A stretch of 64,000 nucleotides of DNA, taken from Acidobacteriota bacterium. Lineage in GTDB: Bacteria > Acidobacteriota > Terriglobia > Terriglobales > SCQP01. A program made the position numbers and the translations under genes. The DNA is taken from contig SCQP01000002.1 of the NCBI GenBank assembly GCA_004299485.1, positions 1 through 64,000 of the forward strand, written 5' to 3'. The notes beneath the pieces are model-generated. The model was not told the origin of the DNA and ran no database searches. It worked only from the letters and a program-made list of their open reading frames with translations. This document shows, piece after piece, positions 1-64,000 of this stretch (its first letter is position 1; each line of letters opens with the position of its first letter).

Positions 1-3000
1 TTGGCCCCAGCGGCGACGCTGCTGCCGCAGGTGTTGGTCTGGGTGAAGTCGCCCGAGGCGGTGATGCTGGTGATGGCGAGTGCCGAGCCGCCAGAGTTGG
101 TCAGCGTAACAGTCTGCGCTATGCCGGCCTGTCCGACCGTTTGCCTGGCGAAGGTCAGCGATGCTGGCGACAGCGTGACCGCCGGGGTGGCAGATTTGCC
201 CGTGCCGGCGAGGGAAATCGATTGTGGTGAATCAGCAGCATTATCGGCGACGGTAAGCGAGCCAGCTCGATTGCCTGTCGTCGTGGGCTTGAAGGTGACC
301 GAGATTATGCAAGCGCCCCCACCTACGACGCTGCTGCCGCAGTAGTTGGTCTCGAAGAAGTCGCCCGAAGCGGAAATGCTGGTAATGGCCAGAGCGCTCG
401 CACCGCCGTTGCTGAGGACGATCACATGCGCGGGGCTGACCGAGCCGACAACTTGGCTCGCGAAGGTGAGCGATGTGGGCGAGAACGTAGCTACCGGATT
501 TACCTGCAGGCCCGGGCCAAAGAGAGGGACTGCTTGCGGTGAATCGGAGGCATTGTCGGTGAAGGTGAGCGTGCCGAAGCGGTTGCCCCCTGCCGTGGGT
601 TTGAAGGTGACGGAGATTGTGCAGTTGGCTGCGGCCGCTACGCTGCTGCCGCAGGTGTTGGTTTCGGCGAAGTCGCCCGCTGTGGCAATACCGGTGATGA
701 TGAGCGCCGAACCGCCGGAGTTGGTCAGCGTAATGGCCTGAGCCGCGCTGACCTGTTCGATCTCTTGACTAGAGAAGTTCAGCGACACGGGCGATAACGA
801 GGCTGCGGGAGGGGCAGGCGTGCCGGTGCCGGAGAGGGCAACCGACTGTGGCGAGCCGGCAGAATTGTCGGTGATGGCGAGCGCGCCGGTTCGATTACCT
901 GTGGCCGTGGGTTTGAAGGTAATGAAGATCACGCAGTTAGCGCCGCCTGCCACGCTACTGCCGCAGGCGTTCGCCTCGGAGAAGTCGCCCGAAGTTGTAA
1001 CGCTTGTAATGACAAGATCGTTCTGGCCCGAGTTGGTGAGGGTTACCTCCCGCATGGTGCTGTCCGTGCCGACCGCTTGGCTCGCAAAAGTGAGCGAAGT
1101 GGCCGAGAGCGTAGCTACGGGATTTAGCGACAAGCCCTTGCCCAAAAGAGAGACCACCTGCGGCGAATTGGGAGCATTGTCGGTAAAGGTGAGCGTGCCG
1201 GTTCTATTCCCTGTGGCCGTGGGTTCGAAGGTGATCGATACTGTGCAGTTAGCTGAGGCCACCACGCTGCTGCCGCAGGTGTTGGTCTCGGCGAAGTCGC
1301 CCGAGGCGGCAATGCTGGCAATAGTGAGTGTCAGGTCACCGGAGTTGGTCAGCGTAACGGTCTGTGCCATGCTTGCTTGTCCGACCACCTGAGCGGCGAA
1401 GCTCAGGGAAGCCGGCGAAAGCGTGGCTGCAGAAGCAAGCGTTCCCGTACCCGAGAGCGATACCGACTGTGGCGAATCGGCGGCATTGTCAGTGAAGGTG
1501 AGCGTGCCGGTCCGGCTGCCCGAAGCTGTCGGCATAAAGCTGACCGTGATGGCACAGGTGGCCCCACCAGCCACGCTGCTACCGCAGGTGTTGGTCTGGG
1601 AGAAGTCGCCGGAAGTGGTGACGTTTGTGATGGCAAGAGCGTGGGCACCGCTGTTGGTGAGCGTAACCGTTTGCGTTGGGCCAGAGGAGCCAATATACTC
1701 GCTGGCGAAGGTGAGCGAGGTGGTTGAGAGTGTCGCCACAGGATTAATCGACAAGCCCATGCCCGATAGCGCCACGGTCTGGGCCGGGATCGCCGCGGTG
1801 TCGGCCACTGTGAGCGCGCCTTTGCGAAGGCCCATTGCGGTAGGCGTAAAGGTGACGGAAATGGAGCAAGTAGCGCCGACGGCAAGACTGGTGCCGCAGT
1901 TGTTGGTTTGAGAGAAGTCCCCGGAGGTAGTGATGCCGGCGAGGGTGAGTGCAGCGCCACCGACATTTCTCAACGTTACCGACTGTGCTGTGCCGGATGC
2001 GGCAATCGCCTGCGGCTTGAAAACTAGCCCAGAGGTCGAGACGACGGCTTCCGCCGTGTCTAGCGTGGCGGCGGGAATGCTCCAGGCTCCGCGGCCATGC
2101 GTACCCGCCAGCAAAATGGGATTAGCGTTTGCGTCGACCGCGAACGCGAGGCTGAGCACAGCAGCAGCAGGGAGATTGTCACCGACGCTCAGCCATTGTT
2201 CGTTGGCTGTTCCGCCATCCGTCGCCAGAAAAACGCCCACGTCGGTGGCAACGTATATGTTCTCCGGTGCGTACGGGTCGATCAGGATGGCGTTGATTGG
2301 AACCCCGGGCAGATCACCAGCAATGTTGACCGCCGTTTTCCCCCCATCGGCGCTTTTGAACAGGTAGGCGCTCGCTCCCAGATATCCCAGGCCCCAGTAA
2401 ACCGTTTGGGCGCTCCGCGGGCTGACGGCAACGGCCGAAACCGGCCCCAGCCCGTTATCGCCTGGCTGCATCTGCGTCCACACGGGCTGGGTGGAAGTGG
2501 CATCGGCATCGCTGCTGACGGTCAGCGAGCCGTCGGAGGCCCCCACATAGACCACGCCGGCGGCGTTGGGGGCTGCTGCCAGCGCATTCAGATAAACAGG
2601 CGAGGCAACCAGGTCAGCGCTGATAGCCGCCCAACCCGCGCCGGTCGATGGAGGTACAGCCGGTCCTCTCCAGACGGTGTCGCTGGTGAGCAGGTAAATG
2701 TTGCTTGAATCTGCTGGGTTCAGAACGTAGGGGACATAAAACTGAGTGCCTTCGGTGATGGTGGTATCGGTCACAACCGGCTGCCAATTGGCGCCGCCGT
2801 CGTCGGAACGCTGCAGAGACACGTCGTAGTTTTCGGTGAAAAGCTGGCTGGGATCGGCTGGGTTCGCCGCCGTGTAGCCGCCGTCACCACCCCAGACCTC
2901 GCTCCACGTCGTGCCGCTGCTTGCGGTCGCCAGCGCCGTGCCGTTGTCCTGCGAGCCGCCAAAGACGGAACCCGGCGCGCCTGGAACCGTGCTGATGCTC

Positions 3001-4442
3001 TCGAACTGAATCGTTCCCAGTGTGGCGTTGAGGTTCGCCCAATCGGTGCCAGCATCGGTCGTGCTCCATGCGCCGCCGTCATTGGCGATGATCCAGGACT
3101 GTGGCGACAGGCACCAGACGGCGTGCTGGTCCGGATGCACAGAACCGGTTGTGTAGGAGTTGGTGAGGTTGGTCCAGGTGAGGGTGTTCCCCGAAGAGGC
3201 GGTACCCACCCACACGTCGATGCCACCCACGATGAGCTCCGTGGTGCCGGCCGGCGCCGCAATGTACTGGTCATACCAACCCTGGTGCCCTGCGCCGTTG
3301 TAGAACAACCCGTCCGGGAGATTGAGCGAGGTCCAGGTCTGGCCCTCGTCGCCGGACTCCATGAGTCCGGTGCAGCCGGCGCAATCACTCGCACTCAGCG
3401 GCTTGCCATCGGAATCGGCAACCAGTGCGAACAGCGTCGTGCCGCGAACCGCCAGCGAGGTGCGGCCTGCGTAGGTGTCCGGTGCGTACGGATCCGGCAA
3501 ATCCGCCCACGTCTGGCCCCGGTCGGTCGAACGCTCGAATTGTCCATCGAGCGTTGCGGCATAGTAGTCCTGATCGGCTGGGTCGTAGATCACATCGGAT
3601 ACCCAGAAGGCGCTGTACACCTGTAACCAGGTCGCGCCGCCATCGTCCGATCGCACGATACCAAGAATTGGGCTGGAAGCAGTGGCATCCCTGGTGGCTG
3701 CGCCACTATAACCGATGCCCGCAATCAGGACCTGCGGATTGGTGGGATCGACCAGCAGGCTCGATACGGCACTCCCCAGAAAGTCCACGCCCGAGCCCGT
3801 CATCCACGTCTGGCCGCCATCGGTGGACTTAAAAACCCCGTCACCGTAGTAGCTGTCTCCGCTATAGTTGGCCTCGCCCGTGCCCACATAGATCGTTGTT
3901 GGGGTGGTTGAATCGTCGAGGGCGATGCTGCCGATCGATAGGCTGGGCAGGCTGTCACCGATCGGCGTGAATGTAGGGTTGGCACCGAGCGCGTTGGTCG
4001 ACAACCATAAGCCTCCGTCGGCCCCGCCGAGGTAGACCGTATTGCCGGATGAATCCTTGCCCAGATCAACGGCGATGGCCGTCAGCCGCCCGGCGACGTT
4101 GCCCCAAAATGGATCTGTCTCCGGGCGCGGGCCCAATTCCGTCCAGTCACTGCCCAGTCCTGGCAGGCCATAGGCCCCCATGGTCGCCCCTGCCACAGGA
4201 CTGCGCAGCCGGGGTCGCAGCACTGGCAGGCGCCGGGCTTCCGCTACGGCTTCGTAACGGTGCGCCGCCGGCGAAATAGCGTCGCGTGAGCGCCGCGTCC
4301 GCATGAACCATTGTGCCCGCTCGGAAGGGCGATCTCCGCCTGGATACGGATTGCGCTTCGGCGTCTGTGCCATCACTGTCGCCGCCAAAAGTGACAGTAC
4401 AAAGGCAACCGCTAAACCGACCTGTCCCCAATTTTCGTTCAT
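1..4442 (-). CDS. Secreted VPS10/BNR beta-propeller protein with tandem ASH (choice-of-anchor D) repeats, C-terminus beyond window
   Basis: One uninterrupted frame runs from an ATG at 4442 to the left edge, giving at least 1480 residues with no stop, so the gene is partial at its 3' end. Residues 1-25 form a signal peptide (hydrophobic core VGLAVAFVLSLLA, cleavage near VMA-Q). Residues about 60-790 carry repeated Asp-box motifs (KSTDGGQTW, RSDDGGATW, RSTDRGQTW, RSDDGGANW) typical of sortilin/BNR propellers. From about residue 800 onward there are seven Ig-like ASH repeats of about 104 residues, each with a core close to SGDF-x-x-TNTCGSS. The repeats alternate between two linker types. Known relatives are exported or surface-bound; the substrate or ligand is unknown. 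It lies downstream of and parallel to a winged-helix/propeller regulator. Long plus-strand frames over this gene are antisense artefacts of the GC-rich repeats. Confidence 0.88.
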   Translation of the reverse strand, partial: MNENWGQVGLAVAFVLSLLAATVMAQTPKRNPYPGGDRPSERAQWFMRTRRSRDAISPAAHRYEAVAEARRLPVLRPRLRSPVAGATMGAYGLPGLGSDWTELGPRPETDPFWGNVAGRLTAIAVDLGKDSSGNTVYLGGADGGLWLSTNALGANPTFTPIGDSLPSLSIGSIALDDSTTPTTIYVGTGEANYSGDSYYGDGVFKSTDGGQTWMTGSGVDFLGSAVSSLLVDPTNPQVLIAGIGYSGAATRDATASSPILGIVRSDDGGATWLQVYSAFWVSDVIYDPADQDYYAATLDGQFERSTDRGQTWADLPDPYAPDTYAGRTSLAVRGTTLFALVADSDGKPLSASDCAGCTGLMESGDEGQTWTSLNLPDGLFYNGAGHQGWYDQYIAAPAGTTELIVGGIDVWVGTASSGNTLTWTNLTNSYTTGSVHPDQHAVWCLSPQSWIIANDGGAWSTTDAGTDWANLNATLGTIQFESISTVPGAPGSVFGGSQDNGTALATASSGTTWSEVWGGDGGYTAANPADPSQLFTENYDVSLQRSDDGGANWQPVVTDTTITEGTQFYVPYVLNPADSSNIYLLTSDTVWRGPAVPPSTGAGWAAISADLVASPVYLNALAAAPNAAGVVYVGASDGSLTVSSDADATSTQPVWTQMQPGDNGLGPVSAVAVSPRSAQTVYWGLGYLGASAYLFKSADGGKTAVNIAGDLPGVPINAILIDPYAPENIYVATDVGVFLATDGGTANEQWLSVGDNLPAAAVLSLAFAVDANANPILLAGTHGRGAWSIPAATLDTAEAVVSTSGLVFKPQAIAASGTAQSVTLRNVGGAALTLAGITTSGDFSQTNNCGTSLAVGATCSISVTFTPTAMGLRKGALTVADTAAIPAQTVALSGMGLSINPVATLSTTSLTFASEYIGSSGPTQTVTLTNSGAHALAITNVTTSGDFSQTNTCGSSVAGGATCAITVSFMPTASGSRTGTLTFTDNAADSPQSVSLSGTGTLASAATLSPASLSFAAQVVGQASMAQTVTLTNSGDLTLTIASIAASGDFAETNTCGSSVVASANCTVSITFEPTATGNRTGTLTFTDNAPNSPQVVSLLGKGLSLNPVATLSATSLTFASQAVGTDSTMREVTLTNSGQNDLVITSVTTSGDFSEANACGSSVAGGANCVIFITFKPTATGNRTGALAITDNSAGSPQSVALSGTGTPAPPAASLSPVSLNFSSQEIEQVSAAQAITLTNSGGSALIITGIATAGDFAETNTCGSSVAAAANCTISVTFKPTAGGNRFGTLTFTDNASDSPQAVPLFGPGLQVNPVATFSPTSLTFASQVVGSVSPAHVIVLSNGGASALAITSISASGDFFETNYCGSSVVGGGACIISVTFKPTTTGNRAGSLTVADNAADSPQSISLAGTGKSATPAVTLSPASLTFARQTVGQAGIAQTVTLTNSGGSALAITSITASGDFTQTNTCGSSVAAGA

Positions 4443-4629
4443 GCGAGTGAACTATCTCCGCTTCGGCGACATGCGCCCGCCCGCGCCGCTGGCGGCCCCA
4501 CCACTTTGGGCAGCGCGAGGAGGGCCGTCAACTAAGGAATTGCTTATCTGTGTATAAGGCGCGAAGAGCTGCAGAATCAGCGATTTGCGTTACTATATGA
4601 GGTCGTGCCGGCGAGGTCCCGTGCCGCAC

Positions 4630-6732
4630 TCAGTGCGGTCGCAGCGGGATGGCTTCGATCTGCAGTTCCAGGCGCGCCTGGCTGAGCAGGGGCAGGTTGC
4701 CGGGCGCCAGACCGAACCAATCGAAGGGCTGTACGAAGCCGGGTGCTGGGTCGGCCTCGCTCGCCACCACGTGGGGGCTGCCGCCGTTGACCGCGATCCG
4801 CTCGACGGCGACTGCTTGCGCTCCGAGTGTGACGAAAAACAGGCTCCGGCTGTCGGCCGCCCACGCCAGGAAGTCGCCCACCGGGTGCGGCCAGAACGTC
4901 TGCCAGCCACGCCCTGGGTGGTCGAGATCGTAGAGCATGACCGCGGAACCAAACCCCTGCAGCGCGGCGATCCAGCGTCCGTCGGGCGACACGCGCGCGG
5001 TGCGCATCCCTGCGGATCCTGGCAGCATGGTGTCTCGCTGGCTGGTGAGATCAAGGCGGTGTACGCCGCAGGTTGTGGCCTGCGTGCACGCCACGTTGGC
5101 GTAAATCAGGCTGCGGTTGTTCGGCAGCCATGTCGGTGCCCCCTGGCCGTTCCAGGGGTTGGGACTGGGTAGCGGCTCTGGCTTTGCCTGGCCGCGGGTT
5201 GCGGCCACGTACAACCGCCAGTTGCCCTTCGGCGGCAGCGCGGAAAAAGCCAGGCGCGTACCGTCCGGCGACCAGCGCGGCAGCATCGTCTGCTCCGGTG
5301 GGCCCGCGATCGCGCGCGCCTGGCTCCCGTCCGCGCGCGCGATCCAGAGCGATCCGTCGGCGGCCCGCACATAAGCGATCTGCGTGTGGTCCGGGCTGTA
5401 ATCGAGTTCACGCACGCCCGGCAACGAGCGGGTGAATCGGTGGTGTGCCGGCTGCCAGCGCAGCAGTGATGTTGCGGACGCTTCCGCGTCCCCGATTAAA
5501 AGCCGCCCCTGGTCGTCCAGCGCAGGGCCGCTTGATTCTCCATAGTTGCTGCCTGTCCACAGCACTTGCGGTGCGGCTGGTTTGCCCCCTTGCGGAGGGA
5601 GCGTCACTGCCGTCACCGACTTCATCGAGGTACTCCGGTTACCGGTTCCGAGCAGCAAACGATGTCCGCCCGGCAGCCAGGTCAGGCCCCAGGGCGATGA
5701 CTGATCTTGCAACGTTACAAGGTGGCGCGGCGGGCCACCGGCGGTTGTCTCCAGCCAAATATCGACACTGGCGGCGACAAGATTCTGCGTAGCGACCGCA
5801 AGGGTGCGTCCATGCGGTGACCATGCGAGGGCTTCCGCGTCGACTCGTGGGAACTTCGCCAGCGCGTGGGCGTGCTTTCCCTGTCCGTCCGCCAGCATGA
5901 GCATGTTTTGTTTGAGGAACGCAACAGAGTGTCCGTCCGGGCTCCATGCTACCGCGCCGCCGCACACCTCGCCGAACGGTTTCAGCTTTCCACCGCTGGC
6001 GGGCAGCAGCCAGTCCGGCGAGGGGACACCGGTATACTGGGTCTGGCCGATCGCCAGCGTGCTCCCGTCGGGCGATACCGCCAGCGCCTCCGGCTCATTC
6101 AGTCCCGACAGAAGCGGTTGAGGCGACCCGCCACCTTCGGCCACACGGAACAGTGTCTCGCGCCCCGCCAGACCTGCCGCCGTGTAGTAGAGGTACCCGT
6201 GAGCGTAGATCAGTCCCAGTATCTCGCCCCGTGTGACGAGCAGCGTGATTGCCGCGCCGACTCCGATCGAGGGTAGCGTGCTGGGTTGCCGCCCCCGCCG
6301 GAATAGAACAACACTCGTCAGAAGCATGGCTACTCCCACCAGCACGAGCGGCAACGCCCATTTTTGCCTGTGCACCGGCGCCACCACAGCGGAGGCATCA
6401 AGGCGGGGCGCGACAAAGCAGTAGCCCTTGCCGCGTACCGTCTTGATGAAGCGCGGATTTTCGGCGCTGTCGCCCAGCGCGTCGCGGATTTGCGCGATAC
6501 AGTAATTGATACGCGCTCCAAACTCACCCGATACTTCGTCCGGCCAGATGTTACGGCGGATTTCCTCGCGCCCGATCACTTCCTGCGGGTACGAGGACAA
6601 AAGGTAGAGCAGTTGGCAGGGCTGCTGCTGCAGTTTGATCAGCATCCCTTCGCGCCGCAGCTCCCAGCGCGCCGGATCCAGCTCGTACAGTCCGAAACTG
6701 ACGATGGGTGAAGATGGGGAAGCAGCTGCCAT
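4630..6732 (-). CDS. Membrane-anchored CadC-type winged-helix regulator with C-terminal PD40/TolB-like propeller
   Basis: The N-terminus is an OmpR/PhoB-type winged helix (residues about 12-110): it starts VSFGLYELDPARWELRR and ends TVRGKGYCFV, the usual hallmark of Trans_reg_C domains. A transmembrane helix follows (ALPLVLVGVAMLLTSVVLF), then about 550 residues of beta-propeller with PD40 motifs (VSPDGSTLAIG, WSPDGHSVAFL, WSPDGTRLAFS, VSPDGRWIAAL). This fits a one-component membrane sensor-regulator with cytoplasmic DNA-binding head and extracytoplasmic propeller, a type abundant in Acidobacteriota. I chose the ATG at 6732 because it puts the usual short lead before the winged helix; a GTG at 6783 would add 17 basic residues. 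Neither start has a clear ribosome site. The ligand and targets are unknown; the secreted protein gene downstream is a candidate target by position only. Confidence 0.85.
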   Translation of the reverse strand: MAAASPSSPIVSFGLYELDPARWELRREGMLIKLQQQPCQLLYLLSSYPQEVIGREEIRRNIWPDEVSGEFGARINYCIAQIRDALGDSAENPRFIKTVRGKGYCFVAPRLDASAVVAPVHRQKWALPLVLVGVAMLLTSVVLFRRGRQPSTLPSIGVGAAITLLVTRGEILGLIYAHGYLYYTAAGLAGRETLFRVAEGGGSPQPLLSGLNEPEALAVSPDGSTLAIGQTQYTGVPSPDWLLPASGGKLKPFGEVCGGAVAWSPDGHSVAFLKQNMLMLADGQGKHAHALAKFPRVDAEALAWSPHGRTLAVATQNLVAASVDIWLETTAGGPPRHLVTLQDQSSPWGLTWLPGGHRLLLGTGNRSTSMKSVTAVTLPPQGGKPAAPQVLWTGSNYGESSGPALDDQGRLLIGDAEASATSLLRWQPAHHRFTRSLPGVRELDYSPDHTQIAYVRAADGSLWIARADGSQARAIAGPPEQTMLPRWSPDGTRLAFSALPPKGNWRLYVAATRGQAKPEPLPSPNPWNGQGAPTWLPNNRSLIYANVACTQATTCGVHRLDLTSQRDTMLPGSAGMRTARVSPDGRWIAALQGFGSAVMLYDLDHPGRGWQTFWPHPVGDFLAWAADSRSLFFVTLGAQAVAVERIAVNGGSPHVVASEADPAPGFVQPFDWFGLAPGNLPLLSQARLELQIEAIPLRPH

Positions 6733-6783
6733 ACAACGTGACCGGTAACGACCGCGGGGACCCGGACGGCCACATTGTAACAC

Positions 6784-7344
6784 TACACTGACTCAGAAGC
6801 CTTGGCTCAGTAGTAAATCGACAGGTGCTGGCCGCCCAGGCTCATGCCAGTGAGATCAGGCGCCTTGGGCAGCGAGGCGTAAAACGCAATCTGCCCACCG
6901 CCCGTCGGATCCGTGGTGACTCCGGAAGCTGACGGCCGACGCCCAGGGCAAGCCGGCGAGCACCAACATTGGCAAGGTCGTCGAAGGCTCACTCGGCGGC
7001 AACGGCACGCCGGGCACGACGGCGGCGGAAATCACAGGTCTCGCGGGTGATATATTGCAAGGCGAGCTGGATTGCGATACCTGCCTGAATCATGCGCTGA
7101 ATGTCGTTGTTCCAGGCTCCATGGACAGCCATCAACTCGGGCAGCAGGCGGTCGCGGTGGGAAGCGACGGAAACGCGCCGGGCGGACTTTTCCGCGAAGG
7201 CGTCAAGCTGCATGTCACGTGTGATGCTGCTGCTGTTCAGGCTCGCCTTAAAGCGCACCGGCAAGCCTGATTTTGTGTTCGCGTTTCACGAGCAGGAAGA
7301 AATTGGGCCGCGCATGCTGGTGAGAATCGCAAAGGCTACAGGCC
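6784..7344. pseudogene. Gene-poor stretch with decayed coding fragments on both strands
   Basis: No intact gene is convincing here. On the minus strand, about 6807-6920 encodes the C-terminus-like peptide TTDPTGGGQIAFYASLPK ... HLSIYY and then a stop, with coding-like third positions but no upstream continuation. On the plus strand, 6920-7270 is open (NIGKVVEGSLGGNGTPGT ... CDAAAVQARLKAHR) but has an in-frame stop just before it and no start. A second plus frame ends DFVFAFHEQEEIGPRML ... LRPEDL at 7364. A 91-residue minus frame (6989-7264) overlaps these. The picture is of degraded remnants of two or more genes. I cannot assign families with confidence. Confidence 0.4.
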
Positions 7345-8091
7345 TCAGGCCAGAGGATCTTTGAGGTTGCCCAGGTAAAGTTGTGCCCATTGGACGAGGG
7401 TGAGATCTTCGGCACGGGCGCGCGGGGGGAGACCGGCGCGGGTGGGGTCGGTGAGGTAGGTGGCGAGCTGTTTGCGCTTGTGGGCGAAGCCGCGGCGGAG
7501 GAAGGCGAGGAAGGGTTCGGGCTCGACGCCGAGGGCGGCGGCCTGCGGCGCCATGGTCAGGCGGACGAGGGAGGAATGCACTTTGGGTGCGGGGCGGAAG
7601 GCGCCGGGAGGGATGTCGAAGAGGCGTTCGGCGCGGGCGTAGAACTGGGTGGTGGCGGAGAGCAGGCCGAAGGCTTTGCTGCCGGGCTGGGCGGTGAGGC
7701 GCTCGGCGACTTCGCGCTGGACCATTACGGCGGCGTCGGTGATGCGTTCGGCATAGCGGAACAGGTGCAGCAGAATGGGGCTGGTGATGTAGTAGGGCAG
7801 GTTGCCGGCGACGCGCAGCGGCTCTGGGTCGAATTGGGCCAGATCGAGTTGCAGGATGTCGGCCTCGATGACCTGGACGTGCGTTTGCGGGAGGCGCTGA
7901 CGCAGAGCGGCGGCGAGCGAGGGATCGACTTCGACGACCCAGAGGCGGCGGGCTGTCTTGGCCAGCTCGACTGAGAGGCCACCGGGTCCGCCGCCAATTT
8001 CGAGCAGCGCGTCGCTGGGGCCGATGGCGGCGGCCACACGGCGCAGCCATTGCGGCTGATAGAGGAAGTTCTGGCCTCGGGGAGCCTTCAT
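7345..8091 (-). CDS. rsmA: 16S rRNA (adenine(1518)-N(6)/adenine(1519)-N(6))-dimethyltransferase
   Basis: RsmA/KsgA uses S-adenosylmethionine to dimethylate two adjacent adenines in the 3' terminal helix of 16S rRNA late in 30S assembly. The protein (248 residues) begins KAPRGQNFLYQPQWL, the family's start (K-x-x-GQNFL), followed by the SAM motif LLEIGGGPGGLS, an acidic site EVDPSL, and the catalytic NLPYYITSPIL motif. The C-terminal helical lobe follows (FRPAPKVHSSLVRL). The start at 8091 is set by this conserved N-terminus; the frame stays open far upstream but only as antisense of trxA. It is somewhat shorter than the E. coli enzyme (273). It is divergent from trxA with 36 bp between start codons. 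Confidence 0.95.
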   Translation of the reverse strand: MKAPRGQNFLYQPQWLRRVAAAIGPSDALLEIGGGPGGLSVELAKTARRLWVVEVDPSLAAALRQRLPQTHVQVIEADILQLDLAQFDPEPLRVAGNLPYYITSPILLHLFRYAERITDAAVMVQREVAERLTAQPGSKAFGLLSATTQFYARAERLFDIPPGAFRPAPKVHSSLVRLTMAPQAAALGVEPEPFLAFLRRGFAHKRKQLATYLTDPTRAGLPPRARAEDLTLVQWAQLYLGNLKDPLA

Positions 8092-8102
8092 AGGTTTCCG
8101 GT

Positions 8103-8120
8103 ACAATACTACTTGGAGGA
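8103..8120 (+). promoter_or_regulatory. Probable -10 box and ribosome site of trxA
   Basis: TACAAT at 8103-8108 resembles a -10 hexamer. It is followed by GGAGGA at 8115-8120, 7 nt before the trxA ATG at 8128. The implied leader would be very short. There is no good -35 match, so the promoter call is tentative; the ribosome site is clear. Confidence 0.5.
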
Positions 8121-8127
8121 GATTGCC

Positions 8128-10292
<2,165 letters not shown>

Positions 10293-10296
<4 letters not shown>

Positions 10297-10523
10297 AGCA
10301 GGCGGCGGAACTCGTCTTCCGTGAGGCCGGCCTGCTTCAGGATGCGGGATTTGAGCAGGCTGGGTGGCACATCGCCGGCGTGCATGGGGATGGTTACGCG
10401 GAGTTCTGGGCGGTCGCGGTGCAGAAGACGGGCGTGGCTACCGGTTTGATGATGAATGTAAAATCCGGCACGCAAAAGTGCTGCGACAACTTCTTTGGCG
10501 CTCAGGACCGGAAGCCGAGGCAT
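10293..10523 (-). CDS. hicA: HicA-type mRNA interferase toxin
   Basis: This 76-residue protein fits the HicA/YcfA dsRBD-like fold: LSAKEVVAALLRAGFYIHHQ, then GSHARLLHRD with the catalytic histidine (H30), then RVTIPMHAGDVPPSLLKSIL-type helix. HicA toxins cleave mRNA independently of the ribosome and are blocked by HicB. The 3' end converges with the TPR gene with overlapping stop codons. Its antitoxin gene lies immediately upstream (13-bp gap), the hicB-then-hicA order rather than the E. coli order. Confidence 0.9.
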
Positions 10524-10536
10524 CTAGCGTGCGCGT

Positions 10537-10800
10537 TCACACGATGACCGCGATGCGTTCGGTGGTGAGCGCGCCGATATCGCGCGGAATGGGCTCGCCC
10601 GTCTCGAGGGCGCTCTCGAGGAAGCAACGGATCGCATCCTTGGCCATGGCACGAGCTGCGTCGAGCGTCGCGCCGAAGGTTGTGATTTCCGGTATTGCGG
10701 GGACGAGTACGCCGTAGCCGCCCTCGGGCAAGGGTTCGAATACGACAGTGTAACCGTACTCGGTGGTTGGCCGGCGTTCGCCGTTGGGTGGGGCAGACAT
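10537..10800 (-). CDS. hicB: HicB-family antitoxin
   Basis: The 87-residue protein has the HicB partial RNase H-like fold: YTVVFEPLPEGGYGVLVPAI, then a helix rich in DAARAMAKDAIRCFLESALE, then GEPIP. There is no room for a C-terminal DNA-binding domain, so autoregulation through HicB alone is doubtful. It precedes hicA and both are read leftward. A TAGAAT hexamer (read on the minus strand, 10812-10817) sits 11 nt before the ATG, consistent with a very short leader. Confidence 0.88.
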   Translation of the reverse strand: MSAPPNGERRPTTEYGYTVVFEPLPEGGYGVLVPAIPEITTFGATLDAARAMAKDAIRCFLESALETGEPIPRDIGALTTERIAVIV

Positions 10801-10883
10801 GGCTTACCGCCATTCTACATCGCGGGCGCGCGGCGAGGGCGCTCGGGCAGCGACTGATAGGCCGAAACTTGAGGGGTTCTGTG

Positions 10884-11198
10884 ATGGATAACCGGGAGCT
10901 TGTCGATGGCCTGCCTGGTGCGGAGCTGGTGACGGCGGGCCTGGCGGATTACGAGGCGGGACGGCGCACGGCCGCCGGTCTGTTGGTGGCCATGGCGGAA
11001 GGCCGCCTACGACGCGCCGGACTGCTGAGCGGGCCAAGCCAGGACTGGCCCGATCCCGAACTGGCGCTGTATCGGGAATTGCAGCAACAGGGCGGCGATG
11101 CCTACTCTCGCTACAATGCACTGCGCTGCGAACTCGACAGTTTTCTTGCCGGCCTGAGTCGGCGGCTGGCCCGTGCGTCGGCTCCTGGCCGGGAGTGA
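10884..11198 (+). CDS. Small hypothetical protein
   Basis: I do not recognise the family. The 104-residue protein is mostly helical by composition, with no signal peptide, membrane segment or cysteine cluster: GAELVTAGLADYEAGRRTAA, then GRLRRAGL, then a polar C-terminal half ending in an Arg-rich tail. The start at 10884 has GAGGGG 7 nt upstream. It stands alone between hicB (divergent) and pntB (convergent, 13-bp gap). Confidence 0.6.
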   Translation: MDNRELVDGLPGAELVTAGLADYEAGRRTAAGLLVAMAEGRLRRAGLLSGPSQDWPDPELALYRELQQQGGDAYSRYNALRCELDSFLAGLSRRLARASAPGRE

Positions 11199-11211
11199 AC
11201 GCGTGGCGCCG

Positions 11212-12642
11212 TCAGGCGGCGGCGCCGAGTTCTTTGAGGGCGGCGATGAATTTGACCAGGACGGCCTGGGCGTCGCCGTAGACCATGTTGGTGTTATCGG
11301 CGTAGAAGAGTTCGTTTTCGACGCCGGAGTAGCCTTTGCCCTGGCCGCGCTTGATGACGTAGACCTGATGGGCGTGGTCGGCGTTGAGGATGGGCATGCC
11401 GTAGATGGGCGAGGATTTGTCGGTGCGAGCGGCGGGGTTGACGACGTCGTTGGCGCCGATGACGAGGGCGACGTCGGTCGAGGCGAACTCGTCGTTGACC
11501 TCGTCGAGTTCCTTCATGAGGTCGTAGGGAACGCCGGCTTCGGCGAGGAGGACATCCATGTGACCGGGCATGCGGCCGGCGACGGGATGGACCGCGAAGG
11601 CGACTTCGACGCCGGCGGTCTGCAGCAGTTTGACGAATTCCCAGAGCTTGTACTGCGCTTGCGCAACCGCGAGGCCGTAGCCGGGGATGATGAGTACCTT
11701 GCCGGCGTAGCGCATGGCGATGGCGGCATCGCTGGGTTCGACCGGCTTCATGGTGCCTTTGATTTCGCCTGAGCCGGTGGCGGCGGCGGTGGCGCCGAAG
11801 CGGCTGAAGAGGACGTTCGAGATGGAGCGGTTCATGCCCTTGGCCATGGCCAGCGTGAGCAGCGTGCCGGCGGCGCCAACCACCACGCCAGCGATGATGA
11901 GCACAGGGTTCTGCAGGACGTAGCCTTCGATGGCTACGGCAATGCCGGTCATGGCGTTGTAGAGCGAAATCAACACCGGCATGTCGGCGCCGCCGATGGG
12001 GATGGTGGCGAGCACGCCGAAGGCCAAGGCGACAACAAAATAGAGAACGACGACGGCGGTATTGGCCTGGCCGTTGGCGGCGAGGATGACATAGAGGCCG
12101 AGGGCGACGGCGATGCCGAGGGCGGTGAAGTTGGTGGCTTGCTGGCCCGTCCAGTGCAAGGTCTTGTTCATTTTGCCGTCAAGCTTGGCCCAGGCGATGA
12201 GGGAGCCGGAGAGCGAGACGCAGCCGATGAGCGCGCCGATGAGGGCGGGAATCAACTTGCCGGTGGTCAGCGCTTCGTGGCCGCTCAACTCGACGGCGGC
12301 AATGCAGGCGGCGGCGCCGCCGCCCATGCCGTTGTAGAGCGCCACCATCTGCGGCATTTGCGTCATGGGGACGCGCTTGCCGGTGATCCAGGCCCAGAGG
12401 AAGCCCAATGCCAGGGCAATGATGATCAGCGCCAGGTTGAGGCCGAGGTGCGGCTGCGCCGCAGGGGTGACGCCAAACCAATAGAGGAAGCTGGCGAGGG
12501 TGGCGATGAGGACGCCCCAGCCAGCGACGACGATGCCGTTGCGCGCGGTCACGGGTGAGGACATGCGCTTGAGGCCGAGGATGAAGAGCAGCGCGGCGAT
12601 GAAATCGGCGGCGTCGATGATGAGGCGGGGGGTGGGGTGCAT
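11212..12642 (-). CDS. pntB: NAD(P) transhydrogenase subunit beta
   Basis: PntB carries the proton-channel membrane domain and the NADP(H)-binding domain III of proton-translocating transhydrogenase, which uses proton motive force to make NADPH from NADH. The N-terminal 270 residues hold about nine transmembrane helices (DAADFIAALLFILGL, GIVVAGWGVLIATLASFLYW, and so on). The C-terminal domain has the NADP site VLIIPGYGLAVAQAQ, the VHPVAGRMPGHMDVLLAEA segment, GANDVVNPAA and VIKRGQGKGYSGVEN. The start at 12642 is supported by AGGAAG about 7 nt upstream. It is last in a pntAA-pntAB-pntB run with small gaps. Confidence 0.96.
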   Translation of the reverse strand: MHPTPRLIIDAADFIAALLFILGLKRMSSPVTARNGIVVAGWGVLIATLASFLYWFGVTPAAQPHLGLNLALIIIALALGFLWAWITGKRVPMTQMPQMVALYNGMGGGAAACIAAVELSGHEALTTGKLIPALIGALIGCVSLSGSLIAWAKLDGKMNKTLHWTGQQATNFTALGIAVALGLYVILAANGQANTAVVVLYFVVALAFGVLATIPIGGADMPVLISLYNAMTGIAVAIEGYVLQNPVLIIAGVVVGAAGTLLTLAMAKGMNRSISNVLFSRFGATAAATGSGEIKGTMKPVEPSDAAIAMRYAGKVLIIPGYGLAVAQAQYKLWEFVKLLQTAGVEVAFAVHPVAGRMPGHMDVLLAEAGVPYDLMKELDEVNDEFASTDVALVIGANDVVNPAARTDKSSPIYGMPILNADHAHQVYVIKRGQGKGYSGVENELFYADNTNMVYGDAQAVLVKFIAALKELGAAA

Positions 12643-12659
12643 CCGTTTCTTCCTGGGGG

Positions 12660-12953
12660 CTAGCTCTTGCTGGATTTGAACATCTCCAGCATCCTTTCCG
12701 TCGAGACGTAGCCGCCGGCGCAATTGCCGGCGCCGAGGAGCACGCCCACAAAGCCGATGATCTGCTGCGCGGGCGTTACGGCGTTGAACAGGGCGTACAT
12801 GGCGCCGACCACGACGATGCCGTGGACGAAGTTGGAGCCCGACATCAGCGGAGTGTGCAGAATAGCGGGCACGCGGCCGATGATCTCAATGCCGGTGAAG
12901 GCCGCCAGCATGACGATATAGAGGGCGACAAAGCCGACCAGCGTGGTTTCCAT
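12660..12953 (-). CDS. pntAB: NAD(P) transhydrogenase subunit alpha part 2
   Basis: The 97-residue membrane protein has three to four transmembrane helices (FVALYIVMLAAFTGIEII, NFVHGIVVVGAMYALF, QQIIGFVGVLLGAGNCAGGY). It corresponds to the C-terminal membrane part of the E. coli PntA chain, which is a separate gene in many bacteria. It supplies helices of the proton-translocating domain II. It lies 3 bp after pntAA and 17 bp before pntB, so the three subunits are surely co-expressed. Confidence 0.94.
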   Translation of the reverse strand: METTLVGFVALYIVMLAAFTGIEIIGRVPAILHTPLMSGSNFVHGIVVVGAMYALFNAVTPAQQIIGFVGVLLGAGNCAGGYVSTERMLEMFKSSKS

Positions 12954-12956
12954 AGC

Positions 12957-14159
12957 TTAGGTTCCCTGGCGGGGTGGCTCGCCACCCCTATTCGGGACGC
13001 TCGCTTCCGCTCGCTGTGCCGGAATTCGCTCCTCGGCACCGCACGCCCGCTGCCGCTCAGGGCGTGTCCAGGCTGCCGCGTCGGGCGCGGCTTCGAGGGC
13101 GGCGCGGACGGCGGGGTTCTTGATTTCGCCGGCGTGGGTGAGGGCGGTTTGGGCGACGACTTCATCGCTCCAGTCGAGGGCGAGGGAGCCCTCGTGGATC
13201 ATGAGCTTGAGCAGGTTGAAGACGTTTTTGGCGTAGAGCTCGCTGGCGTTTTCGGCCAGGTGCGAGGTGATGTTCAGGGGCGCGAGAATGGTGACTTCGC
13301 CGCCACGGCCGGAGGCGTGCACAATTTCGCCGGGCTGGCTGAGGGCGCAGTTGCCGCCACCTTCGGCGCCCAGATCGACGATGACGGCGCCGGGCTTCAT
13401 GCCGGCGACCTGCTCGGCGGTAATGAGGCGGGGAGCGCGGCGGCCGGGCACGGCGGCGGCAGTAACGATAAGGTCGGCTTTCTGAATATGGGTGGTGACA
13501 ACGGCGGCGATTCTGTCGCGCTCTTCGGGCGTGAGCTCGCGGGCGTAGCCGCCTTCGCCGCGCGCATCGACGCCGGTGGAGACGAACTTGGCGCCGAGGG
13601 ATTCGGCTTCTTCCTTGGTTTCGGGGCGCACGTCGTAGGCCTCAATCACCGCGCCGAGACGGCGGAGGGTGGCAATGGCCTGCAGGCCGGCGACGCCGAG
13701 GCCCATGACCAGCGCGGTGGCGGGGCGGATGACACCGGCGGCGGTGGTCATGCGCGGCAGCACACGCGGCAGATGGATCGCGCCCAGCAGGACGGCATAG
13801 TAGCCGGCGAGGGCGGCCTGACTGGAAAGGGCATCGAGGGGCTGGGCGCGCGAGATGCGCGGGACCAGCTCCATGGCGAAGGCGGTGATCCTGCGGTCGC
13901 GGAGCGTGGCGACGAGGTCGAGGTTTTGCTGGGCGTAAAGGAAGGAGATGAGGATGGCCTCGGGCCGCATGGCGGCGATAACAGCTTCGCTGGGGGGCTG
14001 GACGCCAAGGACAAGATCGGCGGCGGCAACCGCGGCGGGACCGGCTTGGCAGGTGATTTCGGCGCCGAGTTTTTCCAATTGCGTTGCGACTGCCGGCACC
14101 ATGGCCGTGCGCGCTTCCCCTGCGCGGGTCTCCCGCAGCACCGCAACCTTAAAAGGCAT
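12957..14159 (-). CDS. pntAA: NAD(P) transhydrogenase subunit alpha part 1 (NAD-binding), with repeat-derived C-terminal tail
   Basis: This is the NAD(H)-binding domain I of the transhydrogenase (alanine dehydrogenase/PNT fold): VLRETRAGEARTAMVPA at the N-terminus, the Rossmann motif VMGLGVAGLQAIATLRRLGA near residue 160, and DLGAEGGGNCALSQPGE. The family core ends near GEIKNPAVRAALEA. The last 40 or so residues (after DAAAWTRPER ... NRGGEPPRQGT) are low-complexity, Arg/Pro-rich and encoded by a palindromic dispersed repeat at 12974-13079. The start ATG at 14159 follows a GAATGTCTCCTT-type leader and gives the family N-terminus. The gene is 26 bp downstream of fumarase on the same strand. Confidence 0.94.
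   Translation of the reverse strand: MPFKVAVLRETRAGEARTAMVPAVATQLEKLGAEITCQAGPAAVAAADLVLGVQPPSEAVIAAMRPEAILISFLYAQQNLDLVATLRDRRITAFAMELVPRISRAQPLDALSSQAALAGYYAVLLGAIHLPRVLPRMTTAAGVIRPATALVMGLGVAGLQAIATLRRLGAVIEAYDVRPETKEEAESLGAKFVSTGVDARGEGGYARELTPEERDRIAAVVTTHIQKADLIVTAAAVPGRRAPRLITAEQVAGMKPGAVIVDLGAEGGGNCALSQPGEIVHASGRGGEVTILAPLNITSHLAENASELYAKNVFNLLKLMIHEGSLALDWSDEVVAQTALTHAGEIKNPAVRAALEAAPDAAAWTRPERQRACGAEERIPAQRAEASVPNRGGEPPRQGT
12974..13079. repeat. Divergent copy of the GTGGCTCGCCAC repeat, inside the 3' end of pntAA
   Basis: The segment opens with a perfect hairpin GGGGTGG-CTCG-CCACCCC and ends CGCTCAGGGCGTGTCCAGGC-TGCCGC. It keeps the layout of the 110-bp family (head hairpin, GGxCGCTC blocks, CCGCCCGCTGxCGCTCAGGG, AGGCTGCCGC tail) but differs in the middle. 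It encodes the C-terminal tail of PntAA and its stop lies just beyond. Confidence 0.65.
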
Positions 14160-14185
14160 AAGGAGACATTCTAGCGGATCAGGAC

Positions 14186-15739
14186 CTATTTGTGTGTAGC
14201 GATGGTTTCGGGTTCCAGCGCATGAAGGGCCTGGCCGGAGTCCTCACGGACGTGATCGTGGAGGCTGTGGCCATGACTGTCCATGGTGACGACGGCGGGG
14301 AAGTTCTCGACCTCGAGCTCCCACATGGCCTCGGGCGTGCCGAATTCCAGCAGATGGACGGCGCGGACTTTCTTGATGGCGCGGCCATAATATTGCGCCG
14401 CTCCGCCGACGGCGTTGAGGTAGACGGCGCCACATTCCTGGAGAGCCGCGAGGGTTTTGGGTCCCATGCCGCCCTTGCCAATGATGACGCGCATGCCGAA
14501 GCGGCGGAGCAGGTCGGCCTCGTAGGGTTCTTCGCGGATGCTGGTGGTGGGACCGGCGGCGGTGATGGTCCAGGCGCCGGCAGCGTCTTTGCGGACGACC
14601 GGACCGCAGTGATAGAGCACGGCGTCGCGCAGATCGACGGGAGGGTCGTTGTGCATGAGGTAGCCGTGGACGGCGTCGCGGCCAGTGACCATGACGCCGG
14701 AAATCAGCACCATGTCGCCGACCTTGAGCTTGCGGATGTCGGCTTCGGCAACGGGCGCGCGCAGATGGATGCCTGCGGGGACCTCGACCGACTCTGGCGC
14801 TTTGGGTTCCTGACCGGCGAGGGGCGGATCGCCGTAGAGCCAGTGGCGCACGGCGCCCGAGGCAGCGTCGAGCACCAGGCCGCGGCGGCGATAGGCCCAG
14901 CAGTCGTAGGCGACGGAGACGAAAAAGCTGGCGGGAAGGCGATTCAGCGCGGTCGCCTTGCAGCCGATCAGCGACACGCCGCCGCCAAAGCCCATGGTTC
15001 CGATGCCCAGCGTATTGGCGCGGTCGAGGACGTAGGTTTCGAGTTCGGCGAGGCGCGAATCGGAGTTGGTGTCATCGAGCGGGCGCAGAAGCTGCTGCTT
15101 GGCGGCATCGTAGCCGGAGGTGCGGTCGCCGCCAATGGCCACGCCCAGCGCGCCGGGCGCACAGCCCTGGCCTTGCGCCTGCCAGACGGCGTGCAGAATG
15201 CATTTGCGGATGCCATCCATGTCGCGGCCGGCGCGGCCTAAGTGGTCCAGCGTGCAGGGAAGGGAGTACTGGATGTTTTTGTTTTCGCAGCCGCCGCCTT
15301 TGAGCAGCAGCTTGATTTCGACGTCACTGTCGTTTTCCCACTGCTCGAAGTGAATGACGGGCGTGCCGGGGCCGAGGTTGTTGCCGCTGTTTGTGCCGGT
15401 GAGCGAATCGACGCTGTTGGGGCGGAGTTTGCCGCGCCGGGTGGCTTCTTCGAGCGCGGCGAGAATTTCGCGGCGGAGCAGGATTTGATTGAAGCCGACG
15501 GGAGTGTGGATGAAGAACGTCGGCATGCCGGTGTCCTGACAGACCGGGCCTTCGTCGCCCGCGGCCATCTGGATGTTGGTGCCGATGATGTTCAGGGCCT
15601 GCGTCGCCTGATTTCCCTGCGGGTGCTCGGCCACTTCGCGGCCGGTGGCGCGCTGCATGGCGGCGCGGACGTCGGGCGGCAGGTCGGTCGAGGTGCGGGT
15701 AATCAGCGCAATCAGGTTTTCGCGGAAGCGCGGGTCCAT
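14186..15739 (-). CDS. fum: Class I (iron-sulfur) fumarate hydratase
   Basis: Class I fumarases interconvert fumarate and malate with a [4Fe-4S] cluster. The single 517-residue chain has both lobes: an N-terminal alpha part (CQDTGMPTFFIHTPVG, LTGTNSGNNLGPGTPV, LLKGGGCENKNIQYSLP, GGDRTSGYDAAK) and a C-terminal beta part (VGDMVLISGVMVTGRDAVH, AGPTTSIREEPYE, GKGGMGPKTLAALQE, GAVYLNAVGGAAQYY, VTMDSHGHSLHD). Conserved cysteines sit in CQDTG and GGGCENK and a third within YHCGPVV. The ATG at 15739 gives the normal N-terminus, but there is no ribosome site: a palindromic repeat abuts the start codon. Ku is upstream, pntAA downstream, all leftward. Confidence 0.95.
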   Translation of the reverse strand: MDPRFRENLIALITRTSTDLPPDVRAAMQRATGREVAEHPQGNQATQALNIIGTNIQMAAGDEGPVCQDTGMPTFFIHTPVGFNQILLRREILAALEEATRRGKLRPNSVDSLTGTNSGNNLGPGTPVIHFEQWENDSDVEIKLLLKGGGCENKNIQYSLPCTLDHLGRAGRDMDGIRKCILHAVWQAQGQGCAPGALGVAIGGDRTSGYDAAKQQLLRPLDDTNSDSRLAELETYVLDRANTLGIGTMGFGGGVSLIGCKATALNRLPASFFVSVAYDCWAYRRRGLVLDAASGAVRHWLYGDPPLAGQEPKAPESVEVPAGIHLRAPVAEADIRKLKVGDMVLISGVMVTGRDAVHGYLMHNDPPVDLRDAVLYHCGPVVRKDAAGAWTITAAGPTTSIREEPYEADLLRRFGMRVIIGKGGMGPKTLAALQECGAVYLNAVGGAAQYYGRAIKKVRAVHLLEFGTPEAMWELEVENFPAVVTMDSHGHSLHDHVREDSGQALHALEPETIATHK

Positions 15740-15842
15740 TGACTGGCGCGGGGCCTGGCGTGGCTGTGCCACGCCACCAGCTTGACGCTCGGCCGGGCTG
15801 GGGGCCCCAGGATCCCCAGCCCGGCCCTCGCGTAATGTTTTC
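15738..15842. repeat. Palindromic element, TTGACTGGCGCGGG family, abutting the fumarase start
   Basis: This shares about 100 bp with 60169-60272. It contains a 9-bp hairpin TGGCGTGGC-TGT-GCCACGCCA (15756-15776) and a 13-bp inverted repeat GGCCGGGCTGGGG / CCCCAGCCCGGCC (15791-15803 and 15814-15826). Its edge coincides with the fumarase ATG, so the whole element would lie in the 5' leader. The rest of the 211-bp spacer (15843-15950) holds a short palindrome GGGGCTGCGCCCC near 15888 and nothing else I recognise. Confidence 0.85.
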
Positions 15843-15950
15843 GGGGTCACAGACCAGTATATGCGGCTCACGCCGCCTTTACTGGGGCTGCGCCCCACGC
15901 CTTCCGTTGGTCGGCTCCCCCATTGCCGCTCCGACGGTTACAGGGAAACT

Positions 15951-16814
15951 TCAGGCGGCGCGGGGCTTGCGCGGTTTGGCGCGGGCGGGAGGCTTTTTGG
16001 CGGCCGGAGTCTTGGATTGCTGTTCGAGGCTGGCTTTGAGGGACTGCATGAGGTCGGCGACGGGCTGGAGGCGGCGGGCGGGGGCGTGCTTGGGTGCGGG
16101 CTGGCCTTCGAGGGCGGCGGCCACCAGTTGCTCGAGGTTTTTGCGATAGTGATCCTCGAAGCGAGTGGGATCGAAGGGCTGGGTCAGACCCTCGATGAGC
16201 TGCGCGGCGAGCTTCAATTCGGCAGGCTTGGGGTCGGCGGCGATGGAGCCAAAGCCGTCGGCGACGCGAATTTCGTCGAGGTAAAACAGGGTGTGCAGGA
16301 GCAATCCCCAGCGGTTGCGGCCAGGATGGCCGTCGGGCACGCCGGCGAGCGCGGAGGGGCGGACCAGGCTGAGATACTCGCGGTTGTGCATGCTCAACTG
16401 TGCGACGGCCCAGCGATCGGCGTCTCGCATGGCCTGTAGCAGCAGGGCATAGGGGCGCTGGCCGGCGGCTTCGGGCATGAGGTAGTAGGACGATTCAAAC
16501 CAGACGGGATCGATCTCGTCCGCGCGGCAGAACTCGAGGATTTCCAACTGGCGTTCGGTGGGCGGGGCGGCGGCCTTGATCTCTTCTTCCGGGATGACAA
16601 CATATTCACCCTTGGCGTACTCGTAGCCGCGCACGGTGTCTTTGCGTTCGACCACTTCGCCGTCGAGGGAGCAGAGCATCTGCTGCTTGAGGCGGGCATG
16701 ATCTTTGTCATGGAGCATGTGGAAGCTGATCCGCTCGCCGCGCGCGCCGGAGAACAGACGTACCGGCAGCGTCACCAGCCCGAACGTAAGAAAGCCCGAC
16801 CAGACGCTCGCCAT
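15951..16814 (-). CDS. ku: Ku protein, bacterial non-homologous end joining
   Basis: Bacterial Ku forms a homodimeric ring on double-strand DNA ends and recruits LigD. The 287-residue protein starts MASVWSGFLTFGLVTLPVRL, the conserved Ku N-terminus, and includes SFHMLHDKDHARLKQQM, GYEYAKGEYVVIPEEEI and FESSYYLMPEAAGQRPYALL. The C-terminal tail is Lys/Pro/Arg-rich (KKPPARAKPRKPRAA), as in Ku proteins with extended DNA-binding tails. The start at 16814 is set by family alignment; it is divergent from ligD with only 28 bp between start codons, so the promoters must overlap. Confidence 0.96.
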   Translation of the reverse strand: MASVWSGFLTFGLVTLPVRLFSGARGERISFHMLHDKDHARLKQQMLCSLDGEVVERKDTVRGYEYAKGEYVVIPEEEIKAAAPPTERQLEILEFCRADEIDPVWFESSYYLMPEAAGQRPYALLLQAMRDADRWAVAQLSMHNREYLSLVRPSALAGVPDGHPGRNRWGLLLHTLFYLDEIRVADGFGSIAADPKPAELKLAAQLIEGLTQPFDPTRFEDHYRKNLEQLVAAALEGQPAPKHAPARRLQPVADLMQSLKASLEQQSKTPAAKKPPARAKPRKPRAA

Positions 16815-16842
16815 ACCTGTTTTGGATGCATCCTTAGGGTTA

Positions 16843-18426
16843 ATGGCCCTCGGGAGCCAGTTGCGGACGTATCGACACAAGCGCGACTTCGCGTCCACTC
16901 CGGAGCCAGGCCCAAAGTTGGAGGTGGTGCCCCCGCCGGCGCACGCCGGCTGGCGCTTTTGCGTGCAGGAGCACCATGCATCGCGTTTGCACTACGATTT
17001 ACGGCTGGAAATAGACGACGTTTTGAAATCGTGGGCGGTGCCCAAAGGGCCAAGCCTCGATCCGGACGTGCGGCGGTTGGCGATGGCGACAGAGGATCAT
17101 CCGCTCGAATATCTGACGTTTGAGGGGACGATTCCGGAGGGCAATTACGGGGCGGGCGAGGTGATTGTTTGGGATTTGGGGGATTACGAAATTCTGGGCG
17201 ATACGCCAGCATTGCGGCAGTGGGAGCGGGGGCACATTAAGTTCCGGCTGCAGGGCAAGAAGCTCAAGGGCGAGTTCGCGCTGACCTATATGCCGCCGCG
17301 GCCGAGCGCGCGGGCGGAGAGCAGCGCCAAGCCGGTCGAAAATGCCTGGCTGCTGACGAAAAAGCGGGACGATGCGGCACAGTTTGGGGATCGAGCGGAG
17401 GATCATCCGGGATCGGTGCTGCGGCGGCGCGGACGGCCGGCGCCGGCGCGAGCGAGCTTGCACCTGGTGGCGGCGCAGCATAACGATCCGCCGCTGCGGC
17501 CGATGCTGGCGACGCTGGCGACGAAGCCATTTCGCGACCCGCAATGGCTGTTTGAATTGAAGTGGGACGGGATACGAGCGTTTGCGCACTGCCAGAACGG
17601 ACGGGTGCGGCTGATCTCACGCTCGAATCATGATTTGACGCGGCAGTATCCGGAGCTGAACAGCTTTCCGGAGCCGCTGGACGCGGTGCTGGATGGCGAA
17701 ATCGTGGCGCTCGATGCCGACGGCAAGCCGAGCTTTCACCGGCTGCAGCGGCGGATGAACCTGACCGGTAAGGCGGAGATCGCGCGCATGGCGGAGCAGG
17801 TTCCGGTGGTGTATTACGGCTTCGATCTGCTGCGGCTGGGGAGCAAGGATTTGACGGCGCGGCCGCTGGTGGAGCGCAAAGAGGAACTGGCAGCGGTGGC
17901 GTGGTCGGGGCCGTGGCGATATTCGGATCACGTGGTGGGCAACGGCACGGGACTGTTCGAGCTGGCACGGCAGCGGGGGCTGGAGGGCATTGTGGCGAAG
18001 CGGGCGGATTCGCCTTACGAAGCCGGGCGCTCGAAGCTGTGGCTGAAATTCAAGCTGCAGCTCCGGCAGGATGTGGTGATTGTGGGTTATACCGATCCGC
18101 AGGGATCGCGCAGCAGTTTTGGGGCGCTGCTGCTGGCGGTATACGACGCCGCAGCGCGCCGATTTGAATATATCGGCAAGGTGGGAACGGGCTTTGACAC
18201 GGCGACACGCGCGGAACTGTTGCAGCGCTTGCGGCCGGCGGAAAACGCCGAGGTTGCGGGATTGGAGGCGGCGCCGCGGCGGTTTCATGCGGTGATGCCG
18301 GAGGTGGTGGCGGAGGTCAAGTTCGCCGAATGGACGCCGGCAGGACATTTGCGGGCGCCGGTGTTTCTGGGAGTACGCGCCGATAAAGCGCCGGAGGAGT
18401 GTCTGCGGGAGGTGCCGCGTGCCTAG
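16843..18426 (+). CDS. ligD: LigD, phosphoesterase and ATP-dependent DNA ligase domains
   Basis: LigD seals and processes broken ends with Ku. Residues about 10-170 are the 3'-phosphoesterase domain (FCVQEHHASRLHYDLRLEID, WAVPKGPSLDP, EGTIPEGNYGAGEVIVWD). After a basic linker comes the ligase: the adenylated lysine in FELKWDGIRAF (about residue 240), LDGEIVALDADGKPSFHRLQ, VVYYGFDLL, LEGIVAKRADSPYEAGRSK-type motif IV, and LWLKFKLQ, then an OB domain (IGKVGTGFD). The polymerase domain is not here but in the next gene, which overlaps by 8 bp. The start at 16843 is chosen because the reading frame upstream only mirrors ku. Confidence 0.95.
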   Translation: MALGSQLRTYRHKRDFASTPEPGPKLEVVPPPAHAGWRFCVQEHHASRLHYDLRLEIDDVLKSWAVPKGPSLDPDVRRLAMATEDHPLEYLTFEGTIPEGNYGAGEVIVWDLGDYEILGDTPALRQWERGHIKFRLQGKKLKGEFALTYMPPRPSARAESSAKPVENAWLLTKKRDDAAQFGDRAEDHPGSVLRRRGRPAPARASLHLVAAQHNDPPLRPMLATLATKPFRDPQWLFELKWDGIRAFAHCQNGRVRLISRSNHDLTRQYPELNSFPEPLDAVLDGEIVALDADGKPSFHRLQRRMNLTGKAEIARMAEQVPVVYYGFDLLRLGSKDLTARPLVERKEELAAVAWSGPWRYSDHVVGNGTGLFELARQRGLEGIVAKRADSPYEAGRSKLWLKFKLQLRQDVVIVGYTDPQGSRSSFGALLLAVYDAAARRFEYIGKVGTGFDTATRAELLQRLRPAENAEVAGLEAAPRRFHAVMPEVVAEVKFAEWTPAGHLRAPVFLGVRADKAPEECLREVPRA

Positions 18427-19462
18427 CCGGGCAGCGGCGCGCGCGCCCCAGCGCAACGGCGCGCTACGTTTGCCGGAACACGCGCAACAGGCGCTGGTGG
18501 TGGTGGACGACCAGCCGTTGAACTTGACGCACCTGGACAAGGCGTATTTCCCGGACGGCACCAGCAAGCGCGATCTTCTGGAATACAGTTTTGACGTAGC
18601 GCCATTTTTGCTGCCCTATCTGCGCGACCGGCCCTACACGATGAAGCGCTTTCCGAATGGCATTGAGGCGCCGGCGTTTTTTCAGAAAGACGCAGCCGGC
18701 AAAGTGCCGGCGTGGGTACGCACGGTTGCAATGCCGAGCGGGAATGAGCGCGGGGTGGTGCACTATGTGCTGTGCAATGACACCGCGACGTTGCTGTATC
18801 TGGTCAACCTGGGCTGCATTGACCACAACGTGGGGCTGAGCCGCGTAACGTTGACTGGCGCGGGACCCCACTCCGCTGCGCGGAGCGACCCCCGCACGAC
18901 GCCGCTGGCGCCAGATTTTGTGCTGCTGGATCTGGATCCGGGGCCGAAAGCCGGGTTTGACCGGGTGGTGAAAGTGGCGCAGATTATTCGCGAGGTGCTC
19001 GATCAGTGCGAGATTGCGGGCTACCCGAAAACCTCCGGGGCCACCGGCATGCACATCTGGATTCCGATTGGGCCGGGGCATACCTTTGAGCAGACGCAAC
19101 GGCTGGCGGCGCTGCTGCTGCGGCTGGCGAGCCTGCGGGCGCCGGAGCTGATGACCGAAGTCTGGCGGATTGCGGCGCGGCCGGCCGACCGCGTGTATCT
19201 GGATTTCCGGCAGAACGCCAACGGCAAGACGATTCCGCCGCCGTACTCGCCGCGTCCGCGGCCGGGCGCGCCGGTGTCGTGTCCGCTGCAGTGGAGTGAG
19301 GTGCGGGCGTCGCTCGATCCGGTACGGTTCAACATCCGCACCATGCGCCGGCGGCTGGACCGCTGGGGCGATTTGTTCGCGCCGACGCTGCCGGGACAGC
19401 GGCATGATTCGCTGCAGAACATGCTACGGCGGTTGGAAAAGTGCCACGCGGAGGCGGCGTAA
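18419..19462 (+). CDS. LigD polymerase (primase-like) domain protein with in-frame repeat insertion
   Basis: This is a stand-alone LigD POL domain, an archaeo-eukaryotic primase fold that adds nucleotides at broken ends: LTHLDKAYFPDGTSKRDLLE, RPYTMKRFPNGIEAPAFFQK, the catalytic Asp pair in LLDLDPGP, TSGATGMHIWIPIG, and FRQNANGKTIPPPYSPR. Between SRV and PDFVLLDLDPG there are about 20 residues (TLTGAGPHSAARSDPRTTPLA) not expected in the family; they are encoded by a palindromic element at 18851-18910. The GTG start at 18419 has GGGAGG at about 18407, inside the ligase gene, so the two proteins are translationally coupled. Confidence 0.92.
   Translation: MPSRAAARAPQRNGALRLPEHAQQALVVVDDQPLNLTHLDKAYFPDGTSKRDLLEYSFDVAPFLLPYLRDRPYTMKRFPNGIEAPAFFQKDAAGKVPAWVRTVAMPSGNERGVVHYVLCNDTATLLYLVNLGCIDHNVGLSRVTLTGAGPHSAARSDPRTTPLAPDFVLLDLDPGPKAGFDRVVKVAQIIREVLDQCEIAGYPKTSGATGMHIWIPIGPGHTFEQTQRLAALLLRLASLRAPELMTEVWRIAARPADRVYLDFRQNANGKTIPPPYSPRPRPGAPVSCPLQWSEVRASLDPVRFNIRTMRRRLDRWGDLFAPTLPGQRHDSLQNMLRRLEKCHAEAA
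18851..18910. repeat. Short palindromic element in the LigD polymerase gene
   Basis: It starts with TTGACTGGCGCGGG, the same 14 bases that head the elements at 15738 and 60169, then a hairpin CTCCG-CTG-CGCGGAG-type palindrome near 18871-18886. It stays in frame and adds about 20 residues just before the catalytic DLDPG. The 3' boundary is approximate. Confidence 0.6.
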
Positions 19463-19468
19463 AACCGT

Positions 19469-19489
19469 TATACCGTTTCGCGGTATATT
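19469..19489 (+). promoter_or_regulatory. Operator palindrome and -10 box of the first vapBC module
   Basis: TATACCG-TTTCG-CGGTATA (19469-19487) is a perfect 7-bp inverted repeat. A TATATT -10-like hexamer (19484-19489) overlaps its right arm and ends 7 nt before the vapB ATG. Repressor binding here would block the promoter, the usual TA autoregulation. Confidence 0.7.
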
Positions 19490-19496
19490 TCTACCT

Positions 19497-19745
19497 ATGG
19501 GGATGAATATTAAAAGCGCAGCGGCGCACGAGCTGGCGAAAAAGGTGGCGGCGGCGACGGGCGAGTCGCTGACAACGGCGGTGACGGTGGCGTTGCAGGA
19601 ACGGTTGGATCGGCTGCGAAAGAAAGAGGGCCTGGCGGAACGGTTGATGGCTATTGGCGCCAGGACCGCAGCACGGCTGCAGGAGCCCTGGAAGAGTATG
19701 GATCACGGTGATCTGCTATATGACGAACGAGGATTGCCGAAGTGA
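19497..19745 (+). CDS. vapB: VapB-type antitoxin (first of two tandem paralogues)
   Basis: The 82-residue protein begins MGMNIKSAAAHELAKKVAAA, matching PSK-type VapB antitoxins (M-x-x-NIK near the start). TGESLTTAVTVALQERLDRL forms the N-terminal ribbon-helix-helix-like DNA-binding part; the C-terminal segment MDHGDLLYDERGLPK is the toxin-binding tail. The start at 19497 fits the family; an internal ATG at 19503 is possible. Its stop overlaps the vapC start by 4 bp (GTGA). It is closely similar to the antitoxin at 20173. Confidence 0.9.
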   Translation: MGMNIKSAAAHELAKKVAAATGESLTTAVTVALQERLDRLRKKEGLAERLMAIGARTAARLQEPWKSMDHGDLLYDERGLPK

Positions 19746-20143
19746 CCGTGGATTCGTCGGCTCTGGTGGCCATCCTGCGCCAGGAGCCGGAAGGAGCAGC
19801 ATTTAGCGAAGTGATCGCCAAGGCGGAACGCTGCCGGATTTCAGCAGTGAACTGGGTGGAAACGGCGATAGTGATGGGCGGCGACAGGGACCCGCTGACG
19901 AGCCGCGACGTCGACGAGATGATGGCGGATGCTGGTATTGAAATCATGCCTGTTACCGTGGAGCAGGCGCAATTGGCGCGGGCGGCGTTCCGCGATTTTG
20001 GGAAGGGCAGCGGGCATCCGGCGCGGTTGAACTTTGGCGACTGTTTCGCCTATGCGCTGGCGCAGTGGCAGCGCGAGCCGCTGCTGTATAAGGGCGAGGA
20101 TTTCGGGCATACCGACGTGCGCCCGGCGCTGCCCCGGCCTTGA
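19742..20143 (+). CDS. vapC: VapC-type PIN-domain toxin (first module)
   Basis: The 133-residue PIN ribonuclease has the acidic metal-binding residues D4 (TVDSSA), E40 (NWVETAIV), D100 (NFGDCFAYA) and D120 (YKGEDFGHTDV). VapC toxins cleave specific tRNAs or rRNA and are held inactive by VapB. The GTG start at 19742 overlaps the antitoxin stop, a coupled arrangement. It has the same length and same acidic positions as the toxin at 20421. Confidence 0.93.
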   Translation: MTVDSSALVAILRQEPEGAAFSEVIAKAERCRISAVNWVETAIVMGGDRDPLTSRDVDEMMADAGIEIMPVTVEQAQLARAAFRDFGKGSGHPARLNFGDCFAYALAQWQREPLLYKGEDFGHTDVRPALPRP

Positions 20144-20167
20144 GATTCTACCTTGGATGGTAGAATC
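20144..20167 (+). promoter_or_regulatory. Operator palindrome and -10 box of the second vapBC module
   Basis: GATTCTACC (20144-20152) and GGTAGAATC (20159-20167) form a perfect 9-bp inverted repeat with a 6-base spacer. TAGAAT (20161-20166), inside the right arm, looks like a -10 box and ends 6 nt before the GTG start. The sequence is unrelated to the operator of the first module 700 bp upstream. Confidence 0.7.
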
Positions 20168-20172
20168 GGGGC

Positions 20173-20424
20173 GTGGGGATGAATATCAAGAACCCGGAGG
20201 CGCATCTGCTGGCGCAGGAGCTGGCCGCGGCCACCGGCGAGAGCCTGACGACGGCGGTGACGGTGGCGCTGCGGGAGCGCTTGGAGCGGGTGCGCAAGCG
20301 GCGGCGGCAGCGGGCGACGGTAGAAGAGATACTAGCGATCGGCCGGCGCATGGCAGCCCGCGTCAAGGAGAAGCCTCTGGATCACGATACGCTGTTGTAC
20401 GACGAATACGGTCTGCCAAAATGA
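20173..20424 (+). CDS. vapB: VapB-type antitoxin (second of two tandem paralogues)
   Basis: The 83-residue protein (GMNIKNPEAHLLAQELAAAT, GESLTTAVTVALRERLERVR, then an Arg-rich linker, ending DHDTLLYDEYGLPK) is a clear paralogue of the antitoxin at 19497, identical through most of the TGESLTTAVTVAL core. It starts at GTG 20173 by comparison with the first copy; ATG 20179 is the alternative. The stop overlaps the toxin ATG (ATGA). Confidence 0.9.
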   Translation: MGMNIKNPEAHLLAQELAAATGESLTTAVTVALRERLERVRKRRRQRATVEEILAIGRRMAARVKEKPLDHDTLLYDEYGLPK

Positions 20425-20822
20425 TCGTGGACACGTCGGCGGTGATTGCCATCGCATTCAACGAGCCGGAGGCGGAGTTGTTTTTGCAGGTGCTACTGGC
20501 TGCGGGCAGCGCGCGGCTAAGCGCACCCAATTACGTTGAAGCTTCCGTAGTGATTCGACGCTATCAAGGCGATGTTTCTCTTCCAGATCTGGACGAAACC
20601 CTGCGGTTGACGGGTATAGAGATTGCGGCATTTCTGGAGGAGCATGGGCGCCTCGCGCGGAAGGCGTATGCGCGCTATGGACGGGGCAGCGGACACCGCG
20701 CGCGACTCAACCTAGGCGACTGCTTCTCGTACGCGCTGGCGCGAGCGACCGGCGAGTCATTGCTGTATAAGGGCGAGGATTTTGCACATACGGATGTGCG
20801 GCCAGCGCTGGTGCGGCACTGA
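20421..20822 (+). CDS. vapC: VapC-type PIN-domain toxin (second module)
   Basis: The 133-residue PIN ribonuclease has D4 (IVDTSA), E40 (NYVEASVV), D100 (NLGDCFSYA) and D120 (YKGEDFAHTDV). It aligns end to end without gaps with the toxin at 19742, including GRGSGH-RARLN and LLYKGED, but the middle helices differ (QGDVSLPDLDETLRL against DRDPLTSRDVDEMMA). That fits a tandem duplication followed by divergence at the antitoxin interface. Confidence 0.93.
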   Translation: MIVDTSAVIAIAFNEPEAELFLQVLLAAGSARLSAPNYVEASVVIRRYQGDVSLPDLDETLRLTGIEIAAFLEEHGRLARKAYARYGRGSGHRARLNLGDCFSYALARATGESLLYKGEDFAHTDVRPALVRH

Positions 20823-20840
20823 AAGAGCGTGGCGCTCGGG

Positions 20841-20846
20841 TAAAAT
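20841..20846 (+). promoter_or_regulatory. Probable -10 box of cysS
   Basis: TAAAAT ends 10 nt before the cysS ATG and there is no ribosome site between them, so the mRNA would be leaderless or nearly so. Confidence 0.4.
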
Positions 20847-20856
20847 CAAGACTTTC

Positions 20857-22263
20857 ATGGAAATCCGACTTTACAACACGCTTACACGGGCGGTGGAGCC
20901 GTTTGTGCCGCAGCAGCCGGGCCGGGTGAAGATGTACACCTGCGGGCTGACGGTATACGACTACGGCCACATCGGCAATTTCCGGACCTTCATCGGTGTT
21001 GATATCCTGCAGCGGTTTCTGGCCAGCCAGGGGCTGGAGCTGGAGACGGTGATGAACATCACCGACGTGGACGACAAGATGATTGCGCGGGCACGGGAAG
21101 CGGGGCGCGAGCTGCGGGATTATGCAAGTTTTTACACGGCGGCGTTTCTGGAGGACATGGAGCGGCTGCGGGTGCGGCCGGCGCGGCACCTGGTGCGGGC
21201 GACGGATTGCATAGCGGACATGGTGACCTGGATCGAGCGGCTGATTGCGGGCGGATTTGCGTATGAGCGTGAGGGTTCGGTGTACTTCCGGCTGGCCAGT
21301 TTTCCGGCGTATGGACGGTTGTCGGGCAAGGACCTGGAGGGTCTGCAGCCGGGGGCGCGGGTGGATGTGGACGAGTACGAAAAGGAAGAGGCGCGCGACT
21401 TTGCGGTGTGGAAGGCGCAGCGCGAAGGCGAGCCCTCGTGGCCGAGTCCGTGGGGGCCGGGGCGGCCAGGCTGGCATATCGAGTGCTCGGTGATGGCGGA
21501 AAAATATCTTGGTCCCACGCTGGACATTCACGCCGGCGGCACTGATCTGGTGTTTCCGCACCATGAAAACGAGATTGCGCAGGTTGAGCCGTTGACGCGG
21601 GCGCCGTTCGCGCGCACCTGGGTGCATATGGAGTTTCTGCTGGTGAACGGGGAGAAGATGTCGAAGCGGCTGGGCAACTTCTATACCGTGCGCGATCTGA
21701 TGGAGAAGGGCTATCACCCCAGCGCGATCCGCTATTTGCTGGCGTCGGTGCCCTATCGGCGGCAGTTGAACTTCACGCTGGAGGGTCTCGATCAGGCGGA
21801 GGCGGCCCTGCAGCGGCTGCGGCTGTTTCAGCAGCGGCTGCAGACGGCGCCGGCGGCGGAAGGAAGCAACGCGATTCTGGAGCAGGTTGCGGTCAACGCG
21901 CGCGAGCAGATGTGGGCGGCGCTGGCGAACAACCTGAATACCGCCGAGGCGCTGGCGGCGATTTTCGAGTTGGTGCGGGAAGGGAATACGGCGCTCGATC
22001 AGGGCAGCTTCCGCGCCGGCGACCGGGCGGCGTTTTTGGATACGCTGGGGGCGTTTGACACGATTTTTGCAGTGCTGACGCCGGATACGCCAGCGGCGGC
22101 GCGGCTGGCCGAGACCGACGTGGAAGCACTCGTGGTGGAGCGGCGGGCGGCGCGGCAGCGGAGGGATTTTGCGCGCTCCGATGCTATCCGCGCGCAACTG
22201 GACGAAGCGGGCGTGTTGGTGGAAGATATAAAGGGAGGGGGAGACCGATGGCGCTGGAAATGA
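20857..22263 (+). CDS. cysS: Cysteinyl-tRNA synthetase
   Basis: CysRS charges tRNA-Cys. The 468-residue class I synthetase starts MEIRLYNTLTRAVEPFVPQQ and shows the zinc-binding cysteine and signature YTCGLTVYDYGHIGNFRTF (HIGN at about residue 36), the second zinc site in GWHIECSVMAEKYLG, DLVFPHHENEIAQ, and the KMSKS-equivalent NGEKMSKRLGNF near residue 268. A C-terminal anticodon-binding helical domain follows, with RRDFARSDAIRAQL. The length is normal. The start at 20857 is set by the family; the frame runs upstream only through vapC. Confidence 0.97.
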   Translation: MEIRLYNTLTRAVEPFVPQQPGRVKMYTCGLTVYDYGHIGNFRTFIGVDILQRFLASQGLELETVMNITDVDDKMIARAREAGRELRDYASFYTAAFLEDMERLRVRPARHLVRATDCIADMVTWIERLIAGGFAYEREGSVYFRLASFPAYGRLSGKDLEGLQPGARVDVDEYEKEEARDFAVWKAQREGEPSWPSPWGPGRPGWHIECSVMAEKYLGPTLDIHAGGTDLVFPHHENEIAQVEPLTRAPFARTWVHMEFLLVNGEKMSKRLGNFYTVRDLMEKGYHPSAIRYLLASVPYRRQLNFTLEGLDQAEAALQRLRLFQQRLQTAPAAEGSNAILEQVAVNAREQMWAALANNLNTAEALAAIFELVREGNTALDQGSFRAGDRAAFLDTLGAFDTIFAVLTPDTPAAARLAETDVEALVVERRAARQRRDFARSDAIRAQLDEAGVLVEDIKGGGDRWRWK

Positions 22264-22266
22264 ATG

Positions 22267-22300
22267 CGAAGCTTACAGCTTACAGTTCACAGCTTACAGC
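22267..22300. repeat. Short CAGCTTACAG-type direct repeats in the cysS-aminotransferase spacer
   Basis: AGCTTACAG occurs three times in close succession, with a TTCACAG variant. Similar short units occur at 33644, 38843 and 42785, usually next to other intergenic repeats. The remaining spacer (22301-22437) has no feature I can name beyond the AAGGAG ribosome site of the next gene. Confidence 0.45.
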
Positions 22301-22437
22301 CGTCGCGGTCTGCCCGTCGTCGGCGCGGCCGAGCTTATTTGGCTCTGATTGAACTCCGGCTTGCCCTGCTCACGCGGCGGCAGTGACCTGCTGCGGCCGC
22401 AAAGCCGCTAGATGCAAGCTTCCCCAAGGAGTTCAAA

Positions 22438-23769
22438 ATGCCTAAGACTGCTAGTTCGCTCGCTCCCGAGCTGCGCACGGCGCTGCCCGGACCCAATGCC
22501 CAGCGCATCGTCGCTGCGGATCAAAAAGATATATCGCCGTCGTATACGCGTTCCTATCCGTTTGTGGCCCGCAAGGGCAGCGGCATGTACGTCGAGGACG
22601 TGGATGGCAACCGCTTTCTCGACTTCACCGCCGGCATCGCGGTCTGCTCGACCGGGCATTGCCATCCCGAGGTAGTGGCCGCGATTCAGAAACAAGCGGC
22701 GGAGTTGATTCACATGTCGGGCACGGATTTTTACTACGAGCAGATGGTGCGCGTGGCCGAGATGATTTCAGCGACCGCGCCCATGCCGGGGCCGCACAAG
22801 TTCTTTTACGGCAACTCGGGCACAGAGGCGATTGAGGCGGCACTGAAGCTGGCCCGCTATCACACGCGGCGGCCGTCTTTCATCGGCTTCTACAACTCGT
22901 TTCATGGCCGCACGTTTGGTGCGATGTCGATGACCAGCAGCAAGCAAACGCAGCGGGCGGGATTCGCTCCGCTGCTGCCGGGATTTTTCCATATCACGTA
23001 TCCGAATCCGTATCACCCCATCCATGGCACGCGGGACGTGGTCGCGGCGAGTTTGGAGGAGCTGGACCGGTTGTTTCATACCACCACGCCGCCGGAGGAA
23101 GTGGCGGCGGTGTTGATTGAGGCGGTACAGGGCGAAGGCGGGTATGTCGTGCCGCCCTCGGCGTTCGTGCAGGAGCTGCGGCGGGTGTGCGACCGGCACG
23201 GCATTCTACTGATTGCCGATGAGGTGCAGTGCGGTTCGGGGCGGACAGGGAAAATGTGGGCGATCGAGCACCATGGCGTGCAGCCGGACATCGTCTGCTC
23301 GGCGAAAGGTATCGCCAGTGGAATGCCGCTGGGGGTGATGTTCGCGCGGGCGGGGATTATGGATTGGAAACCGGGCGCGCACGCCTCGACGTTTGGCGGC
23401 AATCCGGTTTGTCTGGCGGCGGCGGAAGCCACTTTGAAACTGCTGCAAGGCGGTCTGATTCGGAACTCGGCGGAGATGGGCGGCTACATGATGGAGCGGC
23501 TGCGGGAGTGGCCGAAGCGGCATCCTACGGTAGGGGAAGTGCGGGGGTTAGGGTTAATGATCGGGATTGAAATCGTTTCCGACCAGGCCAAGCACACGCC
23601 GGATGCGGCGCGGCGCGACCGGCTGGTGGAGGCGGCGTTCCAGCGCGGCCTGTTGATTCTGGGCTGCGGACCCAATACGATCCGGTTGATGCCACCGCTG
23701 ATCATTTCACGGGAACAGGCCGATGTGGGATTAGATATTCTGGATGAGGTGATTGCGGCCAGCAAGTGA
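22438..23769 (+). CDS. Class III (acetylornithine/GABA-type) PLP aminotransferase
   Basis: The 443-residue fold-type I enzyme has the class III signatures: GNRFLDFTAGIAVCSTGHCHPEV, FYGNSGTEAIEAALKLAR (phosphate cup), SFHGRTFGAMSMT, LIADEVQCGSGRTGKMWAIE with the pyridine-binding Asp, and the Schiff-base lysine in CSAKGIASGMPLGV (about residue 292). Members use acetylornithine, GABA, 5-aminovalerate, or a terminal amine; the sequence alone does not decide the substrate. AAGGAG lies about 10 nt before the ATG. It heads a run with yraN (6-bp gap) and galT. Confidence 0.9.
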   Translation: MPKTASSLAPELRTALPGPNAQRIVAADQKDISPSYTRSYPFVARKGSGMYVEDVDGNRFLDFTAGIAVCSTGHCHPEVVAAIQKQAAELIHMSGTDFYYEQMVRVAEMISATAPMPGPHKFFYGNSGTEAIEAALKLARYHTRRPSFIGFYNSFHGRTFGAMSMTSSKQTQRAGFAPLLPGFFHITYPNPYHPIHGTRDVVAASLEELDRLFHTTTPPEEVAAVLIEAVQGEGGYVVPPSAFVQELRRVCDRHGILLIADEVQCGSGRTGKMWAIEHHGVQPDIVCSAKGIASGMPLGVMFARAGIMDWKPGAHASTFGGNPVCLAAAEATLKLLQGGLIRNSAEMGGYMMERLREWPKRHPTVGEVRGLGLMIGIEIVSDQAKHTPDAARRDRLVEAAFQRGLLILGCGPNTIRLMPPLIISREQADVGLDILDEVIAASK

Positions 23770-23775
23770 ACGGAA

Positions 23776-24255
23776 ATGGCAGGACTGCGCTTAACGGGAT
23801 CTGTAGTGCAATTAAAAAAGGGCTGGTGGCCTTTGCACTTCGGATCCCAGCGCAGGCCTGCGGCGCAGGGGGTGGGACAGCGTGGCGAGGAGTTGGCCGC
23901 TTGGTACTTGCGCCAGCAAGGGTATACAATCGTGGCGCACAACGTTCGCGCCGCGTCGCGCAAGATGGGCGGCGCGGGTGAAATTGATTTGGTTGCGTTT
24001 GAAGGTGCTCCAGCCACGATGGTGTTTGTCGAGGTGAAAACCAGGGCGCGGGAGGGGCGGTTTGCGGCCGAAAGTGCTGTCGACGCCGCGAAACGGCGCC
24101 ACTTGATCCGCGCGGCTCACAGCTACTGCAATCGCCGCCACTACACAGAACCGATCCGGTTTGACGTGGTGGTGATTTACGGTCCGAATGACGAGCACCC
24201 GCGCGTGACGTTGCACCGGGATGCCTTTCGGGACGCAGCCTCAGGGAGAAACTGA
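23776..24255 (+). CDS. UPF0102 (YraN-family) nuclease-like protein
   Basis: The 159-residue protein has the YraN core: GQRGEELAAWYLRQQGYTIV, NVRAASRKMGGAGEIDLVAF, FVEVKTRAREGRF, then AVDAAKRRHLIRAAHSY and RFDVVVIYG. The E-x-D and E-V-K residues match the Holliday-junction resolvase-like (PD-D/E-x-K) metal site. The cellular role is not established. The N-terminal 30 residues before GQRGEE are longer than usual and basic. It sits between the aminotransferase and galT with 5-6 bp gaps. Confidence 0.88.
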   Translation: MAGLRLTGSVVQLKKGWWPLHFGSQRRPAAQGVGQRGEELAAWYLRQQGYTIVAHNVRAASRKMGGAGEIDLVAFEGAPATMVFVEVKTRAREGRFAAESAVDAAKRRHLIRAAHSYCNRRHYTEPIRFDVVVIYGPNDEHPRVTLHRDAFRDAASGRN

Positions 24256-24260
24256 TCGGC

Positions 24261-25277
24261 ATGCCTGAACTTCGCAAGGATCCTGTAACCGGGCGCTGGG
24301 TAATCATTGCGGGTGAGCGCGCCAAGCGGCCACACGATTTCCACCGGCCGCCGGTGCGACCCAGCGGGCAGGGGTTTTGCCCCTTTTGCTATGGCAATGA
24401 GAGCAAGACGCCGCCGGAGATTCTGGCCTACCGGCCGGAGGGCGCGCCCAATACGCCGGGCTGGACGGTGCGCGTGGTGCCGAACAAATTTCCGGCGCTA
24501 GGGATAGAAGGGGAACTGGGGCGGCAGGGCGAAGGCGTCTACGACAAGATGAACGGCATCGGCGCGCACGAAGTCATCATCGAAACGCCGCAGCACGAGC
24601 AGACGCTGGCGACGATTCCGACCAAGAGCATTGAAGACGTGCTGTGGGCATTCCGGGATCGGATGCTGGACCTGAAGAAAGACCCGCGCTTTCGCTACAT
24701 TCTGGTGTTCAAGAATCATGGCGAGGATGCGGGGGCGTCGCTGGAGCACACGCACTCCCAGTTAATCGCACTGCCGATTGTGCCGGGATCGATCCGGGAA
24801 CAGGTCAACGGCGCGCGGCAGTATTTCGAGTATAGGGAACGGTGTATTTACTGCGATATCGTGCGGCAGGAGCTGGAATCGAAGGTGCGAGTGGTGAGCG
24901 AGAACGAGGATTTTGTGACGCTGTCGCCGTTTGCGCCGCGCTTTCCGTTTGAAACCTGGATTTTTCCGAAGCAGCACGAGGCGTTTTTTGAGGACTCCTC
25001 GCCGCGGAATCTGGAGAATCTGGCCAAGGCGCTGAAGGACTTGCTGACGCGCTCGGATAACGTGCTGGATTGCCCTGCCTACAATCTGGTGCTGCAGAGC
25101 GCGCCGCTGCGGGAGTCGCGCTCAGAGAGCTTCCACTGGCACATCGAGTACATGCCGCGGCTGTCGCGCGTAGCGGGCTTTGAGTGGGGCACAGGGTTCT
25201 ACATCAACCCGACGCCGCCGGAAGAGGCGGCCAAGTACCTGCGTGAAGCGGCGGTCGAAGCGCCGGTGACGGCTTAA
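24261..25277 (+). CDS. galT: Galactose-1-phosphate uridylyltransferase
   Basis: GalT exchanges UDP-glucose and galactose-1-phosphate for UDP-galactose and glucose-1-phosphate through a uridylyl-histidine. The 338-residue HIT-superfamily protein has GRWVIIAGERAKRP, the zinc cysteines FCPFCYGNE, RVVPNKFPAL, the nucleophile motif LEHTHSQLIALP, a second cysteine pair CIYCD, and FHWHIEYMPR near the end. No galK or galE is adjacent. It is the last gene of the run and converges on the VPS10-like gene with a 6-bp gap. Confidence 0.93.
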   Translation: MPELRKDPVTGRWVIIAGERAKRPHDFHRPPVRPSGQGFCPFCYGNESKTPPEILAYRPEGAPNTPGWTVRVVPNKFPALGIEGELGRQGEGVYDKMNGIGAHEVIIETPQHEQTLATIPTKSIEDVLWAFRDRMLDLKKDPRFRYILVFKNHGEDAGASLEHTHSQLIALPIVPGSIREQVNGARQYFEYRERCIYCDIVRQELESKVRVVSENEDFVTLSPFAPRFPFETWIFPKQHEAFFEDSSPRNLENLAKALKDLLTRSDNVLDCPAYNLVLQSAPLRESRSESFHWHIEYMPRLSRVAGFEWGTGFYINPTPPEEAAKYLREAAVEAPVTA

Positions 25278-25283
25278 TTCCTC

Positions 25284-28200
25284 TTACTTTCCGCCGGCGA
25301 TTACGTTCGGGACCTTTTTCGAGCGCAACTCAGTGTTGAACTGGGTCAGGTCGGTGGAGAGGATCTGATCGAGCTGCTGCTGGTGCGCGGCGACCTGCTT
25401 GGCCAGCATCGTATTCACCTCGACTTGCTGATCGGTGGGCTGGAAGTCGGAACTGGTGACTTCGCGCTCCAGATAGGTCAGCTTGTCAATGAGGGTGGGC
25501 GCCCAGCGCCATTGGTCCTCGCCCTTGCCGGTGGCCTTGGTGTTATACAGGCCGGCTTCGAGGGATTCGAGCTTAGAGCTGAGCGCGGCGGCGGATTTAT
25601 GCAGGGCGGGAGCATCGGCGGCGGCGGGTCCGCCGGGATCGGCGGCGACGGCTTCGTCGAGGGAGACAAGCTGTCCGCGCACCAGCTCGATGCGATTGAT
25701 CATGGCGGTGACCTGCTTGTACTCGGCGGCGATGGCGTCGGCGAGCTTCTGCTGTGCGGCGATATCGGCGAGGGTGCCGCTGGAGTGGGGGTCTTTGAGC
25801 AGGAGGAAGGGCTGCTTGCGGGTGGTGCCGGCGGCGGTGAGCTCGAGAGTGTAGGTGCCGGGCGGCTCCAACAGCGTCAGCGGGCGGTCGTTGGGCGCGG
25901 TGCGCCAGCCGTGGAGATTGAGGGTTTGGTCGGGGGCATAGGGCGACATGGTGCGCAGATGGACGACCGGCAGCGCCGAGGATTGCATTTTCCAGTAAAC
26001 GCGGTTGAGGCCGGCAACGCCCGCGGCTTTGATGGTGTCGACGGTATGGCCCTCGGCGTTGACGACAGCGATGCGGACATTCTTGTCGGGCGCTTTGAGG
26101 TAGAAATTGATGACAGCACCGGGCGGAGGGTTCTGGCCCGCGCTGGGATCGGCGCCGGTTGAGATTTGGCGCACGGCGCCACGGAAGCGGTATGCGGGGC
26201 GCGGTGGGAACAGATAGGCGGCGCTGTCGGCGACCTGCTGGGAGTATTGCTCGAGGGGCTGGATGTCGCCCAGAATCCAGAAGCCGCGGCCATAGGTGCC
26301 GATCACGAGATCGTGGCGGCGGGGCTGGATGGTGAGCCAGTAGACGGGAGCGTGGGGCAGATTCATCTGCAGCGGCTGCCACTGGTCGCCGTTGTTGAAG
26401 GAGACGTAGACGCCGCCTTCGGTGCCGAGATAGAGCAGGCCTTTGCGGACGGGGTCCTCGATGACGCAGTGAGCGTAGCCGTTGGCGACGTGGGGCAGGC
26501 CGTTGGTGATCTTGGTCCAGGTGGCGCCGTAGTCACCGGTGCGGTAGACGTAGGGATCGCGGTTATCCACCTGATGAAAATCGACCGTGAGATAGGCGGC
26601 GCCGGCGGCGAACGGAGAAGGGAAGATGTTATCGACGGTGCCCCAGGGCGGCAGACCGGGAAGATTTTTGGTGAGGTTGGTCCAGTGCTTGCCGCCGTCA
26701 CGGGTAAGCTGCACCTGGCCATCGTTGGTGCCCGCCCAGATGAGGCCCTCCTGCTTCGGCGACACCGCGAGGGCGTAAATGACGCCGGCGTATTCGACGC
26801 CAATGTTGTCGGGCGTGAGGCCGCCGGAAATGCCCATGCGGGCTTTGTCGTCGAGCGTCAGGTCGGGGCTGATGTCCTGCCAGCTTTGGCCGCCGTCGGT
26901 GGTCATGTGGACGACCTGGCTGGCGGTGTAGACGCGGTGGGAATCAAACGGTGAAATCACCAGCGGGAACTGCCAGTTGAAGCGGTACTTGACTTCACCG
27001 GCGGGCGTACCGGCGACGGTGACGGGCCAGACTTCGACGTTGCGCTCCTGGCCGTTTTTCTGGTTGTAAATATCGACGACGCCGCCGACGGCGCCTTCAC
27101 CGGTGCCGCTGTTCCAGACGAGGTCGGGGTTGGAGGGATCGGGCAGGGCAAAACCTTCTTCGCCGCCACCGATGGTGTGCCAGTAGGAGGAGGCGATGGT
27201 GCCGCCGCGGCCGAAGAAGCCGCCGCCATTGGCGAGGCGGCTGGGGCCTTCGTAGCTGCCGGTATCCTGCTCGTTGCCGAGGACGTTGTAGGGAATGGCG
27301 TCGTCCACGGCGACATGGTACATCTGGCCATTGGCGAGGCGGACGTGGCGCCAGCTCTTGCCGCCGTCGGTGGTGATGGAGACACCGCCATCGTTGGCGA
27401 CGGCCATGCTGCGGGAGTTGGTGGGGTCAATCCACATGTCGTGGTTGTCGCCGCCGGGGCTGGAGGGCATGCGGGTGAGGGTGTGACCGCCGTCGAGGGT
27501 GCGGGTGAAGGCGTTGCCCAGGAAATAGACTTCGTTGGGGTTGCTGCTGCTGACCTCGCCGCGCGTGTAATAGGCGGTGCGGCTGCGGATATCACGGTCG
27601 CTGCTGACCAGCGTCCAGGTTGCGCCGGCGTTGCTGGAAGCCCAGAGCTGGCCGATCTGGGTGGGCTTACCATTGTCGGGCACGCCATCGCCGGTCTCGA
27701 TCAGGGCGTACACGCGGCTGGGATCGCTGGGTGCGACGGCGAGGCCGATTTTGCCGAGGGGCGAGTGGGGCAGGCCGTGGGCGGTGAGGCGCGTCCAGGT
27801 GGCGCCGCCGTCGAGGGATTTGAAAATGCCGCTGCCCGGGCCGCCGCTGGTGCGTCCCCAAGTGTGCAGGATGATCTGCCAGGTGGAGGCATAGACGATT
27901 TCAGGATTGGACATGTCCAGGGCGATGTCGCTGCAGCCGGTGTTGTCGTCCACGAAAAGGGTTTTGGTCCAGGTTTTGCCACCGTCGGTGGTGCGGTAGA
28001 CGCCGCGTTCGGGCTGCGGACCGTAATCGTTGCCCTGCGCGCAGGCGAGCACCACGTCGGAGTTGCGGGGGTCGATGATGACGCGGCCGATGCGGCCGGT
28101 TTTGTCGAGTCCCATGTGCTGCCAGGTGGCGCCGCCGTTGGTGGATTTGTAGATGCCGTCACCGATGGAGATATCGCTGCGGATGAAGCTTTCGCCCGTG

Positions 28201-28514
28201 CCCGCCCAGACGATATTGGGGTTGCTGCGCGCCACGGCGAGCGCGCCGATGGATTGCACCGGCTCAGCGTCGAACATGGGCTGCCAGGTGGTGCCGCCGT
28301 CGGTGGTCTTGAAGACGCCGCCCGAGGCCGCGCCCACGTACCAGATGTTGGGATTGCCGGCGACACCGGCTACCGCGTCGGTGCGGTTGCCGGGAGGGCC
28401 GATATAGCGCCAGCGCATGTGGCTATAGGCGCTTGGCGGCATGGACTGAGTTTGAGCCCAGGCCATGGCTCCTAGCGCCACGGCAATCACAACAAAACGC
28501 AGAAGCTGCCGCAT
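25284..28514 (-). CDS. Secreted VPS10/BNR-repeat (sortilin-like) propeller protein
   Basis: The 1076-residue exported protein has a signal peptide (LLRFVVIAVALGAMAWA-Q) and then a long beta-propeller region with Asp boxes (KTTDGGTTW, KSTNGGATW, RTTDGGKTW, KSLDGGATW, MTTDGGQSW, LTRDGGKHW). The last 250 residues are Ig-like and helical, with KQPFLLLKDPHSSG and a terminal coiled region. It is a paralogue of the protein at 58729-61797 along its whole length (shared openings MRWRLIGP / MRWRYIGP and blocks such as TIQPRRHDLVIGTYGRGFWILGD). The role is unknown; relatives are sometimes annotated as glycosyl hydrolases without catalytic evidence. The start has GGGAGGG about 8 nt upstream. Confidence 0.9.
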   Translation of the reverse strand: MRQLLRFVVIAVALGAMAWAQTQSMPPSAYSHMRWRYIGPPGNRTDAVAGVAGNPNIWYVGAASGGVFKTTDGGTTWQPMFDAEPVQSIGALAVARSNPNIVWAGTGESFIRSDISIGDGIYKSTNGGATWQHMGLDKTGRIGRVIIDPRNSDVVLACAQGNDYGPQPERGVYRTTDGGKTWTKTLFVDDNTGCSDIALDMSNPEIVYASTWQIILHTWGRTSGGPGSGIFKSLDGGATWTRLTAHGLPHSPLGKIGLAVAPSDPSRVYALIETGDGVPDNGKPTQIGQLWASSNAGATWTLVSSDRDIRSRTAYYTRGEVSSSNPNEVYFLGNAFTRTLDGGHTLTRMPSSPGGDNHDMWIDPTNSRSMAVANDGGVSITTDGGKSWRHVRLANGQMYHVAVDDAIPYNVLGNEQDTGSYEGPSRLANGGGFFGRGGTIASSYWHTIGGGEEGFALPDPSNPDLVWNSGTGEGAVGGVVDIYNQKNGQERNVEVWPVTVAGTPAGEVKYRFNWQFPLVISPFDSHRVYTASQVVHMTTDGGQSWQDISPDLTLDDKARMGISGGLTPDNIGVEYAGVIYALAVSPKQEGLIWAGTNDGQVQLTRDGGKHWTNLTKNLPGLPPWGTVDNIFPSPFAAGAAYLTVDFHQVDNRDPYVYRTGDYGATWTKITNGLPHVANGYAHCVIEDPVRKGLLYLGTEGGVYVSFNNGDQWQPLQMNLPHAPVYWLTIQPRRHDLVIGTYGRGFWILGDIQPLEQYSQQVADSAAYLFPPRPAYRFRGAVRQISTGADPSAGQNPPPGAVINFYLKAPDKNVRIAVVNAEGHTVDTIKAAGVAGLNRVYWKMQSSALPVVHLRTMSPYAPDQTLNLHGWRTAPNDRPLTLLEPPGTYTLELTAAGTTRKQPFLLLKDPHSSGTLADIAAQQKLADAIAAEYKQVTAMINRIELVRGQLVSLDEAVAADPGGPAAADAPALHKSAAALSSKLESLEAGLYNTKATGKGEDQWRWAPTLIDKLTYLEREVTSSDFQPTDQQVEVNTMLAKQVAAHQQQLDQILSTDLTQFNTELRSKKVPNVIAGGK

Positions 28515-28574
28515 AGTGCAACCCTCCCTGCTACAGACTTATCAGGCGGAATATAGATCAGTCACTGCCGGAAG

Positions 28575-29903
28575 TCAAAGCGTAAATACCCACATGACAG
28601 TGAGGATCACAATCACTACGCTCGTACTCCAGGCGATGGCGTTGGCCCACCAGCCGTTGCGGTATTCGCCCATGACGTCTTCGCGGTTGATGAGCTTGAG
28701 CATGAAGACCAGCACCACGGGCAGCAGGATGCCATTGGCGACCTGGGAGTAGAGGATGACCTGCACCAGCGGCAGGCGGGGAATGAGCACCAGACCGGCG
28801 CCGGCGGCGATGAGGAAGGTATAGAGGCCATAAAACGCCGGAGCTTCGGAGAAGCGCTTGTCGATGCCGCGCTCGAAGCCGAGGCCTTCGCAGACGTTGT
28901 AGGCGGTGGCGAGGGGCAGAATGGCCGCGGAAAGCAGGGCGGCGTTCACCAAGCCAATAGCGAACAGCAGCGCGGCGTAGCGGCCGGCCAGCGGCGCCAG
29001 GGCTTGCGCCACCTGAGCGATATTGTTGACATCGCGATGGCCGTGGACGTAGAGGGTGGCGGCGCAGGCGACGATGATGAAGAAGGAGACGACTTCGGTG
29101 ATGAAGCAGCCGCTGATGACGTCCCAGCGGCTCATGCCGTATTCCTTCTTGCCGATGCCTTTCTCGACTATCGAGGCTTGCAGGTAGAACTGCATCCAGG
29201 GGGTGATGGTGGTGCCGATGAGGCCGATCACCATGATTAGATAGGCCCCGTGGAATTGGATGCCGCTGGGCAAGACCATTTCGCGCAGGGCACGGGTCCA
29301 GTCCGGATGCGCCATCGCCGCCGAGAAGGCATAGGCGAAATAAATCATCGAGAAGGCGATGAGGATCATTTCGACTTTGCGGTAGCGGCCGCGCACCACC
29401 AGCAGCCAGATGAGGAGCGCGCCGACGGGCACGGAAATCCACTTGAGGACGTGGAAGAGGTCCATGCCCAGCGCGAGGCCGCTGAACTCGCTGACGATAT
29501 TGCCGAAATCGGCAATCGAGAGGACGATCATGGCGAAGAAGGTGGCGCGGAAGCCAAACTCTTCGCGGATCAGGTCGCTCAGGCCCTTGCCGGTGACGGC
29601 GCCCATGCGGGCCGCCATTTCCTGAATGATGATCAGGGCGATCAGGGTGGGGATGAGGGTCCAGAGAAGCAGGTATCCGAACTGGGCGCCGGCCTGGGAG
29701 TAGGTGAGGATGCCGCCGGGGTCGTTATCGACGTTGGCGGTGATGAAGCCGGGGCCGAGGATGACGAGGAAAGGCAGGATGCGCGCCGCCCAGAGGGAGC
29801 GCGCGCGGCGACGGGAACGGGGCTTGGCGGGCGAGGCATCGGCGGGTGCACTGGCGCGCACGGCAGCAGTGGCAGAGTCGGGTTGAGGCCGGCGGAAAGG
29901 CAA
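28575..29903 (-). CDS. Nramp-family divalent metal transporter with non-canonical metal-site motifs
   Basis: The 442-residue inner-membrane protein has about eleven transmembrane helices in the Nramp order. Helix 1 reads GPGFITANVDNDPGGILTY: the canonical DPGN is DPGG. Helix 6 reads GLIGTTITPWMQFYLQASIV, where canonical Nramps have MPHN. Such departures are known in Nramp-related magnesium transporters, so manganese or iron should not be assumed. The basic N-terminal tail (RSRRRARSLWAAR) is cytoplasmic. The start is uncertain: TTG at 29903 or GTG 14 codons later. A long leader with stem potential lies upstream. Confidence 0.87.
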   Translation of the reverse strand: MPFRRPQPDSATAAVRASAPADASPAKPRSRRRARSLWAARILPFLVILGPGFITANVDNDPGGILTYSQAGAQFGYLLLWTLIPTLIALIIIQEMAARMGAVTGKGLSDLIREEFGFRATFFAMIVLSIADFGNIVSEFSGLALGMDLFHVLKWISVPVGALLIWLLVVRGRYRKVEMILIAFSMIYFAYAFSAAMAHPDWTRALREMVLPSGIQFHGAYLIMVIGLIGTTITPWMQFYLQASIVEKGIGKKEYGMSRWDVISGCFITEVVSFFIIVACAATLYVHGHRDVNNIAQVAQALAPLAGRYAALLFAIGLVNAALLSAAILPLATAYNVCEGLGFERGIDKRFSEAPAFYGLYTFLIAAGAGLVLIPRLPLVQVILYSQVANGILLPVVLVFMLKLINREDVMGEYRNGWWANAIAWSTSVVIVILTVMWVFTL

Positions 29904-30060
29904 CGTCCTGCTCTCGAAACGGGCCGGGCGGACAGACTACGCCCGTCACGAGAGGAGGGGACTCAGCTAAATATCCGCGCCGCCTCGGGAGGGCCAGCTT
30001 GCGCCACCAGGATCCGATGGGGTTTCCATAAGCGTCTGTTCCACCGTAGCACACGAACCA
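29904..30060 (-). promoter_or_regulatory. Long leader of the Nramp-related gene, candidate structured RNA
   Basis: Read leftward, CTCTCG (about 29950-29955) can pair with CGAGAG (about 29916-29921) around an inner GGGCG / CGCCC hairpin, and ATGG-AAAC-CCAT forms another hairpin near 30020. There is room for a metal-sensing riboswitch, but I could not match the conserved bases of the M-box or the manganese riboswitch by eye. Confidence 0.3.
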
Positions 30061-30092
30061 AAGCCGCGAGCAAAAATTGGCACAATGAAGGC

Positions 30093-30368
30093 ATGCCGTC
30101 CATCACTCTACGTCAGTTGCGCGACACCAGGCGGCTGAAGGCCTGGCTGTGTGCGGGTCAGACCGTCGAGCTGCGCGAGCGCGACCGGGTGCTGGCGCGG
30201 ATCGTGCCGCAGCTTCAACCGCGCAAGGAGCGGAGGCCCGGCTTCCCCGATTTTGAGGCGCGGGCGAAGCGCATGTTTGGCGACCGGCAGTTCGACATCG
30301 TGGACTGGCTCATAAGGAATAAACGAATGAACGGCGTGTTCAATTCCCGCTGGAGTAGGGCGGAATAG
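30093..30368 (+). CDS. Solitary Phd/YefM-like antitoxin
   Basis: The 91-residue protein opens MPSITLRQLRDTRRLKAWLC, then GQTVELRERDRVLARIVP, the standard Phd/YefM N-terminal DNA-binding fold (short strand, helix, then a -hairpin ending in ARIVP-type). The C-terminal part FEARAKRMFGDRQFDIVDWL resembles toxin-neutralising tails. No toxin follows: only 33 bp separate it from the convergent aminopeptidase gene, and the last residues after LIRNKR look like read-through. Probably an orphan or a decayed module. Confidence 0.7.
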   Translation: MPSITLRQLRDTRRLKAWLCAGQTVELRERDRVLARIVPQLQPRKERRPGFPDFEARAKRMFGDRQFDIVDWLIRNKRMNGVFNSRWSRAE

Positions 30369-30401
30369 ACCGGCCCGGTTCATTTAGGCCGGCCCGGATC
30401 G

Positions 30402-31634
30402 CTACACCCACTCGCCGTGGCGGAAGACGGGCTCGGGGCCATGGGGGCCGAGGCCGTCGACGTCGATTTGGCCGGAGCCGATCATCCAGTCGACGTGGAT
30501 GAGGCTTTCGTTGGCGCCGCGGGCGGCGAGTTCCTGGCGCGTGGCTTTGTCGCCGCCTTCGAGGCAGTGGCTGTAGGACTGGCCGAGGGCGATGTGGCAG
30601 GCGGCGTTTTCATCGAACAGGGTGTTGTTGAAGAGCAGACCGCTGGCGGCGATGGGTGAGGAATGAGGAACCAGCGAGACTTCGCCCAGGCGGCGGGCGC
30701 CGGCGTCGGTGCCGATCATTTGCTGCAGGACCTGCTCGCCTTTGCTGGCGTGGGCTTCGACTACGGCGCCGGCTGCAAAGCGCACCTTGATGCCTTCGAT
30801 CATGGTGCCCTGGTAGGACAGCGGCTTGGTGCTGGTGACGGTGCCTTCGACGCGGTCTTTGTGGGGCGTGGTGAAGACCTCTTCGGTGGGCAGGTTGGGA
30901 ATGCAGTAGACGCCGTTATTGGCGGTCATGCCACCGCCGCGCCAGACGTGGCCATCGGATAAGCCGACTTTGAGATCGGTGCCGGGGCCGCGGAAGTGGA
31001 GGGTCTGAAACTGTTTTTTGGTCATGCGGTCGGCCCATTCGTGCAGCTTGGCATCGTGGGCCTTCCAGGCGGCGACGGGGTCGGGCTGATCGACGCGGGT
31101 AGCTTTGAAAATGGCGTCCCAGAGGCGGTCGAGCGCCTCGGTTGCCGACCGACCGGGAAAGACGGCGGCGGCCCAGGCGGGCGTGGCGGCGGGGACGAGC
31201 GCCCAGTTGATGTGGTGGTTGGTGATCAGCTCCAGCGCCGGCTGATAGGCCTTGGACATGGCGCGGTTGGCGCGCGCGACCTTGGCTGGATCCTGCTGCG
31301 AGAGCAGCGCTGGGTTGCTGCCGACCACGCCGAGGCGCGCGGCGCCGGAACGGAAGGCGGCGGCCATGCCGTCGTAGAGCCATCCGGCGGCGGCATCGAA
31401 ACTGGCATCGGGGCCGAACTGGTAGCGCAGCAGGGCCGAATTCTCGTCACTGAGCAGGGTCGTTACCAAGGTGGCGCCGGCGCGGTAGGCGTGTTCGGTA
31501 ATGCGGCGCACCAGCGGGAGGGCGTCCACGCCTGCGGTCATGACCATCGCTTGCCCGGAGGCTAGGCCTAGGCCGGCATGTACCGCAACCTGAGCGAGGC
31601 GGTCCAACTTGTCTTCAAAACGCAATTCACTCAT
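30402..31634 (-). CDS. M29-family metalloaminopeptidase
   Basis: The 410-residue protein matches thermophilic aminopeptidases of family M29 (AmpS/AmpT type), cytoplasmic dimers with two metals. Signatures seen: GQAMVMTAGVDALPLVRRI, FRGPGTDLKVGLSDGHVWRG, NGVYCIPNLPTEEVFTTPHK, IEGIKVRFAAGAVVEAHASKG (metal-binding Glu), GLLFNNTLFDENAACHIALGQSY (Glu, His, Tyr), and IHVDWMIGSGQIDVDG (His, Asp). The start at 31634 gives MSELRFEDKLDRLAQVAV, the expected N-terminus. It reads leftward after the radical SAM terminator and is its own unit. Confidence 0.93.
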   Translation of the reverse strand: MSELRFEDKLDRLAQVAVHAGLGLASGQAMVMTAGVDALPLVRRITEHAYRAGATLVTTLLSDENSALLRYQFGPDASFDAAAGWLYDGMAAAFRSGAARLGVVGSNPALLSQQDPAKVARANRAMSKAYQPALELITNHHINWALVPAATPAWAAAVFPGRSATEALDRLWDAIFKATRVDQPDPVAAWKAHDAKLHEWADRMTKKQFQTLHFRGPGTDLKVGLSDGHVWRGGGMTANNGVYCIPNLPTEEVFTTPHKDRVEGTVTSTKPLSYQGTMIEGIKVRFAAGAVVEAHASKGEQVLQQMIGTDAGARRLGEVSLVPHSSPIAASGLLFNNTLFDENAACHIALGQSYSHCLEGGDKATRQELAARGANESLIHVDWMIGSGQIDVDGLGPHGPEPVFRHGEWV

Positions 31635-31662
31635 AGAACTATTATCGGCCGTAGGTAGATGA

Positions 31663-31696
31663 AAAAAGCCCCGGTCTGGGGAGACCGGGGCTTTTT
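31663..31696 (-). terminator. Intrinsic terminator of the radical SAM gene
   Basis: AGACCGGGGC-type arms of 15 bp (AAAAAGCCCCGGTCT at 31663-31677, AGACCGGGGCTTTTT at 31682-31696) enclose GGGG. Read leftward, the stem is followed by a T tract. It lies 22 bp after the stop of the radical SAM gene; its symmetry would let it work in both directions. Confidence 0.9.
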
Positions 31697-31718
31697 GGTT
31701 GCGGAGGAAAAGGGAAGG

Positions 31719-33452
31719 TCAGCAGGTGCCGCTGCCGCAGCCGCCGGCGGCTTGCAGGACGGGCAGGGCTTTCTTGGCGGCGTCGCCGGCCACTTGCGTG
31801 GTCTGGCTGCCGTTGGGAATCTGCATGGTGGTGAGCTGGCGGTCGAAAGGCATCGAGTACTTCTTCTCGATCTTCTCGCGGTAGACCGGGCCCGAGTTGT
31901 AGGTGCAGAAGGGATAGATCAGACCGTTGGGCGCGGCGTAGTGAATGATGCAACGCTTCACGCGCTCGACGTCGTAGTTGTAGCTATCCATGAAGTGCAT
32001 GCCGGCGACCATCAGGGTCTTGTAGACGAAGCCCTTTTCGGCTTCGGCGCCGCGACCGTAGCTCTTGTCGGTCATGCCCTGGAGGGTTTGCAGGAAGCGG
32101 GTGAAGGTCAGGCCTTCGGGAGCGCGCTCGGCGTGGAAATGCTTCTGCAGCGAGTTCCAGGTCTTCACCTTGCTGAAGAACTTGAAGCGGGCCTTTTCGG
32201 CGCTGCGGGCGAGGCTGTCAATATCCTGCAGCATGGCGCCAATATCGACGAAGCGGGTGACGGGAATCGCCTTCTTGGTCTTCTGATCGACGAACATGTA
32301 GGTGCCCATGGAGCAGTGGGGATGGCAGCTCAGGGAGGTGGTTTCCTCGCCGCGCAGGGCGCTGATCAGCTTGGAGAAAGGCGTGGTGCAGGCGAGCGGG
32401 AACCAGTCGTTGTAAGGATCGGCGAGGCCGGTCTGCTCGTTGACGGCGTGGGCCATATCGGCGAGGGTGAAGCGCTTAGCTTCGAGCTCTTTGCGCGAGA
32501 TGCGGCCGGTGAAGGTGACGGGCTGGAAGCTGATGCCGCTGACGACGTCGATGTTTTCAAGCGCCAGCTTGATGATGTCGCCGATCTGATGATCATTCAG
32601 GCCCTTGACGATGGTGGGCACGAAGACGATCTTCATAATGCCGGCCTTGCGGACGTTGTCGATGCACTTCAGCTTCTTGTCGAACAGCGACTCGCCGCGG
32701 GTGCGCTTGTAAATGTCGTCGCAGACGCCGTCGAACTGCAGATAGAGGGTGTGCAGTCCGGCGTCGCGGGCCTTGATGCAGAAGTCGAGATCGTTCCACA
32801 TGACGCCGTTGGTGGCTACCTGAATGTGGCTGAAGCCCATTTCCTTGGCGAGAGCGACGGCATCGTGGAAGCGCGGGTAAATCGTGGGTTCGCCGCCGGA
32901 GAACTGGACTACGCGGCCAGAGACTGGGCGCTCGTTGCGCAGCGCCTGGAGCATCTTGCGGACCTGATCGAAGCTGGGCTCGTAGAGGTAGCCAGCCGCG
33001 TTGGCGTTGGCGAAGCAGACCGGACAGGTGAGGTTGCAGCGGTTGGTCAGATCGACGTTGGCCAGGCCGGTGCCGCTGACGTGCATGGAGCACAGGCCGC
33101 ACTGGTCGGGACAGCGGGTGGCGTTGGGGATGGCGGGGTTGGTGAGACCGCGGTTGTCACCGAACTGCCACTGCTCCATCTTTAAATAGAGCTTTACGTC
33201 GCCGTAAACTTTGTCGCGGAAATAACCGTGCGTGGGGCAGGTTTTTTCCATATAGACGGCGCCATTTTCCTCGAACTCGCGCGCCTCAATGACGCGGGTG
33301 CAGTCGGGGCAGAGGGACTGGGTGATTTTGGGCAGGCCCTTGTGGATGGCTTCGATACGGGAACCTGAGAGGGTTTTCTCCGGTTGCACGACGGCGAAGT
33401 CCGCGCGCTTCACTGCGGCAAACGGCTCGGGCGTAATTGTCTGGGTACTCAT
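31719..33452 (-). CDS. Radical SAM protein of the Tes (tetraether lipid synthase)/MJ0619-like group
   Basis: The 577-residue enzyme carries the radical SAM motif CNLTCPVC (C139, C143, C146) that binds a [4Fe-4S] cluster, followed by FSGGEPTIYPRF. N-terminal zinc/iron cysteines (SLCPDC at 48-51, C72 in KTCPTHG; CPDQCGLC at 114-121) and the line DQCGLCSMH-x-TGLANVDLTNRC are the layout of Tes, which joins the alkyl chains of membrane lipids in archaea; bacterial homologues are candidates for membrane-spanning lipids such as iso-diabolic acid and branched GDGTs. The C-terminus ends in an extra Cys motif, GGCGSGTC. GGGAGG precedes the ATG by about 9 nt, and a strong terminator follows, so it is monocistronic. 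Family membership is firm; the substrate is inference. Confidence 0.82.
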   Translation of the reverse strand: MSTQTITPEPFAAVKRADFAVVQPEKTLSGSRIEAIHKGLPKITQSLCPDCTRVIEAREFEENGAVYMEKTCPTHGYFRDKVYGDVKLYLKMEQWQFGDNRGLTNPAIPNATRCPDQCGLCSMHVSGTGLANVDLTNRCNLTCPVCFANANAAGYLYEPSFDQVRKMLQALRNERPVSGRVVQFSGGEPTIYPRFHDAVALAKEMGFSHIQVATNGVMWNDLDFCIKARDAGLHTLYLQFDGVCDDIYKRTRGESLFDKKLKCIDNVRKAGIMKIVFVPTIVKGLNDHQIGDIIKLALENIDVVSGISFQPVTFTGRISRKELEAKRFTLADMAHAVNEQTGLADPYNDWFPLACTTPFSKLISALRGEETTSLSCHPHCSMGTYMFVDQKTKKAIPVTRFVDIGAMLQDIDSLARSAEKARFKFFSKVKTWNSLQKHFHAERAPEGLTFTRFLQTLQGMTDKSYGRGAEAEKGFVYKTLMVAGMHFMDSYNYDVERVKRCIIHYAAPNGLIYPFCTYNSGPVYREKIEKKYSMPFDRQLTTMQIPNGSQTTQVAGDAAKKALPVLQAAGGCGSGTC

Positions 33453-33852
33453 TCCGCTGGTCCTCCCTTGAACAGTTTGCGGGCGAGCCTAGGCAGATGC
33501 CCGGCAGATCCCCGCTCCATTGTGATGCTAGCCAGCCGGGGACAGGGGTCTCAAGGCCAATGCGGCGAATGGCGGTTTGGCGCACCCGAGCGGTTCGACG
33601 GGCTGGTTGAACGGCGGAAGGCCTTGCGGATCAACAGATTGGCTTTCAGCCATCAGCCATCAGCGTGGCTCGCCACTTTTTGCCCTGGTCGCTCCCGCTG
33701 GTCGCTCGGAGTGCGGGCTTCGATTCCCGGCAGGGTCCGCCCGCTGGCGCTCAGGGCTCCTCCAAGCTGCCGCCGGGGGCGGGGTGTCGGCGGCTCTCGA
33801 TCGGGGTGGTTCGGCAGAGCTGAAAGCTGACTGCTGAACGTTGATCGCTGGT
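33453..33852. other. Gene-free spacer between ftsA and the radical SAM gene
   Basis: No coding region is convincing in these 400 bases. Positions 33665-33774 hold a copy of the 110-bp repeat. It is flanked on the left by CAGCCATCAGCCATCAGC and on the right by GCTGAAAGCTGACTGCTGAA, short units that are partly inverted relative to each other. The segment 33453-33640 should contain the promoter of the radical SAM gene, but I see no strong consensus. Confidence 0.6.
33665..33774. repeat. 110-bp dispersed repeat (GTGGCTCGCCAC family), copy 1
   Basis: It begins GTGGCTCGCCAC (4-bp stem), continues TTTTTGCCCTGGTCGCTCCC, holds an inverted GCGGGC ... GCCCGC pair around TTCGATTCCCGG, and ends CTCCTCCAAGCTGCCGCC. 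It is nearly identical to copies at 38729 and 44824 (only a few substitutions each). Confidence 0.9.
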
Positions 33853-35061
33853 TCAGTCGGCGAGGGAGGCCCACTTGGCGCGGAGCTTGTCCCAGAAGGT
33901 GGGTTGCTGCTGCTGGCGGGCGACGAGGCGGTGGGCGTAGTAGCAGGCGCCGACGGAGAAGGTGTACTCGGGTTCGGCGAACGCGGAGGGCATGGCTTCG
34001 ACTAAGGTGGGCGCGGCGTCGCGCACGGGCATCCCGGTGGCCTCGGCGAGCAAATCGCTGAAGCCGGGGAGACGGCTGGCGCCGCCGCAGAGGACGATGC
34101 CGGCACCCAGGCCGCCGGCCTTGGCCAGCTCGACTTGCAGAAGGCGGACCAGCTCGCGCGCGCGCGGCTCGATGCAATCGGAGATGCGGCGCAGGGGGAC
34201 CTGGCGGGAGGATTGCTCGCCGATGTTGGGCACCTCAATGACGCTGGTCTCGCCGATATTGGCGCCCATGGCCACGCCAAAGCCGCACTTGATGCGTTCG
34301 GCTTCGGCGTGCGGCGTCGATAAGCCGATGGCGAGGTCGTTAGTGAAATGATCGCCGCCGATGGCGACGGAGCCGGCGTGGGTGATGCTGCCCTGGCTGT
34401 AACAGAGGACGGTAGTCGAGCCGGCGCCAGCATCGACGATGGCTACGCCTTCGTAGCGGTCTTCGGTGGCGAGACAGGCTTCGGCGTCGGCGAGGGGGGC
34501 GAAGATGAGTTCCTCAACTTCGAGACCGGCGTGGTTGGCGGCGAGCACCAGGTTGTCCTTGGCGCCGACGGCGACGGTGATGGCGTAGACGCGGACTTCA
34601 AGACGGGTCGCCAGCATGCCGGCCGGCTCATGGATGCCGCCCTGACGGTCGAGCACGAACTCCTGAGGCACGACGTGCAGGATCTGGCGGTCATCGGGCA
34701 GCGTCATGGTGCGAGCCAGGTCGAGGACATGGCGGGCGTCTTCGCGTGTGACCTCGCGGCTGCGGGAGGTGAGGGCGATGCCAGCCTGGCTGGCGAGGCC
34801 GCGCACCTGGGCGCCGGTGAGGCTGAGGAAGACGCGCTCCACCGGCGTTCCCGTCTGACGCTCGAGCGCGAGGGCGGCGGAGCGGATGCGGCCGGCGACC
34901 GCCTCCAGCGCCACCACGGCGCCTTTGCGCATGCCTGCGGTCGGGAGGGTGACGTGGCCAGCGTAGCGCATGTGGCCGCCGGCGACGCGGATCTGCAGCA
35001 GCGTGGTGCGGGCGGTGCCGAGATCGAGAATGTTGAAGGTTAGGGGCGGGACCGGGTTCAC
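33853..35061 (-). CDS. ftsA: Cell division protein FtsA
   Basis: FtsA is the actin-like ATPase that tethers FtsZ to the membrane. The 402-residue protein shows ILDLGTARTTLLQIRV (phosphate 1), LTGAQVRGLAS, ILHVVPQEFVLDRQGGIHEP (1C domain), AIVDAGAGSTTVLCYSQGSI (phosphate 2), GGDHFTNDLAIGL, and VLCGGASRLPGFSDLLAEATGMPV (adenosine motif). The C-terminus PTFWDKLRAKWASL could serve as the amphipathic membrane anchor. It overlaps ftsQ by 4 bp. No ftsZ follows; a radical SAM gene lies 400 bp downstream instead. Confidence 0.94.
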   Translation of the reverse strand: MNPVPPLTFNILDLGTARTTLLQIRVAGGHMRYAGHVTLPTAGMRKGAVVALEAVAGRIRSAALALERQTGTPVERVFLSLTGAQVRGLASQAGIALTSRSREVTREDARHVLDLARTMTLPDDRQILHVVPQEFVLDRQGGIHEPAGMLATRLEVRVYAITVAVGAKDNLVLAANHAGLEVEELIFAPLADAEACLATEDRYEGVAIVDAGAGSTTVLCYSQGSITHAGSVAIGGDHFTNDLAIGLSTPHAEAERIKCGFGVAMGANIGETSVIEVPNIGEQSSRQVPLRRISDCIEPRARELVRLLQVELAKAGGLGAGIVLCGGASRLPGFSDLLAEATGMPVRDAAPTLVEAMPSAFAEPEYTFSVGACYYAHRLVARQQQQPTFWDKLRAKWASLAD

Positions 35062-36065
35062 CGCTGCTCTCCGCGGGAAGGCTTGGTGCTGGCCGCGGGA
35101 GCGGGTGCTGCGGTGGGGCCGGGATCGACAATCGCCTGGCCATCGAAGTGGAGATCGACGGAAACCATGTTGGGGTATTTCTGACGCCAGGAGGCGATCT
35201 GGGAAAGGAAGAGCTGGAAGCGCGGTTCGAAGTTACGGTTGCCCAGATCCACCAGCACGGAACTGCCGGCGCCGAGGCTGACGCGGGCGCGCAGATCGCC
35301 GGGATTGCGCAGGTTGACTTCGGAAATGGCGAAGGCGGCGTGATGGCCCAGCGGCGCGACGGCTTGTTGCAGCGCGCTCCAGCGGGCGACTTGCGGCTGG
35401 CGCTGGTCCAGCCACTCGCTGGCGTTGGGGTTGACGGCGCTGATGCCGGCGAGGCCGGTGAGCACGGGGAAATCGAAATTGGCTTTGGCAGGCCGCTCCA
35501 GCAGCACGCCCTGGGCATCGATCAGGTCGAGATGGCTGCCGACGCGGGCGTAGGCCACGGGTGTGCGCTCCTGAATTTTGACTTCGAGGCGGGCGGGCCA
35601 CAGGCGCAAGACCGCAGCCTGCCGCACCCAGGGGATGCGCTCGACGGCGCGGCGGCGCTGGGAGAGCGGGATAAAGAAGAGGTTGCGGCCCAGATCGGCG
35701 GAGAAGACGGCCAGCACCCGTTGCCCATCGGTCTGGTGGGCGCCGGTGATGGCGATCTGGCCGGAACCTTCGAGCAGGAACCAGGAGCTGCGGAAGACGA
35801 GGCTGTACAGCGCGAACGCCACCAGCAGGGCGAGAGCAGCGGCGAGGGAGGGCCGCCAGCCGCGGCGCAGCATTTGGGCCCAGTCGCGGCTGCGCTTGCG
35901 GCGCACGGGGACGGGGGCCCGGCGGCGGCGGTAGCTGGTTTCTTCTGCGTCCGGGGCCTCTGGCGGAGCTTCGGGGTCGAGGGCTTCGAGTTCGTCTTCG
36001 GCGCGGGGCGCGGGCGGCTCGGGACCGTCGCGTACGATGCGCACCTTTCGCGTGGCATTGCTCAT
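35058..36065 (-). CDS. ftsQ: Cell division protein FtsQ
   Basis: The 335-residue bitopic membrane protein has an acidic, then basic N-terminal tail (EDELEALDPEAPPEAPDAEE, RRRRAPVPVRRKRSR), a single transmembrane helix (LAAALALLVAFALYSLVF), a POTRA domain (GQIAITGAHQTDGQRVLAVF, LGRNLFFIPLSQRRRAVERI) and the FtsQ domain (VLRLWPARLEVKIQERTPVA, IDAQGVLLE, FPVLTGL). It links FtsBL to the divisome. It overlaps both murC (upstream) and ftsA (downstream) by 4 bp. Confidence 0.93.
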   Translation of the reverse strand: MSNATRKVRIVRDGPEPPAPRAEDELEALDPEAPPEAPDAEETSYRRRRAPVPVRRKRSRDWAQMLRRGWRPSLAAALALLVAFALYSLVFRSSWFLLEGSGQIAITGAHQTDGQRVLAVFSADLGRNLFFIPLSQRRRAVERIPWVRQAAVLRLWPARLEVKIQERTPVAYARVGSHLDLIDAQGVLLERPAKANFDFPVLTGLAGISAVNPNASEWLDQRQPQVARWSALQQAVAPLGHHAAFAISEVNLRNPGDLRARVSLGAGSSVLVDLGNRNFEPRFQLFLSQIASWRQKYPNMVSVDLHFDGQAIVDPGPTAAPAPAASTKPSRGEQR

Positions 36066-37525
36066 GATGCGGGCGCCCTCACGCTATCGGCTTGCGCGGC
36101 TTGCAATGCACCGAGCAGCTTTGCGCCCAGGCTGGAGACGTTGCCGGCGCCCTGGGTCAGGATTAAATCGCCGGGCCGCGCGGCACGGGCGGCGGCGCAG
36201 ATGGCCTCATCGGCGCTGGTTGCGTAGGTGACGAGGGCGCCGGTTGCGAGGGCCTGACGCGCCAGAGCCTCGCTCGAGACCCCGGGGATCGGGGCTTCGC
36301 CGGCGGGGTAAATATCCAGCAGCCAGGTCTGATCGGCGAGCGCGAGCACCTGGGCAAATTCGTGCTGCAAGTGCAGCGTGCGGGTGTAGCGATGGGGCTG
36401 AAAGATCATGAGCACGCGCCCGGGCGGGTTTCCCTGCGTGGGGTGATGCACGACCTCGCGGGCGGCGGCGAGGGTGGCGGCCAATTCGGTGGGGTGGTGG
36501 CCGTAGTCGTCGATGACACGCACGCCGCCGACTTCGCCCTTGAGCTGAAAGCGGCGATCGACGCCGCCGAAATCGGCGATGGCGGCGCGAATCAGTTCCA
36601 GGTCGCGGCCGAGGAGCAGGCCGACGGCTATCGCCGCGGTGGCATCGAGGACGTTGTGCAGGCCGGGGCGGCGAAGGCGGAATTCGCCCAGATCGCGGTT
36701 GGCGAGCTGCTCGCGGCCAAGCAAATGCGCCGCCGCCGTCGTGGGCTGCAGCGAGAAGCGTGCTTCCATGCCGTGCAGTTCCGGGCGCAGGACGCGCAGG
36801 TCGCAATCGTCGTGCAGTCCATAGCTGAGCGAGCGCCGGCGGATGCGCGGCAGGATGGCGCGGGTGGCTTCGTCGTCGGCGCCGACGATGACGGTGCCGT
36901 AGAACGGAACGCGGTTGGCGAAGGTCACGAAAGCGTCCTGAATGTCGCTCAGGTCGCGGTAGCAGTCCAGATGCTCGCGGTCGAGGTTGGTGATGATGGC
37001 CATGATGGGCGCCAGAGCGAGAAACGAGCGGTCGCTTTCGTCGGCTTCGGCGACGAGATAGTTGCTCGAGCCCAGGCGGGCGTTGGAGCCGATGGCGTCG
37101 AGGCGTCCGCCCACGACCACGGTGGGGTCGAGGCCGACGGCAGCGAGCACGGTGGCGATCATGGAGGTAGTGGTGGTTTTGCCGTGCATGCCGGCGACGG
37201 CGATGCCGAATTTGAGGCGCATCAGCTCGGCCAGCATTTCGGCGCGCGGGATGACGGGGATCTGTGCGGCGCGCGCGGCGGCGACCTCGGGGTTATCGGG
37301 CGCGACGGCGCTTGAGGTCACGACCACTTCGGCATCGCCGAGGTTGGCGGCGGCGTGGCCGATGTGGATGCGTGCGCCCATGGCCTGCAGGCGTTCGGTG
37401 ATGGGCGAGGCGCGCAGATCGGAGCCGGAGACGGGCCAGCCCTGTACCAGCAAGACTTCGGCGATGCCGCTCATGCCGATGCCGCCAATGCCTACGAAAT
37501 GAACACGAAAAATCCGGGAGAGCAT
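36062..37525 (-). CDS. murC: UDP-N-acetylmuramate--L-alanine ligase
   Basis: MurC adds L-alanine to UDP-MurNAc, the first peptide step of peptidoglycan synthesis, in the cytoplasm. The 487-residue protein has RVHFVGIGGIGMSGIAEVLL, the ATP-binding loop VAGMHGKTTTTSMIATVL, DESDRSFLALAPIMAIITNLDREHLD, GLHNVLDATAAIAVGL, VIDDYGHHPTELAATLAAAR and LIFQPHRYTRT-type motif. The start at 37525 (MLSRIFRVHF) has GGAG about 8 nt upstream; the frame continues upstream without support. It is first in murC-ftsQ-ftsA, a shortened dcw cluster without murB, ddl or ftsZ. Confidence 0.96.
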   Translation of the reverse strand: MLSRIFRVHFVGIGGIGMSGIAEVLLVQGWPVSGSDLRASPITERLQAMGARIHIGHAAANLGDAEVVVTSSAVAPDNPEVAAARAAQIPVIPRAEMLAELMRLKFGIAVAGMHGKTTTTSMIATVLAAVGLDPTVVVGGRLDAIGSNARLGSSNYLVAEADESDRSFLALAPIMAIITNLDREHLDCYRDLSDIQDAFVTFANRVPFYGTVIVGADDEATRAILPRIRRRSLSYGLHDDCDLRVLRPELHGMEARFSLQPTTAAAHLLGREQLANRDLGEFRLRRPGLHNVLDATAAIAVGLLLGRDLELIRAAIADFGGVDRRFQLKGEVGGVRVIDDYGHHPTELAATLAAAREVVHHPTQGNPPGRVLMIFQPHRYTRTLHLQHEFAQVLALADQTWLLDIYPAGEAPIPGVSSEALARQALATGALVTYATSADEAICAAARAARPGDLILTQGAGNVSSLGAKLLGALQAAQADSVRAPAS

Positions 37526-37569
37526 GCCTTTGCTCCATCGTACCCGCGCCCGTGCTGCCCGGCTAGGTA

Positions 37570-38046
37570 CTACTGAGTTGCGGGTCCGCCAGCGGCCTTT
37601 TGGAGCGCGGCGAGGTCGAATTTTTTCATCGTCAACATGGCCTGAAAGGCCTGCGGGTGCCGGATCAGCTCCATGATTTCCGACGGCACGATCTGCCAGG
37701 AGAGACCGAAGCGGTCGGTCAGCCAGCCGCATTGAATCTCCTGGCCGCCCTCGGTCAGGTGTGACCAGTAATAGTCAATTTCGGCTTGGTCCCGGCAGGT
37801 CACGAAAAAAGACACCGCGGGGTTGAACTGATATGCCGGACCGCCATTGAGGGCCACAAAGGGATGGCCGCTCAGCTCGAATTCGAGGGTCAAAATGGCG
37901 CCTTTAGGACCGGGCGCCCCCGCCGGGTTGCGCAGCTCGCGAAGGCGGCGCGAGTTCGGGAAGACGCTGAGATAAAAATCCACGGCGGCTTCGGCATTAT
38001 CGTTGAACCACAAGAAGGGGGTGATCTGGGGTGGTTTCAAGGGCAT
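37570..38046 (-). CDS. PhnB-like VOC-superfamily protein
   Basis: The 158-residue protein has the PhnB/3-demethylubiquinone methyltransferase-like VOC fold: ITPFLWFNDNAEAAVDFYLS-type start, LTLEFELSGHPFVALNGGPA, and the C-terminal CGWLTDRFGLSWQIVPSEIM then the terminal MLTMKKFDLAALQKA. Despite the database name, such proteins usually lack proven methyltransferase activity and the function is unknown. GGAG precedes the ATG by about 8 nt. It is divergent from gmhB and downstream of nothing obvious. Confidence 0.88.
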   Translation of the reverse strand: MPLKPPQITPFLWFNDNAEAAVDFYLSVFPNSRRLRELRNPAGAPGPKGAILTLEFELSGHPFVALNGGPAYQFNPAVSFFVTCRDQAEIDYYWSHLTEGGQEIQCGWLTDRFGLSWQIVPSEIMELIRHPQAFQAMLTMKKFDLAALQKAAGGPATQ

Positions 38047-38086
38047 AACCGTGCTCCTGCAGGTTTCGTTATAAGCTAAGTGGGCG

Positions 38087-38656
38087 ATGCGACCGGCGAT
38101 TTTCTTCGACCGTGATGGAACGCTGAACGAAGAGGTTGGCTACGCCGGCCGGCCCGAGCAATTTCATATTTTCCCATACGCGGCGGCGGCGGTGCGCGCG
38201 GTTAATGATGCCGGCTGGGCGGCGGTCTTGGTGACCAACCAGGCGGGGGTGGCGCGGGGCTACTATGCCGAAGCTGCCATTCACGAACTGCACGCTATCC
38301 TGCAGGATAACCTCGCTGCCGGAGGAGCGCACCTGGATGCGACTTACTACTGTCCCCATCATCCTGAAGGGGTGGTAGCTGGTTATGCGGGCGTGTGTGA
38401 GTGCCGCAAACCCGCGCCGGGGATGTTGCGCCAGGCTGAGCGCGAGCTCGGCCTGGACTTGGCGCGGTCGTGGGTGATCGGCGACCGCTACCACGATGTA
38501 GACCTGGCTCATGCCGTGGGCGCACGCGCGGTGCTGGTGCGCACCGGGTATGGGGAAGCGCAGCTTCTGGAAAAGCCGGACCTGAAGCCGGAGCACATCG
38601 CCGACGATGCCCTGGCGGCCTGCCAGTGGATTCTGGTTGGCGTCAACGGTGGTTGA
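38087..38656 (+). CDS. gmhB: D-glycero-beta-D-manno-heptose-1,7-bisphosphate 7-phosphatase
   Basis: GmhB is a HAD phosphatase in ADP-heptose synthesis for the LPS inner core. The 189-residue protein has the nucleophile motif IFFDRDGTLNEEVGY, VTNQAGVARGYY, the zinc-loop CPHHPEGV ... CECRKPAPGML, and WVIGDRYHDVDLAHAVGA. The start at 38087 has no ribosome site; TATAAG lies 11 nt upstream, so the transcript may be leaderless. The stop codon lies inside a 12-bp perfect inverted repeat. It heads the heptose gene cluster. Confidence 0.93.
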   Translation: MRPAIFFDRDGTLNEEVGYAGRPEQFHIFPYAAAAVRAVNDAGWAAVLVTNQAGVARGYYAEAAIHELHAILQDNLAAGGAHLDATYYCPHHPEGVVAGYAGVCECRKPAPGMLRQAERELGLDLARSWVIGDRYHDVDLAHAVGARAVLVRTGYGEAQLLEKPDLKPEHIADDALAACQWILVGVNGG

Positions 38657-38671
38657 TTATCAACCACCGTT
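38645..38671. repeat. Perfect palindrome straddling the gmhB stop codon
   Basis: AACGGTGGTTGA (38645-38656) and TCAACCACCGTT (38660-38671) are perfect complements around TTA. The gmhB stop TGA is the end of the left arm. No T tract follows, so a simple intrinsic terminator is unlikely; it may protect the 3' end or be a trace of a repeat insertion. Confidence 0.7.
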
Positions 38672-38728
38672 ATCGACCTGGCGTGGCCGCCCCGCTGCCG
38701 CCGATCCGCAGCGCCTAACAGCGGCATT

Positions 38729-38838
38729 GTGGCTCGCCACTATTTGCCCTGGTCGCTCCCGCTGGTCGCTTGGAGTGCGGGCTTCGATTCCCGGCAGGGT
38801 CCGCCCGCTGACGCTCAGGGCTCCTCCAAGCTGCCGCC
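38729..38838. repeat. 110-bp dispersed repeat (GTGGCTCGCCAC family), copy 2
   Basis: It lies in the 284-bp gap between gmhB and hldA and in the same orientation as copies 1 and 3. It differs from copy 1 by a few bases (TATTTG for TTTTTG, a GCTTGG for GCTCGG, GACGCTC for GGCGCTC). It is followed by CAAGCTTACAG, one of the short units seen near other copies. Confidence 0.9.
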
Positions 38839-38940
38839 ACAAGCTTACAGTTGGCTGCCCGACAGCAGCGCAATGCTAGCCCCGAGAGCCCATGCCGGAC
38901 GTGCCGCATGAGTTCGGGGTTTTGTTAAGCTAAGCTGGCG

Positions 38941-39936
38941 ATGCGAGCAGCCACAGACAATCTGCGGCAGGTGCTGGGCCGGTTTTCGCGGCTGACGGTC
39001 ACAGTGTGGGGCGACCTGGTGGCCGATGTGTTTGTGGATGGCGAGATCGCGCGGGTGTCACGCGAGGCGCCGGTGCTGATTCTGAAGCAGCGGCGGCGGC
39101 AGGTGGCGGCGGGCGGCGGAGCGAATGCGGCGCTGAATCTGGCGGCGCTGGGGGTGACGGTGCGGCTGGTGGGTGCGGTGGGTGCGGATGAGCCGGGCCG
39201 GGAACTACTGCGGATTTTTCGCACCGCGGGCATTGCGACCGGCGAGGTGCTGCGGCTACGCGAGCGGCCGACACCGACCAAAACACGGATTCTGGCGCAT
39301 CATGCCCATACCGCGCCGCAGCAGGTGGTACGGCTCGACCATGAACCGGCGGGGTTGCCGGCGGCGCAGCAGCGGGCACTGGCAGCGGCAGCGCGGCGGG
39401 CGGTGCGGGGGGCGCAGGCGCTGCTGCTTTCTGATTACGGCTACGGCGCGGTGACGCCTGGCGCGGCGGCCACGGTGGCGGCGCACGTGCCGGTTTCTGC
39501 CGTGGACGCACGCTTTCAGATTGCCGGCTATGCCGGTTTTACCGCGGCGACCCCCAACGAGCCGGAACTGGAAGCGGCTCTGAACGTTAAGATTGCGGAG
39601 GCTGCCGAGCCGCTGGCGGCACTGGAGCAGGCAGGGCACAAGCTGCTGCGGCGCCTGCGCTGCCGACATTTGCTGGTGACGCGCGGGCGGGACGGCATGG
39701 CGTTGTTCGAGCCGGGACAGCGCACGCGGCATTGGCCGGTGTTCGGCGCGCAGCAGGCGCTCGACGTCACTGGCGCCGGCGACACCGTGATCGCCGTCTT
39801 TACCGCGGCGCTGGCGGCCGGGGCCGATGGGCCGACGGCGGCGCAATTGGCGAATTGTGCGGGCGGGCTGGTGGTGATGAAACCGGGGACCGCAACGGTG
39901 TCTGCGGGGGAGCTGAGCGATGCTGTGCAGCGATAA
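38941..39936 (+). CDS. hldA: D-glycero-beta-D-manno-heptose-7-phosphate kinase (HldE N-terminal domain type)
   Basis: The 331-residue PfkB/ribokinase-family enzyme phosphorylates heptose 7-phosphate at C1. It shows TVTVWGDLVADVFVDGEIAR, GGGANAALNLAALGVTVRLV, the TPTKTRILAHHAHTAPQQVV segment found in RfaE kinases, LLLSDYGYGAVTPG, PNEPELEAAL, LLVTRGRDGMALFE and the catalytic DVTGAGDTVIAVFTAAL. In E. coli this domain is fused to the nucleotidyltransferase; here they are two genes overlapping by 17 bp. TAAGCT lies about 9 nt before the ATG with no ribosome site. Confidence 0.93.
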   Translation: MRAATDNLRQVLGRFSRLTVTVWGDLVADVFVDGEIARVSREAPVLILKQRRRQVAAGGGANAALNLAALGVTVRLVGAVGADEPGRELLRIFRTAGIATGEVLRLRERPTPTKTRILAHHAHTAPQQVVRLDHEPAGLPAAQQRALAAAARRAVRGAQALLLSDYGYGAVTPGAAATVAAHVPVSAVDARFQIAGYAGFTAATPNEPELEAALNVKIAEAAEPLAALEQAGHKLLRRLRCRHLLVTRGRDGMALFEPGQRTRHWPVFGAQQALDVTGAGDTVIAVFTAALAAGADGPTAAQLANCAGGLVVMKPGTATVSAGELSDAVQR

Positions 39937-40402
39937 GATTCTTGCGCGGGAGCCATTGCTGAACCGCGCACGGGAGTGGCGGGGCCGGAGGCAGACGATC
40001 GCGCTGGCGAATGGCTGCTTTGACATTTTGCATGTGGGGCATGTCCGCTATTTGCAGGCAGCGGCGGCGGTGGCTGACCAACTGGTGGTGGCGATCAATT
40101 CCGACGCCAGCACACGCCAGCTCAAAGGGGAGGGCCGGCCGATTCTGCCGGAGCAGGCGCGCGCGGAGCTGGTGGCGGCGGTGCGCGGCGTGGCGGCGGT
40201 GACGGTGTTTGACGAACTTAGCGTCGAGCCCCTGCTGCGCACGCTGCACCCGGACTTTCATGTCAAAGGCACCGATTACACCATGGAATCAGTGCCGGAG
40301 GCGGCCATAGCGCGCGAGCTGGGGATTGCCGTGCGCATCGTGGGGGACCCGAAGCACCACTCCACCCGGGAGCTGCTGGACCGGCTGCGCGGCGCCGATT
40401 GA
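39920..40402 (+). CDS. hldC: D-glycero-beta-D-manno-heptose 1-phosphate adenylyltransferase
   Basis: The 160-residue cytidylyltransferase-like protein makes ADP-heptose from heptose 1-phosphate and ATP. It has ALANGCFDILHVGHVRYLQA with the catalytic HxGH, VVAINSDASTRQLKGEGRP, the substrate-specific VTVFDELSVEPLLRTLHPD and HVKGTDY. GGGGAG precedes the ATG by about 8 nt, within the end of hldA. It is the second half of HldE as a separate gene. Confidence 0.93.
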   Translation: MLCSDKILAREPLLNRAREWRGRRQTIALANGCFDILHVGHVRYLQAAAAVADQLVVAINSDASTRQLKGEGRPILPEQARAELVAAVRGVAAVTVFDELSVEPLLRTLHPDFHVKGTDYTMESVPEAAIARELGIAVRIVGDPKHHSTRELLDRLRGAD

Positions 40403-40470
40403 TCGGCGATACTGAGTAGACCGTGGCTCCTCGTGAACCCAACGGAGGCAATGGCAGCCCGAACGGGCCG

Positions 40471-41490
40471 ATGCGCATTCTGATCGTCAAGCTCAGCAGC
40501 CTGGGCGACATCGTGCATGCGCTGCCGGTCGCGCGCAGTTTGCGCGCGACGATGCCGCAGGCGCGGCTGGCGTGGGTGGTCGAGAAGAAGTGGTTGCCGC
40601 TGGTTGAGCGCCATCCTGATCTGGACGAGGTGTTTACGGTCGACAGCCTGGCGTTGCGCAAGCCGCCGCGGCCGTGGGAGGAGTTTCGTGATGATGTGCG
40701 CCGCGTGCGGGCGTTTCATCCTGACATTACGCTGGATTTACAAGGCACGGTGAAATCGGCGACGATTGTGCGGCTGAGCGGCGCGGCGCAGCGTATTGGC
40801 TTTGCCAAGCCGGTGCTGCGGGAATGGCTGGCGGGCTTCGCCTACAATCAGCACGTGCAAGCGACCAGCGTTCATACGGTGGACCAATACCTGGATATCG
40901 CGGCGGCCGCCGTGGCCGGCGGTGGGTTGCAGCGCATTTACGAATTTCCGTTTCCGATACCTATTGAGGCGCAGCGCACGGCCGATGACTGGATTGCGAG
41001 CAACGCGATTGGCGAATTTGCTTTTCTGTCGCCCGGGGGTGGATGGGCGTCGAAACGCTGGCCAAGCGCACGCTACGCACGGTTGGCGGAGCTGCTGGAG
41101 CAGGATTACGGGCTGGCGGTGGTGCTCAATCGAGGGCCGGGGGAAGAGCAGATGGAGCAGGCCTACCGGCGCGCCAATGCGGTGCGCGCGCGGCTGTTTT
41201 CCGGCGATGTGTGTGAGCTGGCGGCCATGCTCAAGCGCGCGCGGCTGGTGATTGGCGGCGATACCGGGCCGCTGCAGTTGGCGGCGGCTCTGGATGTGCC
41301 TACCGTGGCGTTGTTTGGGCCCACCGACCCGGCGCGCAATGGTCCGTACTCGCGCCATAGCCGTGTGATCCGCCGAACCAACCTGACTACTTACAAGCGC
41401 GGCGCAACGTACTCGCCGGCGATGCTGGCGATTACACCGGAAGAAGTGGCGGCGGCGTGCGGTGAATTGCTGGAGCAGACGACGCGATGA
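40471..41490 (+). CDS. waaC: ADP-heptose--LPS heptosyltransferase I-like glycosyltransferase
   Basis: This GT9-family enzyme (339 residues) transfers heptose from ADP-heptose to Kdo of the LPS inner core at the cytoplasmic face. It has MRILIVKLSSLGDIVHALPV (WaaC start), WVVEKKWLPLVERHPDLDEV, DLQGTVKSATIVRLSGA, FLSPGGGWASKRWPSARYA and GGDTGPLQLAAALDVPTVAL-FGPTDPARNGPY. A GTG at 40423 would add 16 Gly/Pro-rich residues; the family start at 40471 is preferred. It overlaps the next gene by 4 bp (ATGA). Confidence 0.9.
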   Translation: MRILIVKLSSLGDIVHALPVARSLRATMPQARLAWVVEKKWLPLVERHPDLDEVFTVDSLALRKPPRPWEEFRDDVRRVRAFHPDITLDLQGTVKSATIVRLSGAAQRIGFAKPVLREWLAGFAYNQHVQATSVHTVDQYLDIAAAAVAGGGLQRIYEFPFPIPIEAQRTADDWIASNAIGEFAFLSPGGGWASKRWPSARYARLAELLEQDYGLAVVLNRGPGEEQMEQAYRRANAVRARLFSGDVCELAAMLKRARLVIGGDTGPLQLAAALDVPTVALFGPTDPARNGPYSRHSRVIRRTNLTTYKRGATYSPAMLAITPEEVAAACGELLEQTTR

Positions 41491-42038
41491 GTTCCGCACT
41501 GCAACGCTGGCGTGTGCCGTTGGGGTTTGTGGCGGGGGTGGCGCTGATCGTGTGGGCGCATCCGCGGCCCTTGAGCCTTGCGATGGGGCTGCCGATTGCG
41601 GCGCTCGGGCTGGCCTTGCGCGCCTGCGCTGCCGGCTACATCCGCAAGAATGATGCCCTGGCGACGACCGGCCCGTATCGCTATACGCGCAATCCGCTGT
41701 ACCTGGGCAGTGCGCTACTGGGCGCAGGGTTTGTGATTGCGGCGGATTATTGGCTGCTGGCGGTGCTGGCGCTCGTGCTGCTGCTGGGGGTGTACCTGCC
41801 GGTGATTCGCGCCGAAGAAGGCTACCTGGCGGAACGCTTTGGCGCTGCCTTTCAGGAATACGCCGCGCGGGTGCCGCGGTTGCTGCCGCGCTTCGGACGC
41901 TGGGGTGAGGGCGCGCGGGGCGGATTCTCGCTGGCCTTGTATCGCCGGCACCGGGAATATCAGGCGCTGGCGGGGTTTTGTTTCCTGGCGGTGGTGCTGG
42001 TGCTGAAGTGGAAGCTGCACGTGGTGGCGCCGTGGTAG
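41487..42038 (+). CDS. Membrane methyltransferase of the ICMT/PEMT-like family
   Basis: The 183-residue integral membrane protein has three to four helices (VPLGFVAGVALIVWA, SLAMGLPIAALGLAL, WLLAVLALVLLLGVYLPVI) and the SAM-binding signature GPYRYTRNPLYLGSALLGAG, then EEGYLAERFGAAFQEYAARVP. Family members methylate isoprenylcysteines, phospholipids or other membrane molecules; the substrate here is unknown, though its place in the heptose cluster hints at an envelope role. A last helix (ALAGFCFLAVVLVLKW) follows a basic loop. Confidence 0.87.
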   Translation: MSSALQRWRVPLGFVAGVALIVWAHPRPLSLAMGLPIAALGLALRACAAGYIRKNDALATTGPYRYTRNPLYLGSALLGAGFVIAADYWLLAVLALVLLLGVYLPVIRAEEGYLAERFGAAFQEYAARVPRLLPRFGRWGEGARGGFSLALYRRHREYQALAGFCFLAVVLVLKWKLHVVAPW

Positions 42039-42769
42039 GGCTGAGCTTCCTGTTGGGCTTGCTGCTGGCAGGCGTGTGGGGAGGCGTGGCGCAAACGCCC
42101 GAGCCCCCGGCGCCGCCGCTGGCGGGAACGCTGCACTATGTGGCTCACTGGCGTCTGCTGCCTGCGGGCACGGCCAGCCTGAGCTGGACCGAGCAGGGAG
42201 GGCAGCGGCAGATCCATTTCACGGCGAATGGATCGGAGCTGGTCGATCTGTTTTATCCGGTGCATGACAATATGGTTTCCAACTACGATCCGGCGACGTT
42301 CTGTACCACCAGCGCGGTGAACAACACGCTGGAGGGCCGGCGCCACCGGCTGACGGATATTCAGTTCGAGCCGGAGCAGCACCGGCTCATTCTGGATGAA
42401 ACCAATCCCGCAGCGCACCCGCCGGCGCACAAGCACGACGTCAAACCGATTCCCGGCTGTGTCGCCGATATGCTAACGGCGCTGGATTACATCCGGGCGC
42501 AGCGGTTGCATGTGGGCGACAGTTACAGCTTCCGGGTCAACGAGGGTGGCAAGACGAGCGATGTGCGCTGCGTCGTCGATTTGCACGAAACCATCAGCAC
42601 GCCGGCGGGCCGGTTTTCGGCGGTACGGGTGCGGCCCGAGCTGATGAGTGGCGGCGACAAAAAGCTGGGTCAGCTCTGGGTCTGGTTCAGCGATGATGCG
42701 CGGCATCTGCCGGTCGAGATTCAGACGCGCGCCTTCTGGGGCACGCTGACGGCGCAACTGACGAAGTAG
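42032..42769 (+). CDS. Exported DUF3108-type protein
   Basis: The 245-residue protein has a signal peptide (VVGLSFLLGLLLAGVWGGVA-Q) and a DUF3108-like body: LHYVAHWRLLPAGTASLSW, then FYPVHDNMVSNYDP, ending VWFSDDARHLPVEIQTRAFWGTLTAQL, the family's C-terminal hallmark. DUF3108 proteins are periplasmic beta-rich proteins of unknown function. I chose the GTG at 42032, which overlaps the methyltransferase stop and gives a proper signal peptide; a TTG at 41978 is less likely. Confidence 0.85.
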   Translation: MVGLSFLLGLLLAGVWGGVAQTPEPPAPPLAGTLHYVAHWRLLPAGTASLSWTEQGGQRQIHFTANGSELVDLFYPVHDNMVSNYDPATFCTTSAVNNTLEGRRHRLTDIQFEPEQHRLILDETNPAAHPPAHKHDVKPIPGCVADMLTALDYIRAQRLHVGDSYSFRVNEGGKTSDVRCVVDLHETISTPAGRFSAVRVRPELMSGGDKKLGQLWVWFSDDARHLPVEIQTRAFWGTLTAQLTK

Positions 42770-42786
42770 TTCTCAATTATCAGTTG

Positions 42787-42853
42787 TCAGTTTTCAGCCG
42801 GACGGTGACGCCCGCGGGATCTCAGCGGATGGCGGGGCAAAACTGAAAACTGA
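42787..42853. repeat. Inverted CAGTTTTCAG units between convergent genes
   Basis: TCAGTTTTCAG (42787-42797) and CTGAAAACTGA (42843-42853) are perfect 11-bp complements 45 bp apart, and CTGAAAACT recurs at about 42864. They lie between the ends of the DUF3108 and carboxylase genes and could act as a weak convergent terminator. The units resemble those at 22267 and 33644. Confidence 0.55.
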
Positions 42854-42873
42854 TTACAGAAAACTGAAAACTT

Positions 42874-44421
42874 CTAGAGGGGGATGTTGCCGTGCTTTTT
42901 CCGGGGGAGGGTCTGGCGCTTGCCTTGCAGGATTTCAAGGGCCTGGATGAGGCGGGCGCGGGTTTCGCGGGGGCGGATGACGGCGTCGATGTAGCCGCGC
43001 TCGACGGCAGGGAAAGGCGAGGCGAAGCGCTCACGGAACTCGGCGGTGAGGCGGCGGCGGGTGGCGTCGGGATCGGGGGCGGCTTCGATTTCGCGGCGGT
43101 GAATTACATTCACGGCGGCTTCGGCGCCCATGACGGCCAGCTCCGCCGTGGGCCAGGCCAGGTTCACGTCAGTGCGGATGTGCTTGGAGGCCATGACGCA
43201 GTACGCGCCGCCATAGGCCTTGCGGGTGATGACGGTGAGTTTGGGCACAGTGGCCTCGGCGAAGGCGAAGAGCAGCTTGGCGCCGTGGCGGATGATGCCG
43301 CCCCACTCCTGCTGCGTGCCGGGCAGAAAGCCGGGAACGTCTTCGAAGGTGACGAGGGGGATGTTGAAGGCGTCGCAGAAACGCACGAAGCGAGCGCCTT
43401 TCACGCTGGCGTTGATGTCGAGCACGCCCGCGAGGTGCAGGGGCTGATTGGCGACGACACCCACACTGCGGCCGTTCAGGCGGGCGTAGCCGATGACCAG
43501 GTTGGGGGCGTATTGCTCGGCGATTTCGAAAAAATAGCCGTCGTCGGCCACGGCGCGAATCACGTCGCGGATGTCGTAGGCCTGATCGCTCGATGCCGGG
43601 ACAAGGGAATCCAGTTCGGAGGCGGAGCGGCCGGCGGGATCGCTGGTGGGCCGACGCGGGGGATCATCGAGGTTATTCGAGGGAAGAAAACTCAGCAATT
43701 CGCGGATCATGGCCAGGCAGGACTCATCGCTATCCGCAATGAACTGGGCGACGCCGCTGGTGCGGTTGTGGGTGAGGGCGCCGCCCAGATCTTCCTTGCT
43801 TACCTCCTCGTGTGTGACCGCTTTAATAACATCCGGCCCGGTCACAAACATGTGAGCCGTGGGATGGACCATGAAGATGAAGTCGGTGATGGCGGGTGAG
43901 TAGACCGCGCCGCCAGCACAGGGCCCGAGGATGGCCGAAATCTGCGGGATGAGGCCGCTGGCCAGGGTGTTGCGCAGGAAAATGTCGGCGTAGCCGCCGA
44001 GGGAGGCCACGCCCTCCTGAATCCGGGCGCCGCCGCTGTCATTCAGTCCGATGACCGGGGCGCCGATCTGCATGGCCTGATCCATAATTTTGCAAATCTT
44101 GGCGGCATTGGCCTCCGAAAGTGTGCCGCCCATAACGGTGAAGTCCTGGGCAAAGACGAAGACAGGGCGGCCATCAATGCGGCCATATCCCGTCACTACG
44201 CCATCGCCTGGGATGCGCTGCTGGGCCAAGCCAAAGTCCTCGACACGGTGCTGGACCAACTGACCGGATTCCTGGAATGTGCCCTCGTCTAGCAGAACCT
44301 CAATGCGCTCGCGCGCCAGGAGTTTGCCCTGCTCGTGCTGATGCTCCTGCCGCTTGGTTCCACCACCCGCTTCGGCGGCAGCAACGCGACGTTCTAATTC
44401 GGTCCAATGTTGTTCGTGCAT
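42874..44421 (-). CDS. Acyl-CoA (propionyl-/methylmalonyl-CoA type) carboxylase beta subunit
   Basis: The 515-residue carboxyltransferase has [40 protein letters not shown], the oxyanion-hole glycines [36 protein letters not shown], and the C-terminal half [40 protein letters not shown] and [16 protein letters not shown]. It would pass carboxyl from biotin to propionyl-CoA (or be part of a methylmalonyl-CoA decarboxylase). No biotin carboxylase or BCCP gene is adjacent. It may feed the B12 mutase pathway 8 kb away, but that mutase looks isobutyryl-type. Confidence 0.92.
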
Positions 44422-44565
44422 GCTGTTGTGTGCTTTATGAAAAATGGAAATGTTGGTTTTGCGATTTCAAAAACAACCAGGGCGTGCTAAAATGGTGGTT
44501 ATTCGCCGCAATACTACAGATTTTCGTGGTTAATATTCCACGCAAATCGGCGAGGGAAGACTCCA

Positions 44566-44823
44566 ATGGCAAAGACCTCCCGAATGGGCAAGTACAATCT
44601 TATCCCTCAGGGCAACCGGGCGATCGTGTGCGAAGGAAATATTCGCCTGGGACTGGTGGACTTTTTGAAGTTGGAAATGTATGCGCGGCAGAGCGGCCGC
44701 AAGGCGCCGGAAGACGAAGACGTGCAATGGGCGCTGAAGCACGCGTTGATTGCGCGGTACCGGATTTTCCACAAGCCCATGTCTTCGCGGGAGATGGAAA
44801 CCACCGCGGCGCTCGACGAATAA
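44566..44823 (+). CDS. Small hypothetical protein
   Basis: I do not recognise this 85-residue protein. It opens MAKTSRMGKYNLIPQGNRAI, then EGNIRLGLVDFLKLEMYARQ and a C-terminal helix DVQWALKHALIARYRIFHKP. It is basic at the start and has no membrane segment. GAGGGAAG lies upstream of the ATG. The 144-bp upstream region (44422-44565) is clearly more AT-rich than the surroundings, with TAAAAT at about 44490. Its stop codon TAA is followed directly by a 110-bp repeat. Confidence 0.65.
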   Translation: MAKTSRMGKYNLIPQGNRAIVCEGNIRLGLVDFLKLEMYARQSGRKAPEDEDVQWALKHALIARYRIFHKPMSSREMETTAALDE

Positions 44824-44933
44824 GTGGCTCGCCACTTTTTGCCCTGGTCGCTCCCGTTGGTCGCTTGGAGTGCGGGCTTCGATTCCCGGCAGGGTCCGCC
44901 CGCTGGCGCTCACGGATCCTCCGAGCTGCCGCC
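44824..44933. repeat. 110-bp dispersed repeat (GTGGCTCGCCAC family), copy 3
   Basis: It begins at the base after the stop codon of the 85-residue protein gene and ends one base before the stop of the next, leftward gene. It has small differences from copy 1 (CCCGTTGG, CACGGATCCTCCGAG). The tight fit to both stop codons is notable. Confidence 0.9.
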
Positions 44934-44934
44934 A

Positions 44935-45177
44935 TTAGTCCTCACTGTCGGCAGCATGCTGCGCAAGGACGACGCGCAGGAGATCTTCGCACGCGGCTCG
45001 CTGGCCGCCGAGCCAGAAGCCGGTGAGCTGTTCGGCTTCTTCGGGGAAACGCACGCCGATGCGCGCCAGGGCACGCTCGGCGGCGGCCGCGTCCGGGGCC
45101 AGCGCATGCAATTGCACGCGCAACTCGTCGGCGCCGAGTAGGAAGGTCTCGTCGTTGCTCAGCCGTCCGCCGTTCAT
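44935..45177 (-). CDS. Small hypothetical protein
   Basis: The 80-residue acidic protein (GGRLSNDETFLLGADELRVQ, HALAPDAAAAERALARIGVRFP, FWLGGQRAACEDLLRVVLAQ) is of unknown family. The start at 45177 is well supported by GGAGGA about 7 nt upstream. It is mostly helical with no membrane segment. It lies just downstream of tRNA-Pro on the same strand and may be co-transcribed with it. Confidence 0.65.
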   Translation of the reverse strand: MNGGRLSNDETFLLGADELRVQLHALAPDAAAAERALARIGVRFPEEAEQLTGFWLGGQRAACEDLLRVVLAQHAADSED

Positions 45178-45196
45178 GATTTCCTCCGTTAGAAAC

Positions 45197-45273
45197 TGGT
45201 CGGGGCGGCCGGATTTGAACCGGCGGCCACCTGCGCCCAAGGCAGGTGCGCTACCAGGCTGCGCTACGCCCCG
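45197..45273 (-). tRNA. tRNA-Pro (anticodon TGG), CCA encoded
   Basis: The minus strand folds as a 77-nt cloverleaf: acceptor CGGGGCG / CGCCCCG, D arm with AGCGCAGCCTGGTAGCGC, anticodon stem-loop ACCTGC-CTTGGGC-GCAGGT (anticodon TGG), T arm GCCGG-TTCAAAT-CCGGC, discriminator A and encoded CCA. It would read all CCN codons. Confidence 0.97.
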
Positions 45274-45324
45274 TGCAACCAGTCTACCGCGAGCGTGCGG
45301 CCGGGATCATGCCGCACAGAACGA

Positions 45325-45353
45325 TTGACATTTGAGGGCGGCGTCGTTATAAC
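45325..45353 (+). promoter_or_regulatory. Consensus sigma-70-type promoter of the small KRWA protein gene
   Basis: TTGACA (45325-45330), a 17-base spacer and TATAAC (45348-45353) form the best housekeeping promoter I see in the window. The transcription start would be near 45360, giving a leader of about 37 nt. Confidence 0.8.
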
Positions 45354-45396
45354 TCGCTAAGTACCGGAATGAGTTTAGAGGAGAGCCAAACTCACG

Positions 45397-45609
45397 ATGT
45401 CTACGATAAGCAAAGCCATACAGGATTTAGAGGACCAAAAGAAGCGGATTGATTCGGCCATCCGCATATTACGGGAATTGAACCATAACGGCGGGTCCGC
45501 AGGGCTGGCGGGCTCGCACCGGCTATCGCCCGAGGGCAGGGCGAGAATCGCGGAAGCGCAGAAGAAGCGCTGGGCGAGGGAGCGGGCGACCAAGAAGAAG
45601 CAAGCCTAG
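45397..45609 (+). CDS. Small basic protein with KRWA motif
   Basis: The 70-residue protein has an N-terminal helix ISKAIQDLEDQKKRIDSAIR ILRELN-type coiled-coil segment, a Gly/Ser linker, and a basic C-terminal helix LSPEGRARIAEAQKKRWARE ending KKKQA. The S-x-E-x-R-x-RI-x-x-AQ-x-x-RWA pattern recurs in short acidobacterial proteins of unknown role and resembles nucleic-acid-binding tails. It has a very strong promoter, so it may be abundant. Its stop overlaps the lysA stop on the other strand by 4 bp. Confidence 0.75.
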   Translation: MSTISKAIQDLEDQKKRIDSAIRILRELNHNGGSAGLAGSHRLSPEGRARIAEAQKKRWARERATKKKQA

Positions 45610-46868
45610 AGTTCAGCCTGCCAAAGATCTACGGATTGCTCACGCCGCCGAATCCGGCGTGCGTGGCCGTGCGCGATGGCGACTTCCGCGGCGCGCGGCC
45701 GGGCGTTGTAGTTGGAGCTGAGAGTGAAGCCGTAGGCGCCGGTGTCAAGCAGGGCGAGCAGATCGCCGGCCTCGACTGGGGGCAGCAGCCGGGCATGGGC
45801 GAAGGAGTCGCTGCTTTCGCAGATGGGGCCGACGATCTCGACGCGCTGCCGCGCGCCGGGACGGCGGCGGAGGGGGACAATTTCGTGATAGGCGCCGTAG
45901 AGACTGGGGCGCATGAAGTCATTGCTGCCGGCATCAGTAATCACGAAGGTCTGGCCGGCGTGGTGTTTGACATAGGTGACGCGTGTCAGCAGGGCTCCGG
46001 CGGAAGCAAACAGGCTGCGGCCGGGCTCGAGTAAGAGTTGATGGTCTGGCCGTGCCAGCCAGCGGCCGGCCGCGGTGCGCAGGGCCGCAGCATAGGCGGC
46101 AAGAGTGGGCGGGCGCTGGGCCTCGCGGTAGGCAATGCCCAAACCGCCGCCAGCGTCGAAGAGCCGCAGCTTCACGCCCTCGGCCTCGAGCTCGCCGGCC
46201 AACCGGAGGACACGGCGGGTGGCTTGCGCGAAGGGGCGGCAGGAGAGAATCTGCGAACCAATGTGACAGCCGATTCCCGCCGCCTCCAGCCAGCGCTGCC
46301 GGCGGGAGGCGAGATAGAGCCGCCGCGCGAGCGAGGGCTCAATGCCGAACTTGTGTTGCCGCAGGCCGGTGGCAATGTGCGGATGCGTGCGCACGCTGAT
46401 GTCGGGGTTGACGCGCAGGCCGAAGCGGGCGCGCCGCCGGCGCCGGGCGGCGCGCTCGGCCAGCAACGCCAGCTCCGGCTCTGATTCGACCTGGAACAGC
46501 AGGATGCCCGCGCCGAGCGCCAGGTCGATTTCCGCCGCGGTCTTACCGACGCCGCTGAAGACGATTTTGCCGGCGTCGCCGCCGGCGCGGAGGACGCGCT
46601 CCAGCTCGCCGCCGCTGACCACATCAAAGCCGCTCCCCATGCGCGCCAGGTGACGCAAGAGGGACAAATTGCCGTTGGCTTTGACGGCCGCGCAAAGCTG
46701 GAGCGGTACGCCGCGGAACGCGTGCGTATAGGCCCGGTAAGCGCGGGCGATGGCGTCGAAATCGTAGACGTACAGCGGAGTGCCAAAGCGGGCTGCCAGA
46801 GGCTCCAGGGCGAGGCTGCCGCCACACAGACGCGCGCCACGGTAGCGAAAAGTCCGGGTCGGTGTCAT
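45606..46868 (-). CDS. lysA: Diaminopimelate decarboxylase
   Basis: LysA makes L-lysine from meso-diaminopimelate. The 420-residue fold-type III PLP enzyme has YVYDFDAIARAYRAY, the Schiff-base lysine in LCAAVKANGNLSLL (about residue 62), GFDVVSGGELER, GLRVNPDISVRTHPHIATG, GIGCHIGSQI, DAGGGLGIAYRE, LEPGRSLFASAGALLTRV and the interface GPICESSDSFAHARLLPPVE. The last 20 residues are unusually Arg-rich (HARRIRRREQ). It starts 4 bp after the stop of the phosphatase gene, so the two are probably one transcript; dapB-dapA-dapD are 9 kb away. Confidence 0.95.
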   Translation of the reverse strand: MTPTRTFRYRGARLCGGSLALEPLAARFGTPLYVYDFDAIARAYRAYTHAFRGVPLQLCAAVKANGNLSLLRHLARMGSGFDVVSGGELERVLRAGGDAGKIVFSGVGKTAAEIDLALGAGILLFQVESEPELALLAERAARRRRRARFGLRVNPDISVRTHPHIATGLRQHKFGIEPSLARRLYLASRRQRWLEAAGIGCHIGSQILSCRPFAQATRRVLRLAGELEAEGVKLRLFDAGGGLGIAYREAQRPPTLAAYAAALRTAAGRWLARPDHQLLLEPGRSLFASAGALLTRVTYVKHHAGQTFVITDAGSNDFMRPSLYGAYHEIVPLRRRPGARQRVEIVGPICESSDSFAHARLLPPVEAGDLLALLDTGAYGFTLSSNYNARPRAAEVAIAHGHARRIRRREQSVDLWQAEL

Positions 46869-46872
46869 GGCT

Positions 46873-48612
46873 CTACACCGACTTCAGAACTACGACGGTG
46901 CGATCGTCGGCCGCGGGCAGGCCATTGCCAAAACTTTCGGAGTCGGCAAAAATGGCATCCAGCACGGCGTCGGGGTCCTCATCGCGGTGGCGCCGCAGCA
47001 AGGCTTCGAGGCGGACGCGGCCGTATTCCTCCCCGCTGCGGTTCATGAATTCGGTAATGCCGTCGCTGACGAACACGACCATGTCCCCCGCGGGCAGGCG
47101 GAGCGACAATTCCTCGTATTGCGATGTATCCAGCATGCCCAACGGAATGCCGGCGGCGGGGATGATCGTGCAGCCCTCGGCATGCACATGGATGGGATAA
47201 GGCAGGCCGGAGTTGGCGATCCGCAGGGTGCGGCTCTGCTCCGACCAGAGGGCGTAAATGAGGGTCATGAACTGCGACTCGACCTGACGCTCCAGCAGCG
47301 CCTGGTTGAGCGCGGCGAGCAACTCCGCCGGGCGGGGATGATGCAGCGCCTGGGTGCGCAAGATGCCGCTCACCACGGCGCCGTAGAGCGCCGCGCCGGT
47401 ACCTTTGCCGCTCACATCGCCGACCGCGATGGCCGTGCGCTGGCCGCGGTAGGGAATGAAATCATAGAGGTCACCGCCGAGCTGGCGCGCGGGCACGGTG
47501 CGGGCCGCGATCTTGAGGTGTTCCAGCTCGGGGCGGCGCGCCGGCAGCAGATGCTCCTGAATTTCCTGCGCCATGTGCAGGTCGCGCTCCATCTTGCGCT
47601 CGGCGCGCGAGACCTTTTCGTAGAGGCGCGCGTTCACCATGGCGATCGCCATCTGTGCGGCCAGAGTGCTGATGGTGCGAGCGTGGCGCTCGGTGTAGTA
47701 GCCCTTGCGGTTGTGTTCCAGATCGAGTACGCCGAGCACCTGATCCTGATAAACCAAGGGGACGGCCAGCTCGCTGCGGGCGTCGGCATTGACGGGGATA
47801 TAGCGCGGGTCTTCGCGCACATCTTTCACCACCACGGGCTTGCGCATTTCCATGGCTGCGCCGGTAATCCCCTGACCGATGGGAATGTCGCGCCGGATCT
47901 GGATGTGCTCGCCCATTTTGACGGAAAGGCGGTGTTCCAGCTTGTCCCCTGCGGCATTAACCAGCAGAACGCTGAAGAGCTGGTATTCGATGACCCGGCG
48001 CACCATCTCGGCGGTGTGCTGCAGCAGGTCGTCCAACGAGAGGATGGAGGTCATCTCGCGGCTGATGTCGTTGAGCAGGCTGAGTGTTTTTTCCCGCTGC
48101 ACGGCGTTGCGGTAGAGCTTGGCGTTTTCGATGGCGTTGGCGATGCGGCTGGCGACCAGCACCAGCGCCTGCAGGTGGGCTTCGGAAAAGGCATTCAGTT
48201 CGGGCGCCTGAATGTCGATGACGCCAATGCAGTTGCCTTTCCAGAGAATGGGCACGGCCAGTTCGCTGCGGATATCGGCCAGCACCGGAATATAGTGGGG
48301 ATTCTGGCTCACGTCGTTGATGAGCAAGGGCTGCTTCAGCTCGGCCGCGCGGCCGGTGATGCCCTGGCCAAATTTGACTCTGACTTTTTCGACGACTTCG
48401 GGCAGATGGCCAACCGAGAAGCGGATGCGTAACTCGTGGGTGCGCTCACTGGCGAGCAGAATGGCGAAAATGTCGTAGTGCACGACGCGCCGCACCATCT
48501 CGGCGACGCGGCCCAGGACCTGATCCAGATCGAGCGTGCCCGAGACCAGATCGCTGACCTCCAGCATGAAGCTGGTTATGTCGGCGAGCGGGAGGGCGGC
48601 AGGCTGGACCAT
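46873..48612 (-). CDS. GAF-GAF-PP2C (SpoIIE/RsbU-type) serine phosphatase
   Basis: The 579-residue cytoplasmic signalling protein has two GAF domains (about 15-160: VRVKFGQGITGRAAELKQPL, RSELAVPILWKGNCIGVIDI; about 185-335: IPIGQGITGAAMEMRKPVVV, RSELAVPLVYQDQVLGVLDL), a helical linker (YEKVSRAERKMERDLHMAQE IQEHLLP-type), and a PP2C phosphatase domain with QLGGDLYDFI, AIAVGDVSGKGTGAALYGAV, ANSGLPYP and MVVFVSDGITEF. Such proteins dephosphorylate anti-sigma-factor antagonists. No partner switch gene is adjacent. The start at 48612 fits GAF proteins; an upstream GTG/ATG at 48690 is not supported. Confidence 0.93.
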   Translation of the reverse strand: MVQPAALPLADITSFMLEVSDLVSGTLDLDQVLGRVAEMVRRVVHYDIFAILLASERTHELRIRFSVGHLPEVVEKVRVKFGQGITGRAAELKQPLLINDVSQNPHYIPVLADIRSELAVPILWKGNCIGVIDIQAPELNAFSEAHLQALVLVASRIANAIENAKLYRNAVQREKTLSLLNDISREMTSILSLDDLLQHTAEMVRRVIEYQLFSVLLVNAAGDKLEHRLSVKMGEHIQIRRDIPIGQGITGAAMEMRKPVVVKDVREDPRYIPVNADARSELAVPLVYQDQVLGVLDLEHNRKGYYTERHARTISTLAAQMAIAMVNARLYEKVSRAERKMERDLHMAQEIQEHLLPARRPELEHLKIAARTVPARQLGGDLYDFIPYRGQRTAIAVGDVSGKGTGAALYGAVVSGILRTQALHHPRPAELLAALNQALLERQVESQFMTLIYALWSEQSRTLRIANSGLPYPIHVHAEGCTIIPAAGIPLGMLDTSQYEELSLRLPAGDMVVFVSDGITEFMNRSGEEYGRVRLEALLRRHRDEDPDAVLDAIFADSESFGNGLPAADDRTVVVLKSV

Positions 48613-48673
48613 GAGGGGATGATACCAAAGCGGGCGGCGGGCTGACGGCCCCGTTAAACTAAGGAAGGATCCT

Positions 48674-50110
48674 ATGTCGAATGCACCCACCGATTTCTTT
48701 GCCCGCCACTACGGCGTAAGCCCGACCGACCTCGAACGCTATCTGGCGGCGGCGCTGGCGCGTGGCGGTGATTTTGCCGATCTGTACTTCGAACACCAGG
48801 CCAGCTCGTCGCTGCGGCTGGAGGAAGGCATCATCAAGTCGGCCAGCCAGGGGATTTCGCTGGGGGTGGGTGTGCGGGTGCTTTCCGGCGAGCGTACCGG
48901 TTACGCCTACACCGACGATCTATCGCCGGAGAAAATCCTTAGAGCTGCAGCCACCGCGGCGCACATTGCCAGCGGCGCGACGGCCACGCACATCGTCGGC
49001 TTGAGCGATACGCCGCCGGGCAGAAATCTCTATCCGGTGGCTGCGGCCGCCGCCGGGGATACGGGCATGCTGGGCAAGCTGGCGCTGGTGCGCCGGGCCG
49101 AGCGCGCCGCGCGCGAGCATGATGCGCGCATCGTGCAGGTGCAGGTGGGCTACGCCGATGAGTTGCGGCAGATTCTGGTGGTTGCCTCCGACGGCCGCTG
49201 CTCGGCCGATGCGCAGCCGATGGCGCGGCTGAGCGTACTCGCGCTGGCGCGGGAAAACGGCGTTACCGAAAAGGGTCATTCCGGCGGCGGCGGGCGGGTG
49301 GCGCTGGAGTTCTTCGATGAGGTGCTGACGCCGGAAGCGCTGGGCGAGCAGGCGGCGCGGGAGGCGGTGCAGCAATTAGCGGCGCGGCCCTGTCCGGCAG
49401 GCGAGATGGAAGTGGTCCTCGGCCCGGGCTGGCCCGGGATTTTATTGCACGAGGCGATTGGGCATGGCCTGGAAGCCGATTTCAACCGGAAAAAGACCAG
49501 CGCCTTCAGCGGCTTGTTGGGACAGCGGGTGGCCAGCGAAAAATGCACCGTCGTCGATAACGGCACGCTGCCGGGGCGGCGCGGTTCGCTCAATATGGAT
49601 GACGAAGGCGCGCCCACGCACTGCACCACGCTTATTGAAAACGGCATCCTCAAGAACTACATGCAGGATGAGCTTTCCGCCCGGCTCACCGGCGCGGCCT
49701 CGACCGGCAACGGCCGCCGCGAGAGCTACGCTCACATGCCCATGCCACGGATGACGAATACCTATATGCTGGCCGGAAATGACGAGCCGGCCGACATTAT
49801 CCGCAGCGTGCGCCGCGGTCTGTACGCGGTGAACTTTGGCGGCGGGCAGGTGGACATTACGAATGGCAAGTTTGTGTTCTCGGCGTCGGAGAGCTACTTG
49901 ATCGAAGACGGGAAAATCACCGCGCCGGTGAAAGGCGCCACGCTCATCGGCAACGGCCCGGACGTGCTTACCCGCGTCTCGATGGTCGGCAACGACCTCA
50001 AGCTGGACCAAGGCATTGGAACCTGCGGGAAGGATGGACAATCGGTTCCGGTAGGTGTGGGCATTCCGACCTTGAAGGTGGACCGGCTGACGGTTGGTGG
50101 CACGCAGTGA
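48674..50110 (+). CDS. tldD: TldD-family metalloprotease
   Basis: TldD with TldE forms a cytoplasmic zinc protease that trims unfolded peptides (known from microcin B17 maturation and CcdA turnover). The 478-residue protein contains the zinc motif LLHEAIGHGLEADF (HExxxH near residue 259), DNGTLPGRRGSLNMDDEGAP, GRRESYAHMPMPRMTNTYM and FVFSASESYLIEDGKITAPV. GGAAGGA lies about 7 nt before the ATG. tldE starts inside its stop codon region (GTGA). Confidence 0.96.
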   Translation: MSNAPTDFFARHYGVSPTDLERYLAAALARGGDFADLYFEHQASSSLRLEEGIIKSASQGISLGVGVRVLSGERTGYAYTDDLSPEKILRAAATAAHIASGATATHIVGLSDTPPGRNLYPVAAAAAGDTGMLGKLALVRRAERAAREHDARIVQVQVGYADELRQILVVASDGRCSADAQPMARLSVLALARENGVTEKGHSGGGGRVALEFFDEVLTPEALGEQAAREAVQQLAARPCPAGEMEVVLGPGWPGILLHEAIGHGLEADFNRKKTSAFSGLLGQRVASEKCTVVDNGTLPGRRGSLNMDDEGAPTHCTTLIENGILKNYMQDELSARLTGAASTGNGRRESYAHMPMPRMTNTYMLAGNDEPADIIRSVRRGLYAVNFGGGQVDITNGKFVFSASESYLIEDGKITAPVKGATLIGNGPDVLTRVSMVGNDLKLDQGIGTCGKDGQSVPVGVGIPTLKVDRLTVGGTQ

Positions 50111-51444
50111 AAGACCTTGCTGAACGCGTCGTCGCCGAGGCGGCTCGCCGCGGCGCGACGGCGGCCGAGTGTGTCATCCGCTATGGGCGCGAGCTGTCGG
50201 TCAACGTGCGCCTGGGCGAAGTCGAATCCATCAAACAGGCCGAAGGCAAAGCCCTGGGTATACGCATCTTCAAGGGCCAGCAAGCGGGAGTGACACACAG
50301 TTCCGACTTGGCCTGGCCGGCGGTGAGCGCCATGCTCGACGCCGCGCTGGCGATCGCCGAAGCCAGCTCACCGGATCCCTTTGCGGGCCTGCCGCGGGCG
50401 GAGGACCTGGGCCGGCGTGAGGGCGACCTGCAGTTGTACGATCCCGCCGTGCTGGCGGTCACCGCCGATGAAGCGCTCGATTTGGCGCGCCGCGCTGAAC
50501 GGGCCGCGCTCGCCTGCGATGCGCGCCTGACGAACTCGAACGGCGCCAGCTTCGACGCCGGAGAAGGGACGAAAATTCTGGCGAACTCGCTGGGTTTCGT
50601 GGGCGAAGTACGACGCAGCTCCTGCTCGCTCAGCGTAGCGCCGATTGCGGAGCAGAACGGCGCCAAGCAGCGCGATTATTGGTACGCGGTGGCGCGTGGA
50701 CCTTCGGATCTGGAACCGCCGGAAACCGTGGGCCGCCGCGCCGCGGAGCGGACGTTGCGCCGCCTGGGAGCGCGCAAAGCCGCCACCGGGCGCTATCCGG
50801 TAGTGTTTGAGCCAAAGACGGCCCGTAGCCTGCTCGGCCACATTCTCGAAGCGGTGAGCGGCGAGGCGGTCTATCGCGAGGCCAGCTTCCTGACGGGTGC
50901 GCTGGGCCGGGAAGTGGCCGTGCCCGCGCTGACGCTGGTAGATGACGGCTGCCAGCCGGCGGCGCTGGGTTCAGCGCCGTTTGACGCCGAAGGCGTGCCC
51001 ACGCGGCGCACGGTGATCCTGGGCGAGGGCCGGCTGCAATCCTATTTGCTCAACAGTTACGCCGCGCGCAAGCTGAATCTGGCGACCACGGGCAACGCCG
51101 CCCGGGGTCTGGCCGCGGCGCCCGGCGTAAGCTGCGGGAATTTGACGATGGAGCCGGGCAAGCAATCGCCGGAAGAGATTATCGCCGCCATTCCGCAGGG
51201 GCTGTATGTTACCGAACTTATCGGCTTCGGCGTGAACGCGGTTACGGGCGACTACTCGCGCGGCGCCAGTGGCCTCTGGATCGAAAACGGCCAGCTCGCG
51301 TATCCGGTGGAAGAAATCACGGTGGCCGGCAACTTGAAGGAGATGCTGCGGCAGGTGGCGGCGATCGGCAACGATCTCGAGTTCCGGGGCGCGGTGAATG
51401 CGCCCACCATCCGCATCGATGGCCTGACCATCGCCGGGCGGTAA
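50107..51444 (+). CDS. tldE: TldE/PmbA-family partner subunit
   Basis: The 445-residue TldE/PmbA homologue lacks the HExxxH site of TldD and is the non-catalytic partner that closes the substrate tunnel. It shows VRLGEVESIKQAEGKALGIR, RYPVVFEPKTARSLLGHILE, GAPT-RRTVILGEGRLQSYLLNS-type segment, GVSCGNLTMEPGKQSPEEII and YPVEEITVAGNLKEMLRQV. The GTG start overlaps the tldD stop by 4 bp, ensuring equal synthesis. Confidence 0.95.
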   Translation: MKDLAERVVAEAARRGATAAECVIRYGRELSVNVRLGEVESIKQAEGKALGIRIFKGQQAGVTHSSDLAWPAVSAMLDAALAIAEASSPDPFAGLPRAEDLGRREGDLQLYDPAVLAVTADEALDLARRAERAALACDARLTNSNGASFDAGEGTKILANSLGFVGEVRRSSCSLSVAPIAEQNGAKQRDYWYAVARGPSDLEPPETVGRRAAERTLRRLGARKAATGRYPVVFEPKTARSLLGHILEAVSGEAVYREASFLTGALGREVAVPALTLVDDGCQPAALGSAPFDAEGVPTRRTVILGEGRLQSYLLNSYAARKLNLATTGNAARGLAAAPGVSCGNLTMEPGKQSPEEIIAAIPQGLYVTELIGFGVNAVTGDYSRGASGLWIENGQLAYPVEEITVAGNLKEMLRQVAAIGNDLEFRGAVNAPTIRIDGLTIAGR

Positions 51445-51466
51445 CGCGCCACGCTAAAATGCAGGT

Positions 51467-51907
51467 ATGTTGGGGTTCCGGAACAACTGGAAGCCGTACG
51501 CCATCGCGCTGGGCATTGTCATCGTGATTGTGTTGGCGGCGTGGGTGGCAGCCACGCGCAAGGATGTCCCCTCCGGCTCGCGCCATGACGCCTATGCCAC
51601 TCAGGTAAGCCTAGAGGGGGTCAAAGTGCTCGGCGCGGAAAGCCTGATGGGCGGCAGCGTGGTCTACTACCGCGGCACCATTCACAACCGGGGCGATCGG
51701 GTGCTCACGGGGTACATCGTGGACCTCACGTTTCACGACGTGTATGGCAAACCCATCAAAACCGAGCGCCGCGCCCTGCTCGGCAACCGTGTGCCGCCCA
51801 TACCGCCGCACTCGACCCGCAACTTCGAAATCGGCTTCGACCAATTTCCTGCCGGCTGGAACCAGGCGCCGCCGACGCCCAGCGCGGTCGAGGTCTATAT
51901 AAAGTAA
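51467..51907 (+). CDS. Single-pass membrane protein with FxLYD-like extracytoplasmic domain
   Basis: The 146-residue protein has one N-terminal transmembrane helix (PYAIALGIVIVIVLAAWVAA) and a beta-rich domain with YYRGTIHNRGDRVLTGYIVD and LTFHDVYGKPIKTERRALLG, then PPIPPHSTRNFEIGFDQFP. The pattern fits FxLYD/DUF3426-like immunoglobulin folds that decorate bacterial membranes; the function is unknown. TAAAAT ends 6 nt before the ATG with only GCAGGT between, so a leaderless transcript is likely. Confidence 0.75.
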   Translation: MLGFRNNWKPYAIALGIVIVIVLAAWVAATRKDVPSGSRHDAYATQVSLEGVKVLGAESLMGGSVVYYRGTIHNRGDRVLTGYIVDLTFHDVYGKPIKTERRALLGNRVPPIPPHSTRNFEIGFDQFPAGWNQAPPTPSAVEVYIK

Positions 51908-51967
51908 GCCCGGCCTAACCGTTCGGTTGCTTGCCCGGAGATGCGACGCGCCCTAAACTAATAGGGA

Positions 51968-53581
<1,614 letters not shown>

Positions 53582-53587
53582 AACCTT

Positions 53588-54003
<416 letters not shown>

Positions 54004-54007
<4 letters not shown>

Positions 54008-54612
54008 CCACCCTCACAACCATCCCGCTCGATGGCGGCGCAATCGAACTGCGGCTGGACTCACCCGATGGTCTGAACCGGCTGTCGCTGGAATTGCTGG
54101 AGAAGATCGCCGCCGCGAGCGCACGGAATCCACAGGCTGGCCGCTTCGTCCTGACGGGTAATGCGCGCTGCTTTTCTGCCGGCGCCGACCTGGCGGTGAT
54201 TACCGTGCTCGATGGGCCGGCTGCCTACCGGTTCGCCCACCGCGGGCAGGCGGCGCTGAACGCCATCGAGCGCTCGCCGGTTCCGTTTGTGGCCGCGATA
54301 GAAGGCGCCTGCCTCGGCGGCGGACTCGATCTCGCGTTGGCTTGCCATGCCCGCATCTGCGGGCCGCAGGCTTACTTTGGGCATCACGGCGCCCGGCTGG
54401 GACTGGTCACCGGCTGGGGTGGCACGCAACGGCTGCCGCGCCTCATCGGCTCTGCGCGCACGCTGGCGCACTTGCTGGCCGCCGAGGGCTGGACGGCGGA
54501 TGCGGCCCTCGCCGCGGGTCTGGTTGCTGGGGTGTGTCCACCGGCAGCGCTGCTTAACGCAGCAGTTTCAGCCCCGCTGCCTCGTATTTCGCCATCATGC
54601 GATCGGGACTGA
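54004..54612 (+). CDS. Enoyl-CoA hydratase/isomerase-like protein, start unusual, catalytic Glu missing, shortened
   Basis: The crotonase fold is clear: [58 protein letters not shown], then [26 protein letters not shown]-type. Residues equal to the two hydratase glutamates are Asp (GGGLDLA) and Gly (GHHGARLG), so hydration activity is unlikely. No ATG, GTG or TTG exists before the conserved region; the frame can begin at CTG 54004 overlapping the mutase stop (CTGA), or translation starts at TTG 54094, losing the first strands. The C-terminus stops about 50 residues early and overlaps the vapC gene by 59 bp. It may be a broken gene truncated by the TA module. Confidence 0.65.
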
Positions 54613-54943
54613 GCAACTCCAGGTCTTCGGCAATCGCCTGACCGATGAGCGCGCGGTCGAACGGGTCGCGGTGCAGCAAGGGCAGCCGCGAAATCGTAGC
54701 AACGTGCCCGGACTGCAGCGGCAACACTTCCGCGCCTACATCCGCGATGAGCGTGCGCCACCAGTCCTCGACGGGGCCTACGTCGAGCTTGCCTATTGCA
54801 CTCTTTATGGCGACCTCCCAGTAACTGATCACGCTCAACCACGCGGGACCCTGGTCGACAGCGATGCGCACGGACGGAGTAAGCCGCTCGGGCTGCCCCA
54901 GCGTCCACAGCGCCACGGAGGTGTCCAGCAAATATCCGTTCAC
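54554..54943 (-). CDS. vapC: VapC-type PIN-domain toxin
   Basis: The 129-residue PIN ribonuclease has D7 (YLLDTSVALW), E43 (ISYWEVAIKSAIGKL), and D93/D96 (LHRDPFDRALIGQAIAEDL), the pattern of Phd-associated PIN toxins. It converges on and overlaps the end of the hydratase-like gene. Its start overlaps the antitoxin stop by 4 bp (ATGA). It is distinct from the two VapC proteins at 19.7-20.8 kb. Confidence 0.93.
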   Translation of the reverse strand: MNGYLLDTSVALWTLGQPERLTPSVRIAVDQGPAWLSVISYWEVAIKSAIGKLDVGPVEDWWRTLIADVGAEVLPLQSGHVATISRLPLLHRDPFDRALIGQAIAEDLELLSPDRMMAKYEAAGLKLLR

Positions 54944-55167
54944 CAGCGCCCGCGCATGAACTGTTCCTCAGTGATCGGCGCATCCCAGCCCGGCTTCAAG
55001 TGGATCCGCCCCCGCATCGACCCGAATTTGACTTTACGCCGCGACGGAACCCGCGTTAACTGCACGACCGGCCTCCCGCGACGGGTGATCACGACTTTCT
55101 CGCCGTTTTCCACTGCGTGGAGGAGCCTGGGCAGGCTGTTTTTTGCTTCGGCTACGCTGACTTCCAT
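54940..55167 (-). CDS. Phd/YefM-family antitoxin
   Basis: The 75-residue antitoxin starts MEVSVAEAKNSLPRLLHAVE, then GEKVVITRRGRPVVQLTRVP, the textbook Phd N-terminal DNA-binding domain, and ends with a toxin-binding tail (WDAPITEEQFMRGRW). The start at 55167 is fixed by the family; TATAAT (minus strand) ends 6 nt upstream, so the mRNA is probably leaderless. It is the partner of the PIN toxin downstream. Confidence 0.93.
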   Translation of the reverse strand: MEVSVAEAKNSLPRLLHAVENGEKVVITRRGRPVVQLTRVPSRRKVKFGSMRGRIHLKPGWDAPITEEQFMRGRW

Positions 55168-55173
55168 GAATTC

Positions 55174-55197
55174 ATTATAGCCATTTCGTATGGCTAT
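55174..55197 (-). promoter_or_regulatory. Operator palindrome and TATAAT box of the phd-vapC module
   Basis: ATAGCCAT (55177-55184) and ATGGCTAT (55190-55197) form a perfect 8-bp inverted repeat with spacer TTCGT. The minus-strand TATAAT (55174-55179) overlaps one arm. It fits autorepression by the Phd-VapC complex. Confidence 0.75.
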
Positions 55198-55223
55198 TGC
55201 GTGGTGAGGCACAATGGACAGAC

Positions 55224-55880
55224 ATGGATCTGCTGCTGCTCGGCTACGGCAAAATGAACCGGCTGGTGGAGGAAGTGGCGCGCGAGCGCGGCCATAAGGT
55301 TGCGGGCAAAGTGGATGCGGGCGATCCGTTTCCGGCGGGCTGGGCGGCGGGGCTGGTGGCCATTGACTTCAGCGTGCCGGGGGCGGTGCTGGAGCATGTC
55401 GAGAGATGCATGGCGGCGGGCGTTCCGCTGGTGATCGGCACGACCGGCTGGCTCGCACAGCTCGAGCGGGTACGCGCGCTGGCGGAGGCGTCGCCGGCTG
55501 GGATCGTCTATGGCGCCAACTTCTCGATTGGGGTGCAGGCGCTGTATCGCGCCGTTGCCGCGGCTGCGGCAGCGCTGCCCGCCAGTTACGAGGCCTTCGT
55601 TTGGGAGGCGCATCACCGCGCCAAACAGGACGCGCCTTCGGGTACGGCGCTGCACCTTGCCGGTCTGTTGCGCACGGGGGGTCACGATTCCGGCGCCATC
55701 GCGAGCACGCGCGCCGGTTCGATTCCGGGTACGCACACGGTAGGCTTTGACTCACCCGAAGATACGCTATCGCTTACTCACACCGCCCGCTCGCGGCGCG
55801 GCTTCGCCGCCGGCGCCCTGGTGGCCGCAGAATGGATTCTGGGCAAGCGGGGGCTGCACGAATTCAGCGAGGTTATTTAG
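55224..55880 (+). CDS. dapB: 4-hydroxy-tetrahydrodipicolinate reductase
   Basis: DapB reduces HTPA to tetrahydrodipicolinate with NAD(P)H in lysine/DAP synthesis. The 218-residue protein has the Rossmann start MDLLLLGYGKMNRLVEEVAR, the IDFSVPGAVLEHVERC segment, VIGTTGW, GIVYGANFSIGVQALYRAV and the signature WEAHHRAKQDAPSGTALHLA with catalytic His and Lys. It is somewhat short (E. coli 273) because the N-terminal nucleotide loop is reduced (GYGKMN). It is followed at 2 bp by dapA. Confidence 0.94.
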   Translation: MDLLLLGYGKMNRLVEEVARERGHKVAGKVDAGDPFPAGWAAGLVAIDFSVPGAVLEHVERCMAAGVPLVIGTTGWLAQLERVRALAEASPAGIVYGANFSIGVQALYRAVAAAAAALPASYEAFVWEAHHRAKQDAPSGTALHLAGLLRTGGHDSGAIASTRAGSIPGTHTVGFDSPEDTLSLTHTARSRRGFAAGALVAAEWILGKRGLHEFSEVI

Positions 55881-55882
55881 TT

Positions 55883-56776
55883 ATGGACAATCCCTTCCGG
55901 GGCTGTGGCACGGCGCTCATCACGCCGTTTGATCGGGACCAATCGCTCGACGAGGGCGCGCTTACGATGCATTTGCGGTGGCAAATTGAGCAGGGCATCG
56001 ACTTTCTCGTGCCCTGCGGCACTACGGGCGAAACACCGGCACTTTCAGAAGCCGAGCACTTCCGCGTGATTGAGCTGGCGCTGGAAGCGGCCTCGGATGC
56101 TCCGCGCCGGGTGCCGGTGCTGGCGGGAGCGGGCAGCAACGGTACCGCGCACGCGGTCGAGCTGGCACGCAAGGTCGAAGCGGCGGGCGCCGATGGCGCA
56201 CTGGTGGTGGCGCCGTATTACAACAAGCCGACGCAGGAGGGGCTGTTTCAGCATTTCTCCGCCGTCGCCAGCGCGGTGAAAATCCCGGTCGTGCTCTACA
56301 ATGTGCCCGGCCGCACGTCCAGCAATATCGAGGCCACAACGGCGCTACGCCTAGCGGAGGCGCACGCGAACATCGTGGCGGTCAAAGAGGCTTCTGGAAA
56401 TCTAGCGCAGATCAGCCACATCATTGCCGGCGCACGAGCGGGCTTTGACGTGCTTAGCGGCGATGACGCGCTCACGTTTGCCATTCTCGCGCTGGGAGGC
56501 CAGGGACTGGTCAGCGTGGCCTCGAACGCCGTGCCGGCGGCCATGGTCCAGCTGGTGGCGGCGGCCCGAACCGGCGACCGCAAAGCCGCGCGTGAACTGC
56601 ACTACCGCTACCTGCCTTTCATGGAAGTCATTTTCTGCGAGACCTCGCCAGGCCCCATCAAATTCGTGCTGACGCACATGGGCCGGTGTCGGGAAATGTA
56701 CCGGCTGCCCATGATTCCGGTGCAGGCCGCCAGCCGCACCAAAATCGAGCGCGTCCTGCAGGCACTGGGGCTCTAG
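55883..56776 (+). CDS. dapA: 4-hydroxy-tetrahydrodipicolinate synthase
   Basis: DapA condenses pyruvate with aspartate semialdehyde. The 297-residue TIM barrel has GCGTALITPFDRDQSLDEG, VPCGTTGETPALSEAEH, VLAGAGSNGTAHAVELARK, GADGALVVAPYYNKPTQEGL, the Tyr of VVLYNVPGRTSSNIEATTAL and the Schiff-base lysine in IVAVKEASGNLAQI. The lengths and motifs are normal. It lies between dapB and dapD (5-bp gap), so the operon order is reductase, synthase, succinylase. Confidence 0.96.
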   Translation: MDNPFRGCGTALITPFDRDQSLDEGALTMHLRWQIEQGIDFLVPCGTTGETPALSEAEHFRVIELALEAASDAPRRVPVLAGAGSNGTAHAVELARKVEAAGADGALVVAPYYNKPTQEGLFQHFSAVASAVKIPVVLYNVPGRTSSNIEATTALRLAEAHANIVAVKEASGNLAQISHIIAGARAGFDVLSGDDALTFAILALGGQGLVSVASNAVPAAMVQLVAAARTGDRKAARELHYRYLPFMEVIFCETSPGPIKFVLTHMGRCREMYRLPMIPVQAASRTKIERVLQALGL

Positions 56777-56781
56777 CGCTC

Positions 56782-57612
56782 ATGCCTGATCTGGCTGCGG
56801 AAATCCTTCGCCTAAGCGCGCTCGCCGACCTCAGCGCCGAAAGCACGGCGGCGCGCGATGCCTTTGAGGAGCTTAAGGGGCAGCTCAATCGCGGCACGGT
56901 GCGCGCCGCGGAGCCCTCGTCCGACGTATGGCGCGTGAATACGTGGGTGAAGCAAGGGATTCTGCTGGGCTTCCGTCTGGGCGCCCTGAAGCATCACGCC
57001 TCGTCCGCGCCGTTCACCTTTTTCGATAAGGACACACTGCCGACGCGCTCCTTTACGCTTGCGGATCAAGTGCGGCTCGTGCCGGGCGGCACCACCGTCC
57101 GTGATGGCGCCTATCTGGCGCCGGGCGTGATCTGCATGCCGCCCGCGTACGTTAATATCGGCGCCTGGGTTGGCGAGGGCACGATGGTCGATTCGCATGC
57201 GCTGGTGGGCTCGTGCGCGCAGATCGGACGGCATGTCCATCTCAGCGCCGCGGCGCAGGTGGGCGGCGTGCTGGAGCCGGTCAATGCGTTGCCGGTCGTC
57301 ATCGAAGACGACGCCCTCATCGGCGGAAACTGCGGCATCTACGAAGGCACACAGATTGGCGCGGGCGCGGTGCTGGGCGCGGGCGTCATCCTCACGCGCT
57401 CGGTGGCGGTCTACGACCTGCCGCGCGAAACCATTCACCGCGCCGAGGCTGGGCAGCCGCTGCGCATTCCGGCCGGCGCCGTCGTTGTTCCCGGCGCGCG
57501 CCGCGTGAGCCGGGGGCCCGACTGGGGCCTGTCACTGGCTACACCGGTCATTGTCAAATACCGGGACAGCAAAACAGACGCTGCGGTCGAGCTCGAGACC
57601 TGGCTGCGCTAG
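56782..57612 (+). CDS. dapD: 2,3,4,5-tetrahydropyridine-2,6-dicarboxylate N-succinyltransferase
   Basis: DapD succinylates tetrahydrodipicolinate, committing to the succinylase branch of DAP synthesis. The 276-residue hexapeptide-repeat transferase has a helical N-terminus, WVKQGILLGFRLGAL, FFDKDTLPTRSF, RLVPGGTTVRDGAYLAPGVICMPPAYVNIG-type left-handed beta-helix, GTMVDSHALVGSCAQIGRHV, GGVLEPVNALPVVIEDDALIGGNCGIYEG and ILTRSVAVYDL. The start at 56782 follows the dapA stop by 5 bp. The partner genes dapC/dapE are not in the window. Confidence 0.95.
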   Translation: MPDLAAEILRLSALADLSAESTAARDAFEELKGQLNRGTVRAAEPSSDVWRVNTWVKQGILLGFRLGALKHHASSAPFTFFDKDTLPTRSFTLADQVRLVPGGTTVRDGAYLAPGVICMPPAYVNIGAWVGEGTMVDSHALVGSCAQIGRHVHLSAAAQVGGVLEPVNALPVVIEDDALIGGNCGIYEGTQIGAGAVLGAGVILTRSVAVYDLPRETIHRAEAGQPLRIPAGAVVVPGARRVSRGPDWGLSLATPVIVKYRDSKTDAAVELETWLR

Positions 57613-57613
57613 T

Positions 57614-58180
57614 TTATTTTCCGCCGGGCTGGCGCAGCGCGAGGAACTTGCCGATCAGAATTGTGGCCGGATAGAGCACCTGCTCTTCGTTCTGCGCGTG
57701 CAGCATAAGGGAGTTGGCGAAGGCAGTGGCCGCCGGCTTGTGCTCTTGCCGGGCGACTGCCGCCAACGCCTCCAGGCGAGTATGGATTTGGCGATGTTCC
57801 TGGAGCATCTGGGGGTAGTGAGCCTGGAGCTGTTGGGCCATCGCCATCGCCTTGTGCCGCTGCTCGCGGCTGAGCGTCTGTCCCTCGGCGAGGGCTTGCA
57901 GCAATCCCAGGGGCGGCATGGCGTAGGCTTCTTCTGCCTTGAAGTGCGGTAGGAGTACCGCTGCTACTGCGCGGGCGCGCACGGCCGTCTGGCCGCCGGA
58001 ACCGATGGCCTCGTTCAGGTCCTGGCGCAAGTGTGCATGCTCCTCGCGAATCGACGAGGGTGTAGCGAGCGCGGCCTTCGCTGCCGGTGCGGCTGCCGGC
58101 CGCTGCTGGCTTTGCGCGCCAGCCGAAGCTGCAAACGAACACAGGAGAACGCTTACGGTAAGCGCATGAATCGCCTTCAT
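57614..58180 (-). CDS. Exported hemerythrin-like (HHE) protein
   Basis: The 188-residue protein has a signal peptide (IHALTVSVLLCSFAASAGA-Q) and a four-helix HHE-type bundle: IREEHAHLRQDLNEAI, VLLPHFKAEEAYAMPPLGLL, MLQEHRQIHTRLEALAAVAR and LHAQNEEQVLYPATILI. The His and Glu spacing (EEH-x-x-L, HFKAEE, EH-x-x-IH, H-x-x-NEE-x-x-YP) matches a diiron or related site. Hemerythrin-like proteins bind oxygen, NO or iron; export to the periplasm is less common. AGGAGGGG precedes the ATG. It converges on dapD with 1 bp between genes. Confidence 0.8.
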   Translation of the reverse strand: MKAIHALTVSVLLCSFAASAGAQSQQRPAAAPAAKAALATPSSIREEHAHLRQDLNEAIGSGGQTAVRARAVAAVLLPHFKAEEAYAMPPLGLLQALAEGQTLSREQRHKAMAMAQQLQAHYPQMLQEHRQIHTRLEALAAVARQEHKPAATAFANSLMLHAQNEEQVLYPATILIGKFLALRQPGGK

Positions 58181-58294
58181 AACCCCTCCTGCAGTGATTT
58201 TAAGCGCGGTAAAACGTCATGCTCGGGCCGAAAGTCCAATCGTGGTTCCGGAGTGCGAAGTACATTGAGCGACAATATGGTCAAGAGGTGATGT

Positions 58295-58726
58295 ATGAGT
58301 GCAGAAGAGAATTTGCAGAAGATGAAGACCCTTGATGACGCCTGGAATGCGCAGAACTGGGAAGTGTTTCGGAAGCGGCATTCGTCTGACACGAGGGTCT
58401 ACTGGCCGGGACAGCCGGATCCGACGCGCGGCCGCGAGGCGCATCAGGAGGAATCCGCGGCATTTTTCAAGTCGATTGAAAATCACCTGGAGAACAACCC
58501 GTACCGGGTGATGTTTGGATCGGGTGACTGGACGTGCACCATCGCACGCTGGAAAGGGAAGATGATCGGCCCGTGGAAGGGTCTTGACGGCCAGGTGCAC
58601 GAGGCGACGGGCAAGAGCTTCGAGCTGCAATTCTGCACCATCGCCAAATGGAAGGACGGCGAAATCGTCGAAGAGAACCTTTTCTACGATCAGGTCGGCT
58701 TTCTGCGGCAGATCGGTGTGCTATAA
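58295..58726 (+). CDS. SnoaL-like (NTF2-fold) protein
   Basis: The 143-residue protein fits the SnoaL-like/ester cyclase family: NLQKMKTLDDAWNAQNWEVF, DTRVYWPGQPDPTRGREAHQ, a central strand GDWTCTIARWKGKM and a C-terminal EIVEENLFYDQVGFLRQIG. The N-terminal helix, the WEVF turn and the Asp/His patterns are typical, but the ligand is unknown. AGAGGTGATGT precedes the ATG. It ends 2 bp before the stop of the convergent VPS10-like gene. Confidence 0.85.
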   Translation: MSAEENLQKMKTLDDAWNAQNWEVFRKRHSSDTRVYWPGQPDPTRGREAHQEESAAFFKSIENHLENNPYRVMFGSGDWTCTIARWKGKMIGPWKGLDGQVHEATGKSFELQFCTIAKWKDGEIVEENLFYDQVGFLRQIGVL

Positions 58727-58728
58727 CC

Positions 58729-61700
58729 CTACCGCTGCGGCAGCAGAGCTTTGAGCGCTGCCTCCAGTGTAGCGGCGGCTGTTTGCTGGACGGGAGTGGG
58801 TACGGCATTGACGTTCGCGATGCCGCCGGCCTCGGCGCTGCCAGTCAGCAGACCCTGGAGGTCGTCGTTGAGGCGAGCCAGTTTGGCGGCGCGGACCGGA
58901 TCGCCGGCGCGCGCGGCTTCATAGGCGGCGTAGCTTGCATTCATCGCCTGGGCGAGAGCGGTGGCGACAGCAAACTGGGTGTGCAACTGCGTGGCCGTCA
59001 TATGAATGCGCGGATCCATATTCAGCGTGAGCGGCTGGGTGTAGGTCTGGCCGCCGACGGTGAGTTTGACCGTGTACTGGCCGGGCAGCGCCAGCACTCC
59101 TTGCGGCTCACGCGGCGTTGCGCCTTTGATGGCGGAAATGGGATAGGAGTGGGTCAGCGCCTTGGGCGCAGTGTAATGGAGATCCCAGACGAAACGGTGC
59201 ATGCCGGGCGCAGTCGAAGGCTTGGTGAAGGGCTGGAGCCAGTAGAGCGGGACGACGGTGGTGTGCGCCAGCTCGGCCTGTGACTCGGGTGGCTGATCGG
59301 TGCTGGAATAGCGGCGCACCAGTTTGCCTTGGGCGTCGTAAATGGTCAGCGTCACTGGGCCTGAGGACGCAGAGCGCAAATAGTAGTCAATCATGGCACC
59401 GCTGGGCGGGTTCTGGCCTTGTGGCATTTCGGGTGTCAGGGGCGTATCGGTGTTGGCGTCGCGCTGCAGGCGATAGGCAAACTCCGGTTTGAACAGGTAG
59501 ACCGGCGCGGAGGCAACTTGTGCCGTGAGCTGGCGCAGGGGCGCGAGGTCGTCAAGAATCCAGAAGGAGCGGCCGTGGGTGCCGACGACGAGGTCGTTCT
59601 GATGCACGGTTAGATCACGCATCGAGGTGTGGGGCAGATTCAACTGCAGCGATTGCCATTGATCGCCGTCGTTGAAGGAGACGTAGACCGAGGTCTCCGT
59701 GCCGGCATAGAGCAAGCCGCGGCGCACAGGGTCTTCGCGCAGCACATCGGTCGCGTCGCCATCCGGCAGGCCGGTATTGATTGGCGTCCAGGTCTTACCG
59801 CCGTCGTGGGTGCGGAACAGATGCGGCTGCATTTCGTCGAGCCGCAGAGTGTTGATGGCAGCGTAGCAGGTGTTGGGATCGAAGTGGCTGGCGTCGAGCG
59901 AGGAGACTTTCCACCAGGGCTGCAACTGCGGCGGCGTCACGTTGGTCCAATGGGCGCCGCCGTCGCGGGTTACCCAGATCAGGCCGTCGTCGGTTCCGGC
60001 CCAGAGCACATTCGCGTTGAGGGGCGATGGCGAGAGGGCGTAGACCACGCCGCCATCGGGTTTGGCATTGCCGTACCCGGAAAAGGTGAAGGGCGCCAGG
60101 GTGGGCGCGGAAGCCTGCGGCCGGCGGGTGAGATCGGGGCTGATCGTCTGCCAGTGGCGGCCACCGTCATTGACTGGCGCGGGGCCTGGCGTGGCTGCGC
60201 CACGCCACCCGCTTGGCGCTCGGCCGGGCTGGGGGCCCCGGGAGCCCCAGCCCGGCCCGCGCGTAAGGGTTTTGAGAACGACGTTGGCGCCCAGGTAAAG
60301 GGCGTGCTTGTCTACCGGCGAAAATACCAGGGGCATGGTGCGGCGGAAGCGCAGCTTGCCGCCCAGCATCTGTGGCCCGACGTTCTGATCGACATGGGTG
60401 CGTTTGTTGTAGCGCGTGACCGCGCCGCCGCCGGCGCCATAGATGATATTGGGATGCAGCGGATCGGGCGCGACATCGGCATACTCGAAGGCGCCCACCG
60501 GATGCCAGTTGCGCAGGGTGATGGCGCCATCGGGACCGCGGCTGGAGATGCCGACGGAGCCGCTTTCCTGCTGGCCGCCGTAGACGTTGTACGGAAAATC
60601 GTTGTCGGTCGAGACCTTGTAGATCTGGGCAGTGGGCTGGTTGTACCAGGAGCTCCAGGTGCGGCCGCGGTTCACGCTGATGGTCGCGCCCTGATCCACG
60701 CCCAGCATGATGAGGTTGCGGTTCGCGGGGTCGATCCAGACGGTGTGATAATCGTCGCCGCCGGGGGCACCCTTGATGGGAATGAAACTGTGGCCGCCGT
60801 CCTCGGAGCGGTAGGTTGAGGTATTGGCGTCGTACACGACGTTAGGATCGGTTGGATCGACGGTGATGCCGGCAAAATCGAAGCCGCGTCCCCAAAGGCG
60901 GGGATTGGTATTGATCAACTGCCAGGTGGCGCCGGCATCATCGGAACGATAGACGCCGCCGTGGGCGCGGGCTTCGACCAGGGCATAGATGCGATTGGGA
61001 TCGCTGGGCGCGATGCCGATACCGATGCGGCCGACGTGATCGTGCTGCCAATCGGGCAGACCGTGGGTGAGCGGCGTCCAGGTGGTGCCGCCATCGGTCG
61101 ATTTGTATAAGCCGCTGCCGGGGCCTTCAAACAGCGACCAAGGGGTGTAGCGCGAGGCCCAGAGATCGGCGTAGACAATCTGCGAGTTTTGCGGATCGAG
61201 CGCGACTTGCATCGCCCCGACGTTTTCACCTTTGTACAGCACGCGCTGAAAGGTTTGGCCGCCGTCGAGCGAGCGGTAGATGCCGCGCTCGGGGTTCGGA
61301 CCGTAAGGATGGCCGTTCACGGCGACGAACAGGCGGTCGGGGTTGTGCGGGTCGACGGCGACGGCGCCGATCTGCTGGCCGTCGCGCAGGCCCAGGTGTG
61401 CCCAGGTCTTGCCGCCATCGGACGATTTGTAGATGCCATCGCCGGTGGAAAGATCAGGCCGGCGCAGGCCCTCGCCGCTGCCGACGTAAATAATGTTGGG
61501 ATTGGAAGGGGCGACGGCCAGCGCGCCAATGGAACCGGTGGGCTCGTGTTCGAAAATCGGTTTCCAGGTGTTGCCGTAATCGGTTGTTTTCCAGACGCCG
61601 CCATCAGCCGCGCCGAAGTAAAAGACGCCCGGCTGGCTGGGCACGCCGCTCACGGCGACGGTGCGCCCGCCGCGAAAGGGCCCAATGAGGCGCCAGCGCA

Positions 61701-61797
61701 TGCCTTGATACAGGTTGGGGTTGAATTGCTGTGCGGCGCAGAGCGCGACGAGGAGGGCAGGGAACAGCAGCAGTGCGGAGAAGCGCAAACGAGGCAT
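58729..61797 (-). CDS. Secreted VPS10/BNR-repeat propeller protein with in-frame palindromic insertion
   Basis: The 1022-residue exported protein has a signal peptide (FSALLLFPALLVALCAA-Q), Asp-box propeller repeats (KTTDYGNTW, KSSDGGKTW, RSLDGGQTF, KSTDGGTTW, RSDDAGATW, VTRDGGAHW, RTHDGGKTW) and an Ig/helical C-terminal part with LTLNMDPRIHMTATQLHTQF. It is a paralogue of the protein at 25284. In the middle, between VVLKT and NDGGRHWQTISPDL, are 32 residues (LTRGPGWGSRGP ... GAATPGPAPV) absent from the paralogue (VVHMT-TDGGQSWQDISPDL) and encoded exactly by the element at 60172-60267. The ATG at 61797 starts the signal peptide. Confidence 0.9.
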   Translation of the reverse strand: MPRLRFSALLLFPALLVALCAAQQFNPNLYQGMRWRLIGPFRGGRTVAVSGVPSQPGVFYFGAADGGVWKTTDYGNTWKPIFEHEPTGSIGALAVAPSNPNIIYVGSGEGLRRPDLSTGDGIYKSSDGGKTWAHLGLRDGQQIGAVAVDPHNPDRLFVAVNGHPYGPNPERGIYRSLDGGQTFQRVLYKGENVGAMQVALDPQNSQIVYADLWASRYTPWSLFEGPGSGLYKSTDGGTTWTPLTHGLPDWQHDHVGRIGIGIAPSDPNRIYALVEARAHGGVYRSDDAGATWQLINTNPRLWGRGFDFAGITVDPTDPNVVYDANTSTYRSEDGGHSFIPIKGAPGGDDYHTVWIDPANRNLIMLGVDQGATISVNRGRTWSSWYNQPTAQIYKVSTDNDFPYNVYGGQQESGSVGISSRGPDGAITLRNWHPVGAFEYADVAPDPLHPNIIYGAGGGAVTRYNKRTHVDQNVGPQMLGGKLRFRRTMPLVFSPVDKHALYLGANVVLKTLTRGPGWGSRGPQPGRAPSGWRGAATPGPAPVNDGGRHWQTISPDLTRRPQASAPTLAPFTFSGYGNAKPDGGVVYALSPSPLNANVLWAGTDDGLIWVTRDGGAHWTNVTPPQLQPWWKVSSLDASHFDPNTCYAAINTLRLDEMQPHLFRTHDGGKTWTPINTGLPDGDATDVLREDPVRRGLLYAGTETSVYVSFNDGDQWQSLQLNLPHTSMRDLTVHQNDLVVGTHGRSFWILDDLAPLRQLTAQVASAPVYLFKPEFAYRLQRDANTDTPLTPEMPQGQNPPSGAMIDYYLRSASSGPVTLTIYDAQGKLVRRYSSTDQPPESQAELAHTTVVPLYWLQPFTKPSTAPGMHRFVWDLHYTAPKALTHSYPISAIKGATPREPQGVLALPGQYTVKLTVGGQTYTQPLTLNMDPRIHMTATQLHTQFAVATALAQAMNASYAAYEAARAGDPVRAAKLARLNDDLQGLLTGSAEAGGIANVNAVPTPVQQTAAATLEAALKALLPQR
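60172..60267. repeat. Palindromic element (TTGACTGGCGCGGG family) inserted in frame in the VPS10-like gene
   Basis: The insert is 96 bp (32 codons). It has the same two inverted repeats as the copy at 15738: TGGCGTGGC / GCCACGCCA (60187-60195, 60199-60207) and GGCCGGGCTGGGG / CCCCAGCCCGGCC (60222-60234, 60245-60257). Homology with the other copy runs slightly past both edges (60169-60272). It splits an Asp-box repeat between K-T and N-D-G-G. Confidence 0.88.
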
Positions 61798-61871
61798 AGT
61801 GGCTCCGAAGCCCTAGCCTACGCTCGCATGCCACTACACACAAGCTGATAGCGGACGGCTGAGATTGCGGG

Positions 61872-62135
61872 TTACTTCTTCTTCGCGTTGAGGGCTTTAG
61901 CGAGGTGCGACTTGCGGCGGCTGGCGGCGTTGCGATGGAGCACACCTTTTTGCACAGCCTTGTCGATCTGGGCCATGGTCGCGGGAGCCAGATTCCGGGC
62001 CTCCTCACCCTTGCCGGAGATCGCCACCTGCAGCTTCTTGACGGCGGTGTGAAGGTGGCTGGCGTTGGCGCGGTTGCGGGCGGTGCGGCGGCGGGTCTGT
62101 CGAACCCGTTTCAGGGCAGAAGGATGGTTGGCCAT
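61872..62135 (-). CDS. rpsT: 30S ribosomal protein S20
   Basis: The 87-residue, strongly basic protein starts MANHPSALKRVRQTRRRTAR and ends ASRRKSHLAKALNAKKK, the S20 pattern of two long helices rich in Lys/Arg (KKLQVAISGKG, QIDKAVQKGVLHRN). S20 binds 16S rRNA early in assembly at the base of the body. The length is typical. It reads leftward, divergent from phoH with 47 bp between start codons. Confidence 0.97.
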   Translation of the reverse strand: MANHPSALKRVRQTRRRTARNRANASHLHTAVKKLQVAISGKGEEARNLAPATMAQIDKAVQKGVLHRNAASRRKSHLAKALNAKKK

Positions 62136-62182
62136 TGTCGTCGGACTATTTTAGCATCTAAACTATTGCTAACACCTCTCAC

Positions 62183-63175
62183 ATGAAAACCAGCATCGAG
62201 CTTGGCCCCGGCATTGAGACCCTGTTTGGCCCGCTGGATGAAAACCTGCGCCTGCTGGAACATCAGCTCAATTTATCGGTTCGCCTTGGCCCCACGAGTC
62301 TCCAGGCAGAAGGGGACAGCGCCAGCGTGGAGCGTTTCGAGGAAATCGTCCGCGACTATCAGCAACTGCGGGCGGAAGGCTATCCGTTTGCCAACGGCGA
62401 TCTGCACGCGCTGCTACAGGTGGTGGTGGACGACCCCACGACCAGCCTCGCCGGCCTGGCGCACAGCGGCCGGCAGCGCGCCTTCGGCAAGAAGACCGTC
62501 CAGCCCAAAACGATCAATCAGCGGCGTTATCTGGACGCGATCGAGCGCCAGGATATGATCTTCGGCGTGGGCCCGGCCGGGACGGGCAAGACTTATCTTG
62601 CCGTGGCGATGGCAGTGGCGGCGCTGAACGCCAAGCAGGTTTCGCGCATCGTGCTCGCCCGACCCGCAGTCGAAGCCGGGGAGCGATTGGGGTTTTTGCC
62701 GGGCACGCTGCAGGAAAAAGTCGATCCCTACCTGCGGCCACTCTATGACGCGCTGTTCGACCTGATGGAGCCGGAACGGGTCGAGCGGCTGCTGGAGCGC
62801 AACACGATTGAGATTGCGCCGCTGGCCTTCATGCGCGGGCGTACGCTCAACGACGCCTTCATTATTCTGGATGAAGCGCAAAACTCGACGCAGGAACAGA
62901 TGAAGATGTTCCTGACGCGCATGGGCTTCCACTCCAAGGCGGTGATCACCGGCGACGTGACGCAGATTGATCTTCCGACGGGCCGCCGCAGCGGCCTGCT
63001 GCAGGCGATCGAAATTCTGGGGTCGGTGGAGGGTCTGGGCGTTATCTACTTTGACGAGCACGATGTGGTCCGGCATCCCCTGGTGCAGCGCATCGTGCGG
63101 GCGTACCAGGAACACGACGCGCGGCAGCTCTCCTTGCTGCCGGAACCTGGAGACAAGACAGCCTCTGCCGATTGA
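62183..63175 (+). CDS. PhoH-family ATPase
   Basis: The 330-residue protein has an N-terminal KH-like region ([22 protein letters not shown]), the Walker [41 protein letters not shown], Walker [21 protein letters not shown], and [20 protein letters not shown]. PhoH-like ATPases are RNA-linked and typically sit next to ybeY, as here. The start ATG at 62183 has CTCTCAC upstream without a clear ribosome site. Its TGA overlaps the first codons of ybeY. Confidence 0.93.
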
Positions 63176-63647
63176 GATCCAGCATCCGCGCCCGCCCAGG
63201 GTCAACTTGCCCGCGCTGCGCCGGTTTCTGGCGCGCGCCCAGAGCGCGGCGGCGGTGCGCGGGGAAGTGGCCGTCCGGCTCGTGGATGATGCCGCCATCT
63301 GCCGCCTCAACCGCCAGTTCCGGCATCACGACCGCCCCACCGACGTTCTCTCATTTCCCACCAGCCCGTGGCCGCTACCCCCTGGCCTTCCGGCCCGCGC
63401 CGGCGACCTCGCGATATCGCTCGACACCGCGGCCCGGCAAGCGCGCCAGCTCGGCCATAGCCCGGACACCGAACTGCGTGTCCTGCTGCTCCACGGGCTT
63501 CTGCACCTTGCGGGTATGGATCATGAAACCGATGGCGGGGAAATGCTGGAACGCGAACTACACCTGCGCCGGCGGTTCCGGCTGCCGGCGGGCTTGATCG
63601 AACGCAGCCGCCAGGCGCAAGATAGAGGCGAATGGCGAAGGTGCTGA
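63171..63647 (+). CDS. ybeY: Endoribonuclease YbeY, start codon non-canonical
   Basis: YbeY is a zinc-dependent RNase for 16S rRNA 3'-end maturation and quality control. The zinc motif [15 protein letters not shown] (H-x3-H-x5-H) is intact, with [31 protein letters not shown] and [10 protein letters not shown] upstream. The family start (about IEIQHPRPP) needs translation from about 63171, where no ATG, GTG or TTG exists; ATT 63171 or CTG 63165 are the only candidates, both overlapping the phoH stop. The next GTG (about 63256) would delete conserved strands. It ends inside the following gene. Confidence 0.88.
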
Positions 63648-63931
63648 ACGTCCGCTGTCCGGAGTGCAATGCCGAGCTCCGGGTGGATGCGGAAACCGGC
63701 ATGGTGCTGGAGCATGCTGCCGGCGAGCGGCACCCGCGCGGGGTCAGCCTCGATCAGGCACACGAGCAATTGCAAAAGCAGGAGCAGGAGCGCGAGCGGC
63801 GCTTCCAGGATTCGGTGGCGGCCGAAAAGAGCCGGGATGACCTGCTGGCGCGCAAGTTCGACCAAAGCCTGCGCCGGGTGCGCAACCACCCGGACGAGCG
63901 GAAGCCATTGCGCGATTTCGACCTCGACTAG
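63632..63931 (+). CDS. Small zinc-ribbon protein with coiled-coil tail
   Basis: The 99-residue protein has an N-terminal zinc-ribbon knuckle [20 protein letters not shown] with a single CPEC pair (a second pair is missing, so metal binding would need a dimer), then a Gln/Glu/Arg-rich helix LQKQEQERERRFQDSVAAEK and the acidic end RKPLRDFDLD. The family is unknown to me. It overlaps the end of ybeY by 16 bp, suggesting a phoH-ybeY-this operon. The stop TAG is followed at once by a repeat. Confidence 0.75.
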   Translation: MAKVLNVRCPECNAELRVDAETGMVLEHAAGERHPRGVSLDQAHEQLQKQEQERERRFQDSVAAEKSRDDLLARKFDQSLRRVRNHPDERKPLRDFDLD

Positions 63932-64000
63932 GTGGCTCGCCACCTTTTGCCCTGGTCGCTCCCGTTGGTCGCTTGGCTCACCACTTTTGGCCCTGGTCGC
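63932..64000. repeat. 110-bp dispersed repeat (GTGGCTCGCCAC family), copy 4, rearranged and cut by the window edge
   Basis: It begins one base after the TAG of the zinc-ribbon gene with GTGGCTCGCCAC, follows copy 3 up to GGTCGCTTGG, then restarts as GGCTCACCACTTTTGGCCCT GGTCGC-type sequence. So two heads are joined in tandem here, the first truncated. The rest lies beyond the window. Confidence 0.8.

Follow-up and report, generated by a model that had tools for sequence, protein, structure and literature searches.

Branched GDGTs are widely used in reconstructing past temperature and pH. There is no agreement on their producers or on the enzyme involved, and bacterial homologues of the tetraether lipid synthase (Tes) have been proposed for the task, although not proven. 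One such homologue is encoded in the stretch of DNA analysed here, 64,000 nt from a soil-type Acidobacteriota bacterium (the window), and the titles of the closest named relatives agree with this origin. What does the gene encode, and how does it relate to the other homologues of the class, of which two types, here called A and B, can be distinguished?

The tes gene and its protein

The sequence-only reading had placed a Tes-like gene at 31719-33452 without giving its strand. The open reading frame is genuine and lies on the minus strand, where it runs from ATG to stop over 577 codons (P0001). Its matches are well beyond chance: profile and structure-sequence searches gave E-values of 1.8e-175 for the Tes model NF045702 and 7.9e-135 for PDB 7tol. 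Moreover, orthologues in related genomes are 90-92% identical to the 577-aa protein, and this conservation within the family fits a steady constraint, as type A is estimated to change between about a quarter and a third as fast as MurC at every level of comparison. The gene order on the minus strand is murC, ftsQ, ftsA, tes, M29 aminopeptidase and Nramp transporter, and tes shares no operon with lipid genes. The ribosome site and terminator of its own that had been ascribed to the gene are indeed present, and no Rfam elements were found in positions 28000-40000 of the window.

33853..35061, minus strand: ftsA, upstream flank of the slot occupied by type A or B (profile and synteny)
33525..33554, minus strand: promoter-like site TTGAGA-18-TAGCAT, weak and based on a consensus match only
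33461..33468, minus strand: Shine-Dalgarno AGGGAGGA, 8 nt before the ATG of tes (sequence)
31719..33452, minus strand: type A tes gene, coding for a 577-aa radical SAM homologue of tetraether-lipid synthase (profile, PDB match and fold)
31663..31696, minus strand: strong hairpin terminator separating tes from the M29 gene, -26 kcal/mol, z -6.8 (folding)
30402..31634, minus strand: M29 aminopeptidase between tes and the Nramp gene, missing there in genome G003 (profile and synteny)
28575..29903, minus strand: transporter of the Nramp family, flanking the A/B slot downstream (profile and synteny)

Antisense to tes, a 508-aa open frame spans positions 31659-33185 of the window and is apparently a side effect of codon use at high G+C.

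With the NF045702 model (tetraether lipid synthase Tes) the protein scores 584.2 bits, against an NCBI curated equivalog cut-off of 450. The next best non-Tes profile, that of the TrsS radical SAM (seleno)protein (NF045646), reaches 326 bits, far under the Tes score and with a cut-off of its own at 490. The best solved relative is the GDGT-MAS of Methanocaldococcus jannaschii (MJ0619, PDB 7tol), which is 42% identical. Metal ligands were assessed in an alignment of the protein with MJ0619 plus 118 further sequences of type A or archaeal origin; the roles of the ligands in GDGT-MAS are those given in PMC9433317. Practically all of these sequences keep the ligand positions of the four GDGT-MAS cofactors, together with the equivalents of Met439 and Tyr459. 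The cysteine layout described earlier was recovered in full, with SLCPDC (C48, C51), KTCPTHG (C72, H75), CPDQCGLC (C114, C118, C121), CNLTCPVC (C139, C143, C146) and GGEP.

33228..33311, minus strand: rubredoxin-type iron site C48-X2-C51-X20-C72-X2-H75, equivalent to C9, C12, C33 and H36 of MJ0619 (alignment)
33081..33113, minus strand: N-terminal auxiliary [4Fe-4S] site C114, C118, C121, H124, equivalent to C73, C77, C80 and H83 of MJ0619 (alignment); absent in type B
33015..33038, minus strand: radical SAM [4Fe-4S] site C139, C143, C146, CX3CX2C (profile and alignment)
32886..32897, minus strand: GGEP motif for SAM binding, residues 186-189 (sequence)
32313-32315, minus strand: further conserved cysteine C380 (alignment)
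31905..32000, minus strand: C-terminal cluster region with M485 (the labile Met439), C501, Y505 (Tyr459) and C516 (alignment)
31722..31745, minus strand: GGCGSGTC tail, residues 570-577, unconserved and disordered; not a supported metal site

C380, C501 and C516 are invariant in the alignment and, judging from this conservation, are likely the cysteine ligands of the C-terminal cluster. When superposed on 7tol, the AlphaFold2 model of the 577-aa protein (pLDDT 82, pTM 0.84) reaches a Z of 50.3, with 483 residues aligned at 2.2 A; for MoaA, the next fold, Z is 20.7. In the same model the first 18 and the last 34 residues (544-577) are predicted to be disordered. The GGCGSGTC motif, once considered a possible extra metal site, does exist, but it falls within this disordered tail and is not conserved: at least two tail cysteines occur in 19 of the 43 type A proteins from acidobacteria, in no conserved pattern. 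The idea of a further metal site was consequently rejected. A different kind of C-terminal tail, resembling PELVQIG or EPELVG, is common to several type A and type B proteins (L004, L006, L010, L037, L149) despite cores that are only about 36% identical, and possibly marks a common partner or a sorting signal.

The protein is thus a further member of the already known Tes family, and the assignment as a Tes-like radical SAM enzyme stands on a score above the curated cut-off, the presence of every cofactor ligand, the matching fold and the grouping with archaeal Tes in a tree. With archaeal Tes/GDGT-MAS (MJ0619, PDB 7tol and 7tom; Saci_0703) it shares the fold over those 483 residues, the four metal sites, the labile Met and the Tyr. 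It differs from them in its extra disordered N- and C-terminal tails, in its position beside rather than within the archaeal clade, and in its bacterial host without archaeol lipids, where the predicted substrate is an iso-fatty-acid glycerolipid.

Two homologues in the class

A relative of the tes protein was found in 374 of 399 genomes of the class, in a scan in which at most three top candidates per genome were scored. Type A (692 bits or more) is rare, occurring in 35 of the 399 genomes, and type B (mostly about 300-330 bits) is nearly universal, with about 367 of 399 as read off the scan table. Most carriers of type A, about 28 of 35, also have type B. Type B proteins are about 690 aa long, 34-37% identical to type A, and score 325-330 bits with NF045702, under the cut-off of 450. 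Like the window protein (about 36% identity), they possess the radical SAM core, the rubredoxin site and the C-terminal cluster with Met and Tyr, and they occupy the same slot in the window's family. The N-terminal [4Fe-4S] ligands, however, are missing from all 28 type B sequences that cover the site, while the other three metal sites are kept.

Type B is probably the bacterial membrane-spanning lipid synthase of the Mss type, similar to that of E. aggregans. A contrast of the same kind was reported earlier, in that the homologues of Koribacter and Solibacter are 40-42% identical to archaeal Tes and that of Edaphobacter aggregans 32%, the first two being named only as candidates (PMC8941075). 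The proteins of Ca. Koribacter versatilis and Ca. Solibacter usitatus come from the same phylum as the window protein and show the same level of identity to archaeal Tes; compared by description only, they are very probably type A. S. usitatus has two Tes homologues and makes brGDGTs (PMC10087280), whereas the window lineage has type A alone.

In a tree of 75 sequences, a quick one with SH-aLRT values only and with long branches present, type A groups with archaeal Tes and apart from type B (SH-aLRT 99-100). A phylogeny with archaeal Tes had been proposed as a check on the assignment, and its outcome sets the window protein away from the other acidobacterial homologue. Type A lies beside the archaeal clade and is not nested in it, and is joined by homologues from Nitrospirota, Myxococcota and an anammox planctomycete. 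A recent transfer from a particular archaeal group is unsupported, as archaeal Tes forms one side of the branch with bacterial type A outside. A Tes-type protein with 49% identity (L056:6001-7533) comes from a metagenome bin that bears the name Kuenenia stuttgartiensis (anammox). One acidobacterial homologue (L066:6001-7599) sits on a long branch between A and B and possibly represents a third type.

The earlier attribution of acidobacterial iso-diabolic acid to Tes homologues needs a correction. The protein remains a candidate tail-coupling Tes. The class, however, has two distinct homologues and most members have only B, so its iso-diabolic acid cannot simply be credited to type A.

Proposed chemistry and the link to Ger-like genes

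With its family, cofactor ligands and fold established, as well as the exchange at one slot and the co-occurrence with Ger-like genes described below, a substrate, product and chemistry can be inferred for the window protein. We consider it a bacterial Tes that joins iso-branched tails into lipids of the iso-diabolic-acid/branched-GDGT type and that has taken over from type B in this lineage, with a probability of roughly three in four. Saturated tails are joined by archaeal GDGT-MAS, with an [Fe4S4] cluster carrying a carbon-sulfur intermediate, and the enzyme was found to bind phosphatidic acid from E. coli (PMC9433317). Iso-fatty acids and phytanyl chains both terminate in an isopropyl group (PMC8941075). 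From this chemistry and the shared end group it follows that the window enzyme may couple tails of the iso-C15 type. Among Acidobacteria, members of SD1/SD3 commonly contain iso-diabolic acid (PMC13274423).

The oxygen-sensitive radical SAM enzyme would couple two iso-branched (iso-C15-type) membrane-lipid chains through their terminal methyl carbons. If archaeal GDGT-MAS is a guide, one tail would lose a hydrogen to a 5'-deoxyadenosyl radical, and the resulting carbon radical would be stored on a sulfur atom of the C-terminal [4Fe-4S] cluster. A second round would then activate the partner tail, generating the sp3-sp3 bond. The predicted product is the iso-diabolic-acid (13,16-dimethyloctacosane) backbone of membrane-spanning lipids. 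Together with a Ger-like reductase, which would convert esters to alkyl ethers, the end products could be brGDGT-type or mixed ester/ether lipids. According to a 2025 report, bacterial Tes homologues had not been experimentally confirmed to make membrane-spanning lipids (PMC11868695), and no demonstration of bacterial Tes activity was found in the literature searched, most subscription journals being outside its coverage.

A candidate for the reductase is encoded on another contig (C5) of the window genome. The 1156-aa Ger-like protein contains two PF01869 (BcrAD/BadFG activase) domains and DUF2229, and its operon (G000:C5:6968-13651, L140) consists of a 621-aa partner, the Ger-like protein and an unclassified radical SAM gene, which may modify the lipid. 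Two such activation domains occur in glycerol ester reductases (Ger) validated by expression; Ger and PlsA are not distinguishable by sequence alone (PMC13274423). In genome G280, from another genus (L193:4335-12632), the matching operon reads partner, Ger-like, B and radical SAM, and in G126 the Ger-like gene and B adjoin.

Among genomes of 90% completeness or more, 26 of 31 type A carriers have a Ger-like gene, versus 70 of 288 others. The association holds when stratified by family (CMH, OR about 12, p 5e-7) and at genus level (22/26 versus 31/93, p 3.5e-6), although it is phylogenetically structured and these stratifications correct for this only partly. Part of it could stem from a common low-oxygen lifestyle; NrdD, as a marker of anaerobic life, occurs in 1 of 399 genomes, too few to control for this. 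As 5 of the 31 well-sampled carriers have no Ger-like gene, type A is not tied to ethers only.

The slot shared by types A and B

In the window genome (98.8% complete) type A is present and type B was not found, nor were B remnants seen adjoining tes in the window. The slot reads ftsA-A-Nramp in three genomes of the genus (the window, G002 and G003), with only 236 bp between A and the Nramp gene in G003. Four genomes of three sister genera carry B in exactly this slot, and in G012 a B fragment follows ftsA at the contig end. The order murC-ftsQ-ftsA-x-Nramp, with x being A or B, is the same on single contigs, and no genome of the window's family was found to have both types. A has another location in genera g3 and g6, where ftsA and the Nramp gene are on separate contigs. 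In the FtsA+MurC tree of family f1 the A and B genera are interleaved and A is not one clade; the deep branches are weak. Outside the family, A and B lie within about 6 kb of each other in six genomes of three other families (match-to-match gaps of 0.5-6 kb), among them G136, the nearest outside genome. Reciprocal loss from an ancestral A-B pair is the simplest history, with in-place replacement as the alternative. In the window's family ftsA is not followed by ftsZ, which is on other contigs or far away; in G136 ftsZ does follow ftsA. A loss of ftsZ behind the ftsA locus was rejected, as ftsZ was found elsewhere in all genomes tested.

The slot pattern suggests that A and B can stand in for each other. 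In line with this, B is more often missing where A is present, as expected if A can do the job of B: it is absent in 6 of 30 good genomes with A versus 8 of 287 without (Fisher p 8e-4, with counts made by hand from the class scan and related genomes not independent). In the window lineage, type A would have replaced the enzyme used by most of the class. These same observations bear on the strongest rival, an unlikely one in our judgement, in which the protein is a Tes-fold radical SAM enzyme with another hydrophobic substrate or another bond (an intra-lipid cross-link, or a coupling that supplements B) and not the main iso-diabolic-acid synthase. The substrate cannot be read from the sequence, the many carriers of both types leave room for an added role of A, and such a role on ethers would fit the tie to Ger-like genes. 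Against this stand the presence of A in the slot of B with B absent in the window's family, the excess of missing B among A carriers, and the isopropyl end common to both kinds of tail.

It is very improbable that the shared slot is a coincidence or an artefact of assembly or binning. Most of the genomes are indeed metagenome assemblies, and A is situated elsewhere in g3 and g6, but the same order recurs on single contigs in three genomes with A and in four genomes of three genera with B, besides the G012 fragment. Least credible of all is a pterin methylase of the MJ0619/HMPTM type (a class D radical SAM methylase), which the older annotation and a match to Pfam PF23545 (Zn_ribbon_HMPTM) would favour, since that activity could not be reproduced and a lipid-filled hydrophobic tunnel and tetraether synthesis were shown instead (PMC9433317). 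The Pfam name presumably reflects the old annotation.

New in this analysis are the two types of homologue in the class, their exchange at one locus and the tie to a Ger-like operon. A broader picture for the Terriglobia can be put forward only tentatively: the archaeal-type Tes and the Mss-like type B might be interchangeable and swapped in place, with Tes tied to Ger, and lineages with A only might be natural makers of brGDGTs via Tes alone. In a lineage that has only A, situated where sister genera keep B and accompanied by a Ger-like operon, nature has separated the two candidate enzymes, which makes the question of the branched GDGT synthase directly testable.

Follow-up and report, generated by a model that had tools for sequence, protein, structure and literature searches.

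An in-frame insert in a Vps10/BNR gene of an Acidobacteriota bacterium as a probable copy of a mobile palindromic element

The window analysed here, a stretch of 64,000 nucleotides at the start of contig SCQP01000002.1 of an Acidobacteriota bacterium, contains a gene for a Vps10/BNR propeller protein whose reading frame is lengthened by a palindromic sequence that occurs a second time in the same window. This raises the question of what the sequence is and how it came to lie in frame within a protein gene. With good confidence, we interpret the insert as a copy of a mobile palindromic element that is non-autonomous, is inferred to move as single-stranded DNA and is neutral to the reading frame, an explanation that we consider probable as a whole.

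The insert in the Vps10/BNR gene

The preliminary description of this DNA had placed a 104-bp palindromic element at 60169-60272. The element itself is real, but it measures 96 bp (60169-60264) and ends in ATTGAC and CGCGT. Its 9-bp arms in hairpin 1 and 13-bp arms in hairpin 2 are, as had been described, identical between the copies at 60169 and 15738. Chance is excluded by the counts, since the hairpin 1 motif matches the window 4 times against 0.02 expected, and in the whole genome a 20-bp core is matched 51 times, compared with once for a reversed-pattern control.

Table 1. Coordinates of the element copies, hairpins and genes in the window.
Feature	Position	Strand	Evidence or remark
Complete 96-bp element (ATTGAC...CGCGT)	60169..60264	+	Covariance-model match of 103.9 bits, model positions 1-96; antisense and in frame within the Vps10/BNR gene
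Hairpin 1	60179..60212	+	Invariant GCGGG/CCCGC base, GCC bulge, 3-nt loop
9-bp arms of hairpin 1	60187-60195 and 60199-60207	+	
Hairpin 2	60222..60257	+	13-bp arms 60222-60234 and 60245-60257
Host gene, 1022-aa Vps10/BNR propeller protein	58729..61797	-	Pfam Sortilin-Vps10, 1.2e-29
Paralogous Vps10/BNR gene without insert	25284..28514	-	Pfam and alignment
Second window copy, 96 bp	15738..15833	+	110.4 bits; at the 5' end of the fumarase gene
Class I fumarase gene adjoining the second copy	14186..15739	-	Pfam Fumerase, 1.1e-65; Fumerase_C, 1.1e-54

The 96 bp correspond to residues ~511-542 of the protein. Across 14 genomes of the family, this protein was aligned with its paralogues and orthologues, and the alignments typically ended at ~510 and restarted at ~543, while the subject DNA was contiguous across the break. 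Excision of exactly 96 bp yields VVLKT-L-DGGRHW, where the closest orthologue (70% identical) reads VLKT-V-DGGRHW. Several earlier claims about this insert are upheld by these data: on the strand of the gene it is in frame and free of stops, it splits an Asp box that the exact excision restores to normal, and its 32 residues, reported as lacking from the paralogue in the window, are absent from every aligned homologue. Comparison of orthologues for insertion and absence alleles also gave empty sites in relatives, and it is not the case that all orthologues carry the insert.

An AlphaFold2 model of the host protein, built with 17 homologues, has a mean pLDDT of 81. Residues 514-540 fall below 50 and lie between strands 507-510 and 549-551, and the model shows the insert as a predicted disordered loop joining the two strands. 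The Vps10/BNR propeller expansion is itself very large, with 91 matches to the 1022-aa protein in the 3.3-Mb genome. At the second copy (15736-15741), the last two bases of the element (AT on the gene strand) are followed by a host G, and the ATG so formed is in frame with fumarase; the element may have donated the start codon of this gene, although orthologue starts were not compared.

Copies across the genome, the family and protein genes

A covariance model built from 22 copies was searched against the 3.3-Mb genome and gave 111 matches at E<=0.01, of which 75 exceeded 52 bits. Some weak matches merely mirror a copy from the opposite strand, and we estimate the real copy number at about 90-100. 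The repeat is therefore multi-copy, as had been supposed, and not limited to two places. It was found in 9 of the 14 genomes of the family, comprising every genome of this genus (five) and of a second genus, g3 (three), as well as one of a third (g5). An exact pattern searched over the genomes of 84,980 species matched only Acidobacteriota MAGs. The same kind of search found no match in IMG/VR viral contigs, and viral carriage was rejected on this ground; nor did a covariance-model search of Rfam 15 give any match, on which basis a known structured RNA was discarded. At one locus (L099:1973-2239), two identical copies stand in direct repeat 172 bp apart, and the sequence suggests that a segment with the element was duplicated locally in tandem.

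Genes were called with a self-made, self-trained codon-usage finder with the element masked. By these calls, 26 of the 34 copies of 96 bp lie within open genes, compared with 14 of 37 copies of other lengths when the four of 117 bp are excluded (p=0.002). Since the coding fraction of the genome is 0.81, random insertion would not be expected to put visibly more of the 96-bp copies in genes than were found there. Seventeen of the 26 meet a strict definition, by which the gene extends 60 bp or more to either side of the element and scores well, and the remaining 9 are weak calls, near gene ends or low scoring. Hosts of 96-bp copies identified by Pfam include dnaE, uvrA, RNase R/II, sulphite reductase, SRAP, an OprB porin, prolyl oligopeptidase and gamma-glutamyltranspeptidase; copies of other lengths are found in pheT (two copies), smc and folE. 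In smc, RNase R, sulphite reductase and a phosphopentomutase-like gene, the joins left by excision align to orthologues with 0-5 gap residues, and for dnaE, srap and uvrA a clean or nearly clean empty site exists in at least one relative. The central proposal of the preliminary description, a multi-copy palindromic element precisely inserted in frame in protein genes with empty alleles in relatives, thus holds in full.

The sequence of the element leaves most frames readable. Among the 34 copies of 96 bp, the numbers free of stops in the three sense frames are 33, 9 and 8, and in the antisense frames 32, 30 and 29; the single open phase is used by 16 of the 17 sense copies in genes. This frame test is partly circular, because an ORF caller can only call open ORFs and not broken genes, so the telling number is that of copies adjoining a truncated-looking gene call, which is only 8. 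The encoded inserts have ~32 residues, about 65% of them A, G, P and R. A single-sequence AlphaFold model of the SRAP host reached a pLDDT of only 37 and was not used.

Some host genes have particular features. In one pheT (L086:1900-4041), nothing corresponds to D. radiodurans-type residues ~42-153, and the tRNA-binding (EMAP) domain normally present is apparently missing at the first insertion, a junction occupied by the element. A UvrA-like gene of a relative (L167:2033-3799 in G004) has its own copy at another position, near the N-terminus, and uvrA may have been struck independently in two species.

Hairpins, length forms and the parent element

The stems are maintained by compensatory changes, as shown by the alignment of 107 copies, and the structure is under selection. 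Standard pairs occupy 93.5% of the pair cells, double changes occur in 22 of 29 pairs, and double-change cells number 308 against 82 after shuffling. Covariation is 0.298, compared with at most 0.070 in slid controls. Fitting the alignment to the model inflates these values, but alternative stems are still visible in the raw sequences. The near-invariant GCGGG/CCCGC base may, by inference, be a recognition site.

A longer form of ~192 bp with three hairpins, which we regard as the parent, is present in this genome and in relatives. Several mostly intergenic copies here, and many in relatives, run on for ~100 bp to a third hairpin ending in GGCGCGGCCCCCGCGT. The 96-bp form matches this parent minus the stretch between two CGGCC tracts, a correspondence that points to microhomology deletion as its likely origin, inferred from the sequences of the two forms. 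No gene was found inside the five full-length copies of the long-form tail in this genome, and an autonomous version of the element was rejected for this reason.

Copies in genus g3 are mostly 97 bp, and only 2 of the 18 scored at that length lie in called genes, the other 16 being intergenic; the contrast with the 26 of 34 copies of 96 bp in this genome is strong (p=7e-6). However, the g3 copies also bear the long tail, which is stop-rich in some frames, so that length modulo three is confounded with total length.

Four copies of 117 bp (L077, L083, L091 and L094) have an extra 21-bp palindrome within hairpin 1. This second palindrome, AACGACGCA-N-TGCGTCGTT, occurs both in hairpin 1, in some copies, and in other hairpins; besides the 117-bp copies, it or a related palindrome was noted at L212:2149, L234:15685, L238:9235 and L249:7828 and 8050. 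This arrangement suggests modular nested palindromes.

Mode of movement and relation to known repeats

No target duplication was found at the insertions, even when the ends were shifted by -3 to +3, and the empty sites are near-exact in length. Nor did the insertions show a conserved tetranucleotide as target, such as IS608 has. Orientation is blocked along the contigs: of 60 neighbouring pairs, 13 switch where 30.3 would be expected, and 0 of 5000 shuffles was as low. It follows local GC skew (r=0.62) and 20-kb third-position skew (r=0.51, p=0.0003), the top strand of the element being on the G-rich, presumably leading strand, which has the sequence of the lagging-strand template. The bias was judged by GC skew without a mapped ori or ter, contig 18 runs against it and a test by flipping contigs gave only 2/32; it was not replicated in G004 and genus g3, where assemblies are fragmented and uninformative.

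Covarying stems, absence of target duplication and an orientation that follows strand skew make IS200/IS605-like single-stranded DNA transposition in trans the most likely mode of movement. The element would move as single-stranded DNA, its hairpins being recognised by an HUH-type enzyme acting in trans, although none has been identified, and would enter the lagging-strand template. The short form would derive from deletion between the CGGCC repeats of the parent. Most insertions in genes would be survivable because 96 is 3 x 32 and four of the six frames are usually open, and the peptide would form a disordered surface loop, selectively near-neutral, for which there are no expression or proteomic data. 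A stronger version, which we put forward only tentatively, is that of a new, Y1-free class of single-stranded DNA elements, in which a single deletion turned a ~192-bp intergenic parent into a frame-neutral 96-bp form that then spread in housekeeping genes, with length modulo three deciding between genes and intergenic sites.

A RAYT gene had been proposed as an explanation of mobility. That the element is REPIN-like and owes its movement to a REP-associated tyrosine transposase since lost, or missing in the assembly, remains possible but rather doubtful. Hairpins, absent duplication and strand bias are all compatible with Y1 chemistry, and Y1 genes exist in the element-bearing relatives G002, G003, G006, G011 and G013. 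However, no Y1 gene (PF01797) was found in this 98.8%-complete genome, nor in G001 or G004, all with many copies, whereas G005, G007 and G009 have Y1 and zero copies; the proposal finds no support, and Y1 genes do not track the element across the family. Those examined have no significant element match in their flanks, and the element has no terminal GTAG. The search does not exclude a divergent class-3 Y1. Such enzymes with atypical flanking structures have been reported for Acidobacteria (PMC6006769), and one is a possible mobilising enzyme here. Y2/IS91 was rejected for want of any match in the genome, a weak negative given that the search control matched nowhere.

Movement as double-stranded DNA, as a classic MITE served by the transposase of a DDE insertion sequence, would suit a short, multi-copy repeat whose GC-rich ends have weak inverted similarity (GCGGGGCC / GGCCCCCGCG), but we consider it improbable in view of the missing target duplication, the empty sites of exact length, the non-random orientation, and covariation that lies inside the hairpins and not between paired termini. 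Even less support exists for a retroelement, i.e. a structured RNA copied into DNA by a reverse transcriptase. Retrohoming can produce strand bias too, and both the strong RNA-like covariation and the three-hairpin parent would fit, but the element has no Rfam match and no RVT_1 gene was found in this genome or the other four members of the genus, on which ground a reverse transcriptase was rejected as mobiliser. That the insert, instead of being selfish DNA, encodes a peptide domesticated for a selected function in its hosts seems the most remote of these readings. Copies in housekeeping genes could be taken in its favour; however, both orientations and all the usually open frames are used, giving four unrelated peptides, and the hosts are unrelated and their insertions absent from relatives.

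The single-stranded DNA element that we favour shares with non-autonomous IS200/IS605 derivatives its hairpin ends and lack of duplication and, as far as GC skew in this genome can tell, a lagging-strand-template orientation, the last reported for IS608 and ISDra2 (PMC6006769), but it differs in that no TnpA Y1 and no strict target tetranucleotide were found. GTAG REPs and REPINs with RAYT are likewise high-copy hairpin repeats, some in uvrA and dnaE2 (PMC3733652), which the uvrA and dnaE insertions here echo; unlike them, the element lacks a terminal GTAG, measures 96-192 bp against units of 20-40 bp, and resides in a genome without RAYT. CGTC REPs also have no dedicated transposase and known in-gene copies (PMC3733652). 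In the element, by contrast, CGTC (GACG) is only internal and in one subfamily only, head-to-head dimers are not formed, and the hallmarks of that class, a terminal unpaired CGTC and a CCA tail, were not found. Membership of either REP class was rejected on the termini.

Rickettsia palindromic elements (RPE) are palindromic repeats lying in frame in unrelated functional genes and absent from orthologues (PMC10969869, PMC3733652). They and their Wolbachia relatives resemble the element in these respects and in being palindromes of roughly 100-150 bp, and by analogy, without sequence comparison, they are its functional counterpart. The element differs in its GC-rich composition, lineage, two or three hairpins with a bulged hairpin 1, longer parent and the strand-biased orientation observed in this genome. 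Of the earlier statement that it resembles RPE, by a mechanism not generally described for Acidobacteriota, the RPE-like behaviour in genes stands, but in-gene repeats are not confined to Rickettsia (PMC3733652). Because REPs inside genes have been reported in several phyla, including uvrA, dnaE2 and other repair genes (PMC3733652), the element adds a new case, with unusual features, to a phenomenon already known. In-gene palindromic elements, a habit best known from Rickettsia, were not found described for Acidobacteriota in the open-access literature searched; against that literature, the novelty lies in the lineage, in the pairing of parent and derivative, in the contrast of lengths and in the strand bias. 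It adds another lineage, far from Rickettsia, where selfish palindromes invade coding sequence at scale, and as this bacterium has a normal genome size, the reduced selection of obligate parasites is not required as an explanation. Sister genera with elements of 96 bp and 97 bp provide a natural experiment on mobile DNA becoming protein sequence, and what moves RPE-like elements becomes a testable question through a strand bias for which no enzyme is known. In genus g3, RAYT reading frames at L196 and L197 continue upstream through repeats encoding RRKWDGRPRLSA-like peptides, which, from their sequence, are probably another repeat family.
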